The notes below the pieces were generated by a model. That model was not told the DNA's origin. It was given only the letters and a program-made list of their open reading frames with translations, and made no database searches. A DNA stretch of 33,775 nucleotides from a virus. A program made the position numbers and the translations under genes. The stretch covers positions 1 through 33,775 of IMG/VR virus record IMGVR_UViG_3300008267_000179; one strand, 5' to 3'. Positions 1-33,775 of this stretch are shown in pieces; the first letter of the stretch is position 1; each line of letters opens with the position of its first letter.

Positions 1-114
1 ATGGTTGAATAAAGGAACTGACCTATTCAACAAAGCAAAAGCAAAACTTGCTACAGGGGAAACAACAATGGCTAAAATAAAAGCAGCATTCAAGGTATCT
101 AAAGAAGTAGAAAC
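1..114. repeat. Terminal direct repeat, left copy
   Basis: Bases 1-114 are identical to bases 33662-33775. The repeat lies inside the ERF-family gene, and joining the two copies restores one uninterrupted reading frame. The simplest reading is a circular assembly cut at an arbitrary point, as expected for a circularly permuted or otherwise closed phage genome. A true packaged terminal repeat is less likely because the repeat sits in mid-gene and has no special structure. Confidence 0.95.
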
Positions 115-136
115 ATTACTAAATTCTAAAAACTAA
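2..136 (+). CDS. erf: ERF-family ssDNA annealing protein, C-terminal part
   Basis: This is the last 44 codons and the stop (TAA at 134-136) of the gene that begins at 33240. The frame enters at base 2 (codon TGG) and gives a Lys/Ala-rich tail, FNKAKAKLATGETTMAKIKA and onward. Across the circular junction the complete protein is 185 aa. The catalytic ERF domain lies in the part at the right end of the window; this tail is probably a flexible or DNA-binding C-terminus. The next gene follows after four A-rich bases. Confidence 0.9.
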   Translation, partial: WLNKGTDLFNKAKAKLATGETTMAKIKAAFKVSKEVETLLNSKN

Positions 137-140
137 AAAA

Positions 141-503
141 ATGAAAACAATTGAAGAATTAAGTAAGGATTTATTAATTAAACAATTTAATGAATTTAAA
201 GTAGAAACATTTGAAGATTTACAAAACATTGTAAATTATTTAAAAATAAAAATGGATGCTATAAAAAATCCATTTTTAGAAAAAGGTATTGATGATTTAG
301 GATTATCAGTTAGGGCATATAATTGTTTAATGGTTTATTTACAAAGGAATGAATTATATGATAGAATAAAGGAAACTCCTAAAGTAAAGCATATTGTAAA
401 TATTTCTTTAGATGATTTTAAGAAAATAAGAAATGTTGGACACAAAAGTATTTTAGAAATACAATATTGCTTAAATGAACACGGATACGATTTTAAATCT
501 TAA
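141..503 (+). CDS. Stand-alone RNA polymerase alpha C-terminal-domain-like protein
   Basis: This 120-aa protein has a helical N-terminus (about 1-45) and then a helix-hairpin-helix fold resembling bacterial RpoA C-terminal domain. IDDLGLSVRAYNCL (50-63) aligns with the alpha-CTD helix that contacts UP elements, and KIRNVGHKSILEI (95-107) aligns with the second contact helix. By motif alignment to E. coli alpha, the DNA-contact residues R265, N268, G296, K298 and S299 correspond to R58, N61, G100, K102 and S103 here, so DNA binding looks preserved. There is no alpha N-terminal dimerisation domain. It could redirect host RNA polymerase or occupy UP elements. The gene is very AT-rich and follows an A-rich leader rather than a Shine-Dalgarno site. 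Confidence 0.75.
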   Translation: MKTIEELSKDLLIKQFNEFKVETFEDLQNIVNYLKIKMDAIKNPFLEKGIDDLGLSVRAYNCLMVYLQRNELYDRIKETPKVKHIVNISLDDFKKIRNVGHKSILEIQYCLNEHGYDFKS

Positions 504-514
504 AAACTAAAACA

Positions 515-976
515 ATGTTACCACAAATTAGTGCAGGACTAACAAAGAACCAAATTAAAATCATTGCTCAAAACTCCATCAACGAACTGATGGATTCAGG
601 CAGAATCCTGGAAGCAGCCGAAGCACTTTCAATAATGGAAAAGTTCATTGAAGAAGTAAGAAGTTCAAAAGCATTTACCGATTATGTAAGGGATGAAGTA
701 AGCAAGAACGGAAAGGAAATAACCAATTCTTCAGGTGCAAAGATTGAACTTTCAGAAGCAGGTGTTAAGTACGATTTCAGTAATTGCAATGACCCTTTGC
801 TTCCGCAATTAGAAGCAAGGTTTGAAACTGCAAAAGCAATGCTTGATGAAAGAAAGAAGTATCTTAAAGCAGTTCCTTATTCAGGTGTTGAAGTTCTGAT
901 AGAAGATGAATTGGTTAAGATATTCCCACCGAGCAAAACAAGTTCTTCAACCTATAAAATCACTTTAGCGAAATGA
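515..976 (+). CDS. Conserved phage protein downstream of the ERF gene, function unknown
   Basis: This 153-aa soluble protein is predicted to be helical in its first 70 residues (charged, with SIMEKFIEEVRSSKAFTDYV). A beta-rich part follows around GAKIELSEAGVKYDFSNCND, and the C-terminus contains FPPSKTSSSTYKITLA. I recognise the general pattern from proteins next to recombinases in Bacteroidota phages and prophages, but I cannot assign a function. By position it may support recombination or protect DNA ends, which is inference only. The start follows a leader reading CTTAAAAACTAAAACA. The stop overlaps the next start (ATGA at 973-976), indicating translational coupling. Codon use is less AT-extreme than in the preceding gene. 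Confidence 0.75.
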   Translation: MLPQISAGLTKNQIKIIAQNSINELMDSGRILEAAEALSIMEKFIEEVRSSKAFTDYVRDEVSKNGKEITNSSGAKIELSEAGVKYDFSNCNDPLLPQLEARFETAKAMLDERKKYLKAVPYSGVEVLIEDELVKIFPPSKTSSSTYKITLAK

Positions 977-1209
977 GATACTCAACAGATACTTACGAGA
1001 TAGTTTTTGATGTAATTGCTAACATAACTGATAATTCAGTAATTGCAACACGAACCGAAGAATGTCACGGCTACCATACCTTTGAAGATGTTAAAACTGA
1101 ATACATCGTTAATAGGGTTTACATAAGTGTAGGAAGTGAATATATTGACATAACCGATAGGTTAACGGATGCTGAAAAAGAATTAATAACCGAAAATCAA
1201 AATCTATGA
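973..1209 (+). CDS. Small hypothetical early protein
   Basis: A 78-aa acidic protein with no family I recognise. It has mixed beta-type segments (YEIVFDVIANI, YIVNRVYISVGSEYIDI) and a helical, acidic C-terminus (TDAEKELITEN). No membrane segment or cysteine motif is visible. It starts inside the stop of the preceding gene and ends across the next start at 1206, so it belongs to a tightly coupled early cluster. The coupling on both sides is the main reason to call it real. Confidence 0.65.
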   Translation: MRYSTDTYEIVFDVIANITDNSVIATRTEECHGYHTFEDVKTEYIVNRVYISVGSEYIDITDRLTDAEKELITENQNL

Positions 1210-1424
1210 AAGGAACAATTAAAACAATAGACGGCAATTTATTTTGTGTTTGTCTTATAGAAGGTTGGGAAACATTTTATCCTTTGCATCCTACTAACGT
1301 AGCTGAAGAAGGAATGGAAGTAGATTTTGAGTTAGTAGATGAATTTACGCACCCACATTTATTTAGAGGTGTTGGTTGGGGTGATGGTTCTGCTCACGCA
1401 AATATTATTAACTATTATCTTTAA
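1206..1424 (+). CDS. Small hypothetical early protein
   Basis: A 72-aa protein of unknown function. The first 50 residues alternate hydrophobic and polar residues in a way that suggests a small beta-barrel (GTIKTIDGNLFCVCLIEGWETFYPL by positions 3-27, then GMEVDFELVDE). This is faintly like OB or cold-shock folds, but the RNA-binding aromatic motifs of cold-shock proteins are not clear. The start overlaps the preceding stop by four bases. Three bases separate it from the next small gene. Confidence 0.6.
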   Translation: MKGTIKTIDGNLFCVCLIEGWETFYPLHPTNVAEEGMEVDFELVDEFTHPHLFRGVGWGDGSAHANIINYYL

Positions 1425-1427
1425 ACA

Positions 1428-1565
1428 ATGATTTGGCTAAACTTTAGTACCTGGTACAAATACAAAATCAAAAGAACTAAAAACTATGTTTGGTATTGGG
1501 AACGCTTCTACAAGAATGGTCATTTATGGACACCTTTAATAATCCTTAAAATCAAAAAATTATGA
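1428..1565 (+). CDS. Small basic aromatic-rich protein (45 aa)
   Basis: A short frame of 45 codons, unusually rich in Trp, Tyr and Lys: MIWLNFSTWYKYKIKRTKNY, then VWYWERFYKNGHLW. It starts after TTAAACA, the A-rich leader style used elsewhere in this genome. Its TGA overlaps the next ATG (ATGA at 1562-1565). Filling the gap exactly between two coupled genes supports translation. The composition suggests a nucleic-acid- or membrane-surface-binding peptide. No family is recognised. Confidence 0.5.
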   Translation: MIWLNFSTWYKYKIKRTKNYVWYWERFYKNGHLWTPLIILKIKKL

Positions 1566-1801
1566 AATTTTATTTAGCAGTTGAAAATGGAATGTGCATA
1601 AATTATATTAATTTGCACAACTCACAAACTATGAGGTTAAGAGATACACCTTTAACTAATTATTCATTAAGGTTTGAAAGTATTTTTTATGTAGAGAAAG
1701 ATGTTCCTAAATTAAAGGCACTTCATCCTGCAGCAGAGATAATGAAATTTAATAGCCATTATCATTTAAACGTTTACAAAAATGCTATGGAACTATCTTA
1801 A
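1562..1801 (+). CDS. Small hypothetical early protein
   Basis: A 79-aa soluble protein with no recognised domain. It contains a beta-like N-terminus (MKFYLAVENGMCINYINLH) and a helical centre (KDVPKLKALHPAAEIMKF). It starts within the stop of the 45-aa gene upstream and overlaps the next frame by 20 bases. No signal, membrane or metal-binding motif is seen. I call it real from the coupled arrangement. Confidence 0.6.
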   Translation: MKFYLAVENGMCINYINLHNSQTMRLRDTPLTNYSLRFESIFYVEKDVPKLKALHPAAEIMKFNSHYHLNVYKNAMELS

Positions 1802-2027
1802 AAATGATGTTGTCGGTTCTTATAGTAAAATCATTTACGGAGAACAAGGGGACAAGGTAGCTATTATAGGCAGGTTAAATGAGATGCTTAAAGTCCTGCA
1901 CGAAAACGGACAAGTATTCTTTATCAAAGAAGATGGAATTTCAATAGATTATATAACCAAAAAACAAAACAATGGAACAAACAATGGAACAACAACAAAA
2001 TCAAAATCAAGAAGTAAAAGAATTTAA
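1782..2027 (+). CDS. Small hypothetical early protein
   Basis: An 81-aa protein. Residues 1-60 look like a compact alpha/beta fold (VVGSYSKIIYGEQGDKVAII, then RLNEMLKVLHENGQVFFIKE). The tail after residue 60 is Asn/Thr/Lys/Arg-rich and disordered and overlaps the next small gene. ATG 1782 is the only reasonable start because the next in-frame ATG lies mid-domain. Function unknown. Confidence 0.55.
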   Translation: MLWNYLKNDVVGSYSKIIYGEQGDKVAIIGRLNEMLKVLHENGQVFFIKEDGISIDYITKKQNNGTNNGTTTKSKSRSKRI

Positions 2028-2151
2028 GCCTAAACCTTGGTTAAAGAAACCTGAAGAAGAAAAGAAAGTTCAGGGTTACTATTATGTAAAAGCCAAGTTC
2101 AAAAAGATTGCTCACGAAGAAATAGAAAAACTAACTCAACAATGGAAATAA
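1972..2151 (+). CDS. Small Gln/Lys-rich protein (59 aa)
   Basis: A 59-codon frame starting after AAACA, the usual A-rich leader. The N-terminus is Gln/Asn-rich, followed by a Lys/Pro stretch (KEFKPKPWLKKPEEEKK) and a structured-looking end (GYYYVKAKFKKIAHEEIEKL). A second in-frame ATG at 1984 is also possible. It overlaps the tail of the preceding gene by 56 bases, or 44 from the second ATG, and the next gene by 10. Overlap in low-complexity sequence lowers confidence. Function unknown. Confidence 0.45.
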   Translation: MEQTMEQQQNQNQEVKEFKPKPWLKKPEEEKKVQGYYYVKAKFKKIAHEEIEKLTQQWK

Positions 2152-2357
2152 AAGAACGCAACAAAACAATAGTTGAACTTTATGATTTAGGAGTTAGTTA
2201 TGAAGATATAGGTAAAAGATTCAACTTAAAAGCGAATAGCGTTTGTGATATTATTATAAAAGTAAAATCTAAATACTTTGCACCTGGAATCTTTAACGTT
2301 CACGATTATGATTGTTGGATAATGCCTACAAAAAAATCTTATGAATTTAACAACTAA
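2142..2357 (+). CDS. Helix-turn-helix protein
   Basis: A 71-aa protein whose first 45 residues form a homeodomain-like or sigma-region-4-like helix-turn-helix: IVELYDLGVSYEDIGKRFNL (10-29), followed by a recognition helix around ANSVCDIIIKVK. The remaining residues (FNVHDYDCWIMPTKK) do not match anything I know. It could be a small early transcription regulator. It overlaps both neighbours and sits directly upstream of replication-related genes. Confidence 0.6.
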   Translation: MEIKERNKTIVELYDLGVSYEDIGKRFNLKANSVCDIIIKVKSKYFAPGIFNVHDYDCWIMPTKKSYEFNN

Positions 2358-2643
2358 AGACAAAGTAAAAAGCCTTTTAATCAACTACCCACATTTAAGG
2401 GATTCAGATGAAAGATTAATAGCTACCTATTGGATGAAAGAAGCAGGAAGTAAAGATGCTTTGGATAATATGACTGCAACTAAATTCCTTTTAAATTTCG
2501 TAGAAGGTGCTTACACAAGTCCTGAATCCATCCGCAGAATGAGGCAAAAGATTCAAGAACAAGATGAATCATTAAGGGGTAAATCCTATCAAAAAAGACA
2601 AAAATTAGAACAAGATGTTAGAAGCAAAATTAGAAGTTTGTAA
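2341..2643 (+). CDS. Conserved phage early protein (SPESIRRMRQKIQE family)
   Basis: A 100-aa, largely helical and basic protein. Residues 18-32 (HLRDSDERLIATYWM) and 60-85 (SPESIRRMRQKIQEQDESLRGK) resemble a small family widespread in phages of several phyla, with no established function that I can name. The arrangement suggests a nucleic-acid-binding early protein. It starts inside the preceding gene, and its end overlaps the DnaA-like gene by 29 bases. Confidence 0.65.
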   Translation: MNLTTKDKVKSLLINYPHLRDSDERLIATYWMKEAGSKDALDNMTATKFLLNFVEGAYTSPESIRRMRQKIQEQDESLRGKSYQKRQKLEQDVRSKIRSL

Positions 2644-3007
2644 TCCGTGTGTTGAGCATCCTTCTTACTTTAAAATCAATCCTATAAGTAAGCGTTTAAA
2701 TTCAAATGAAATATTGGAATCTATTTCTAAATTCTTTGAAATACCTGTGAATGAAATAGTAGGTAAGAAAAGGACTGCTAAAATAGCTGAAGCAAGAATG
2801 GTTGCTGCCTATGTTTTAAGAAAGGACAGATATTTAAGTTTAGGCTTAAAGCATATTGGAAATATTTTAGGTGGCAAAGACCATACTTCAGTAATGCACC
2901 ACGTTAAAAGAATTGGTGAATTGATTGACATTGAGCCTGAATTTAGAGTTAAGATTAAGGAAGTATTCCTGGAAACCTACGGAAGTACAACTTATTTTTA
3001 CGATTGA
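2615..3007 (+). CDS. Stand-alone DnaA domain IV (DNA-binding) protein
   Basis: This 130-aa protein matches the C-terminal DNA-binding domain of DnaA and lacks the AAA+ and helicase-loading domains. Residues 32-66 (EILESISKFFEIPVNEIVGK onward) correspond to the first helices. GGKDHTSVMHHVKRI (86-100) is the DnaA signature, including the Asp-His-Thr that reads the DnaA box (D89, H90, T91). It may bind DnaA boxes in the phage or host chromosome, either to help initiate at the phage origin or to compete with host DnaA. The gene for the probable replication initiator lies 330 bases downstream. The start at 2615 precedes a possible Cys-containing extension (CNPC), so a later start cannot be excluded. 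Confidence 0.85.
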   Translation: MLEAKLEVCNPCVEHPSYFKINPISKRLNSNEILESISKFFEIPVNEIVGKKRTAKIAEARMVAAYVLRKDRYLSLGLKHIGNILGGKDHTSVMHHVKRIGELIDIEPEFRVKIKEVFLETYGSTTYFYD

Positions 3008-3031
3008 TTTTTTCCCTATTGAAAATTGATT

Positions 3032-3039
3032 TATATTTG
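3032..3039 (+). promoter_or_regulatory. Bacteroidota-type -7 element (TATATTTG)
   Basis: TATATTTG matches the TAnnTTTG -7 element used by Bacteroidota primary sigma factor. The expected transcription start is near 3045, at the foot of the first hairpin of the structured RNA that follows. A good -33 TTTG is missing; the nearest TTG (3004-3006) is 25 bases upstream, longer than the usual 19-21. Confidence 0.5.
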
Positions 3040-3044
3040 TTCAA

Positions 3045-3139
3045 CGATTTGTAAATGAAGAGCGAACCATTTACAAATTTATTTTAGAGAAATCTAAATA
3101 AATGCCCTGCAGTTCGCTCCTGTGGGGCTATTTTATTTT
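3045..3139 (+). ncRNA. Structured RNA with three hairpins and complementary loops
   Basis: Hairpin 1 is a perfect 11-bp stem (3047-3057 with 3068-3078) with the 10-nt loop AAGAGCGAAC. Hairpin 2 is a 6-bp stem (3083-3088 with 3093-3098) capped by the GNRA tetraloop GAAA. Hairpin 3 is a 9-bp GC-rich stem with two GU pairs (3104-3112 with 3120-3128) and the 7-nt loop TTCGCTC, followed by a T-rich run. The entire loop of hairpin 3 is complementary to GAGCGAA in loop 1, so a kissing interaction is possible. It lies between a -7 element and the ATG at 3140. It may be a small RNA ending at hairpin 3 or a 5' leader that controls the next genes. Structures were read by eye and not energy-folded. Confidence 0.6.
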
Positions 3140-3352
3140 ATGGCAATAGAAAAAAGATATTATGATTCAGAAGCAGATTATCCCCATTATTTAAGTTTTT
3201 TTCATACTTGTGATAATAAAATAAGAATTATTATTGAAGATAAATCAACTGGATTTTTCGTTGAATTAGAAGGAGATGAATTAAAAGAGTTAATACAAGA
3301 CCTTAACTTTATTCTTAAAGATATAAATGATTCAGAAAATGAGTTACATTAA
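3140..3352 (+). CDS. Small acidic hypothetical protein
   Basis: A 70-aa acidic protein: MAIEKRYYDSEADYPHYLSF, a beta-type core (KIRIIIEDKSTGFFVELEG) and a C-terminal helix (DELKELIQDLNFILKDI). No family recognised. I use ATG 3140, directly after the T-rich end of the structured RNA. An in-frame GTG at 3122 would place the start inside hairpin 3 and adds only an unlikely hydrophobic extension. The end overlaps the replication initiator start by 14 bases. Its synthesis could be controlled by the upstream RNA fold. Confidence 0.6.
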   Translation: MAIEKRYYDSEADYPHYLSFFHTCDNKIRIIIEDKSTGFFVELEGDELKELIQDLNFILKDINDSENELH

Positions 3353-4145
3353 ATTAGATAGGGATTTGCTTTATAGTTACTGCTTCGCTAATCCTAATCA
3401 TTTAAAAATTTGGATTTGGTTATTGATTAAAGCTAACTTCAAGAATGCTTTTATTCCTATTAATTTAGGTAAAGGATATAAGACAATAGAGGTTAAAAGA
3501 GGTCAATTAATCTATGGTAGAAACAAGGCAGAAGATGAACTTGGATTGAATGGAAGTTTAATTGATAGGACTTTAAAAGAATTTGAGAATTTAGGGCAAA
3601 TTAAACGTGAAGTTAGCAGCCATTATTCAGTCATAACTATTTGTAATTATGATAGTTATCAAAGCAAATCGGATGAACTTGAACAGGCTATGAACAACCA
3701 ATGCGCAACAAATGAACAACCAATGAACAACACTTGCACAACAAATGAACAACACGTGAACATATATAAAGAAGAATTAGAAGAAAAAGAAAGTAAAGAA
3801 GAAAGAGAAGTTAGTAGTGCGATTTCTTTAAAAAATTCAAATTTGTTTAGGAAACCTAAAGTTCCAAGCCTGGAAGAAGTTCAAATGAATTTTATTAGTT
3901 GTGGTGGAAATAAAGAAATGGCTGAAGCATTTTTCAACAAGCATAGTGCAGTTGATTGGTTTATGAAAGGTTCACCGATAACAAACTATAAAACTTTAAT
4001 TCCTAATTTTATTAAAATCTTTAACGAAAATGAATCAAAATCTAATAAAACAAGACAACAAACAACTAACGACTCACTTGAGTATATCACAAACAAAGGT
4101 GCTGAACTCTATGCCAAGCTATATGGCTCCGATTCTCAAAGCTAA
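3339..4145 (+). CDS. Probable replication initiator (O-like, N-terminal winged helix)
   Basis: This 268-aa protein opens with MSYIKLDRDLLYSYCFANPN, then a winged-helix domain (about 1-115, with LKIWIWLLIKANFK and the GQLIYGRNKAEDELG wing region) of the type found in phage replisome organisers. A flexible Asn/Gln/Thr linker (about 118-140) and a Lys/Glu-rich stretch follow, then a helical C-terminal domain (about 165-268, with VDWFMKGSPITNYKTLIPNF). The linker-coding DNA carries four iterons, as in lambda O. It should bind the origin and recruit a loader or helicase through its C-terminus. ATG 3339 is preferred to 3327 because it gives the conserved N-terminus directly. The gene overlaps the next frame by 116 bases. 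Confidence 0.7.
   Translation: MSYIKLDRDLLYSYCFANPNHLKIWIWLLIKANFKNAFIPINLGKGYKTIEVKRGQLIYGRNKAEDELGLNGSLIDRTLKEFENLGQIKREVSSHYSVITICNYDSYQSKSDELEQAMNNQCATNEQPMNNTCTTNEQHVNIYKEELEEKESKEEREVSSAISLKNSNLFRKPKVPSLEEVQMNFISCGGNKEMAEAFFNKHSAVDWFMKGSPITNYKTLIPNFIKIFNENESKSNKTRQQTTNDSLEYITNKGAELYAKLYGSDSQS
3690..3810. other. Candidate replication origin: four iterons plus purine-rich tract
   Basis: ATGAACAAC occurs at 3690, 3712, 3723 and 3745, with spacings of 22, 11 and 22 bases, which are whole helical turns. CAACAAATGAACAAC is repeated exactly at 3706-3720 and 3739-3753. The copies at 3690 and 3723 are read as Met-Asn-Asn, while those at 3712 and 3745 are read in another frame as part of Asn-Glu-Gln. 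The repeat is therefore kept at the DNA level and not by the protein. Immediately after, 3768-3810 has only three pyrimidines in 43 bases, a possible unwinding tract. Iterons plus an A/G-rich tract inside an initiator gene copy the layout of the lambda origin. Confidence 0.6.
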
Positions 4146-4872
4146 AGAAACAGGTGTTCCATTCCGTAAAATGTCAAATGATGAACTTTTGCTTTCTGCT
4201 TATTCGCTAATCGTAAAAATGAATGTTATTACAGGTTGGGCAATTTTGGACAAAAAACTCCTGGACATTTTCGCTGAACAACTTTCTTTAAAACTTTCAG
4301 AAACTTATTCTTTCCTAAACCAAAATGAAATAGAATACGCTTTCAGAACTTATTCAGTTAATGATTGGGGTAAGAACTTCAACCTAAACGCTTTAGACGA
4401 GGTTTTAAAGCCGTATCTTACTTTAAGAAGGGAATTACACGTTAACGAATCAAAAGCCGAAATTCTGCTTACTATGGCTTCTAAAGAAATATCACAAAAA
4501 GAAATGATGCAAGATGTAGAAGAATACCTTACTAAAGATACTTTAGAAGTTAATTTAATACCTATCTATATTTATGATTATGCTGAAAAGTTAGGGTTGA
4601 TAAATTTAAGCAGGGATGAAAAGATAGCAATTTACGAAGAAGCCAAAAGTTTTAGACAAAGGGAATTATGCAACTCTGCAAAATCTAACCGAATAGACGA
4701 CATTATGGCGAACAATATCTTTTTTGAAATGGTCAAAAAGAATGAAATTACTGATGAAGAAAAGTTTAGGTTGCAGAATCTTTCAAAAAAATTAGCATTT
4801 AAAAAGTATTATGAAAGCAAAAAAAATAGACCTTCCGAAGTTAAAAAAGAAAGCACAAGAAACATTCAATAA
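4030..4872 (+). CDS. Replication-associated protein, possible helicase-loader partner
   Basis: A 280-aa mostly helical protein. I do not recognise a catalytic domain and see no Walker motif. Notable segments are NEIEYAFRTYSVNDWGKNFN and NALDEVLKPYLTLRRELHVNE in the middle, and a basic C-terminus (KLAFKKYYESKKNRP). I have the impression of a family found beside replication genes in Bacteroidota phages. Its position between an O-like initiator and NinG matches the place of lambda P, so a helicase-loader role is a reasonable guess from context only. The start is uncertain: ATG 4030 overlaps the initiator by 116 bases, and in-frame ATGs at 4111 and 4123 would give 253- or 249-aa proteins. Confidence 0.6.
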   Translation: MNQNLIKQDNKQLTTHLSISQTKVLNSMPSYMAPILKAKETGVPFRKMSNDELLLSAYSLIVKMNVITGWAILDKKLLDIFAEQLSLKLSETYSFLNQNEIEYAFRTYSVNDWGKNFNLNALDEVLKPYLTLRRELHVNESKAEILLTMASKEISQKEMMQDVEEYLTKDTLEVNLIPIYIYDYAEKLGLINLSRDEKIAIYEEAKSFRQRELCNSAKSNRIDDIMANNIFFEMVKKNEITDEEKFRLQNLSKKLAFKKYYESKKNRPSEVKKESTRNIQ

Positions 4873-5173
4873 ATGGATTCGTGAAAGGGATAAGAATTTA
4901 GGTTGCATTTCTTGTGGTTCAAATGTTGACCACGCAGGACATTACTTTAGTGCAGGGCATTATTCACTACTGACATTTGACGAAACTAATGTTAATGGCC
5001 AATGCTTAAGATGTAACAACTTCTTACACGGAAACTTGATTCATTACCGAATGGGATTGGTTGAAAGATACGGAGATAAAAAAGTAATTGAATTAGAGAA
5101 TCAAAGCAGGAATAAAATTAAAAAATGGGATAGGGTGGAACTTGAAGACATAATAACAAAATACAAATTATGA
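4811..5173 (+). CDS. ninG: NinG/Rap-like Holliday-junction nuclease, short form
   Basis: This 120-aa protein matches the core of lambda NinG (Rap), a structure-specific endonuclease that cuts recombination intermediates. Recognised features are the zinc site CISCGS (32-37) with CLRC (65-68), the AGHYFSAGHYSLL segment, and CNNFLHGNLIHYRMGLVERYG (residues 68-88). It lacks most of the longer N-terminal region of lambda NinG, so it is a compact version. The start at 4811 overlaps the preceding gene by 62 bases; its basic N-terminus (KKIDLPKLKKKAQETFNKW) is typical of the family. The stop overlaps the methyltransferase start (ATGA). It probably acts with the ERF annealing protein. Confidence 0.88.
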   Translation: MKAKKIDLPKLKKKAQETFNKWIRERDKNLGCISCGSNVDHAGHYFSAGHYSLLTFDETNVNGQCLRCNNFLHGNLIHYRMGLVERYGDKKVIELENQSRNKIKKWDRVELEDIITKYKL

Positions 5174-6012
5174 AAGTATTAATAGCTTGTGAAGAAAGCC
5201 AAGCAGTTTGTAAGGAATTTAGAAAGTTAGGACACGAATCTTATTCTTGTGATATTTTAGATTGTTCAGGTGGGCATCCTGAATGGCATATAAAAGAAGA
5301 TATTTTTAAAGTAATTGAAGGATGGCAAAAAGTAATTTATTTATGTGATTGTATTTTTGAAGAATGGGATGAAGATAATGAAATGGCTATTTGTCCAAAT
5401 TGTTTAATTGATTTTTCAGAATGTGATTGTCCTGGATGTATGCAAGAAGATGAATTTGAATATAAAGAATTTGATGATGTATTATATGCTAAAAGATTAG
5501 ATTTTAAAAATTGGGATTTAATGATAGCTTTTCCACCTTGCACACATTTAACTATTAGTGGTGCTCAACATTTTGAAAAGAAAAAATTAGACGGAAGGCA
5601 ACAACAAGGTATTGATTTTTTTATGGCTATTATTAATGCTCCTATAGATAAAATAGCAGTTGAAAATCCTATAGGAATAATGAGTTCAGAATATAGAAAA
5701 CCTGACCAAATTATTCAACCTTACTTTTTTGGTGACCCATTTCAGAAAACAACTTGCTTATGGCTTAAAAATTTACCTAAATTAGTTTACAATCTAACTC
5801 CAAATTTGTTTGAATCTGAAGTAACAGGAACAAATGACAAAGGAGAATTTATAGAAATTAAAGACAAGAAAACAGGAAGGATTAAAAAACAACCAATGTG
5901 GTATTACGAAGCATTTAAAAATGCTAAAACAAAAGAAGAAAGAAGTATTTTAAGAAGTAAGACATTTCCTGGAATTGCTAAAGCTATGGCAAATCAATGG
6001 GGTAATTTGTAG
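5170..6012 (+). CDS. C5-cytosine DNA methyltransferase-like protein with a Cys-rich insertion
   Basis: This 280-aa protein has the SAM-domain start MKVLIACEESQAV, the catalytic motif FPPCTHLTISGA (121-132, nucleophile C124) and the motif-VI-like VENP (164-167). The segment KPDQIIQPYFFG and CLWLKNLP also match phage cytosine methyltransferases. Between GW (51-52) and NWDLMIA (114-120) lies an insertion of about 60 residues with C59, C61, C75, C78, C85, C87 and C90, probably a zinc-binding module for DNA recognition. The product would be 5-methylcytosine, the substrate of the TET/JBP-type dioxygenase encoded at 10746. The gene is AT-richer than its neighbours. No partner restriction enzyme is nearby, so this is a modification rather than an R-M gene. 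Confidence 0.82.
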   Translation: MKVLIACEESQAVCKEFRKLGHESYSCDILDCSGGHPEWHIKEDIFKVIEGWQKVIYLCDCIFEEWDEDNEMAICPNCLIDFSECDCPGCMQEDEFEYKEFDDVLYAKRLDFKNWDLMIAFPPCTHLTISGAQHFEKKKLDGRQQQGIDFFMAIINAPIDKIAVENPIGIMSSEYRKPDQIIQPYFFGDPFQKTTCLWLKNLPKLVYNLTPNLFESEVTGTNDKGEFIEIKDKKTGRIKKQPMWYYEAFKNAKTKEERSILRSKTFPGIAKAMANQWGNL

Positions 6013-6036
6013 GTATCAAATAAAAATATAAATTTG
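6006..6036 (+). promoter_or_regulatory. Consensus Bacteroidota promoter for the middle operon
   Basis: TTTG (6006-6009), a 19-base spacer and TAAATTTG (6029-6036) match the -33 and -7 elements of Bacteroidota primary-sigma promoters. It spans the stop codon of the methyltransferase gene (6010-6012). The predicted start site (about 6042) lies just before the TTG at 6055. It would drive the sigma-like gene and the coupled modification operon down to about 11645. Confidence 0.65.
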
Positions 6037-6054
6037 TTAGGAATTACTTTTGAA

Positions 6055-6570
6055 TTGACAAACTGCCAAAAATATATTTTAGAAATTTATGAATCTAAAA
6101 GGGTAAAGGAAATCCTTTCAAAAATCTATCCGCAAGATTTACGAGATGACTTGCATCAAGAATTAGCAGTTACGCTTTTAAGTATGGATTGTAAGAAGAT
6201 AGTTAACCTGAATTTCAGAAATGAACTATTAAGCTATTCAATTAAAACGCTTTGGTTAATGGCTACATCTTCAACAAGTCCTTTTTATTACAAGTACAAA
6301 AAAAATGATATTGACAAAGCGGTTAAGTATTTAGAATATCTACAAGCTAAAGCATTAGGTAGCAGAGAATCAACTTTGGCACAAAGGATTTTAGCAGACA
6401 AACTTCAACGTTCAGCAAATGATGCACACGAAGCTATTATATTTCAAAAGTACATTGAATTAAATTCCTGTGTTGAAGTTGCTAAATACTTTAAGATTCC
6501 TAAAAGCCACATTTACAAAGTCGTAAATAATTGTAAAGCAGAATTAAAAAAAGCAATCAATGATAGTTAA
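6055..6570 (+). CDS. Sigma-70-like small protein (probable phage transcription factor)
   Basis: With a TTG start at 6055 the protein is 171 aa and begins MTNCQKYILEIYESKRVKEI. Residues 20-75 resemble sigma region 2 (RDDLHQELAVTLLS, then a helix ending SSTSPFYYKYKK). The C-terminus, about 125-168, has a region-4-like helix-turn-helix (FQKYIELNSCVEVAKYFKIP, then SHIYKVVNNCKAELK). It probably redirects host RNA polymerase to middle or late genes. No ATG lies near the start. A TTG at 6034 is part of the promoter -7 element and upstream of the expected transcript, so 6055 is preferred. Its last bases overlap the next start. Confidence 0.6.
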   Translation: MTNCQKYILEIYESKRVKEILSKIYPQDLRDDLHQELAVTLLSMDCKKIVNLNFRNELLSYSIKTLWLMATSSTSPFYYKYKKNDIDKAVKYLEYLQAKALGSRESTLAQRILADKLQRSANDAHEAIIFQKYIELNSCVEVAKYFKIPKSHIYKVVNNCKAELKKAINDS

Positions 6571-6799
6571 CATTTTAGCAGGGTTCTTCTTTGCTTATTA
6601 CTTTGTGAACATTGCAAGGATCCCTGGTGCAATAAAGAAAGGATTCGGATTGATGCCACACAATAGGCTAAAGCCATTTGATTGCGTAACTTGTCTTTCA
6701 GTTTGGTGTTCAGTTGTAATGTATTTTTTACCAACTCAATTAGTGGAGTTTATTTGCATCATATTTGCAGCAGGTTTTTTAGGAAGTAAAATAAAATAA
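6560..6799 (+). CDS. Small membrane protein with a CxxC motif
   Basis: A 79-aa protein with an N-terminal hydrophobic helix (ILAGFFFAYYFVNIA, 4-18), a cytosolic or external loop containing FDCVTCLSVW (about 40-49), and a second hydrophobic stretch to the end (VVMYFLPTQLVEFICIIFAAGFL). The Cys-x-x-Cys followed by LSVW recalls small phage membrane proteins of the DUF1360 type, which is only a resemblance. The function is unknown; metal binding or a membrane defence role is possible. It overlaps both neighbours, ending in TAATG. Confidence 0.6.
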   Translation: MIVNILAGFFFAYYFVNIARIPGAIKKGFGLMPHNRLKPFDCVTCLSVWCSVVMYFLPTQLVEFICIIFAAGFLGSKIK

Positions 6800-6876
6800 T
6801 GGAAACGATAATTTATTTTGCCGTTGGTTATATTTCAGGCACTTTAATAACTTTAATTTTAAGTAAAAAGAAATGA
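6799..6876 (+). CDS. Micro membrane protein (25 aa)
   Basis: A 25-codon frame: METIIYFAVGYISGTLITLI, then LSKKK. It is one transmembrane helix with a basic cytoplasmic end. ATG 6799 overlaps the preceding TAA and its TGA overlaps the next ATG (ATGA at 6873-6876), so it exactly fills the gap between two genes. The coupling and the classical one-helix pattern support expression. Function unknown. Confidence 0.5.
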   Translation: METIIYFAVGYISGTLITLILSKKK

Positions 6877-7073
6877 TAAAGATTAGCGAAATATTAGACA
6901 AGATGCTTATTGAATTTAAAGAATCCGATAACACGGAATTTTTAATGTCTGAAGCAAATGTTTTAAAACTATCTGAAGAACTTGGAGTTCCTGATTCTTT
7001 AGTAATTGATTACAAAGGAATGGTAGTAACTGCAATGGAAGGGTGCGATGAATTTAAAATCTATCTACGATGA
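6873..7073 (+). CDS. Small acidic hypothetical protein
   Basis: A 66-aa acidic helical protein (ISEILDKMLIEFKESDNTEF, then LSEELGVPDSLVIDYKG). I recognise no domain. It is coupled to the 25-aa membrane peptide upstream and to the glycosyltransferase downstream (ATGA at 7070-7073), so it is part of the operon from the 6006 promoter. Confidence 0.6.
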   Translation: MIKISEILDKMLIEFKESDNTEFLMSEANVLKLSEELGVPDSLVIDYKGMVVTAMEGCDEFKIYLR

Positions 7074-8077
7074 AAATATTAGGATTAGGGCATAGAATGT
7101 CAGGGGTTACCTTTCACCGAATAACACTTCCTTTAGCTTATATGAATGGAGTCAAAGGAATGGTTACTGACCTGCCAACTATTGAAATGATGAATGAAGG
7201 ATGGGATATAGTTCTATTCAATAGGCATTGTGCTTTAGATAACGATTGGAACGATGTTAGAGGAATAGGTGCTAAAATAGTAATGGATTTAGATGATGAT
7301 TGGATTCTACCACCTAACCATATGAACTACGAAGCATATTTAGAAAAGAAACCTGTAATAGAAAACAATCTTCGTGAAGCAGATTTAATAACTACAACTA
7401 ATGAAACCCTTGCTGAAAAAATTTATCCGTTCAATAAGAACGTACTTATTATTCCAAATGCTTTACCTTACGGACACCACCAATTCACTACGGAGAAAAA
7501 AGAAGATGAAAGAGTAAGAATATTTTGGGCAGGTGGTTGCACACACGAACACGACCTGGAGATATTGAGAAACCCTTTACAAAGGTTGACAACTTTCAGC
7601 GACAAAATTAAAATGGTTATAGGTGGCTATACTGATTCAGACCCACATTCAAAATATGTTTGGGATAGAATGTTTAACTCATTAACTGCTAATAAGAGAT
7701 TACCTTATATGAAGTTGAGTTCTTTAGAACCGATAAACTATATGCAGCTTTATGAATACGCTGATATTATGTTAGTTCCTTTAGAGAAATCAGAATGGCA
7801 TTCTTGTAAGTCAAACATAAAGATATTAGAAGCAGCGACTAAAAAAGTTCCTGTCATTTGCTCTAATGTAGAACCATATGCAAGGGATAAAGACGCACCT
7901 GTTTTTTGGGTGAATAGTCAAAAGGATTGGTTCGTGCATTTAAAAGATTTAATTTTGAATCCAAATAAAAGAATAGATTATGGAGAAAAACTCTACGAGT
8001 GGGCAAAAGAAAACTACGACCTTATCAAAGTCAACGAAGGAAGAAAAGCCGCATTTGAAAATCTTATCAAAGCATAA
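7070..8077 (+). CDS. GT-B glycosyltransferase (GT4-like)
   Basis: This 335-aa protein has the two-domain layout of GT-B enzymes. The N-terminal Rossmann part includes MKILGLGHRMSGVTFHRITL and VMDLDDDW. The C-terminal nucleotide-sugar domain has VRIFWAGGCTHEHDL, YEYADIMLVPL and KSNIKILEAATKKVPVICSN, the last carrying the Lys and Glu positions typical of GT4 donor binding. No membrane anchor is seen, so the acceptor is cytoplasmic. Because the same operon ends in a TET-associated glycosyltransferase and a TET-like oxygenase, it may add a second sugar to a modified base. Glycosylation of a virion protein is the alternative. Start and stop overlap the neighbours. Confidence 0.75.
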   Translation: MKILGLGHRMSGVTFHRITLPLAYMNGVKGMVTDLPTIEMMNEGWDIVLFNRHCALDNDWNDVRGIGAKIVMDLDDDWILPPNHMNYEAYLEKKPVIENNLREADLITTTNETLAEKIYPFNKNVLIIPNALPYGHHQFTTEKKEDERVRIFWAGGCTHEHDLEILRNPLQRLTTFSDKIKMVIGGYTDSDPHSKYVWDRMFNSLTANKRLPYMKLSSLEPINYMQLYEYADIMLVPLEKSEWHSCKSNIKILEAATKKVPVICSNVEPYARDKDAPVFWVNSQKDWFVHLKDLILNPNKRIDYGEKLYEWAKENYDLIKVNEGRKAAFENLIKA

Positions 8078-8261
8078 ACACTACTACGATTTCTATATGA
8101 GAAACGGAGAGGTTGTAAACTTTTGGCATAGCGTTCAGGATGAAATCTTAAATGCTTATAGGGTTGAATTTCCTAATTATACCTACCAAAGAACTTGTCC
8201 TGCTTGTGTAGCTGAATTTTTACACAGGGTTTATTCTTGGTACAACACACAAATACAATGA
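8055..8261 (+). CDS. Small CPAC-motif protein with a TTG start
   Basis: Using TTG 8055 the protein is 68 aa: MKILSKHKHYYDFYMRNGEV, then VNFWHSVQDEILNAYRVEFP and TCPACVAEFLHRVYSWY. The CPAC motif suggests metal binding or thiol chemistry. The only in-frame upstream ATG (7980) would add 25 low-complexity residues inside the glycosyltransferase gene, and the next ATG (residue 15) would cut the conserved-looking start, so TTG is the best choice. I have seen similar small proteins in Bacteroidota phages but know no function. It overlaps both neighbours, ending in ATGA. Confidence 0.55.
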   Translation: MKILSKHKHYYDFYMRNGEVVNFWHSVQDEILNAYRVEFPNYTYQRTCPACVAEFLHRVYSWYNTQIQ

Positions 8262-8938
8262 ACGAATTTTTCCATTCAGGTGCAACAGGGGATATAATCT
8301 TTTCACTACCTACTATTAAAGCAATGGGTGGTGGTAAGTTATACATTAGCAACTTTGACAAACAAAGAAGCGAATCAGTAAAGAAATTAATTGAAGTGCA
8401 ACCTTACATTTCTGAAGTAGTAATTATGGATGGTCACGCACCTGGCTACGATTTAAACCGATTCCGTGACTACGCAGGGCATCATTCTAATTTAGTAGAA
8501 GCACACTTCAAAGGACTTCAGCAACCTATTAACCCAAATTGGAAAGAAGGTTGGTTAACTTTACCTGAACCTAACTTTGAATTATTCCCAACAAAAAAGT
8601 ATTCAGTAATTAACAGGACGAATAGATATGCAGACCCTACTTTTAATTGGGCAAACGAAGTAGAATATCTTAAAACTATTTCTGATGAAGTTTACTTTTT
8701 AGGTTACTTTCAAGAATGGCAGGAATTTAATAACACTTTTGGAACTAACATAAATTTTGTAGATTTAGATTTTTTAGAAGGTGCTTACTTTATTAAGAAC
8801 GCAGTAATGTTTTCAGGCTGCTATTCTGCTTGGTCAACTATTGCTATGGGATTAGGGTTAAGTTATAGATTAGAACAAGCACCTGGACATACCTGTTCAA
8901 CATTATTTGCTCCACGTGAAACTATTATAAATGTATAG
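8258..8938 (+). CDS. GT9-like (heptosyltransferase-type) glycosyltransferase
   Basis: A 226-aa protein beginning MNEFFHSGATGDIIFSLPTI, which resembles the first strand and Gly-Asp loop of GT9-type GT-B enzymes (GD followed by hydrophobics and P). Later parts include YSVINRTNRYADPTFNW and a C-terminal donor-like segment (MFSGCYSAWSTIAMGLGLSY). It is shorter than typical heptosyltransferases (about 320-350 aa), so it may be a reduced or divergent member. ATG 8258 is chosen because it overlaps the previous stop as ATGA and gives the conserved N-terminus. By operon context it may act on the same glycan or modified base as the gene at 7070. Confidence 0.6.
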   Translation: MNEFFHSGATGDIIFSLPTIKAMGGGKLYISNFDKQRSESVKKLIEVQPYISEVVIMDGHAPGYDLNRFRDYAGHHSNLVEAHFKGLQQPINPNWKEGWLTLPEPNFELFPTKKYSVINRTNRYADPTFNWANEVEYLKTISDEVYFLGYFQEWQEFNNTFGTNINFVDLDFLEGAYFIKNAVMFSGCYSAWSTIAMGLGLSYRLEQAPGHTCSTLFAPRETIINV

Positions 8939-9446
8939 TCAAGAAAAACAAGACGAGTTCGTTCTACATATGATGAACGGAAAAGTAGGTGAATATTTAG
9001 AAGTAGGTGCTTCGCATCCTATTGACATAAATAATACTTTCCTATTAGAGCAACACGGATGGACAGGGTTAAGTATAGACATTGACGATTCCTGCAAACA
9101 AATATGGGCAGAGAAACGAAAGAATCCTTTAATTATTGCAGATGCTTTAACCTTTGATTATCCACAAAAGGAAAGAATAGATTATCTTCAAATAGATGTT
9201 GACCCTTCAGAAGTAAGTTTCAAAGCACTTATTCAGGTACTTAAAAGCAAGACAAGATTCTCAATAATAACCTACGAAACGGATGCATACGCAGATATGA
9301 CCTATGTTCAACCAAGTAGGCAACTTCTACAAAGCAAAGGTTACAAACTTATTTATCCTGATGTTCTTTGTGGCTTCGGTCCATTTGAAGATTGGTATAT
9401 TGATGAATCAGTAATTAATGCAGAACTTTTTAAAACATTTAAATGA
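8931..9446 (+). CDS. FkbM-like SAM-dependent methyltransferase
   Basis: A 171-aa protein with the SAM-binding motif GEYLEVGASHP (20-30), the acidic end of strand 2 (GLSIDID, about 48-54) and DYLQIDVDP, the counterpart of the LKIDVEG signature of FkbM enzymes. FkbM enzymes commonly methylate sugar hydroxyls. Lying between glycosyltransferases and a base-modification pair, it may O-methylate a DNA-linked or virion glycan, which is inference. The start overlaps the preceding stop, and the end overlaps the ParB-like gene (ATGA). A perfect DnaA box (TTATCCACA, 9158-9166) falls inside the gene, probably by chance. Confidence 0.75.
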   Translation: MYSQEKQDEFVLHMMNGKVGEYLEVGASHPIDINNTFLLEQHGWTGLSIDIDDSCKQIWAEKRKNPLIIADALTFDYPQKERIDYLQIDVDPSEVSFKALIQVLKSKTRFSIITYETDAYADMTYVQPSRQLLQSKGYKLIYPDVLCGFGPFEDWYIDESVINAELFKTFK

Positions 9447-10015
9447 AACTAAACCAAATCAAAAGCAATCCTAATAATCCAAGAATTATTAAGGATGAAA
9501 AGTTTAAAAAACTTTGCGAATCAATTAAGGCACTTCCTAAAATGATGGAGTTAAGACCTATTGTTGTAGATGAAAACTTTATTGTTCAGGGTGGCAATAT
9601 GCGACTAAAAGCATTGAACGAATTAGGGTTTAAAGAAATTCCTGATACTTGGGTTAAACAGGCTAAAGATTTTACTCAAGAAGAACTTAAAGAATTTATC
9701 ATTAAAGATAATGTTGGATTTGGTGAGTGGGATTGGGATGACCTGGCTAATAATTGGGATGTTGAAAAGTTAGAAGAATGGGGTTTAGATATTCCTAATT
9801 TTAATATCCCTATTGAAGAGCCTGAAATAGATAAGGACATGTTATCAGAAGCTATGGACACATATATAAATAATACGATAAAACAAATTGTTTTGTATTT
9901 TGAAACTGAAAAATATATTGAAATATTAAACAATCTAAATAAAATATCTGAAAATGAAGGACTTGCTGATAATTCAGAAGTTGTTGATTTTTTAATAGAA
10001 AAACATTTAAAATGA
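9443..10015 (+). CDS. ParB/sulfiredoxin-fold nuclease-like protein
   Basis: This 190-aa protein has an N-terminal ParB-like domain (1-70): LNQIKSNPNNPRIIKDEKFK at the start, ELRPIVVDENFIVQGGNMRL with the QGGNMR catalytic or nucleotide-binding loop (about 49-54), and the usual ALNELGFKEIP end. Residues 80-110 (EFIIKDNVGFGEWDWDDLAN) also recur in phage ParB-like proteins. The C-terminal third is unique. Such domains occur beside DNA-modification enzymes in phages, where they may bind or cut DNA or hydrolyse nucleotides. The stop overlaps the TET-associated glycosyltransferase start, so the genes are coupled. Confidence 0.8.
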   Translation: MKLNQIKSNPNNPRIIKDEKFKKLCESIKALPKMMELRPIVVDENFIVQGGNMRLKALNELGFKEIPDTWVKQAKDFTQEELKEFIIKDNVGFGEWDWDDLANNWDVEKLEEWGLDIPNFNIPIEEPEIDKDMLSEAMDTYINNTIKQIVLYFETEKYIEILNNLNKISENEGLADNSEVVDFLIEKHLK

Positions 10016-10749
10016 ATATAGTTGTAGCAATACCTACAAAATCAAGATTTAATACAAAAACATATAAACTTTTTGAAGAAGTAGGAATAAAGACATTCCA
10101 TTTTATTGAGCCAAATGAAATTGAAAAATATAATGTTCCTAATAAAATAAATATTGAAAAAAATAATAATGGCATTGCCTATGTTAGGAATTTCATATTA
10201 AAATGGTCTAAAGAAAATGATTTTGAAAGAGTAATTATATGTGATGATGATGTTACTTCTTTTGGAATATATAATGGTAAAACAATTAAAAAAAATGCTT
10301 CAATATGGATTGATATATATAATAAAGTCAAAGACCTGCCTTTTGAAATTATAGGAATAAATTATATTCAACATGCATGGCATGAAAAAACTTCATATTC
10401 TATAAATAAAAAATTTGCTGAAGTATGTATAATGATTAATGCAAAAAAAATATCCTGGGATTATAGACCTGAATTCAATCTTAAAGAAGATAGAGATTTT
10501 TCATTACAAACTATTAAATATGGGAATGGAATATTAAGATATAATCATTATTGGTTTTCCTGTCCAAATGTTGGTAGCAATTTAGGTGGACTTCAAGATG
10601 AATATAAAGCTAAAAAAGATGAATTGTCTTCCAAAAAAATGTGTTTAGAATGGAGTCCATTTATAACATTAAACAAAAAAGGAGATAGAATAGATATGAA
10701 AACTGATATAAAAAAATTTGCTGAGTATTATAAAAAAACTGTAAAATGA
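10012..10749 (+). CDS. TET-associated glycosyltransferase (TAGT-like, GT-A fold)
   Basis: This 245-aa protein starts MNIVVAIPTKSR, the nucleotide-sugar-binding start of GT-A enzymes. GIAYVRN (54-60) and the metal-binding ICDDDV (76-81, DDD at 78-80) follow. KEDRDF (158-163) is the probable catalytic acidic motif, and NVGSNLGG (186-193) comes near the end. This combination fits the glycosyltransferases predicted to act on 5-hydroxymethylpyrimidines in phages with TET/JBP oxygenases. Its stop overlaps the start of such an oxygenase (ATGA), so the pair is made together. The gene is strikingly AT-rich (AAA and ATA codons dominate) compared with the preceding genes, suggesting separate acquisition. 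Confidence 0.8.
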   Translation: MNIVVAIPTKSRFNTKTYKLFEEVGIKTFHFIEPNEIEKYNVPNKINIEKNNNGIAYVRNFILKWSKENDFERVIICDDDVTSFGIYNGKTIKKNASIWIDIYNKVKDLPFEIIGINYIQHAWHEKTSYSINKKFAEVCIMINAKKISWDYRPEFNLKEDRDFSLQTIKYGNGILRYNHYWFSCPNVGSNLGGLQDEYKAKKDELSSKKMCLEWSPFITLNKKGDRIDMKTDIKKFAEYYKKTVK

Positions 10750-11645
10750 AAATAATAGAAATAAAACCAAAAGAAATTGATATTAATTCATTTAAAAAAA
10801 GAACTGCATTAGATTCAGATGCAGAAATATTGATTAATGAAGATACAATAATAACAACAAATGGTCAGCCTGTCATTATGTATTGCAAATTAAAAGAAAA
10901 CTTAAATAATTTAAGATGGGCAGTAAATAATATTAAATATAGTCAAGGTAAAAGAGCACGAGGTTTAATACATCAAAGTGCAGTTTTTGGATATAAACCA
11001 AAAGTTCCAATGAGACAAGATTTTTGTTCTGCTACTTCTATGTCAAGAAATCATGCTAAAGAGCATTTTATAATAACTGAATTTGCTAAAAATCTTACCG
11101 AATATTATAAATCTTCATTCCCTGAAGTATTTTCAAAGCATATAAATATTGTTCAAGAAAAAATTAAAAATGAATGGGTTATTAAAGGAACACCATTTAC
11201 TTCAGGAATTATTAACAAAGATAATGCACTAAAATATCATTTTGATGCAGGAAATTTTAAAGGAGTTTTATCAAATATGGTAGCATTTAAAAAAAATATG
11301 AACGGTGGAAAATTAGTTATACCTGCATACAATATTAAACTGGAAATTGAAGATGGTTCACTATCAGTTTTTGATGGACAATCAATTTTGCATGGAGTAA
11401 CTCCATTTGAAAAAAAATCATCAGATGCATATAGATATACTATTGTATATTATTCTTTAGAGCAAATGTGGAAATGTGAAACAATATCAAATGAATTAAT
11501 CAGAATAAGATCAAAGAAAAAAGAAAGAGAATTTAAAAGATTAGATAATGAACATTTAGAATATTTAAAAAAAGAGCATATTGCATTATTATCGCATTCT
11601 AATAAAGAATATATGGCTCATTTTGATAATAAAAAAGATAAATAA
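10746..11645 (+). CDS. TET/JBP-family 2-oxoglutarate/Fe(II) dioxygenase
   Basis: This 299-aa protein carries the full catalytic set of the phage TET/JBP family. HFD (165-167) lies in KYHFDAGN, whose HxDxxN pattern is characteristic. H216 is in DGQSILHGVTPFE, R230 in YRYTIVYYS would bind 2-oxoglutarate, and MWKC (241-244) follows, also typical. The reaction is Fe(II)- and 2-oxoglutarate-dependent oxidation of a methyl group on a DNA base, most likely 5mC to 5hmC given the cytosine methyltransferase at 5170. The C-terminal 50 residues are charged and helical. It is coupled to the TAGT-like gene and shares its extreme AT-richness. Thymine as substrate (as for JBP) is possible but less likely. 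Confidence 0.88.
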   Translation: MKIIEIKPKEIDINSFKKRTALDSDAEILINEDTIITTNGQPVIMYCKLKENLNNLRWAVNNIKYSQGKRARGLIHQSAVFGYKPKVPMRQDFCSATSMSRNHAKEHFIITEFAKNLTEYYKSSFPEVFSKHINIVQEKIKNEWVIKGTPFTSGIINKDNALKYHFDAGNFKGVLSNMVAFKKNMNGGKLVIPAYNIKLEIEDGSLSVFDGQSILHGVTPFEKKSSDAYRYTIVYYSLEQMWKCETISNELIRIRSKKKEREFKRLDNEHLEYLKKEHIALLSHSNKEYMAHFDNKKDK

Positions 11646-11663
11646 AAGCACAATAAATGCACA

Positions 11664-12029
11664 ATGGCAAAAAAAGACATTGAAAAATATCAAATTCAAA
11701 AAGGTCAGGTTCTTAATCCTAATGGCAGACCAAAAAAATATGTTACGCTTATAAAAGAAAGCGGTTACAAGCTATCGGAAATAAACGATACTATTCAGGT
11801 AATGATGTCAATGGATTTGCAGGAATTGAAAGAAGTTTATGATAATCCTAAAGCTACTATCCTGGAAAAGACAATAGCAAATGCTATGAGGAAAAGCCTT
11901 GAAAAAGGTTCTTTGTATTCTATTGATACTTTGCTAACAAGGGTTTATGGAAAGCCAAAAGAAACGGCTCACGTTACAACTGATAATAAAATAGAAGTAG
12001 TATTTGTAAAAGGCAAAACAATTTTATAA
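11664..12029 (+). CDS. Probable terminase small subunit
   Basis: A 121-aa protein with an N-terminal KGQVLNPNGRPKK motif (13-25), a basic stretch common at the start of Bacteroidota phage terminase-associated proteins, and a helical middle (SEINDTIQVMMSMDLQELKE). The C-terminus is VYGKPKETAHVTTDNKIEVV. It lies directly upstream of the large terminase. Its size and position fit a small subunit that recognises packaging DNA, but no classical HTH can be read with certainty. The stop overlaps a 14-codon mini-ORF (TAATG). Confidence 0.65.
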   Translation: MAKKDIEKYQIQKGQVLNPNGRPKKYVTLIKESGYKLSEINDTIQVMMSMDLQELKEVYDNPKATILEKTIANAMRKSLEKGSLYSIDTLLTRVYGKPKETAHVTTDNKIEVVFVKGKTIL

Positions 12030-12073
12030 TGTGGAATCCTTCAGATGGTCCTGAAAGCGAAGATGAAATTTAG
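12029..12073 (+). CDS. Possible 14-aa leader peptide
   Basis: The frame ATG to TAG encodes MWNPSDGPESEDEI. Its ATG overlaps the stop of the terminase small-subunit gene (TAATG), and its TAG ends at the base of the structured element that precedes terL. It is acidic and has no family. It could be a coupled leader peptide whose translation affects the downstream fold, or a chance frame. Confidence 0.25.
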   Translation: MWNPSDGPESEDEI

Positions 12074-12146
12074 GTATAGGTTAATTCAATGAAAGAACGG
12101 CTATCGTTATAGCTGAATGGGTGAATGAAAAGCAACCCACCTATAC
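12074..12146 (+). ncRNA. Structured element between the terminase genes
   Basis: GTATAGGT (12074-12081) pairs perfectly with ACCTATAC (12139-12146), closing a 73-base unit. Inside it, ATTCA (12084-12088) pairs with TGAAT (12114-12118) around the small hairpin GCTAT-CGTT-ATAGC (12100-12113), and GGGT (12119-12122) pairs with ACCC (12135-12138). Together they form a three-way junction. No T-loop consensus or 7-base anticodon loop is present, so it is not a tRNA. It may control translation of terL, which starts at a TTG 24 bases later, or be a packaging-related RNA or DNA signal. Read by eye and not energy-folded. Confidence 0.45.
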
Positions 12147-12169
12147 TATTTAATCTAAAATATTAACCC

Positions 12170-13321
12170 TTGAGAATAGAACTTTCCGAACCACACAATA
12201 ACCAACAAGCAATCCTTGATAGTTCTGCAAGGTTCAGAGTGGTTATGTGTGGGAGAAGGTTCGGTAAATCTGAATTAAGCCAAATAGAAATTATTACTAA
12301 CGGCTTGATGGGTAAGAACGTGGCTTATATTACGCCTACCTACAAACTCGCTAAAACATTCTTTGAGAAACTTACACAGGTTGTTCCCTTTGAAAATAAC
12401 AAGTCCGACCTAATAATGAACTTTCCTAATGGTGGTTCGGTAGAGTTCTTCACAGGGGAAAGATTAGATAATTTAAGAGGTAGAAAGTTTCACTTTGTTG
12501 TAATAGATGAAGCATCATTCATTCCTAACTTGGAAGATGGTTGGCTCAATTCAATAAGACCTACCTTAACGGATTACAAAGGAAAGGCACTATTCGTTTC
12601 TACTCCTAAAGGAAAGAACTATTTCTATTCCTTATTTATGAATCAGGGAAAGGAATGGGAATCTTTTAAATTCAGTACATACGATAACCCTTACATTGAC
12701 AAAGGCGAAATTGATGAAGCAAGAAATCAGTTACCTATTGCCGTCTTTGAACAGGAATATATGGCTAATCCTATGGAGAACGCTGCCAATCCATTCGGAA
12801 GCCAACAAATAAACGATTGTGTAAAACCACTATCAAACCTACCTACTGCTTACTATGGAATAGACCTTGCTAAATCATTTGACTATTCAGTTATAATCGG
12901 ACTTGACAAGAACGGGGATGTTAGTTACTTTGATAGGTTTCAAAAGGATTGGAAGCAGACAAGGGAAACGATTTTAAATTTAGACCGGAATAAGCCTGTC
13001 TTTATTGATAGTACAGGTGTAGGTGATGCAATTACTGAAGACCTGCAAAAGCACTTTAATTCAATGTCAGGGTTTAAATATACTGCACAATCAAAGCAGC
13101 AATTAATGGAACTTCTTGCATCTAAAATACATCAAAAAGAAGTAGGTTATCCTGAAGGGCTAATTAAAGATGAATTAGAAATCTTTGAATATCAGTTCAC
13201 TTCAAGCGGTGTAAAGTATAACGCACCTTCAGGGTTTCACGATGACTGCGTTAACGCTTTAGCTTTAGCGGTTAAGTGTAGAAACGATAATCGGTTGACA
13301 GGGGTTTATAGATATATTTAA
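12170..13321 (+). CDS. terL: Terminase large subunit
   Basis: This 383-aa protein has all the parts of a packaging motor. The ATPase shows an adenine-binding NNQQAIL (10-16), Walker A CGRRFGKS (27-34), Walker B VVIDEA (110-115) and the coupling motif STPKGK (144-149). The RNase-H-like nuclease has D232 (YYGIDLAKSFDYS), D280 (VFIDSTGVGD) and HDD at 357-359. It translocates DNA into the prohead and cuts it. The start is TTG 12170: an in-frame TAA lies two codons upstream, and the first ATG (codon 26) would remove the adenine-binding segment. The length is slightly compact. Downstream comes the tail-assembly module, not the portal. Confidence 0.95.
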   Translation: MRIELSEPHNNQQAILDSSARFRVVMCGRRFGKSELSQIEIITNGLMGKNVAYITPTYKLAKTFFEKLTQVVPFENNKSDLIMNFPNGGSVEFFTGERLDNLRGRKFHFVVIDEASFIPNLEDGWLNSIRPTLTDYKGKALFVSTPKGKNYFYSLFMNQGKEWESFKFSTYDNPYIDKGEIDEARNQLPIAVFEQEYMANPMENAANPFGSQQINDCVKPLSNLPTAYYGIDLAKSFDYSVIIGLDKNGDVSYFDRFQKDWKQTRETILNLDRNKPVFIDSTGVGDAITEDLQKHFNSMSGFKYTAQSKQQLMELLASKIHQKEVGYPEGLIKDELEIFEYQFTSSGVKYNAPSGFHDDCVNALALAVKCRNDNRLTGVYRYI

Positions 13322-13347
13322 TTAACATCTAAACATTCACCAAAATT

Positions 13348-13356
13348 TATATCATA
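13348..13356 (+). promoter_or_regulatory. TATATCATA motif four bases before the start
   Basis: TATATCATA ends exactly four bases before ATG 13361. Related copies with identical spacing precede 20576 and 21976. It resembles a -7 element (TAnnTTTG-like), which would place the transcript start at or near the ATG. Confidence 0.35.
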
Positions 13357-13360
13357 TATT

Positions 13361-13993
13361 ATGAGGTTAAGCATTAAGCAATTCCAAGACATTCTTGAAG
13401 TAAACAAAATGAGCATTGATGACCTGGAGAAGTCAATTTTCTTTGTTATGATTCTAACAGGGAAAACTGAATTTGAAGTTAATAAGATGTCTGTTAAGCG
13501 TTTCAACAAGCTATGTAAAAGGGTTTTAGATGAGTTTGAAATAATGGCTAAAGGATTAAGTGACCAAAAGCCTACGAACTTGATTAAAGCGAATGGCACT
13601 TGGTATTGGTTAGATTACGATATTAAGAAGATGAACGCAGGGCAATACGTAGAAACTGCTACATTCGGACTTGATTTGTTAACTAACCTTCACAAGTTGT
13701 TGGCTACAATGGCAACACCTATGAAATGGTCCTGGAAAGGATTGAAAAAGGTAAAAGAGAAAGATCACGAAAAGGTCGCTGAAGATATGCTTGAAGCAGA
13801 ATTTAGGCATTGTTACCACGCAGCGGTTTTTTTTTACGCAGTTTTCAAGGAATCAATTCTGAATTTAAGTCCTTATTTGGAAAGTCAGACGGAGAAGAAG
13901 GAGGAACTGAAGGAAGCAATGATTGGTTTCAGCAAAATTTCGGATGGTTCTATAATGCCAAAATGGTTTCAGAATTTGAAAATATCAGTTTAG
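13361..13993 (+). CDS. Tail assembly chaperone G-like protein (zero-frame product)
   Basis: This 210-aa protein matches a common Bacteroidota phage family: MRLSIKQFQDILEVNKMSID at the start, an ELEK-type helical region, GTWYWLDYDIKKMNAGQYVE in the middle, and KWSWKGLKKVKEKDHEKVAE before a helical AEFRHCYHAAVFF segment. It should coat and chaperone the tape measure during tail assembly. A run of nine T (13827-13835) with a perfect T-TTT-TTT heptamer in the zero frame lies at codons 156-158. The -1 frame stays open for 90 more codons, as in lambda G/GT. The terminator-less gap upstream holds a TATATCATA motif. Confidence 0.65.
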   Translation: MRLSIKQFQDILEVNKMSIDDLEKSIFFVMILTGKTEFEVNKMSVKRFNKLCKRVLDEFEIMAKGLSDQKPTNLIKANGTWYWLDYDIKKMNAGQYVETATFGLDLLTNLHKLLATMATPMKWSWKGLKKVKEKDHEKVAEDMLEAEFRHCYHAAVFFYAVFKESILNLSPYLESQTEKKEELKEAMIGFSKISDGSIMPKWFQNLKISV

Positions 13994-14106
13994 GCGAAGT
14001 TTGGGAATTGCCACCAATGCAGTTTCTAAATGATTTAACCTATATAAAATATAAAAACGATTGGGATGCCGAAGTCATTCGCAAAAGCACAAGCAGGCGC
14101 ACTTAA
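13361..14106 (+). CDS. Predicted G-T fusion protein by -1 frameshift
   Basis: A -1 slip on the heptamer ending at 13834 joins codons 1-158 to the frame starting TTA at 13834 and ending with TAA at 14104-14106. The 248-aa product gains a tail with EGSNDWFQQNFGWFY and VWELPPMQFLNDLTYIKYKN. This end looks conserved in related tail proteins and would bind the tape measure. The -1 frame is closed at 13804-13806 (TAG), so the shift must occur after that, and the T-run is the only good slippery site in the overlap. An assembly error in the T-run is the alternative explanation. The end overlaps the next gene by 41 bases. Confidence 0.6.
13828..13834 (+). promoter_or_regulatory. Slippery heptamer T TTT TTT for -1 frameshifting
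   Basis: In the zero frame the codons are GTT TTT TTT TAC, giving X XXY YYZ with all T. It is embedded in a nine-T run (13827-13835) and is followed by an overlap of two open frames. Confidence 0.6.
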
Positions 14107-14686
14107 TAGGTTAGGCGGTCAAGACAGGGAACAATTTGTTCCTTTTGTTGCTCAAAGTATATTAGAGCAATACGGACAAGATTTTAAGATTCTTCTTGAA
14201 GCCTATATTAAATCAAGAAAGGTTTCTTCTACAGGAGCATTAGCTGATAATATTTATCCTTCAGTTAGTGAAGATGGGAATAAGTTGATAGTTACAATGT
14301 TAGATTATTTTGATTTTCCTAACGAAGGTGTAAGAGGTGTAAAAGGAACAAAGAATGGTGTAGGTAGTCCTTATAAGTTTAAGAACTACGGAATGAATGC
14401 AGAAGGTAGGGCATCCATTAAAAGATATATTTTAGACGGCAAAGCAAAGGTTTCAAATGTTAAAGAACCTGTTGGTTTAGAAAGAAAGAACAAAAAGAAA
14501 TCTTTAATAGATAGACAAGTTGATAACTTAATTTATATGATTAAGAGATATGGTATAAAACGAACTGAATATTTCAACGATGCTTTTGAAGAAGCGTTTA
14601 AAGATATTGATGTAGTAATTGGCGAAGCATTAGGAATAGACATAGCAATGAACATACAAACAATAAGCAGTAAAAAAGTAAAGTAA
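14066..14686 (+). CDS. Structural or tail-completion protein, unassigned
   Basis: A 206-aa basic protein. Residues 20-60 are helical (EQFVPFVAQSILEQYGQDFK), the centre contains SVSEDGNKLIVTMLDYFDFP followed by a Gly-rich loop (NEGVRGVKGTKNGVGSPYKF), and the C-terminus is helical. The pattern of a helix, a short beta part and a GVRG-type loop resembles small neck or tail-completion proteins of siphoviruses, but I cannot assign it. It overlaps the frameshifted tail chaperone by 41 bases. The stop touches the next start (TAATG). Confidence 0.6.
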   Translation: MPKSFAKAQAGALNRLGGQDREQFVPFVAQSILEQYGQDFKILLEAYIKSRKVSSTGALADNIYPSVSEDGNKLIVTMLDYFDFPNEGVRGVKGTKNGVGSPYKFKNYGMNAEGRASIKRYILDGKAKVSNVKEPVGLERKNKKKSLIDRQVDNLIYMIKRYGIKRTEYFNDAFEEAFKDIDVVIGEALGIDIAMNIQTISSKKVK

Positions 14687-15855
14687 TGGCGATTAGTAGT
14701 TTAATAAATCCTTCAGGGAAGCCAAGCGTTCAGGATAATCTTTGGCATATAGCGACAAGCGACAATTCCGGACAGGTTGATTTCAAATATGTTTTTGATG
14801 TCTATAATGGCAACACGCAATTAATTAGGGCAAAAGTGTTTCCAAGTCCTGACAATGGTAAGGGATATTTTGACGCAGGACCAATAGTAAGGAATGAAAT
14901 TAATTACCAATGGTTTAATCCTGATGGGCAATTCTTTTCTTATTCACCTGATTTAGATGGTGAAATAGGGCAAGTGTATAACGTAAGAGTTGGTGAGGAT
15001 TTTTCAGGACTTACTACACTTAACCTGGCTTCAGGTTTTGTAAGTGGATATAACTTCGTTCCACCTGTATTTAAAAGAAGGATGTTTGACTTTACTGCTA
15101 AAAACAATAAAAGTTTAACTGATAGGTTTTTAAGTATGGATTCAAACTTCGGTGAAGATTTATATTTCCCTTTACATTCAAGTTTAGAAACTAAACTATC
15201 AGTAACAAGATACATAGGTGCTTCTGCATCAACTTCAAGCGTTTATACATTTACACCTTCATATCAGCAATTAAATATTGGTCCTGATGCAGTCAATGTT
15301 TTATTAGATGACATTGCAGCATTCTTAATAAATTCAAGTACTACGAGATATGTAATTACTATTGATATGGGTATCGGTGGAAAATATGATATAAATGTGA
15401 ATATGGAATGTAACGGAAAGTTTACACCTATTCCTTTGCACTTTATGAACGCTTATGGAATGTATGAAACTGCACGTTTTCAATTAGTCAATAGATTGAG
15501 CAAGGAAATAGAACGCAAGACATTTGAGAAACGAGATTATAGCTTCGGTTCTTCTTCAGTAGATTATTTTACTACACACGGAAGTAATAATAAATACATT
15601 GAAAGTAAAATCAATTACGGAAGTAAGATTAATTGGAATTACAAGCTAACGATGTACCCACCTACCGATTCGGATTATCAATGGCTTGCACAATTAATTG
15701 ATAGTCCTATTATTTACGCTGAAATAGATTCAGAATATTATCCGGTAACGATTAAGGAAACTAACTACGAATATAGTAAGCACGATTTTAACGGCTTAAG
15801 ACCTTTGGAATTAAATATTGAAATGAACCAAAAACGCTACGGCTATAAACGATAA
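14686..15855 (+). CDS. Tail/baseplate structural protein
   Basis: A 389-aa, beta-rich protein beginning MAISSLINPSGKPSVQDNLW. Segments such as FKYVFDVYNGNTQLIRAKVF and GYFDAGPIVRNEINYQWF alternate in a way typical of distal tail or baseplate hubs. I recognise this start (a protein about positions, points and PSVQDNLWHI) from structural genes of Bacteroidota phages. No enzymatic motif is seen. It is coupled to the larger protein after it (TAATG at 15855) and lies between tail chaperone and tape measure genes. Confidence 0.65.
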   Translation: MAISSLINPSGKPSVQDNLWHIATSDNSGQVDFKYVFDVYNGNTQLIRAKVFPSPDNGKGYFDAGPIVRNEINYQWFNPDGQFFSYSPDLDGEIGQVYNVRVGEDFSGLTTLNLASGFVSGYNFVPPVFKRRMFDFTAKNNKSLTDRFLSMDSNFGEDLYFPLHSSLETKLSVTRYIGASASTSSVYTFTPSYQQLNIGPDAVNVLLDDIAAFLINSSTTRYVITIDMGIGGKYDINVNMECNGKFTPIPLHFMNAYGMYETARFQLVNRLSKEIERKTFEKRDYSFGSSSVDYFTTHGSNNKYIESKINYGSKINWNYKLTMYPPTDSDYQWLAQLIDSPIIYAEIDSEYYPVTIKETNYEYSKHDFNGLRPLELNIEMNQKRYGYKR

Positions 15856-18284
15856 TGGTAAGAATATTTATAGAAGGACAGGAATTAGATGTTAACGAAG
15901 GATTTAGTCAGCAAATAACCTATGCAGTAGATGACCTTCAAAACCTTGATAGCAAAAGCACGGCTTTTAGCAAGACAATTGTTATACCTGGAACTGCAAA
16001 TAATAACAAGCTATTCGGAAATATATTTGAGTTTACCAATTCTAACTTTACAGGGGATGGTGCTAACGTAGGTTATAACTTTAATGCTTCTAAAGCAGCG
16101 AAGGTAAGGTTAGAAATAAACGGATTGAGTGCGATTAAGGGAGTTTTAAGGTTGCTTACTATTATTCACGATGGCGAGAATATAGAATATGAAGTTGCAA
16201 TCTTTGGGGAGTTAGGTGGCTTTGTAAATGCTTTAGGCAATAAGAAGTTAGAGGATTTAGATTTTTCAATTTACAATCACAATTACACAATAAAAAGTAT
16301 TGAAGATAGTTGGAGTGGTGACCTTCAATTAAATACAAGTGGTAACTTTTACAATGGGGATAGAGTCCTTATTGATGTTACAGAATATCAGCAATTTTAT
16401 ATTGGAGATGTTATTACAATAAGTGGAACTGCTTTAAATAATGGGAATTATACTATTGAGAATGTTATTAATGATGAGTACACTATTATAATAGGAACTC
16501 CAATAACATTTAAAACACAATTATTAGTATTTAGAGAAAGTGTACAAAACGGAAGTGATGGAAATTTTACAATAACTTATCCTAAAAAAGGTAGAGGTTA
16601 TTTCTATCCATTAATTGATTATGGTTTAGTAAGTACTAATAAACAAGATTATAATTATTATGCTTTTAGACCTGCTTTTTATGTGCGTCAATATTTAGAT
16701 AAGATAATACGAGGAGCAGGTTATACTTATGAATCTAATTTCTTTGATAGTGATTTCTTTAAAAGGTTAATTGTTCCACATAATCAAAAGGAAATTTACA
16801 ATCAGTCAACAACATTTTACGTTCAAACAACAAATTCACTTGCAGTAAATTTTGTAAATAATTCTGCAGGAATAACAAGCAATGCTTTTGTAAGATATAC
16901 AGGTGTTACAACTAACAATTTTACTTATGTTGATGGTGGTGGTTTTGGTGCATCAAAATTCATTTATACAGGTGCTACTGAAATTACAATTAAAATAAGA
17001 GTAAGATATACATACATAGCAACAACAACCAACGGAGGAAATGCACAAGCCGTTATCTATAGTTTTGGTTCAACAATTCAACAATCTGATTTAATACTTG
17101 ATGGTATTCAAAGAACTGCGACTATAGAAAAAATATTTACTATAAATAATGGTGAAGAAATAAGTTTTGCAGTTAGGTCAACACCAAGTTCATCAAGTGA
17201 GGTAAGAATTATTTTAGATACTAATACTTATTTCACAATAACTGCAGAACCTGAAACTTACATTCCTTATACTTTAGGCAATTCTTTAAATTTAAATCAT
17301 TGTTTACCTGTAAATATTTTTCAAAAAGACTTCTTCACTTCTATTTTGAAGATGTTCTACTTAATGGTTACGGAAGATAAAGAACGTGAAAAGCATTTAA
17401 TTATTGAACCCTGGGTGGAGTTCTACAATTTAAGTAGAGCAAGTTATTTGGATTGGTCAGACAAGATAGATAGAAGCCAACCTATTAAGATAGTTCCAAT
17501 GTCTGAAATCAATTCAAGATATTATAACATTAACTACAAACCTGATTCAGATTATTTTAACGAAGATTATAAAAAGAAATATAACGAAGGTTACGGAAAT
17601 GTAATTTTTGATAACCAATTAGATTTTGCAAAAGATAGTTCAACGACTGAAGTAATATTTTCAGCTACACCTTTGGTAGGTTATGAGGATGAAGATAAAG
17701 TCGTTTCAACAATTTTTAAATGGGATGGAACTACAAGTAGTACTGAAGAAAGGGTTTCTTCAAACATTAGGGTTCTTCAAAGTAAATTAATTAGTGGAGT
17801 TACAAGTTGGGATATTTTAAATTTAAGTGGAACAACTATAGCTACAAATACCGAATACCCTTACGCAGGTCATTTAGACGACCCTGATGTTCCTGGAAGT
17901 GATTTATCCTTCGGAATACCAAAACAACTTTACTTTAATTTGGCTGCAGGTGCTTTAGGTAATAACCTATTTAATACTTACTATTCTTCTTATTTAGCAG
18001 AAATAACGGACAAGGATTCACGATTAGTTATTGCTAAAATCAAACTAACCGAACAGGATATTTTTAATCTTGATTTTGGAAGGTTCATTTGGATTGATGG
18101 GGTGCTTTATAGATTGAGTAGAATTATAGATTATACGGCAGGGGAAATTTGCACAATAGAATTATTAAGGGTTATTTATACAACCTATCAGACAGGAAGT
18201 CCTGCACAAACGGAGTGTATTTTAACTGAAGATTCAATTTGTATAACAACTGAAGATGACAACAATTTAACAATAGAAAATTAA
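15855..18284 (+). CDS. Large tail/baseplate protein
   Basis: An 809-aa protein. The N-terminal 100 residues (MVRIFIEGQELDVNEGFSQQ, then STAFSKTIVIPGTANNNKLF) are typical of a Bacteroidota phage tail protein family, with the phrase on sequence-specific attachment TANNNKLFG. The middle is Thr/Asn/Tyr-rich and beta-like (about 190-470). The C-terminal third includes NHCLPVNIFQKDFFTSILKM and DRSQPIKIVPMSEIN, as in baseplate hub proteins. It is probably part of the tail tip that carries receptor-binding or tail-fibre proteins. No peptidase or lysozyme motif is visible. Confidence 0.7.
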   Translation: MVRIFIEGQELDVNEGFSQQITYAVDDLQNLDSKSTAFSKTIVIPGTANNNKLFGNIFEFTNSNFTGDGANVGYNFNASKAAKVRLEINGLSAIKGVLRLLTIIHDGENIEYEVAIFGELGGFVNALGNKKLEDLDFSIYNHNYTIKSIEDSWSGDLQLNTSGNFYNGDRVLIDVTEYQQFYIGDVITISGTALNNGNYTIENVINDEYTIIIGTPITFKTQLLVFRESVQNGSDGNFTITYPKKGRGYFYPLIDYGLVSTNKQDYNYYAFRPAFYVRQYLDKIIRGAGYTYESNFFDSDFFKRLIVPHNQKEIYNQSTTFYVQTTNSLAVNFVNNSAGITSNAFVRYTGVTTNNFTYVDGGGFGASKFIYTGATEITIKIRVRYTYIATTTNGGNAQAVIYSFGSTIQQSDLILDGIQRTATIEKIFTINNGEEISFAVRSTPSSSSEVRIILDTNTYFTITAEPETYIPYTLGNSLNLNHCLPVNIFQKDFFTSILKMFYLMVTEDKEREKHLIIEPWVEFYNLSRASYLDWSDKIDRSQPIKIVPMSEINSRYYNINYKPDSDYFNEDYKKKYNEGYGNVIFDNQLDFAKDSSTTEVIFSATPLVGYEDEDKVVSTIFKWDGTTSSTEERVSSNIRVLQSKLISGVTSWDILNLSGTTIATNTEYPYAGHLDDPDVPGSDLSFGIPKQLYFNLAAGALGNNLFNTYYSSYLAEITDKDSRLVIAKIKLTEQDIFNLDFGRFIWIDGVLYRLSRIIDYTAGEICTIELLRVIYTTYQTGSPAQTECILTEDSICITTEDDNNLTIEN

Positions 18285-18289
18285 AAATT

Positions 18290-18721
18290 ATGCCTAAAAT
18301 AAGTGAATTAACAAGTGCTGCTACAATAGTAGGAACTGAAGAACTACCGATAGTTCAAAGCACAACAACAAAGAAAGTAACTGCAGAATCATTACTTACT
18401 TTTCCTATTGATGAAATAGATTTAGGAGTTGCTGATTACACGATTACAAAATATGGGATCTATTACATTACTGCAGGTTCAAGTGGATTAACTCCATATC
18501 AAATTATTTTACCTGACCCTACAACAATGCCTGGAACACAACTTTTGTTCTTCAATTATGACGATACTAACACGGCACAATTTGAAGCAACCTATCAACC
18601 ATATAACGAAGCAGGGACTATAAATGCTGATAAGTATATAGAAATTCCAATTAAGAATGCAGTTTTAGTTGTATCGGTTAATGGCTATTGGTCTGCTTTG
18701 AGTTTCAGAACAGGTGGTTAA
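18290..18721 (+). CDS. Small tail-fibre-like virion protein
   Basis: A 143-aa protein with the N-terminal phrase MPKISELTSAATIVGTEELP and VQSTTTKKVTAESLL, which recurs at the start of tail-fibre and appendage proteins. The rest is a beta-rich domain (YYITAGSSGLTPYQIILPDP, then FFNYDDTNTAQFEATY) ending in a Gly-rich tail. It probably decorates the tail tip. It follows the large baseplate protein after five bases and precedes the tape measure gene. Confidence 0.6.
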   Translation: MPKISELTSAATIVGTEELPIVQSTTTKKVTAESLLTFPIDEIDLGVADYTITKYGIYYITAGSSGLTPYQIILPDPTTMPGTQLLFFNYDDTNTAQFEATYQPYNEAGTINADKYIEIPIKNAVLVVSVNGYWSALSFRTGG

Positions 18722-18741
18722 TAACATTTAAATTTTAAGAA

Positions 18742-20547
18742 ATGGCAAAACAAGTAATTGCTTTAGAAGCAACATTAAATAGTGGTCCTGCAGAAGGTTC
18801 GGTAAAAAGTTTAAAAGCACAATTAAGAGAAGCACAACAAGAAGTGCAGCAAATGTCTGATAAATTCGGACTCACTTCAGACCAAGCACAAAAGGCAGCA
18901 AGAAGGGCAGCGGAACTTAAAGACGCAATAGGTGACGCAAAACTTCTTACCGATGCTTTTAATCCTGATGCTAAATTTAAATCTTTTAGTAATGCAATTC
19001 AGGGTGTAGTAGGTGGCTTTGCTGCTTTGCAAGGTGCACAGGCTTTATTCGGTTCTGAATCTGAAGACGTAGCAAAAGTTCTTGCTAAAGTTCAGGGTGC
19101 TATGGCATTAAGTCAAGGCATTAATTCAGTTCTTGAAGCAAAGGATGCTTTTAAAGTTTTAGGTGGGGTTATAAAAACTAATGTAGTAGGTGCGTTTTCT
19201 TCAATGAAAGCAGCAATTGTTTCTACAGGTATAGGTGCTTTGATTGTTGGTATAGGTTTATTGATTGAACAATTTATGGCTATGTCTGACGCTGCAGAAG
19301 AAGCAGCAGAAGCACAAAAGAAACTTAATGAACAAACAAAGAAATATGCTGAAAGTGGTTTAAAGGCAGAGTTAGATTATTTAAATAGAAAGGAAAAACT
19401 TGAAATAGCAAAAGCGAAATTAGCAGGTAAAACTGAAGAAGAAATCTTTGCAATTCAACAAAGCTATAGAGCATCAAGAATAGGTTCACAAAGTAGAGCA
19501 TACGAAGAACTAAAAAATATAGATGAAAAAGCAGCGGATGAATTAAAGAATCAAATTGAGAACGCTAATGTAGAAGGACAAGTAGCAGAAATAGAGCATC
19601 AAACTAAATTACAAGAAACAAGAAAAAAGGCAGCAGAAGAAAGAAGGCAAAAGCAAAAAGAGGAAAACGATAAAATAAAAGAAGATATTAAGAATGCTAA
19701 TGCAGAACAAAACAATCTTCAGAAACAACTTCAAGATGAAATAACACTTTCTTTGATAGAGGATGAAAGACAAAGAGAGCAAGTTAAACTTGAAATGGAT
19801 TTAGAGAAAGCAAAGAAGGATGTTGAAAATAGCAAGGCTTCAACAAAAGAAAAGAACGAAACGATTGCTTTATTAGAGCAACAATATATGGTTAATCTTC
19901 GTGAAATGCAAGATAAATTTGCACAAGAAGATAAAGAGAAACAAGATAAAAAGAATGCTGATTTAATTAAGAGTGAGCAAGAATTAAACGATATTATTGA
20001 AGGTTTATACAAAGAAAATTTAGAAGACCAAAAGAAAAAAGCAGAAGAAGAAAAGAAAATTGCTGAAGGTGTAGCAATAGCAAAAGTTCAATTTATCAGA
20101 GATATTGGAAATGCTACAGGTGCTTTATCTGAATTGGTAGGAAAACAAACTGCAGTAGGTAAAGGTTTAGCCGTAGCACAAGCGACTATAAATACATATC
20201 AAGGTGCTACGGAAGTATTAAGAGCTAAAAGTGTATTGCCTGAACCATTAGGAACTATTTCTAAAGTTGTTAACGTAGCAACCATAATAGCTACAGGTTT
20301 AAAATCAGTTAAAGGAATTTTATCTACTAAAGTTCCTGGAGGTGGTGGAGGTGGTGGAAATCTACCTTCTTTACCAAGTCCTTCTACAACTGCACCTATT
20401 GCACCACAATTAGGACAAACTGCTTTAAATCAACAATTAGTGAATCAAACAGGAAACGCAGCGGTTAGAGCATTTGTTTTAGAAACTGATGTTTCCGGAA
20501 ACCAAGAAAGAATAAAGAGATTAAATAGAGCAGCAAGGATAAACTAA
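18742..20547 (+). CDS. Tail tape measure protein
   Basis: A 601-aa protein with the features of a tape measure. It has an Ala-rich helical N-terminus (EATLNSGPAEGSVKSLKAQL), a hydrophobic segment at about 150-180 (AAIVSTGIGALIVGIGLLIE) and a long Lys/Glu coiled coil (about 190-430). A second hydrophobic helical part follows (RDIGNATGALSELVGKQTAV), then a Gly-rich hinge with seven consecutive Gly and a Pro/Thr-rich C-terminus. At roughly 0.15 nm per residue it predicts a tail of about 90 nm, short for a siphovirus. In this genome it lies before, not after, the head genes. Confidence 0.8.
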   Translation: MAKQVIALEATLNSGPAEGSVKSLKAQLREAQQEVQQMSDKFGLTSDQAQKAARRAAELKDAIGDAKLLTDAFNPDAKFKSFSNAIQGVVGGFAALQGAQALFGSESEDVAKVLAKVQGAMALSQGINSVLEAKDAFKVLGGVIKTNVVGAFSSMKAAIVSTGIGALIVGIGLLIEQFMAMSDAAEEAAEAQKKLNEQTKKYAESGLKAELDYLNRKEKLEIAKAKLAGKTEEEIFAIQQSYRASRIGSQSRAYEELKNIDEKAADELKNQIENANVEGQVAEIEHQTKLQETRKKAAEERRQKQKEENDKIKEDIKNANAEQNNLQKQLQDEITLSLIEDERQREQVKLEMDLEKAKKDVENSKASTKEKNETIALLEQQYMVNLREMQDKFAQEDKEKQDKKNADLIKSEQELNDIIEGLYKENLEDQKKKAEEEKKIAEGVAIAKVQFIRDIGNATGALSELVGKQTAVGKGLAVAQATINTYQGATEVLRAKSVLPEPLGTISKVVNVATIIATGLKSVKGILSTKVPGGGGGGGNLPSLPSPSTTAPIAPQLGQTALNQQLVNQTGNAAVRAFVLETDVSGNQERIKRLNRAARIN

Positions 20548-20562
20548 ATTTCACTAACTTTT

Positions 20563-20571
20563 TATATCTTA
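20563..20571 (+). promoter_or_regulatory. TATATCTTA motif four bases before the start
   Basis: TATATCTTA ends four bases before ATG 20576, the same spacing as the related motifs at 13348 and 21963. It could be a -7 element of a late promoter giving a nearly leaderless transcript for the head module. Confidence 0.35.
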
Positions 20572-20575
20572 TTTT

Positions 20576-21955
20576 ATGGAATTACCAATTTACGAGTTAA
20601 AGATTAATGAATCATTAAAGGATGAAAGCGAAGTTTCTTACGTGGCTTTAGTGGATGAACCTGCCATTCAAAAGGATTTCGTAGCGTTTAAATTTGTTGA
20701 ACCTTCTAAAGGCGAAGAAGAAAATGAATTTATTCCACGATGTGTAAAGTATATGGTTGACGAAGGCAAAGAAACTGAACAAGCGGTTGCTATTTGCTAT
20801 TCTATTTGGGAAGAACATTTCAAGCAGGACTTTCAAGAAAGCTATAACGATTACCCTAAAGCAGCAAGCGAAAACGCAAAGATTGCTTTAAGATGGGCTG
20901 AAGAAAACGGATGGGGTGAATGTGGAACACCTGTCGGAAAAGCAAGGGCAAACCAATTGGCGAATGGTGAAGGAATAAGCCGTGAAACTATTGCGAGAAT
21001 GTCAGCATTTGAAAGGCACAGGGAAAACTCACAAAAGGAATTAGGCGACGGATGTGGAAGGTTGATGTGGTTAGCTTGGGGTGGTGATGAAGGTGTAGAA
21101 TGGGCAAAAAGAAAATTAGAGCAAATAGATTCTAAAATGATAAAGGCTAATGAATATACTTTAGACATTTACGGATATTCACCTAAAAACTTTGATGTTT
21201 GTCCTGGAGCAGTTGCTACATTTAACCATCTTGTTTCAATGAATGTAGGGATAGAAGAACAAGGAATGGTTCGTTCTGCAGCACAAATAGCCGATTCTAT
21301 TTTTGAGATAGAAAAAAATGTAATAGCCAACAATGTTTCTACACTTAAAGAAGTGCAAGAAGTGGAAATATTAATAGATGACTTTAAGGATTTAATGCAC
21401 GAAATAGATGAATTAGTAGGGATGCAGCACGATGTAAGTTATATGGATGGGCATTTAGTCAAAGTTAAAAGTTATTTGAAGTTAAAGAATCAGTTAGGCT
21501 TTCAAGTTGTTAACGAAGACCAAAGGATAATTTCAGGACCATTAATGATTGCCGATGAATTAATCTATCGTAATAATGACAAGTTCGGTGAACACTACGT
21601 AAAGTTTTCTGCAGATACGATAAAGAAGATAGCCATTAAGTTTTCTAAAAAGAAATATCAATCAAACGTGAATTTGATGCACGACCCTAACAATAAGGTA
21701 GCAGGGGTTACAATGTTTGAATCTTGGCTAACTGATAAAGAAAGGGGAATCTTACCAATGGCAGGTTTTGAGGATGTAGCAGACGGAAGTTGGTTTGGTT
21801 CTTTCTACGTGGAAAATAATGAAGTATGGAACAAGGTTAAAGCAGGTGAGTTCAGGGGTTTTTCAGTAGAGGGTTTATTTGATTACGAAGCACCATTAAC
21901 CAAAGAAGAAGAAATGCTTAACAAGATTTCTGAACTTTTAAACGCAATTTCTTAA
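20576..21955 (+). CDS. Prohead protease, XkdF-like, with a large insertion
   Basis: This 459-aa protein has the XkdF-like start VSYVALVDEPAIQKDFVAFK (20-39). Its C-terminal protease core contains GPLMIADELIYR (321-332), NLMHD (366-370, probable catalytic H369), VTMFESW (378-384) and RGFSVEG (427-433, probable catalytic S430). Between them lie a small helical domain (RCVKYMVDEGKETEQAVAIC), a separate domain about 93-185 (YPKAASENAKIALRWAEENG to MWLAWGGDEGVEWAKRK) and a further helical segment to about 310. It would cleave the scaffold and capsid precursor. Its place directly before the scaffold-like and capsid genes fits. The inserted domain may bind another virion component. Confidence 0.8.
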   Translation: MELPIYELKINESLKDESEVSYVALVDEPAIQKDFVAFKFVEPSKGEEENEFIPRCVKYMVDEGKETEQAVAICYSIWEEHFKQDFQESYNDYPKAASENAKIALRWAEENGWGECGTPVGKARANQLANGEGISRETIARMSAFERHRENSQKELGDGCGRLMWLAWGGDEGVEWAKRKLEQIDSKMIKANEYTLDIYGYSPKNFDVCPGAVATFNHLVSMNVGIEEQGMVRSAAQIADSIFEIEKNVIANNVSTLKEVQEVEILIDDFKDLMHEIDELVGMQHDVSYMDGHLVKVKSYLKLKNQLGFQVVNEDQRIISGPLMIADELIYRNNDKFGEHYVKFSADTIKKIAIKFSKKKYQSNVNLMHDPNNKVAGVTMFESWLTDKERGILPMAGFEDVADGSWFGSFYVENNEVWNKVKAGEFRGFSVEGLFDYEAPLTKEEEMLNKISELLNAIS

Positions 21956-21962
21956 CCAAAAA

Positions 21963-21971
21963 TATATCATA
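21963..21971 (+). promoter_or_regulatory. TATATCATA motif four bases before the start
   Basis: TATATCATA ends four bases before ATG 21976. It is identical to the copy before 13361 and has the same spacing as the copies at 13361 and 20576. Confidence 0.35.
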
Positions 21972-21975
21972 GTTT

Positions 21976-22491
21976 ATGACACCAAAAGAAATAGTAGAAA
22001 AATTAAGATTAACCTTCAATGAGTTGGTTAATAACGAACCTGCTCCTGTTAAGTTGGCTACTGCTAAATTGATGGATGGAACTGAAGTTGAAGTTACTGA
22101 ACTTGCCGTAGGTGGTATAGTAACAATACAAGGAGTTCCTGCACCAATAGGCGAACATCAACTTGAAGACGGAACAACTATCGTAGTAGGTGATAACGGA
22201 GCAATTACCGAAATCAAACCTGCCGTAGAAGTTGAAGTAGAAGTTGAAGATATGGCTTCAATGTTTAGTGCTTTCCAAACATCAACTAACGAAAAGTTTG
22301 CTTCTTATGAGCAAAAGTTTGCTGATTACGAAGCCAAGCTAAACAAAGCAAATTCAATCATTGATGCTTTATTGGATGTAACTAAAACTTTAGCTGAAAC
22401 TCCAACAGGAACACCTGACCAAGCTATTCAGCAACCAAACAATTTTAAAGACGAAAAAGTAAAATCTTACGCAGGTTTATTCGGTAAGTAA
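21976..22491 (+). CDS. Scaffold-like head protein
   Basis: A 171-aa acidic protein. An N-terminal helix (TPKEIVEKLRLTFNELV) is followed by a beta-rich domain with AKLMDGTEVEVTELAVGGIV and GVPAPIGEHQLEDGTTIVVG, a pattern common just before capsid genes in Bacteroidota phages. Then comes an acidic VEVEVEVED stretch and a coiled coil (about 95-140, FASYEQKFADYEAKLNKANS). The layout and position between protease and capsid suggest a scaffold cleaved during maturation. It is preceded by a TATATCATA motif. Confidence 0.65.
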   Translation: MTPKEIVEKLRLTFNELVNNEPAPVKLATAKLMDGTEVEVTELAVGGIVTIQGVPAPIGEHQLEDGTTIVVGDNGAITEIKPAVEVEVEVEDMASMFSAFQTSTNEKFASYEQKFADYEAKLNKANSIIDALLDVTKTLAETPTGTPDQAIQQPNNFKDEKVKSYAGLFGK

Positions 22492-22518
22492 TTAATTAAC
22501 AATTAAAAATTAAATAAA

Positions 22519-23487
22519 ATGGCTTTATCATTTTCAGGTTTGAGTTTATACACTAAACAATTAACTCAACCTTTATTAACATCAGCCGTTATCGGAGCAA
22601 AGACACAACAACTTATTCTTGATAATGGTATCGTATTGACAGGCGTTAAAGGACCTGTTGCAATTCCTTTGATGGATACTGACGCAGTATTCGCAACACA
22701 ATCTTGTTCTTTTGACGCTTCAGGAACTACTTCTTTTTCACAAAGAACAATCGTACCTGGAAAGATTAAAGTAGAGGAGAAAATTTGTCCGAAGGATTTG
22801 GAAGCGTACTTCACAATGGAAGCACTTCGTGCTGGTTCAACTTACGAGGACTTTGGTAACGCTGATTTCGCTGCTGCTTATCTTGCAAAGAAGAATGCAC
22901 GTATTGCTGCACAACTTGAAACTGCTATATGGCAGGGTGATTCAGGGTTAGGAACTGCTAACTTGAATAAGTTCAATGGTCTTTCAAAACTTATTAATGC
23001 AGGTTCACCAATAGACGCTAACGTAAGTGGTTTTACAGGTGTAAGTGGTGCTGCTATTGCAACCATTACTGCTTCTAATGTTGTAGCTGCTACTGAAGGT
23101 ATTTACAAAGCTATCCCTGCTGAAGTTATGGCGAAGGGTGATGTAAGAATCTTCGTAGGTTACGATTGGTTCAGGTTGCTTGTTCTTGCTTATAGAGCAT
23201 TGAATATGTTCTCTTACAACCCACAAGACGCAAACTTTGAAGGTTTCATTTTGCCTGGAACTAACGTGAAGGTTGAGCCTGTAAATGGTTTGAACGGAAC
23301 AGGTGACGCATTCGCTATGAGTTTGTCAAATATGTGCATCGCAGTTGACCTTGAAGCAGAAGAAACTAACTACAAATTGTGGTACTCTGAAGATAACAAC
23401 GATGTACGTTTCCGTGCAGAGTTCAAAGTAGGTGTTGACGTGGCTTTCATTTCAGAGTGTGTTAAGTTTATGTCTGCTATTGCCTAA
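22519..23487 (+). CDS. Major capsid protein
   Basis: A 322-aa protein, MALSFSGLSLYTKQLTQPLL at the start, resembling HK97-fold capsids of Bacteroidota phages. KIKVEEKICPKDLEAYFTME and AAYLAKKNARIAAQLETAIW form the long spine helix region, and VRIFVGYDWFRLLVLAYRAL and VDVAFISECVKFMSAIA are at the C-terminal side. Codon use is less AT-biased than neighbours, as expected for a highly expressed gene. The leader is purely A/T-rich (AATTAAAAATTAAATAAA), typical of strong translation in this phylum. A strong terminator follows within 25 bases of the stop. Confidence 0.85.
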   Translation: MALSFSGLSLYTKQLTQPLLTSAVIGAKTQQLILDNGIVLTGVKGPVAIPLMDTDAVFATQSCSFDASGTTSFSQRTIVPGKIKVEEKICPKDLEAYFTMEALRAGSTYEDFGNADFAAAYLAKKNARIAAQLETAIWQGDSGLGTANLNKFNGLSKLINAGSPIDANVSGFTGVSGAAIATITASNVVAATEGIYKAIPAEVMAKGDVRIFVGYDWFRLLVLAYRALNMFSYNPQDANFEGFILPGTNVKVEPVNGLNGTGDAFAMSLSNMCIAVDLEAEETNYKLWYSEDNNDVRFRAEFKVGVDVAFISECVKFMSAIA

Positions 23488-23510
23488 TTTTAAAATAAAT
23501 TAACTAATCA

Positions 23511-23542
23511 AAAGGGTGGTGCAAAAAACACCACCTTTTTTT
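23511..23542 (+). terminator. Intrinsic terminator after the capsid gene
   Basis: GGTGGTG (23515-23521) pairs with CACCACC (23529-23535) around a seven-base loop, with extra A-T pairs at the foot, and is followed by seven T (23536-23542). The next gene starts only 13 bases later with no visible promoter, so it probably attenuates rather than stops transcription. Confidence 0.85.
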
Positions 23543-23555
23543 AAAACTTAAATAT

Positions 23556-24092
23556 ATGCCGTGTGCTTTAACAAGTGGATACGTTATTGATTGTAGAGAA
23601 TCAGTAGGCGGAATCCAAGCAATTTGGTTGATTGCAAATGCAGACCTTTATGATGCTTCAGGAAATTCAAGGGTAACGGAATCTTCAGGGACCGTGACTG
23701 CTATGACCAAAGCGAGTGGTAAAAGATTTTACAAGTTTGAAGTTCCAAGAGCAACTGCTTCTGCTTCTTCTAACTTAACAGGTTCACAAGAAAATGGAAC
23801 TATCTTCTTTACGCATCAAGTAATGTTCCCTATCAATTCAAGGAACGCTTCTATCAGAAACATCATTACAACTTTAGCGAAGAATCGTTTAACGTTTGTA
23901 ACTTTGGATATGGACGGAGTTTATAGAATGTATGGTAAATCGTTTGGTTTGTTCCTTGATTCTACTGAATCAGGAAGCGGAACTGCACCTGGTGATAGAC
24001 AAGGCTCAATGCTTACTTTCACTTCACAAGAAACTGATGATTTCTTGGTAGTTAGTTCAAGTGTTGCAGCGAATTTAGAAGTTGCAGGTTAA
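23556..24092 (+). CDS. Probable major tail tube protein
   Basis: A 178-aa beta-rich protein beginning MPCALTSGYVIDCRESVGGI, then QAIWLIANADLYDASGNSRV. The Cys-containing start (C3, C13) followed by a GG-aromatic strand is known from abundant structural proteins of Bacteroidota phages. Further strands are FFTHQVMFPINSR and RLTFVTLDMDGVYRMYG. It sits between two strong terminators right after the capsid gene, as expected for the second most abundant virion protein. A tail tube is my best reading, and a capsid decoration protein the alternative. Good codon usage also points to high expression. Confidence 0.55.
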   Translation: MPCALTSGYVIDCRESVGGIQAIWLIANADLYDASGNSRVTESSGTVTAMTKASGKRFYKFEVPRATASASSNLTGSQENGTIFFTHQVMFPINSRNASIRNIITTLAKNRLTFVTLDMDGVYRMYGKSFGLFLDSTESGSGTAPGDRQGSMLTFTSQETDDFLVVSSSVAANLEVAG

Positions 24093-24113
24093 TAGTAAAT
24101 AATAGAAATTTGG

Positions 24114-24145
24114 AAAGCCGACCGATTAAAAAGTCGGCTTTTTTT
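24114..24145 (+). terminator. Intrinsic terminator after the probable tail tube gene
   Basis: AAAGCCGAC (24114-24122) pairs perfectly with GTCGGCTTT (24133-24141) around a ten-base loop, and the T-run continues to 24145. The next ATG follows at 24151, leaving no room for a promoter, so partial termination is likely. Confidence 0.88.
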
Positions 24146-24150
24146 AGATT

Positions 24151-24522
24151 ATGATTATACTTACAAAAGGCGAAACAAAGAATATATATTTTACAGGTTC
24201 GGAGAGTGCAATTCTTACGAACCCTTATTTTTTGTTTATATTTACAAATAGAATAACGCAGGAAGTGGTAAAGTTTGTTGCTACAAATGAAAGCACCACT
24301 TTGCGTTATGATGTTTTTGAACTTGACGTAGACCAATACTTTGAAGATTCTGAAACAGGGTTTTGGACTTATCAAGTTTACGAACAAGCAAGTAGTTCTA
24401 ACTTAAATCCTACAGGATTAAACGAGGTTGAAAATGGCTATATGTACTTGAATAGTGCTATAACATTTGAGCCTACAACTTATGACGAACAAGATAATTC
24501 ATTTATAACTTACAATGGATAA
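24151..24522 (+). CDS. Small virion-associated protein
   Basis: A 123-aa beta-rich protein beginning MIILTKGETKNIYFTGSESA, then NPYFLFIFTNRITQEVVKF and GFWTYQVYEQASSSNLNPTG. I recognise this phrase (a KG-x-TNxIYFT start and TY-x-YEQ-SSN) from small structural genes near capsid and portal genes of Bacteroidota phages, where the function is not established. It may be a tail- or head-decorating Ig-like protein. It starts six bases after a terminator, and its stop overlaps the portal start. Confidence 0.6.
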   Translation: MIILTKGETKNIYFTGSESAILTNPYFLFIFTNRITQEVVKFVATNESTTLRYDVFELDVDQYFEDSETGFWTYQVYEQASSSNLNPTGLNEVENGYMYLNSAITFEPTTYDEQDNSFITYNG

Positions 24523-26497
24523 TTACAAGCACATTGTCTTGGCTTTTGACCAAGCACAACAACCAAAATTTACTGAAAAGAAAAGCAAAGGTTACGTTGA
24601 ATTTGGAGAATACAATGACTATCCAAAATACTTGCTTTCCTTATATTCAGAATCACCGAAGCACGGAGCAATAATTAAGGGCAAGTGTAACTATATCTAC
24701 GGCAAAGGTTTTGAAGAACCTGGAACTGCTAATAAGTTTGAATCGTGGAATACACTTCTAAAAAAATGTATTAAGGATGATGAATTATTTAGAGGTTATT
24801 ATCTTCAGGTAATATGGAATAGAGCAAAGCAAGTAAGCGAAGTTTACCACATTGATTTTGCAAAGGTTAGGGTTAGTAAAGATTTGTTGAAGTTCTACGT
24901 TAAGAATGATTGGAATGATTCAAGAGAAAAGACAAGAGAATATGAAGCATTTAATGTAAACAATCCTTACGGAAGTCAAATATTGTACATAAAAGAGTAC
25001 AACCCATTAAGTGAGGTTTATCCTTATCCTGCTTACTATCAAGGTTTAAATTACATTGAATCAGATGTTAAAGTTTCAAGACACATTTTAGGCAACGCTA
25101 ATCAAGGATGGGTTGGAACTAAACTTGTGAATCTTAACAATGGAGACCCGATAGGTGAGGAATTCAAAGGTCAAATTGAAAAAGATTTATTGAAGAAGTT
25201 TACAGGTAGCGAAGGTAAGCGAGTGGTAATAATGTTCAATAAGTCCAAAGATAACGCTGCAGATATTCTTGATTTAGGAACAACGATGTTGACAAAAGAA
25301 GATTTTACGAATGTCAACGGATTAATTCAGCAAGAAGTTTTTGCTTGTCACCAAGTTACAAGTCCGCAGTTATTTGGGATTCAAGGAACTTCTGCATTCA
25401 GTAGAAACGAATTGAGGGATGCATACGAAATCTTTAACAACACCTATGTTAATGAAAGGCAACAAGAATTTGAAAATATATTTACACAATTAAGAAATCT
25501 TAAAGGCGAACAAGGTGAGTTTGTTATTCAACCTGTAGAACCTTTGAAATTTGAATTTAGCGAAGGCATTGTAGCTGCTAATCTTACACAAAACGAGATT
25601 AGGGGATTAATGGGTAGAGAACCTTTGCAATCTAATCAAGTAACCGCAGACGGAGCAAAAGCGGTAATTGAAGAAGTTCCTGTAAAGGCAAACGAAGCAA
25701 TCAAGAATCTAACAGGTAGACAATATCAAAACGTTATGAGAATAGTTAGGCAATTCGGAAACGGAAAGCTAACTAAAGGACAAGCTACTTTGATGCTTAA
25801 AAACGGATTTGGTTTTACGGATGAAGATGTTAATTCATTTTTAGGTATAGACGACGACCCTTTAACCGAAGATGAAATAACTAAATTCTCAATGGACAAG
25901 GATGAACTTTTGCTTCAAGAATTTGCTTCCTGTGGTTCGGATAGGGGTTTGTATTCAATAACTGAAACAAGGTCTTTTAATGGCTTTGAAATGGCTTTAA
26001 ATCAACTTCAAGCCGATGTTCTTTCATTGATTACAAAACAACCATTAATAGCACCTGAAGTTATTGCTGAAACTTTGAACAAGTCGGTTAAAGATGTTCA
26101 AGCTACCATTGATGAATTAGTAAGTAATAAAATTATTACCGAAAAAAAAACATTAATCGGAGAAGATGAAGTTGTAAGAAGATATGTTAATAAGCCTGTT
26201 AGTGAACTTCCTGGAAAGGATTCTAAAGTAACGGAGATAATGATTATGTATTCTTACGATTGGCGAGTTCCTGCTTCGCAACGTGATTACAACACTTCAA
26301 GACCATTTTGTCAAAAGCTAATGGACTTAAGTTTAACAAGGTTTTGGTCAAGGCAGGACATTGAGAATATCAGCAAAAGGGTTGGTTATTCAGTTTGGGA
26401 TAGATGCGGTGGATGGTGGACAATGCCGAACGGCGAACATAGTTACCAATGTAGGCACGAATGGAAAACTAATTTAGTAACAAGAAAGAAAAGATAA
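24515..26497 (+). CDS. Portal protein with winged-helix and MuF-like C-terminal extension
   Basis: A 660-aa protein. Residues 1-400 follow the portal plan: YPKYLLSLYSESPKHGAIIK at the start, DELFRGYYLQVIWNRAKQVS, then LTKEDFTNVNGLIQQEVFAC and PQLFGIQGTSAFSRNELRDA near the crown. The extension after about 400 contains a helical domain (VMRIVRQFGNGKLTKGQATL), a winged helix (about 515-565, VIAETLNKSVKDVQATIDEL) and a final Cys/Trp-rich part (RPFCQKLMDLSLTRFWSRQD to YQCRHEWKTNLV) like the end of minor head (MuF) proteins. The gene follows the tail tube candidate, unlike classical order. The portal forms the DNA entry ring and would carry head-morphogenesis functions in the same chain. Confidence 0.8.
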   Translation: MDNYKHIVLAFDQAQQPKFTEKKSKGYVEFGEYNDYPKYLLSLYSESPKHGAIIKGKCNYIYGKGFEEPGTANKFESWNTLLKKCIKDDELFRGYYLQVIWNRAKQVSEVYHIDFAKVRVSKDLLKFYVKNDWNDSREKTREYEAFNVNNPYGSQILYIKEYNPLSEVYPYPAYYQGLNYIESDVKVSRHILGNANQGWVGTKLVNLNNGDPIGEEFKGQIEKDLLKKFTGSEGKRVVIMFNKSKDNAADILDLGTTMLTKEDFTNVNGLIQQEVFACHQVTSPQLFGIQGTSAFSRNELRDAYEIFNNTYVNERQQEFENIFTQLRNLKGEQGEFVIQPVEPLKFEFSEGIVAANLTQNEIRGLMGREPLQSNQVTADGAKAVIEEVPVKANEAIKNLTGRQYQNVMRIVRQFGNGKLTKGQATLMLKNGFGFTDEDVNSFLGIDDDPLTEDEITKFSMDKDELLLQEFASCGSDRGLYSITETRSFNGFEMALNQLQADVLSLITKQPLIAPEVIAETLNKSVKDVQATIDELVSNKIITEKKTLIGEDEVVRRYVNKPVSELPGKDSKVTEIMIMYSYDWRVPASQRDYNTSRPFCQKLMDLSLTRFWSRQDIENISKRVGYSVWDRCGGWWTMPNGEHSYQCRHEWKTNLVTRKKR

Positions 26498-26506
26498 TTT
26501 AGTCCA

Positions 26507-27295
26507 ATGAGCAAAAATATTTTATTTCTAACTGAACAAACTTTCAAGGAAAGAACAGGTGCTTCCAATGCTATTGACGGAAAGCAATTATTCCCTATGA
26601 TTAAGGTCGCAGGAGATATGTATATTCAACCTGTGTTAGGTTCTACACTTTACAAAAGATTACAAGAAGGGGTTGAAAATGATGATTTAAGTGTAGATGA
26701 AAAAGCATTGATAGATGACTATATTACCGATGCTTTGATTTGGTTTACTATGTCAATGCTTCCTATGTCAATGGGTTACCAATTATTCTCTAAAGGATTT
26801 TTGCAAAAGACAAGCGAAGAAAGTACACCACCAAGCCGTGCAGATTTAGAACTAATAGAGCAGAAATATAAATCAATGGCTGAATTTTACAATAGCAGAT
26901 TAATTAGTTTCTTGCAGGAAAACTACACTTTGTATTCTGAATACATAAATGTTTCAATGGGATTAGATACTATTTTTCCTACAACGAAAGCGTACACTTG
27001 TCCTATTTATTTAGGTGGATTTGAACCTTGTGGAACGAAGTATATGAATAGTTCAAGTGGTTACGCTACTCCACAGGTTGTTTATCATACTGCAACTGCA
27101 GGACAAACACAATTTGAAGTTATGGCTTTGAGTGGTAATAGGGTAATATTTGCGAGTCGTTCAGGATTGGCAAAAACAATAACAACATTCCCTACTGCAG
27201 ATACAGGATATCTTCAAATAGTTGGTGGGTTGGTTATATTACCTACAGGTGATTCAGCAATGGCAGGTGAATTATTTACTTTCTTATACACTTAA
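26507..27295 (+). CDS. Head-tail connector (adaptor) protein
   Basis: A 262-aa protein. The N-terminal helical domain (LFLTEQTFKERTGASNAIDG, then IKVAGDMYIQPVLGSTLYKR) matches the adaptor family of Bacteroidota phages, which binds under the portal. YKSMAEFYNSRLISFLQENY is a long helix, and the C-terminal 90 residues are a separate beta domain (VVYHTATAGQTQFEVMALSG). It starts nine bases after the portal stop and precedes the probable tail terminator, as expected for neck proteins. Confidence 0.75.
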   Translation: MSKNILFLTEQTFKERTGASNAIDGKQLFPMIKVAGDMYIQPVLGSTLYKRLQEGVENDDLSVDEKALIDDYITDALIWFTMSMLPMSMGYQLFSKGFLQKTSEESTPPSRADLELIEQKYKSMAEFYNSRLISFLQENYTLYSEYINVSMGLDTIFPTTKAYTCPIYLGGFEPCGTKYMNSSSGYATPQVVYHTATAGQTQFEVMALSGNRVIFASRSGLAKTITTFPTADTGYLQIVGGLVILPTGDSAMAGELFTFLYT

Positions 27296-27298
27296 TTT

Positions 27299-27457
27299 AT
27301 GAGCAAAGGCTACAAAAAACAATACATAGACAAAGTAAAACAAAAGTTCAATGACCTACAAGCAGTTAGTAACGGAAATAACAAACCTGTTGGAAAGCCA
27401 CGCAATGATTCACACAACAAAGTTTGCAAGTCCGATAGAATGGATAAATTGGGATAA
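27299..27457 (+). CDS. Possible 52-aa basic peptide overlapping the tail terminator gene
   Basis: The frame MSKGYKKQYIDKVKQKFNDL and onward is Lys/Asn-rich and lies in the gap after the connector gene. It overlaps the next gene by 107 bases. The first 17 codons (before 27351) look like a real start, and the rest may be a shadow of the neighbour. Either a true small gene or a chance frame; low confidence. Confidence 0.25.
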   Translation: MSKGYKKQYIDKVKQKFNDLQAVSNGNNKPVGKPRNDSHNKVCKSDRMDKLG

Positions 27458-27785
27458 TCAACCTGTATTTCCTTTAGCATCATTTGCAATTAATTCAGGT
27501 TCTTACAATCCTGGAAAGCAACATTCTTTTGATATTCAATTTTGGTTTATTGATAAGTCAGGTTCTGAAGGCGAGTTTGAAACTGAAGTTGTAAACGATA
27601 TGCATCAAATAGCAGGGGATATAATAAGTAAACTGCGAAATGGTGCTAATTCTTATATCATAGATGACAACATTCGTTACGATGTAATTAGCGAAAAGTT
27701 TGAAGATTATTTAAGTGGAGTTCAATTAACAATAACCTTAACAAGCACATCAAGTTTTGATGGGTGCGATATGCCTACCTTATGA
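27351..27785 (+). CDS. Probable tail terminator/completion protein
   Basis: A 144-aa protein beginning MTYKQLVTEITNLLESHAMI. Strands such as KQHSFDIQFWFIDKSGSEGE and a helix (TEVVNDMHQIAGDIISKLRN), then VQLTITLTSTSSFDGCDMP, follow the small alpha/beta pattern of phage tail terminator proteins in Bacteroidota. It would cap the tail tube and join it to the neck. Its stop overlaps the next start (ATGA at 27782-27785). Confidence 0.6.
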   Translation: MTYKQLVTEITNLLESHAMIHTTKFASPIEWINWDNQPVFPLASFAINSGSYNPGKQHSFDIQFWFIDKSGSEGEFETEVVNDMHQIAGDIISKLRNGANSYIIDDNIRYDVISEKFEDYLSGVQLTITLTSTSSFDGCDMPTL

Positions 27786-29449
27786 GGAAATTAATTACAA
27801 TTTTATTAGTTTGTTTTTGTCAAGTTAGTTTTGGTCAAGTTTACCAATTGATGCCACAATACGGATATTCAGCACCAAGATTTAATATTGATTCTACTTT
27901 AACGATTCCTACATTCAACGGAGTGCCTACACTTAAAAGTAACATAACAAGAAAGGGTGCTTTAGCCATTGATTCTACAAACGGAAGGTTTTATTTTTAC
28001 AATCCAAAGACATTAGTTTGGGATACGATTAAAGGCGGTGGTGGTTCAACATCTGCAACAAAATTAGTAACAAGTGTTTACAATAACACAGGTAGCACAA
28101 TTGCAAAAGGTTCAGTTGTTTACATTAGTGGTAGACATTCAAGCAATTTGCCTACTATAGCACTTGCACAAGGAAACAATGAAGAAAATTCCTACAAGAC
28201 ATTTGCTTTAGTTGAAAACGATATTCCTACAAGTAATGAAGGTGTAGTAATTCAAGCAGGTAAAATTGAAAACCTTAATCTACCTACTGCAAGTTTTACT
28301 GATGGGGATATAGTTTACTTAAGTCCTTCAGTACCTGGAGGTTTGACAATTACAAAACCTTTAGCACCTAATCACATTTGTAAGATAGGAAGTATAACAA
28401 GGGCACATCCAACCTTTGGTTCAATAGAAATAAAAATAGAAAACGGATGGCAGTTAGATGAATTAAGCGATGTTAAAATAGCTTTAGTTCCTGTTGATTC
28501 AACTATTTTACAATTCAGTAGGGTTGATTCTTTATGGCACGATGTAAGCATAAACAATGCAATAGGAAGTAAGTATTTAAAACCTTCAGATTCTACAATC
28601 TACCAAACTAAATTCGGAGTAGATACTGCAAGAACTAACACTTATAATGCCTTAAATACAAAGTTAAATTTGTCAGATTCTACAATCTATCAAACTAAAT
28701 TTAGAAGTGATAGTGCAAGAACTAATACTTATTCTGCAATAGCAGCAAAATTTACACTACCTTCTTTAACAAGTGGTTCAGTTTTATTTTCAGATGGAAC
28801 TACAATAGCACAAAAGAACTCTAATTTCTTTTGGGATAATACCAACAATAGATTAGGACTTGGGACAACTGCACCTGCTAACGCTTTTGATGTAGTAAGA
28901 GGTACGGCAGGAACAATGGGTAGAGGAACTTTTGAAAGCGGTTCTTTTTCTTTTAATGGAGATGCTAAAGTAGGGGTTTATACTTCTTCAGCAACTTCAA
29001 CTGATGGTGCAGGAATAGCATTTGCACAAACTAACTTACAGGCTAATAGCCGTTATCCTGGCTTTGAATTACAATATGTTTATTCAAGCACGGTGGCTAA
29101 CAATGCAATGCGTTTTAATTATACTGAAAGAAGTTCTGCAGGTGTAGTTCAAAACTACGCAGCTAATATATTTCAAGCATATGCAAACGGAACTATAATA
29201 ATAAATCCTACAACTTTAAACGTAACTGCAACTGCAAAATTATTAGTAGGAACATCAACGAGTTCTACTCATATGTTGGATGTTAACGGAACTGCAAGGG
29301 TTAACCAAATATTTTTAAGAACATTAAATACTGCACCTGCTTCTGCTTCAGCAACAGGCACAACAGGTGAAATAAGAATAGACGCAAACTTTATTTATGT
29401 CTGCACGGCAACTAATACTTGGAAACGTGTAGCAATAGCAACTTGGTAA
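27782..29449 (+). CDS. Tail-fibre-like protein with a Sec signal peptide
   Basis: Starting at ATG 27782 (chosen over 27764 because it gives ATGA coupling and a clean signal), the protein is 555 aa. Residues 1-19 (MRKLITILLVCFCQVSFGQ) are a classical Bacteroidota signal peptide with a cleavage site at FGQ. The rest is Ser/Thr/Asn-rich with fibre-type repeats: SDSTIYQTKF plus ARTNTY occurs twice, 29 residues apart. The C-terminal half has NNRLGLGTTAPANAFDV, as in fibre-shaft and appendage proteins. It probably recognises the host surface. A signal peptide on a cytoplasmically assembled virion protein is odd. Confidence 0.6.
   Translation: MRKLITILLVCFCQVSFGQVYQLMPQYGYSAPRFNIDSTLTIPTFNGVPTLKSNITRKGALAIDSTNGRFYFYNPKTLVWDTIKGGGGSTSATKLVTSVYNNTGSTIAKGSVVYISGRHSSNLPTIALAQGNNEENSYKTFALVENDIPTSNEGVVIQAGKIENLNLPTASFTDGDIVYLSPSVPGGLTITKPLAPNHICKIGSITRAHPTFGSIEIKIENGWQLDELSDVKIALVPVDSTILQFSRVDSLWHDVSINNAIGSKYLKPSDSTIYQTKFGVDTARTNTYNALNTKLNLSDSTIYQTKFRSDSARTNTYSAIAAKFTLPSLTSGSVLFSDGTTIAQKNSNFFWDNTNNRLGLGTTAPANAFDVVRGTAGTMGRGTFESGSFSFNGDAKVGVYTSSATSTDGAGIAFAQTNLQANSRYPGFELQYVYSSTVANNAMRFNYTERSSAGVVQNYAANIFQAYANGTIIINPTTLNVTATAKLLVGTSTSSTHMLDVNGTARVNQIFLRTLNTAPASASATGTTGEIRIDANFIYVCTATNTWKRVAIATW
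28586..28740 (+). repeat. 87-base tandem repeat in the tail-fibre gene
   Basis: TCAGATTCTACAATCTA occurs at 28586 and again 87 bases later (28673), with the following AAACTAAATT and AGAACTAA also shared. The encoded 29-residue unit (SDSTIYQTKF and ARTNTY) is repeated once. Units of this sort are typical of trimeric fibre shafts and can change fibre length. Confidence 0.6.
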
Positions 29450-29459
29450 ATTATAAATT

Positions 29460-29720
29460 ATGATACCTATACAACCATTAACAATACCAACACAAGGCAC
29501 GGCAATAGGCTTAATTCTTAAATGCTTTGATTTAGATATGACTGCAACAACTGCAACATTCTATTATGAATTAGTTGGTGCTTCAGATTACAACACACCA
29601 CAAAGAGTTTTTACTTCAGGGAATATTTCAATGACTGAAGCAGAATATTCTAATTGGGGTGCTGATAATAACTATTGCATAGAATGGGCAGCTAATAAAC
29701 TTGGATTAACTTTATTATAA
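29460..29720 (+). CDS. Small virion-associated hypothetical protein
   Basis: An 86-aa protein with a beta-like N-terminus (IPIQPLTIPTQGTAIGLILK), a repeated Ala/Thr segment and a C-terminus YCIEWAANKLGLTLL. It resembles small proteins next to tail fibre genes in Bacteroidota phages, with no known function. It follows the fibre gene by 10 bases. Its stop touches the next start (TAATG). Confidence 0.55.
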   Translation: MIPIQPLTIPTQGTAIGLILKCFDLDMTATTATFYYELVGASDYNTPQRVFTSGNISMTEAEYSNWGADNNYCIEWAANKLGLTLL

Positions 29721-29881
29721 TGAAACATTTTGAATTATTAGGAGTTTGGCTTTTATCAATAGCCACATTTTTAACTTCATCTGAAGTAATAGGATTCTTT
29801 GCTATTACAGCAAGTATAACTACAATCGTAGGCAATATGCCTGGAGTAATTAAATTTTTCAACAAATACATAAAAAAATGA
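29720..29881 (+). CDS. Small two-helix membrane protein, holin candidate
   Basis: A 53-aa frame starting MKHFELLGVWLLSIATFLTS with a second hydrophobic helix (EVIGFFAITASITTIVGNM) and a basic C-terminus (KFFNKYIKK). Two membrane segments, tiny size and a position before spanin and lysozyme fit a class II holin. It overlaps the preceding stop (TAATG) and the next start (ATGA), so it is well anchored between genes. Confidence 0.55.
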   Translation: MKHFELLGVWLLSIATFLTSSEVIGFFAITASITTIVGNMPGVIKFFNKYIKK

Positions 29882-30060
29882 AAAGTACAAAAACGACAAT
29901 CTTCGGATTGATTCTTGCAACATTGGTAGCAGTTCAACCTATCGTTGAAGGAACAGGTTACCACTTTGACGGCAACACAATAACCAAAATTTTGTTTGCT
30001 GCTTCTTTGGCTGCTTTTGGATATTTGGCGAAGGACTATGACGCTACAGGAAAGCCATAA
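29878..30060 (+). CDS. Small membrane protein, second holin or antiholin candidate
   Basis: A 60-aa protein, MKSTKTTIFGLILATLVAVQ at the start, with two hydrophobic segments (8-22 and about 37-50, KILFAASLAAFGYLAK) and a short soluble end AKDYDATGKP. The ending resembles a small family I know from Bacteroidota phages near lysis genes. Together with the 53-aa protein it may form a holin/antiholin pair; which is which cannot be told. A GC-rich hairpin follows. Confidence 0.5.
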   Translation: MKSTKTTIFGLILATLVAVQPIVEGTGYHFDGNTITKILFAASLAAFGYLAKDYDATGKP

Positions 30061-30065
30061 AAAAA

Positions 30066-30087
30066 GGAGTCAGTAAAAACCGACTCC
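30066..30087 (+). other. Hairpin without a T-run
   Basis: GGAGTC (30066-30071) pairs with GACTCC (30082-30087), with GT and AC inside pairing beyond one mismatch. An A-run precedes it but no T-run follows on this strand. It could stop transcription weakly or protect an RNA end; only moderately convincing. Confidence 0.4.
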
Positions 30088-30137
30088 GTTCCACAAGTAA
30101 AAGTCCCAAATTGTTATCCCTTCAAAAATAACATTTT

Positions 30138-30680
30138 ATGCTGAAATATTTATTGTTTCTATCAATTTTTTTTACAGGTTGTTATTCAGAGAAAAAAGCA
30201 TCTAAACAATTAAATAAAGTAAGCATTGAATATCCTGTTTTAGTATCGCAAAAATGCGGTGAATTATTCAAACCTATTGTTACTAAAGACACCCAAATAG
30301 TAACGGAATACATAAATAGAATAGATACCTTTTTAAGTAATAGTACTGAAACAATTATAGTTACTGATACTATAAAAAAAGATTGTTCTAAAAATGTCAA
30401 GCAATTAGTTATAAAATTGCAAAATGCTAACAGGTTTATTCAGATCCTTCAAAATGATTTGCGTAAGAATCCACCTTACATTATTAAAAATATTATTGAC
30501 ACTTCAAAGGTTTTTTCTTTAACAAAGGAAAGGGATAATGCTTTAAGGGATAAAGAAGATTACCGGACAAGAACGGAAGTAATGAATAAAGTTTGCATTT
30601 GGTTACTAATTATTATAATCGTTTTAATTTCTTACATCTACGCAAATGAAACCAAGTCAAAATTGTATAAATCTAATTAA
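30138..30680 (+). CDS. Unimolecular spanin (u-spanin)
   Basis: A 180-aa protein with both anchors of a u-spanin. The N-terminus MLKYLLFLSIFFTGC is a lipoprotein signal with lipobox FTGC (C15 lipidated, outer membrane). Residues 152-169 are a C-terminal transmembrane helix (VCIWLLIIIIVLISYIYA) for the inner membrane. The periplasmic part (16-150) is rich in helical and charged segments suited to spanning the periplasm. It would fuse inner and outer membranes in the last step of lysis, so a Gram-negative host is implied. The end overlaps the lysozyme start, placing it in the lysis cassette. Confidence 0.85.
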   Translation: MLKYLLFLSIFFTGCYSEKKASKQLNKVSIEYPVLVSQKCGELFKPIVTKDTQIVTEYINRIDTFLSNSTETIIVTDTIKKDCSKNVKQLVIKLQNANRFIQILQNDLRKNPPYIIKNIIDTSKVFSLTKERDNALRDKEDYRTRTEVMNKVCIWLLIIIIVLISYIYANETKSKLYKSN

Positions 30681-31080
30681 GAGGTTTGAAGGTTGTAGGC
30701 TAAAGGCTTATAAATGTCCTGCAGGATTATGGACTATTGGATATGGTAACACACAATGGCAGGACGGACAATCAGTAAAAGAAGGTCAGGAAATAAGTTT
30801 ATACAAAGCAGAATCCCTTCTTACTTTCTACGTTGAAAAGTTTGCTTCGCAGGTCAAAGTAAAGGTGAATCAAAATCAGTTTGATGCTTTAGTTTCATTT
30901 GCTTATAACGTAGGTGTTGGAGCATTCAATAGAAGCACGTTAAAGAAGATGGTTATTGATAATCCCGGTAATGCTTTGATTCGTGCAGAACTAATGAAAT
31001 GGGTAGCAAAGGGAAGTCCCTACGAAAAAGGTTTAACAAATAGAAGAAAGGCTGAAGCCGATTTATATTTTAAGGCATGA
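30646..31080 (+). CDS. Endolysin, GH24 (T4-type) lysozyme
   Basis: A 144-aa protein of family GH24: INLIKRFEGCRLKAYKCPAG, then LWTIGYGNT, and later FDALVSFAYNVGVGAFNRST. E15 is the general acid. T30 matches T4 lysozyme T26. The Asp20 position is Cys24, at the same spacing (9 and 6 residues), a substitution seen in several phages and expected to keep activity with altered mechanism. No signal peptide or SAR is present, so release depends on a holin. It overlaps the u-spanin gene by 35 bases and the metallophosphoesterase start (ATGA). Confidence 0.9.
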   Translation: MKPSQNCINLIKRFEGCRLKAYKCPAGLWTIGYGNTQWQDGQSVKEGQEISLYKAESLLTFYVEKFASQVKVKVNQNQFDALVSFAYNVGVGAFNRSTLKKMVIDNPGNALIRAELMKWVAKGSPYEKGLTNRRKAEADLYFKA

Positions 31081-32054
31081 ACAAGACGGAACTTTTAAAG
31101 GATTATCGCAGAAACAATATGGATATGCCTACAAGGAAACTTTCAAGGATTATCTATAATGACAACCCTTTACTATTTAAGGATCCTGAAGACATAAGAA
31201 AAAGGTTAATGAACTTTGAAAATCCGAATCAAAAAGAACACTTTGATAGTGAATTTAAAAAAGATAAAATGCGACCACATAACCCTTACCAACTTCCTGA
31301 ATCTTCAGAAACAATCTACGAACCTTACATCATTAAAGGGTTTAGTAAAGTAGGTATTCTTTCAGACATTCATTTACCTTACCACAATATCGGTGCTTTA
31401 ACTTGTGCTATTGATTTCTTAAAGAAGGAAAAGATAGATGCTTTACTTTTAAATGGTGATACTATTGACTGCCATACGTTAAGCAGATTTATGAAAGACC
31501 CAAAGAAAAGGGATTTTAAATTTGAATTAGACACATTAAAGGCTTTTATTGATGTCATTAAGAAAGAACTTAATTGTAAAATATTTTTTAAGATAGGCAA
31601 CCACGAAAATAGATATGAGCATTTTCTATATCAAAAGGCAGGGGAGTTAGTAGGGGTTGAAGAATTTCAGTTTTCAAATATCATTAAGGCACGTGCAGAA
31701 GGGATTGAAATAATTGAATCAAATAGGTATATGAAACTTAATGAACTTAACGGCATTCACGGACACGAATACATAGGTGGAATTTCTGCACCTGTAAACG
31801 TAGCAAGGGGACTTTATTTAAGAGGTAAAACATCAGCATTTCAAGGACATAACCATTCCACAAGCGAACATTCAGAAACTGATATGAATGGAAAGATAAC
31901 AACTACCTGGAGCATCGGATGCCTTTGTGAATTGCATCCTGAATATATGCCATTGAATAAATGGAATTGGGGTTGTGCAGTTGTCTATTTAGATAACAAC
32001 GGAACCGATTATGAGTTTTTCAATAAGCGAATCTTTAAAGGGAAAATCCTATGA
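31077..32054 (+). CDS. Calcineurin-like metallophosphoesterase
   Basis: A 325-aa protein. Residues 1-80 are a basic helical N-terminal part (TELLKDYRRNNMDMPTRKLS). The core shows the five metallophosphoesterase motifs: LSDIHL (95-100), NGDTID (126-131), GNHE (174-177), HGHE, and GHNH near position 258, which bind two metal ions. It would hydrolyse phosphodiesters in DNA, RNA or small nucleotides; the substrate is unknown. Degrading a defence signalling nucleotide is one possibility, but there is no direct evidence. It is coupled to the lysozyme gene. Confidence 0.85.
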   Translation: MNKTELLKDYRRNNMDMPTRKLSRIIYNDNPLLFKDPEDIRKRLMNFENPNQKEHFDSEFKKDKMRPHNPYQLPESSETIYEPYIIKGFSKVGILSDIHLPYHNIGALTCAIDFLKKEKIDALLLNGDTIDCHTLSRFMKDPKKRDFKFELDTLKAFIDVIKKELNCKIFFKIGNHENRYEHFLYQKAGELVGVEEFQFSNIIKARAEGIEIIESNRYMKLNELNGIHGHEYIGGISAPVNVARGLYLRGKTSAFQGHNHSTSEHSETDMNGKITTTWSIGCLCELHPEYMPLNKWNWGCAVVYLDNNGTDYEFFNKRIFKGKIL

Positions 32055-32308
32055 GTGAAGAAAAAGAACCAACACCTGAAGAAATTAAGGAATTGGAAGA
32101 AAGTTTTGAATTTGAATATACCACACGGATGGACTATGTAAGTTGTGCTTACTATTCAATTTCTGCAGTAGAAGGAATTGATTTACTTTTGCTCACAAAG
32201 GATGAAGCACGGAAGATTAAGAAGATAATAAAGAAGTCAATAAGGATAATAGAATCGTGTATAAATGAGATGCACGATGAATTGTTTGAGGATGAAGAAG
32301 ATAATTAG
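32051..32308 (+). CDS. Small acidic hypothetical protein
   Basis: An 85-aa very acidic helical protein (SEEKEPTPEEIKELEESFEF at the start, FEDEEDN at the end) with a basic middle (ARKIKKIIKKSIRII). No family recognised. An acidic, DNA-mimic-like composition is suggestive but not evidence. It is the last gene before the terminator and overlaps the previous stop (ATGA). Confidence 0.6.
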   Translation: MSEEKEPTPEEIKELEESFEFEYTTRMDYVSCAYYSISAVEGIDLLLLTKDEARKIKKIIKKSIRIIESCINEMHDELFEDEEDN

Positions 32309-32310
32309 GT

Positions 32311-32368
32311 TTTTATAGGTTTCTTGTTTTATAGGATTTGGTTTTTAGGATTTGTTTTTTAGATTGCG
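32311..32368 (+). repeat. T-rich imperfect tandem repeats
   Basis: Four imperfect units of 14-16 bases follow one another: TTTTATAGGTTTCTTG (32311), TTTTATAGGATTTG (32327), GTTTTTAGGATTTG (32341) and TTTTTTAGATTGCG (32355). They lie between the last late gene and the terminator. Function unknown; a protein-binding or packaging site is possible. Confidence 0.5.
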
Positions 32369-32393
32369 AGGGATGTTTCTACATCCCTTTTTT
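32369..32393 (+). terminator. Strong intrinsic terminator ending the late region
   Basis: AGGGATGT (32369-32376) pairs perfectly with ACATCCCT (32381-32388) around the loop TTCT and runs directly into six T (32388-32393). It separates late genes from the early promoter. The region up to 32559 holds only AT-rich promoter sequence. Confidence 0.9.
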
Positions 32394-32461
32394 AGTTATA
32401 CATATATATTTATTTATTTAATAACTATTGATTCTATTGAGTTTCAGCGTATCGGAAAAAA

Positions 32462-32478
32462 AACTTTAAAAAAAAGTT
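32462..32478. promoter_or_regulatory. Inverted repeat upstream of the early promoter
   Basis: AACTTT (32462-32467) and AAAGTT (32473-32478) flank five A, ending ten bases before the -33 element. It might be an operator, but AT-rich palindromes arise easily here. Confidence 0.25.
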
Positions 32479-32487
32479 CAAAATAAT

Positions 32488-32519
32488 TTTGTTTTGTAAT
32501 CCTAAAATATATATCTTTG
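32488..32519 (+). promoter_or_regulatory. Consensus Bacteroidota promoter for the early region
   Basis: TTTG (32488-32491), a 20-base spacer and TATCTTTG (32512-32519) match -33 and -7 elements exactly in sequence and spacing. The expected start is near 32526. It would transcribe the early genes through the circular junction into the ERF and alpha-CTD-like genes. Confidence 0.75.
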
Positions 32520-32559
32520 ATTTATCAAACAAAAACAAATAACCTAAAAACTAAAAACA

Positions 32560-32787
32560 ATGACAACTTTACCAACTTTCAAAACAACAAGAGAAGCACA
32601 TTTGGAAATGATGTTAGTAGATAATACAAATGTATTTTCATATGCTTTAAGATTGATGAAATCATTAAAAGAAAAAACATTGACTGAAAAGCAATACTTA
32701 TGGATTGCTTATGAATTTGAAATGCATTGCAAAACAGAAAAAATAAAAACATACTGCGAAACAATGAAAATTGATTTATTCAATTAA
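32560..32787 (+). CDS. Small early hypothetical protein
   Basis: A 75-aa helical protein (TTREAHLEMMLVDNTNVFSY, then LTEKQYLWIAYEFEMHCKTE). No family recognised. It is the first gene after the early promoter, with a leader ending CTAAAAACAATG that recurs before other early genes. Being first to be made, it might counter host functions, which is inference from position. Confidence 0.6.
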   Translation: MTTLPTFKTTREAHLEMMLVDNTNVFSYALRLMKSLKEKTLTEKQYLWIAYEFEMHCKTEKIKTYCETMKIDLFN

Positions 32788-32839
32788 TCAAACAGGGGTG
32801 CAGCATCCTATCAACTGCATAAATCTAAAAACAAAACAA

Positions 32840-32923
32840 ATGAAAAAAAGAACAACACTTGCAATCATTATTATTGCTAACCTTATCTTCGCTTACATTA
32901 TCTTTCAATTTCGTAACTTCTAA
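32840..32923 (+). CDS. Micro membrane protein (27 aa)
   Basis: A 27-codon frame: MKKRTTLAIIIIANLIFAYI, then IFQFRNF. It is one transmembrane helix with a basic N-terminus. The leader (AAATCTAAAAACAAAACAA) copies those of neighbouring early genes, supporting translation. Function unknown. Confidence 0.5.
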   Translation: MKKRTTLAIIIIANLIFAYIIFQFRNF

Positions 32924-32934
32924 ATCTAAAAACA

Positions 32935-33078
32935 ATGACTGAAAAAAACGCCTACGAACTATTACTTGATTCAATCAGTAATTCAACTGCAACAACACAA
33001 GAGAAAGTAAATATCTTTCAGGCTTTAATCAACTACATAGAATATAAATATCAGCAAACCATAAACATAAACAAATGA
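32935..33078 (+). CDS. Small early hypothetical protein (47 aa)
   Basis: A 47-codon frame: MTEKNAYELLLDSISNSTAT, then a helical EKVNIFQALINYIEYKYQQ. The leader AAATCTAAAAACA before the ATG is shared with other early genes. Its TGA overlaps the next ATG (ATGA at 33075-33078). No family recognised. Confidence 0.5.
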   Translation: MTEKNAYELLLDSISNSTATTQEKVNIFQALINYIEYKYQQTININK

Positions 33079-33188
33079 TACTAACATTCTTTATTTATTG
33101 GGTAATCGTAATAACCACATTGTTAATCCTTCATAAAAGATTAGATGCCAAATTTAAAAAGGAACTTGAAGAAGAAGAAATTCAGTAA
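33075..33188 (+). CDS. Micro membrane protein (37 aa)
   Basis: A 37-codon frame: MILTFFIYWVIVITTLLILH followed by KRLDAKFKKELEEEEIQ. It has one transmembrane helix and a charged cytoplasmic helix. It is coupled by ATGA to the gene upstream and precedes the ERF gene by 51 bases. Function unknown. Confidence 0.5.
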   Translation: MILTFFIYWVIVITTLLILHKRLDAKFKKELEEEEIQ

Positions 33189-33239
33189 ATTAGTAGAACT
33201 ATTAACAACAAAATCAGTAAAAACAAAACCACTAAAACA

Positions 33240-33775
33240 ATGCAACAATCCAACACCATCAGCGAATTAGCAAAAGCACTTGTTCTTTTTCACGTCAAAG
33301 TTGACGTCATTAAAAAAGATGCAAAGAATCCATTTTTCAAATCTACCTACGCTTCACTTCCTAACATCCTGGAAGGTATCAATGAACCTTTGATTGAATG
33401 CGGTTTGTCAGTTTCTCAATTCCCTACAGGCGAGAATGGTTTAACTTCTATTCTATTACACGAATCAGGTGAATTTATTTCTGCAGAATATCAAATGCGA
33501 CCTGTAAAGGATGACCCACAAGGTAGGGGTTCTTGTATAACCTATCAAAGAAGATACGCTTTAGCTTCTATTCTTGGTCTTAATATTGATGAAGACGACG
33601 ACGGAAACACGGCTACCTATGGGGGTAAGAACCCACAAGAAGCAGAAGACAATTCAAAGCAATGGTTGAATAAAGGAACTGACCTATTCAACAAAGCAAA
33701 AGCAAAACTTGCTACAGGGGAAACAACAATGGCTAAAATAAAAGCAGCATTCAAGGTATCTAAAGAAGTAGAAAC
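33240..33775 (+). CDS. erf: ERF-family ssDNA annealing protein, N-terminal part
   Basis: The window holds 178 codons; the gene continues at base 2 and closes at 136, giving 185 aa. ERF hallmarks are NPFFKSTYASLPNILEGINE (about 28-47), a central strand region LHESGEFISAEYQM, and GRGSCITYQRRYALASILGL followed by an acidic DEDDDGN. ERF proteins bind single-stranded DNA and anneal complementary strands during phage recombination and genome circularisation. NinG at 4811 would resolve the products. The start follows an A-rich leader (CACTAAAACA). No nuclease partner is visible nearby. Confidence 0.92.
   Translation, partial: MQQSNTISELAKALVLFHVKVDVIKKDAKNPFFKSTYASLPNILEGINEPLIECGLSVSQFPTGENGLTSILLHESGEFISAEYQMRPVKDDPQGRGSCITYQRRYALASILGLNIDEDDDGNTATYGGKNPQEAEDNSKQWLNKGTDLFNKAKAKLATGETTMAKIKAAFKVSKEVE
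33662..33775. repeat. Terminal direct repeat, right copy
   Basis: Identical to bases 1-114. See the left copy: the unit genome is 33,661 bp and circular as assembled. Confidence 0.95.

Follow-up and report, generated by a model that had tools for sequence, protein, structure and literature searches.

What fills the gap between the DnaA-like gene and the replication operon of the virus recorded as IMGVR_UViG_3300008267_000179? We analysed the whole IMG/VR record (33,775 bases, hereafter the window), for which the original prediction had proposed a -7 element, three hairpins and a T-rich run within 3032-3139. All of these were located there, and they are given here together with the genes on either side.

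2615-3007, plus strand: gene for a DnaA domain-IV-like HTH protein of 130 aa (Pfam Bac_DnaA_C, E 4.8e-19)
3032-3039, plus strand: -7 promoter-like element TATATTTG of the Bacteroidota type (TAnnTTTG), 6 nt before hairpin 1
3046-3057/3068-3079, plus strand: hairpin 1, 12 bp including a terminal G-U, with a 10-nt loop at 3058-3067, AAGAGCGAAC
3060-3066, plus strand: kissing sequence 1, GAGCGAA, loop positions 3-9, the perfect complement of 3113-3119
3083-3088/3093-3098, plus strand: hairpin 2, 6 bp with a GAAA loop; 3080-3081/3099-3100 can extend it (3080-3100)
3104-3112/3120-3128, plus strand: hairpin 3, intrinsic-terminator-like, 9 bp with a 7-nt loop; its stem covaries
3113-3119, plus strand: kissing sequence 3, TTCGCTC, the entire 7-nt loop and the exact reverse complement of GAGCGAA
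3129-3139, plus strand: T-rich tract TATTTTATTTT, which abuts the ATG at 3140 and is kept in all copies
3140-3352, plus strand: operon gene 1, 70 aa, without assigned function, its ATG immediately 3' of the T tract
3327-4145, plus strand: DnaD-like helicase loader/replication initiation gene (phrog_2514, E 6.8e-25)

Together these hairpins make up an RNA element of ~92 nt just 5' of the DNA-replication genes. Hairpin 1, previously counted as 11 bp, gains a twelfth with its terminal G-U, while the dimensions given for hairpins 2 and 3 were correct, as was the claim that the third loop is fully complementary to part of the first. The MFE fold of the 108 nt (-28.1 kcal/mol, z = -3.65) contains all three hairpins, in agreement with the predicted fold, and equal stability was reached in 0 of 200 shuffles. 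The combination of two hairpins, a 7-nt loop match and a T-rich tail arose once in 40 dinucleotide-shuffled windows (~0.025 per window); the single sequence of the window is suggestive without being decisive, and it is covariation in relatives that decides. Outside the two loops, the exact 7-mer is absent from the window (either strand) and from the related contigs L002, L150, L152 and L153, and loop matches with two mismatches are as numerous in the genome as expected from shuffling. The hairpins stand side by side, with neither an enclosing helix nor a conserved junction. An alternative fold of one relative (L224), in which loop 1 pairs with the linker, did not look conserved among the other RNAs and was set aside.

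The upstream protein carries a CNPC motif at its N-terminus; it and its homologues are small DnaA domain-IV proteins of phages that share an N-terminal CxPC and lack an ATPase domain, and in the window and these relatives the RNA and this gene are strictly linked. A family search with the 70-aa protein encoded downstream gave no match, and a GTG inside hairpin 3, at 3122, is unlikely to be the start of its gene. Within the DnaD-like initiator gene, at 3680-3756, lies an array of 11-bp repeats (TGAACAACnAA-like), a candidate iteron origin comparable to that in lambda O, and the initiator gene of L150 has similar TTGAACAAC repeats. Farther along, genes at 7070-11645 match phage glycosyltransferases and a queuine tRNA-ribosyltransferase-like protein and include a ParB-like nuclease, possibly a DNA base modification cluster. 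The TerL of the window is of the standard type (phrog_2, E 4.9e-44), and none of the window proteins that were scanned looked like an integrase. The hosts of this phage group are probably Bacteroidota, judging from promoter type, base composition and weak similarities of proteins.

Relatives were found through the DnaA-HTH protein and through DNA patterns, loop complementarity not being part of the query. This yielded 24 copies of the RNA, that of the window included, in 24 IMG/VR contigs, all from a single collection of metagenomic viral contigs; 17 of the RNAs are distinct and at least 23 related phages are represented. Every RNA recovered has complementary loops, with no mismatched-loop copy among them. 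A DnaA-HTH homologue lies upstream at all 24 loci, including those found through the RNA pattern only, and matches to replication initiation or primosomal families lie downstream of the RNA in L221, L261, L152 and L256. The promoter and RNA of most copies follow the end of the upstream gene and run up to the next start codon. A GIY-YIG endonuclease gene, inserted precisely at this junction, separates the DnaA-HTH gene from the RNA in L152 (2863-3246) and at the equivalent place in L151, L153, L220 and L223. A model built from the stems of the distant group finds L007 at 8.8e-07 and L003 at 0.0014, which supports homology between the window's group and the distant ones, weakly for the window's own group.

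Two isolates with a DUF4373 initiator, Flavobacterium phage 1/32 and a Porphyromonas phage, leave no room ahead of the DUF4373 gene for an RNA of this kind; similar DNA was not found in phage and plasmid collections, and a scan of one genome returned distant DnaA relatives only. A promoter-only pattern, TANNTTTGNNNAACGATTT, was discarded after returning 120 unrelated AT-rich sites without the RNA. We also note a different leader upstream of the phage DnaA-HTH gene in L155 (2398-2510), L173, L174, L185, L187 and L188, with a sigma-70-like promoter, a DnaA-box-like TTATCCACA, a strong terminator and a CAGTCT/AGACTG complementarity; its loops are invariant, and their pairing is putative.

The kissing-loop reading, for which covariation in relatives had been named as a check, is upheld by these sequences. 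In a structure-based alignment of the 17 distinct RNAs, 119 of 119 pair cells in the kiss are standard (118 Watson-Crick and one G-U, the terminal pair of L007), a count biased toward pairing by the positioning of the loop-3 partner by complementarity. In every RNA that partner coincides precisely with the loop of a separate hairpin whose closing pair is G-C (A-U in L007), and two-sided changes occur at six of the seven kiss positions. There are eight loop types (GAGCGAA, GGACAAG, GTACGAA, GTCGCAT, GTGGTAT, GTAGAAG, ATAGTAG and GTGGTAG), always mutually complementary; across them 56 of 56 pairs form, and the true pairing alone among 40,320 permutations achieves this. In MAFFT alignments scored against a structure specified beforehand, pairing in the kiss helix reaches 100% in the distant group, with four covarying pairs, and likewise in the window's own group. 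When the partner was slid along the alignment the covariation signal was lost, and in the distant group the covariation score of the whole structure exceeded those of all shuffles and slides.

The form of loop 1 is constant, with two nucleotides, the seven kissing nucleotides and one further nucleotide, and loop 3 is 7 nt long (8 in L007). Stem 1 covaries between groups. Hairpin 2, which has one compensatory pair (columns 35-55) within the window's group, is confined to that close group and is missing from L007 and all distant relatives. Judged by these alignments, the three-hairpin RNA originally described is best seen as a conserved core of hairpins 1 and 3, which stands, and an accessory hairpin 2, which does not extend beyond the close group. 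The RNA structure itself is near-certain. Computed free energies of the 7-mer duplexes range from -5.5 to -9.3 kcal/mol within a type and, for most combinations of different types, are higher than -4; the clear exception is GTGGTAT with GTGGTAG, whose cross-pairing is nearly as strong as their pairing within type (-7.3 kcal/mol), so the types are not all orthogonal.

The stems and kiss together contain 40 G-U cells and 0 A-C cells, which marks the functional molecule as plus-strand RNA and not DNA. In the relatives a similar promoter-like element (TATATTTG, TATCTTTA, TATTTTTG or TAAATTTG) is found 5-6 nt 5' of hairpin 1. The sigma-A box of Bacteroidota is positioned at -12 to -5 (PMC9723704), from which we predict a start at ~3044, 2 nt 5' of hairpin 1 in the window. 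No terminator-like site other than hairpin 3 lies in 2300-4200; as a terminator tail, its TATTTTATTTT is weaker than CCCTTTTTT, which is found in the distant group. Of the roles first suggested (small RNA, attenuator or translation switch), the constant spacing of the promoter-like element and the terminator-like hairpin right at the start codon point to an attenuating leader, one that would also yield a short RNA.

How the loop types are distributed is most evident from closely related pairs. Comparison of the window with L004 shows substitutions at 8 of the 14 kissing bases, all of them compensated, and at 0 of 75 bases of the RNA outside the kiss, compared with 21 of 390 in the dnaA-like gene. 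L002 and L003 are of different types despite a shared downstream gene family and near-identical flanks, and the window and L003 have HTH proteins that are 98% identical and loops of different types. The type GTAGAAG, for its part, is found with very dissimilar DnaA-HTH proteins and stems. When the types are placed on the DnaA-HTH tree, many inner branches of which are weak, 12 changes are counted, the minimum for eight types being seven; three types occur within one metagenome (contigs 3300027770_000018, _000019 and _000637). The loop type thus switches repeatedly relative to neighbouring sequence and behaves like an allele for specificity that is not tied to the sequence around it, whether by recombination, selection or both.

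The Rfam 15 covariance models gave no match in the window, the best sub-threshold scores being far below gathering (26.6 versus 59 bits, and 20.5 versus 50 bits for L225), and no described RNA of this layout was found in the literature searched, which covered few subscription journals; the earlier remark that none was known agrees with both searches. In ColE1, RNAI and RNAII have stem-loops that engage in loop-loop kisses, and loop sequence fixes the compatibility type (PMC9458437). The phage RNA resembles this pair and other plasmid antisense copy-control RNAs in its three stem-loops, a likely role in replication control and putative recognition through the loops; covariation shows its kiss and its loop types, which may confer specificity between molecules. 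Unlike RNAI, it has no antisense transcript lying opposite a target, since both loops are in one plus-strand transcript, a sense-strand leader; unlike ColE1, it belongs to a phage rather than a plasmid and precedes an initiator operon instead of acting as a primer RNA.

In the CI RNA immunity of P4 and phiR73 and in the C4 RNA of P1, a short operon-leader phage RNA works by pairing with RNA and terminating transcription prematurely; P4-type specificity differs among heteroimmune relatives, and P4 itself relies on the separate linear complementarities of seqA, seqB and seqC. The present RNA is likewise a short phage leader, one that would act through termination and RNA pairing. Unlike P4, it has two hairpin loops that kiss within ~92 nt, no integrase gene accompanies it among the proteins scanned, and separate complementary sites are lacking, the 7-mer being confined to the two loops in the window and the same four contigs. 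Because there is neither an antisense gene nor a second target site, we regard the RNA, by analogy, as functional kin to ColE1-type loop compatibility and P4-type RNA immunity and as a member of neither.

The pRNAs of the phi29 family also have two mutually complementary loops, different between phages yet matched, and the loops of the leader would similarly permit intermolecular kissing. Unlike a pRNA, the leader has a terminator hairpin, precedes a replication operon and occurs in a phage without a phi29-type packaging ATPase; rather than a protein-primed phage with a gp16-type enzyme, this is one with a standard TerL and a DnaD-like helicase loader. GOLLD and ROOL, also noncoding RNAs of phages, have kissing loops that covary (PMC12286853), but they are several hundred nucleotides long, with many interfaces, and have no sequence or structure relation to the leader. 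The analogy drawn earlier with lambda oop holds for position, as a small RNA adjoining replication genes, and fails for mode: oop is antisense to cII/O, whereas this RNA is intergenic, on the same strand as its neighbours, and complementary to nothing else in the genome. The closing P1 helix and conserved ligand-binding junction of the purine-type riboswitch, which has a loop-loop contact, are absent.

The reading that we prefer, to which we give about an even chance, is that the element is a leader RNA and attenuator of the replication operon whose kissing loops serve type-specific self-recognition, like plasmid incompatibility RNAs. Transcription would start at ~3044 and run through the 5' hairpin and then the intrinsic-terminator hairpin, where the majority of transcripts would be halted just before the ATG at 3140, and a ~92-nt RNA would accumulate. 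A 7-bp kissing helix would form between the loops of hairpins 1 and 3, and because discrete types switch while self-complementarity is always kept, the kiss may signal self-recognition by type. Leaders of the same type would be bound, at hairpin 3 or 1, by short terminated RNAs or by the 5' hairpin of the leader itself, and this pairing would set the frequency with which polymerase reads through into the replication genes, with gene-dosage feedback and same-type interference among co-resident phages as the outcome. The sequences show the structure, the covarying kiss, the transcribed strand, the position, the promoter-like element and the type switching, while we infer production of the RNA, its termination, the kiss between molecules and the sign of the regulation. 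Since the scan of window proteins turned up no integrase, a lysogenic resident that would exert immunity is not evident. We propose more tentatively, as a doubtful extension, that a self-kissing leader contains both halves of an exchangeable recognition code and that the types are RNA immunity or incompatibility groups.

The main rival to type-specific self-recognition is kissing in cis only, assembly into multimers being a lesser one. Covariation alone could be explained by cis kissing, the loops being complementary within one molecule, and a purely intramolecular kiss would fold the 5' leader into a compact shape that governs how well the terminator works, how stable the RNA is or how accessible the start codon 11 nt further on is, its loops drifting neutrally with complementarity alone mattering. 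The spacing of the kissing sequences is near constant (47-53 nt), as intramolecular contact would require, a rough estimate from helix lengths suggests that the linkers just about suffice (24 nt, or 12-17 nt where hairpin 3 is longer), and one RNA contains all of the pairing. The contact becomes sterically tight once hairpin 2 is fully extended, and neutral drift should alter stem pairs too, which is at odds with differences at 8/14 kissing bases and 0/75 others and with the recurrence of types on unrelated backbones (12 changes); recognition between molecules would account for the diversification. A kiss in cis only seems to us rather unlikely. Loop 1 might instead kiss loop 3 of the next molecule to build functional dimers, rings or chains, and two mutually complementary, type-varying loops are indeed the layout of pRNA. 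Multimerising kissing-loop phage RNAs also exist (PMC12286853). This RNA ends in a terminator and precedes a replication operon rather than lying at a packaging locus, in a phage with an ordinary TerL, and a single intermolecular interface is evident, all of which makes such self-assembly distinctly improbable.

Two further explanations would dispense with a functional RNA kiss. Inverted operator half-sites, or a promoter or origin cruciform, could be bound as DNA by the DnaA-like protein, whose gene is always adjacent; stem 1 is a DNA dyad across the predicted start site, and the iteron-like array at 3680-3756 is near. The excess of G-U over A-C cells (40 to 0) is that of an RNA of one strand and was the ground for rejecting an operator or cruciform, and the loop type changes while the HTH protein hardly does (98% identity between the window and L003), leaving a DNA element very improbable. 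Finally, the locus might combine an ordinary terminator of the upstream gene with an unrelated 5' hairpin whose loop matches by chance, a coincidence expected ~0.025 times per shuffled window. Most copies have the promoter and RNA 3' of the gene and at the next start codon, and the covariation, with eight of eight types matched and 56/56 pairs, rules out a chance match, so that we consider the likelihood of this explanation negligible.

The loops are thus hypervariable yet always matched, in the replication control region of a little-studied phage group, and nature provides allele pairs that differ almost solely in their loops (the window and L004, L002 and L003), while for RNA engineering the eight loop types are a ready set of kissing pairs. 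The sequences suggest a self-recognising RNA control of replication outside the Rfam families searched, and could establish that phages have RNA incompatibility groups. If this is true, each leader RNA would recognise leaders of its own type only and control the replication of same-type genomes in the cell, and selection in virus populations would keep the loop types diverse, with neither an antisense gene nor a repressor protein.
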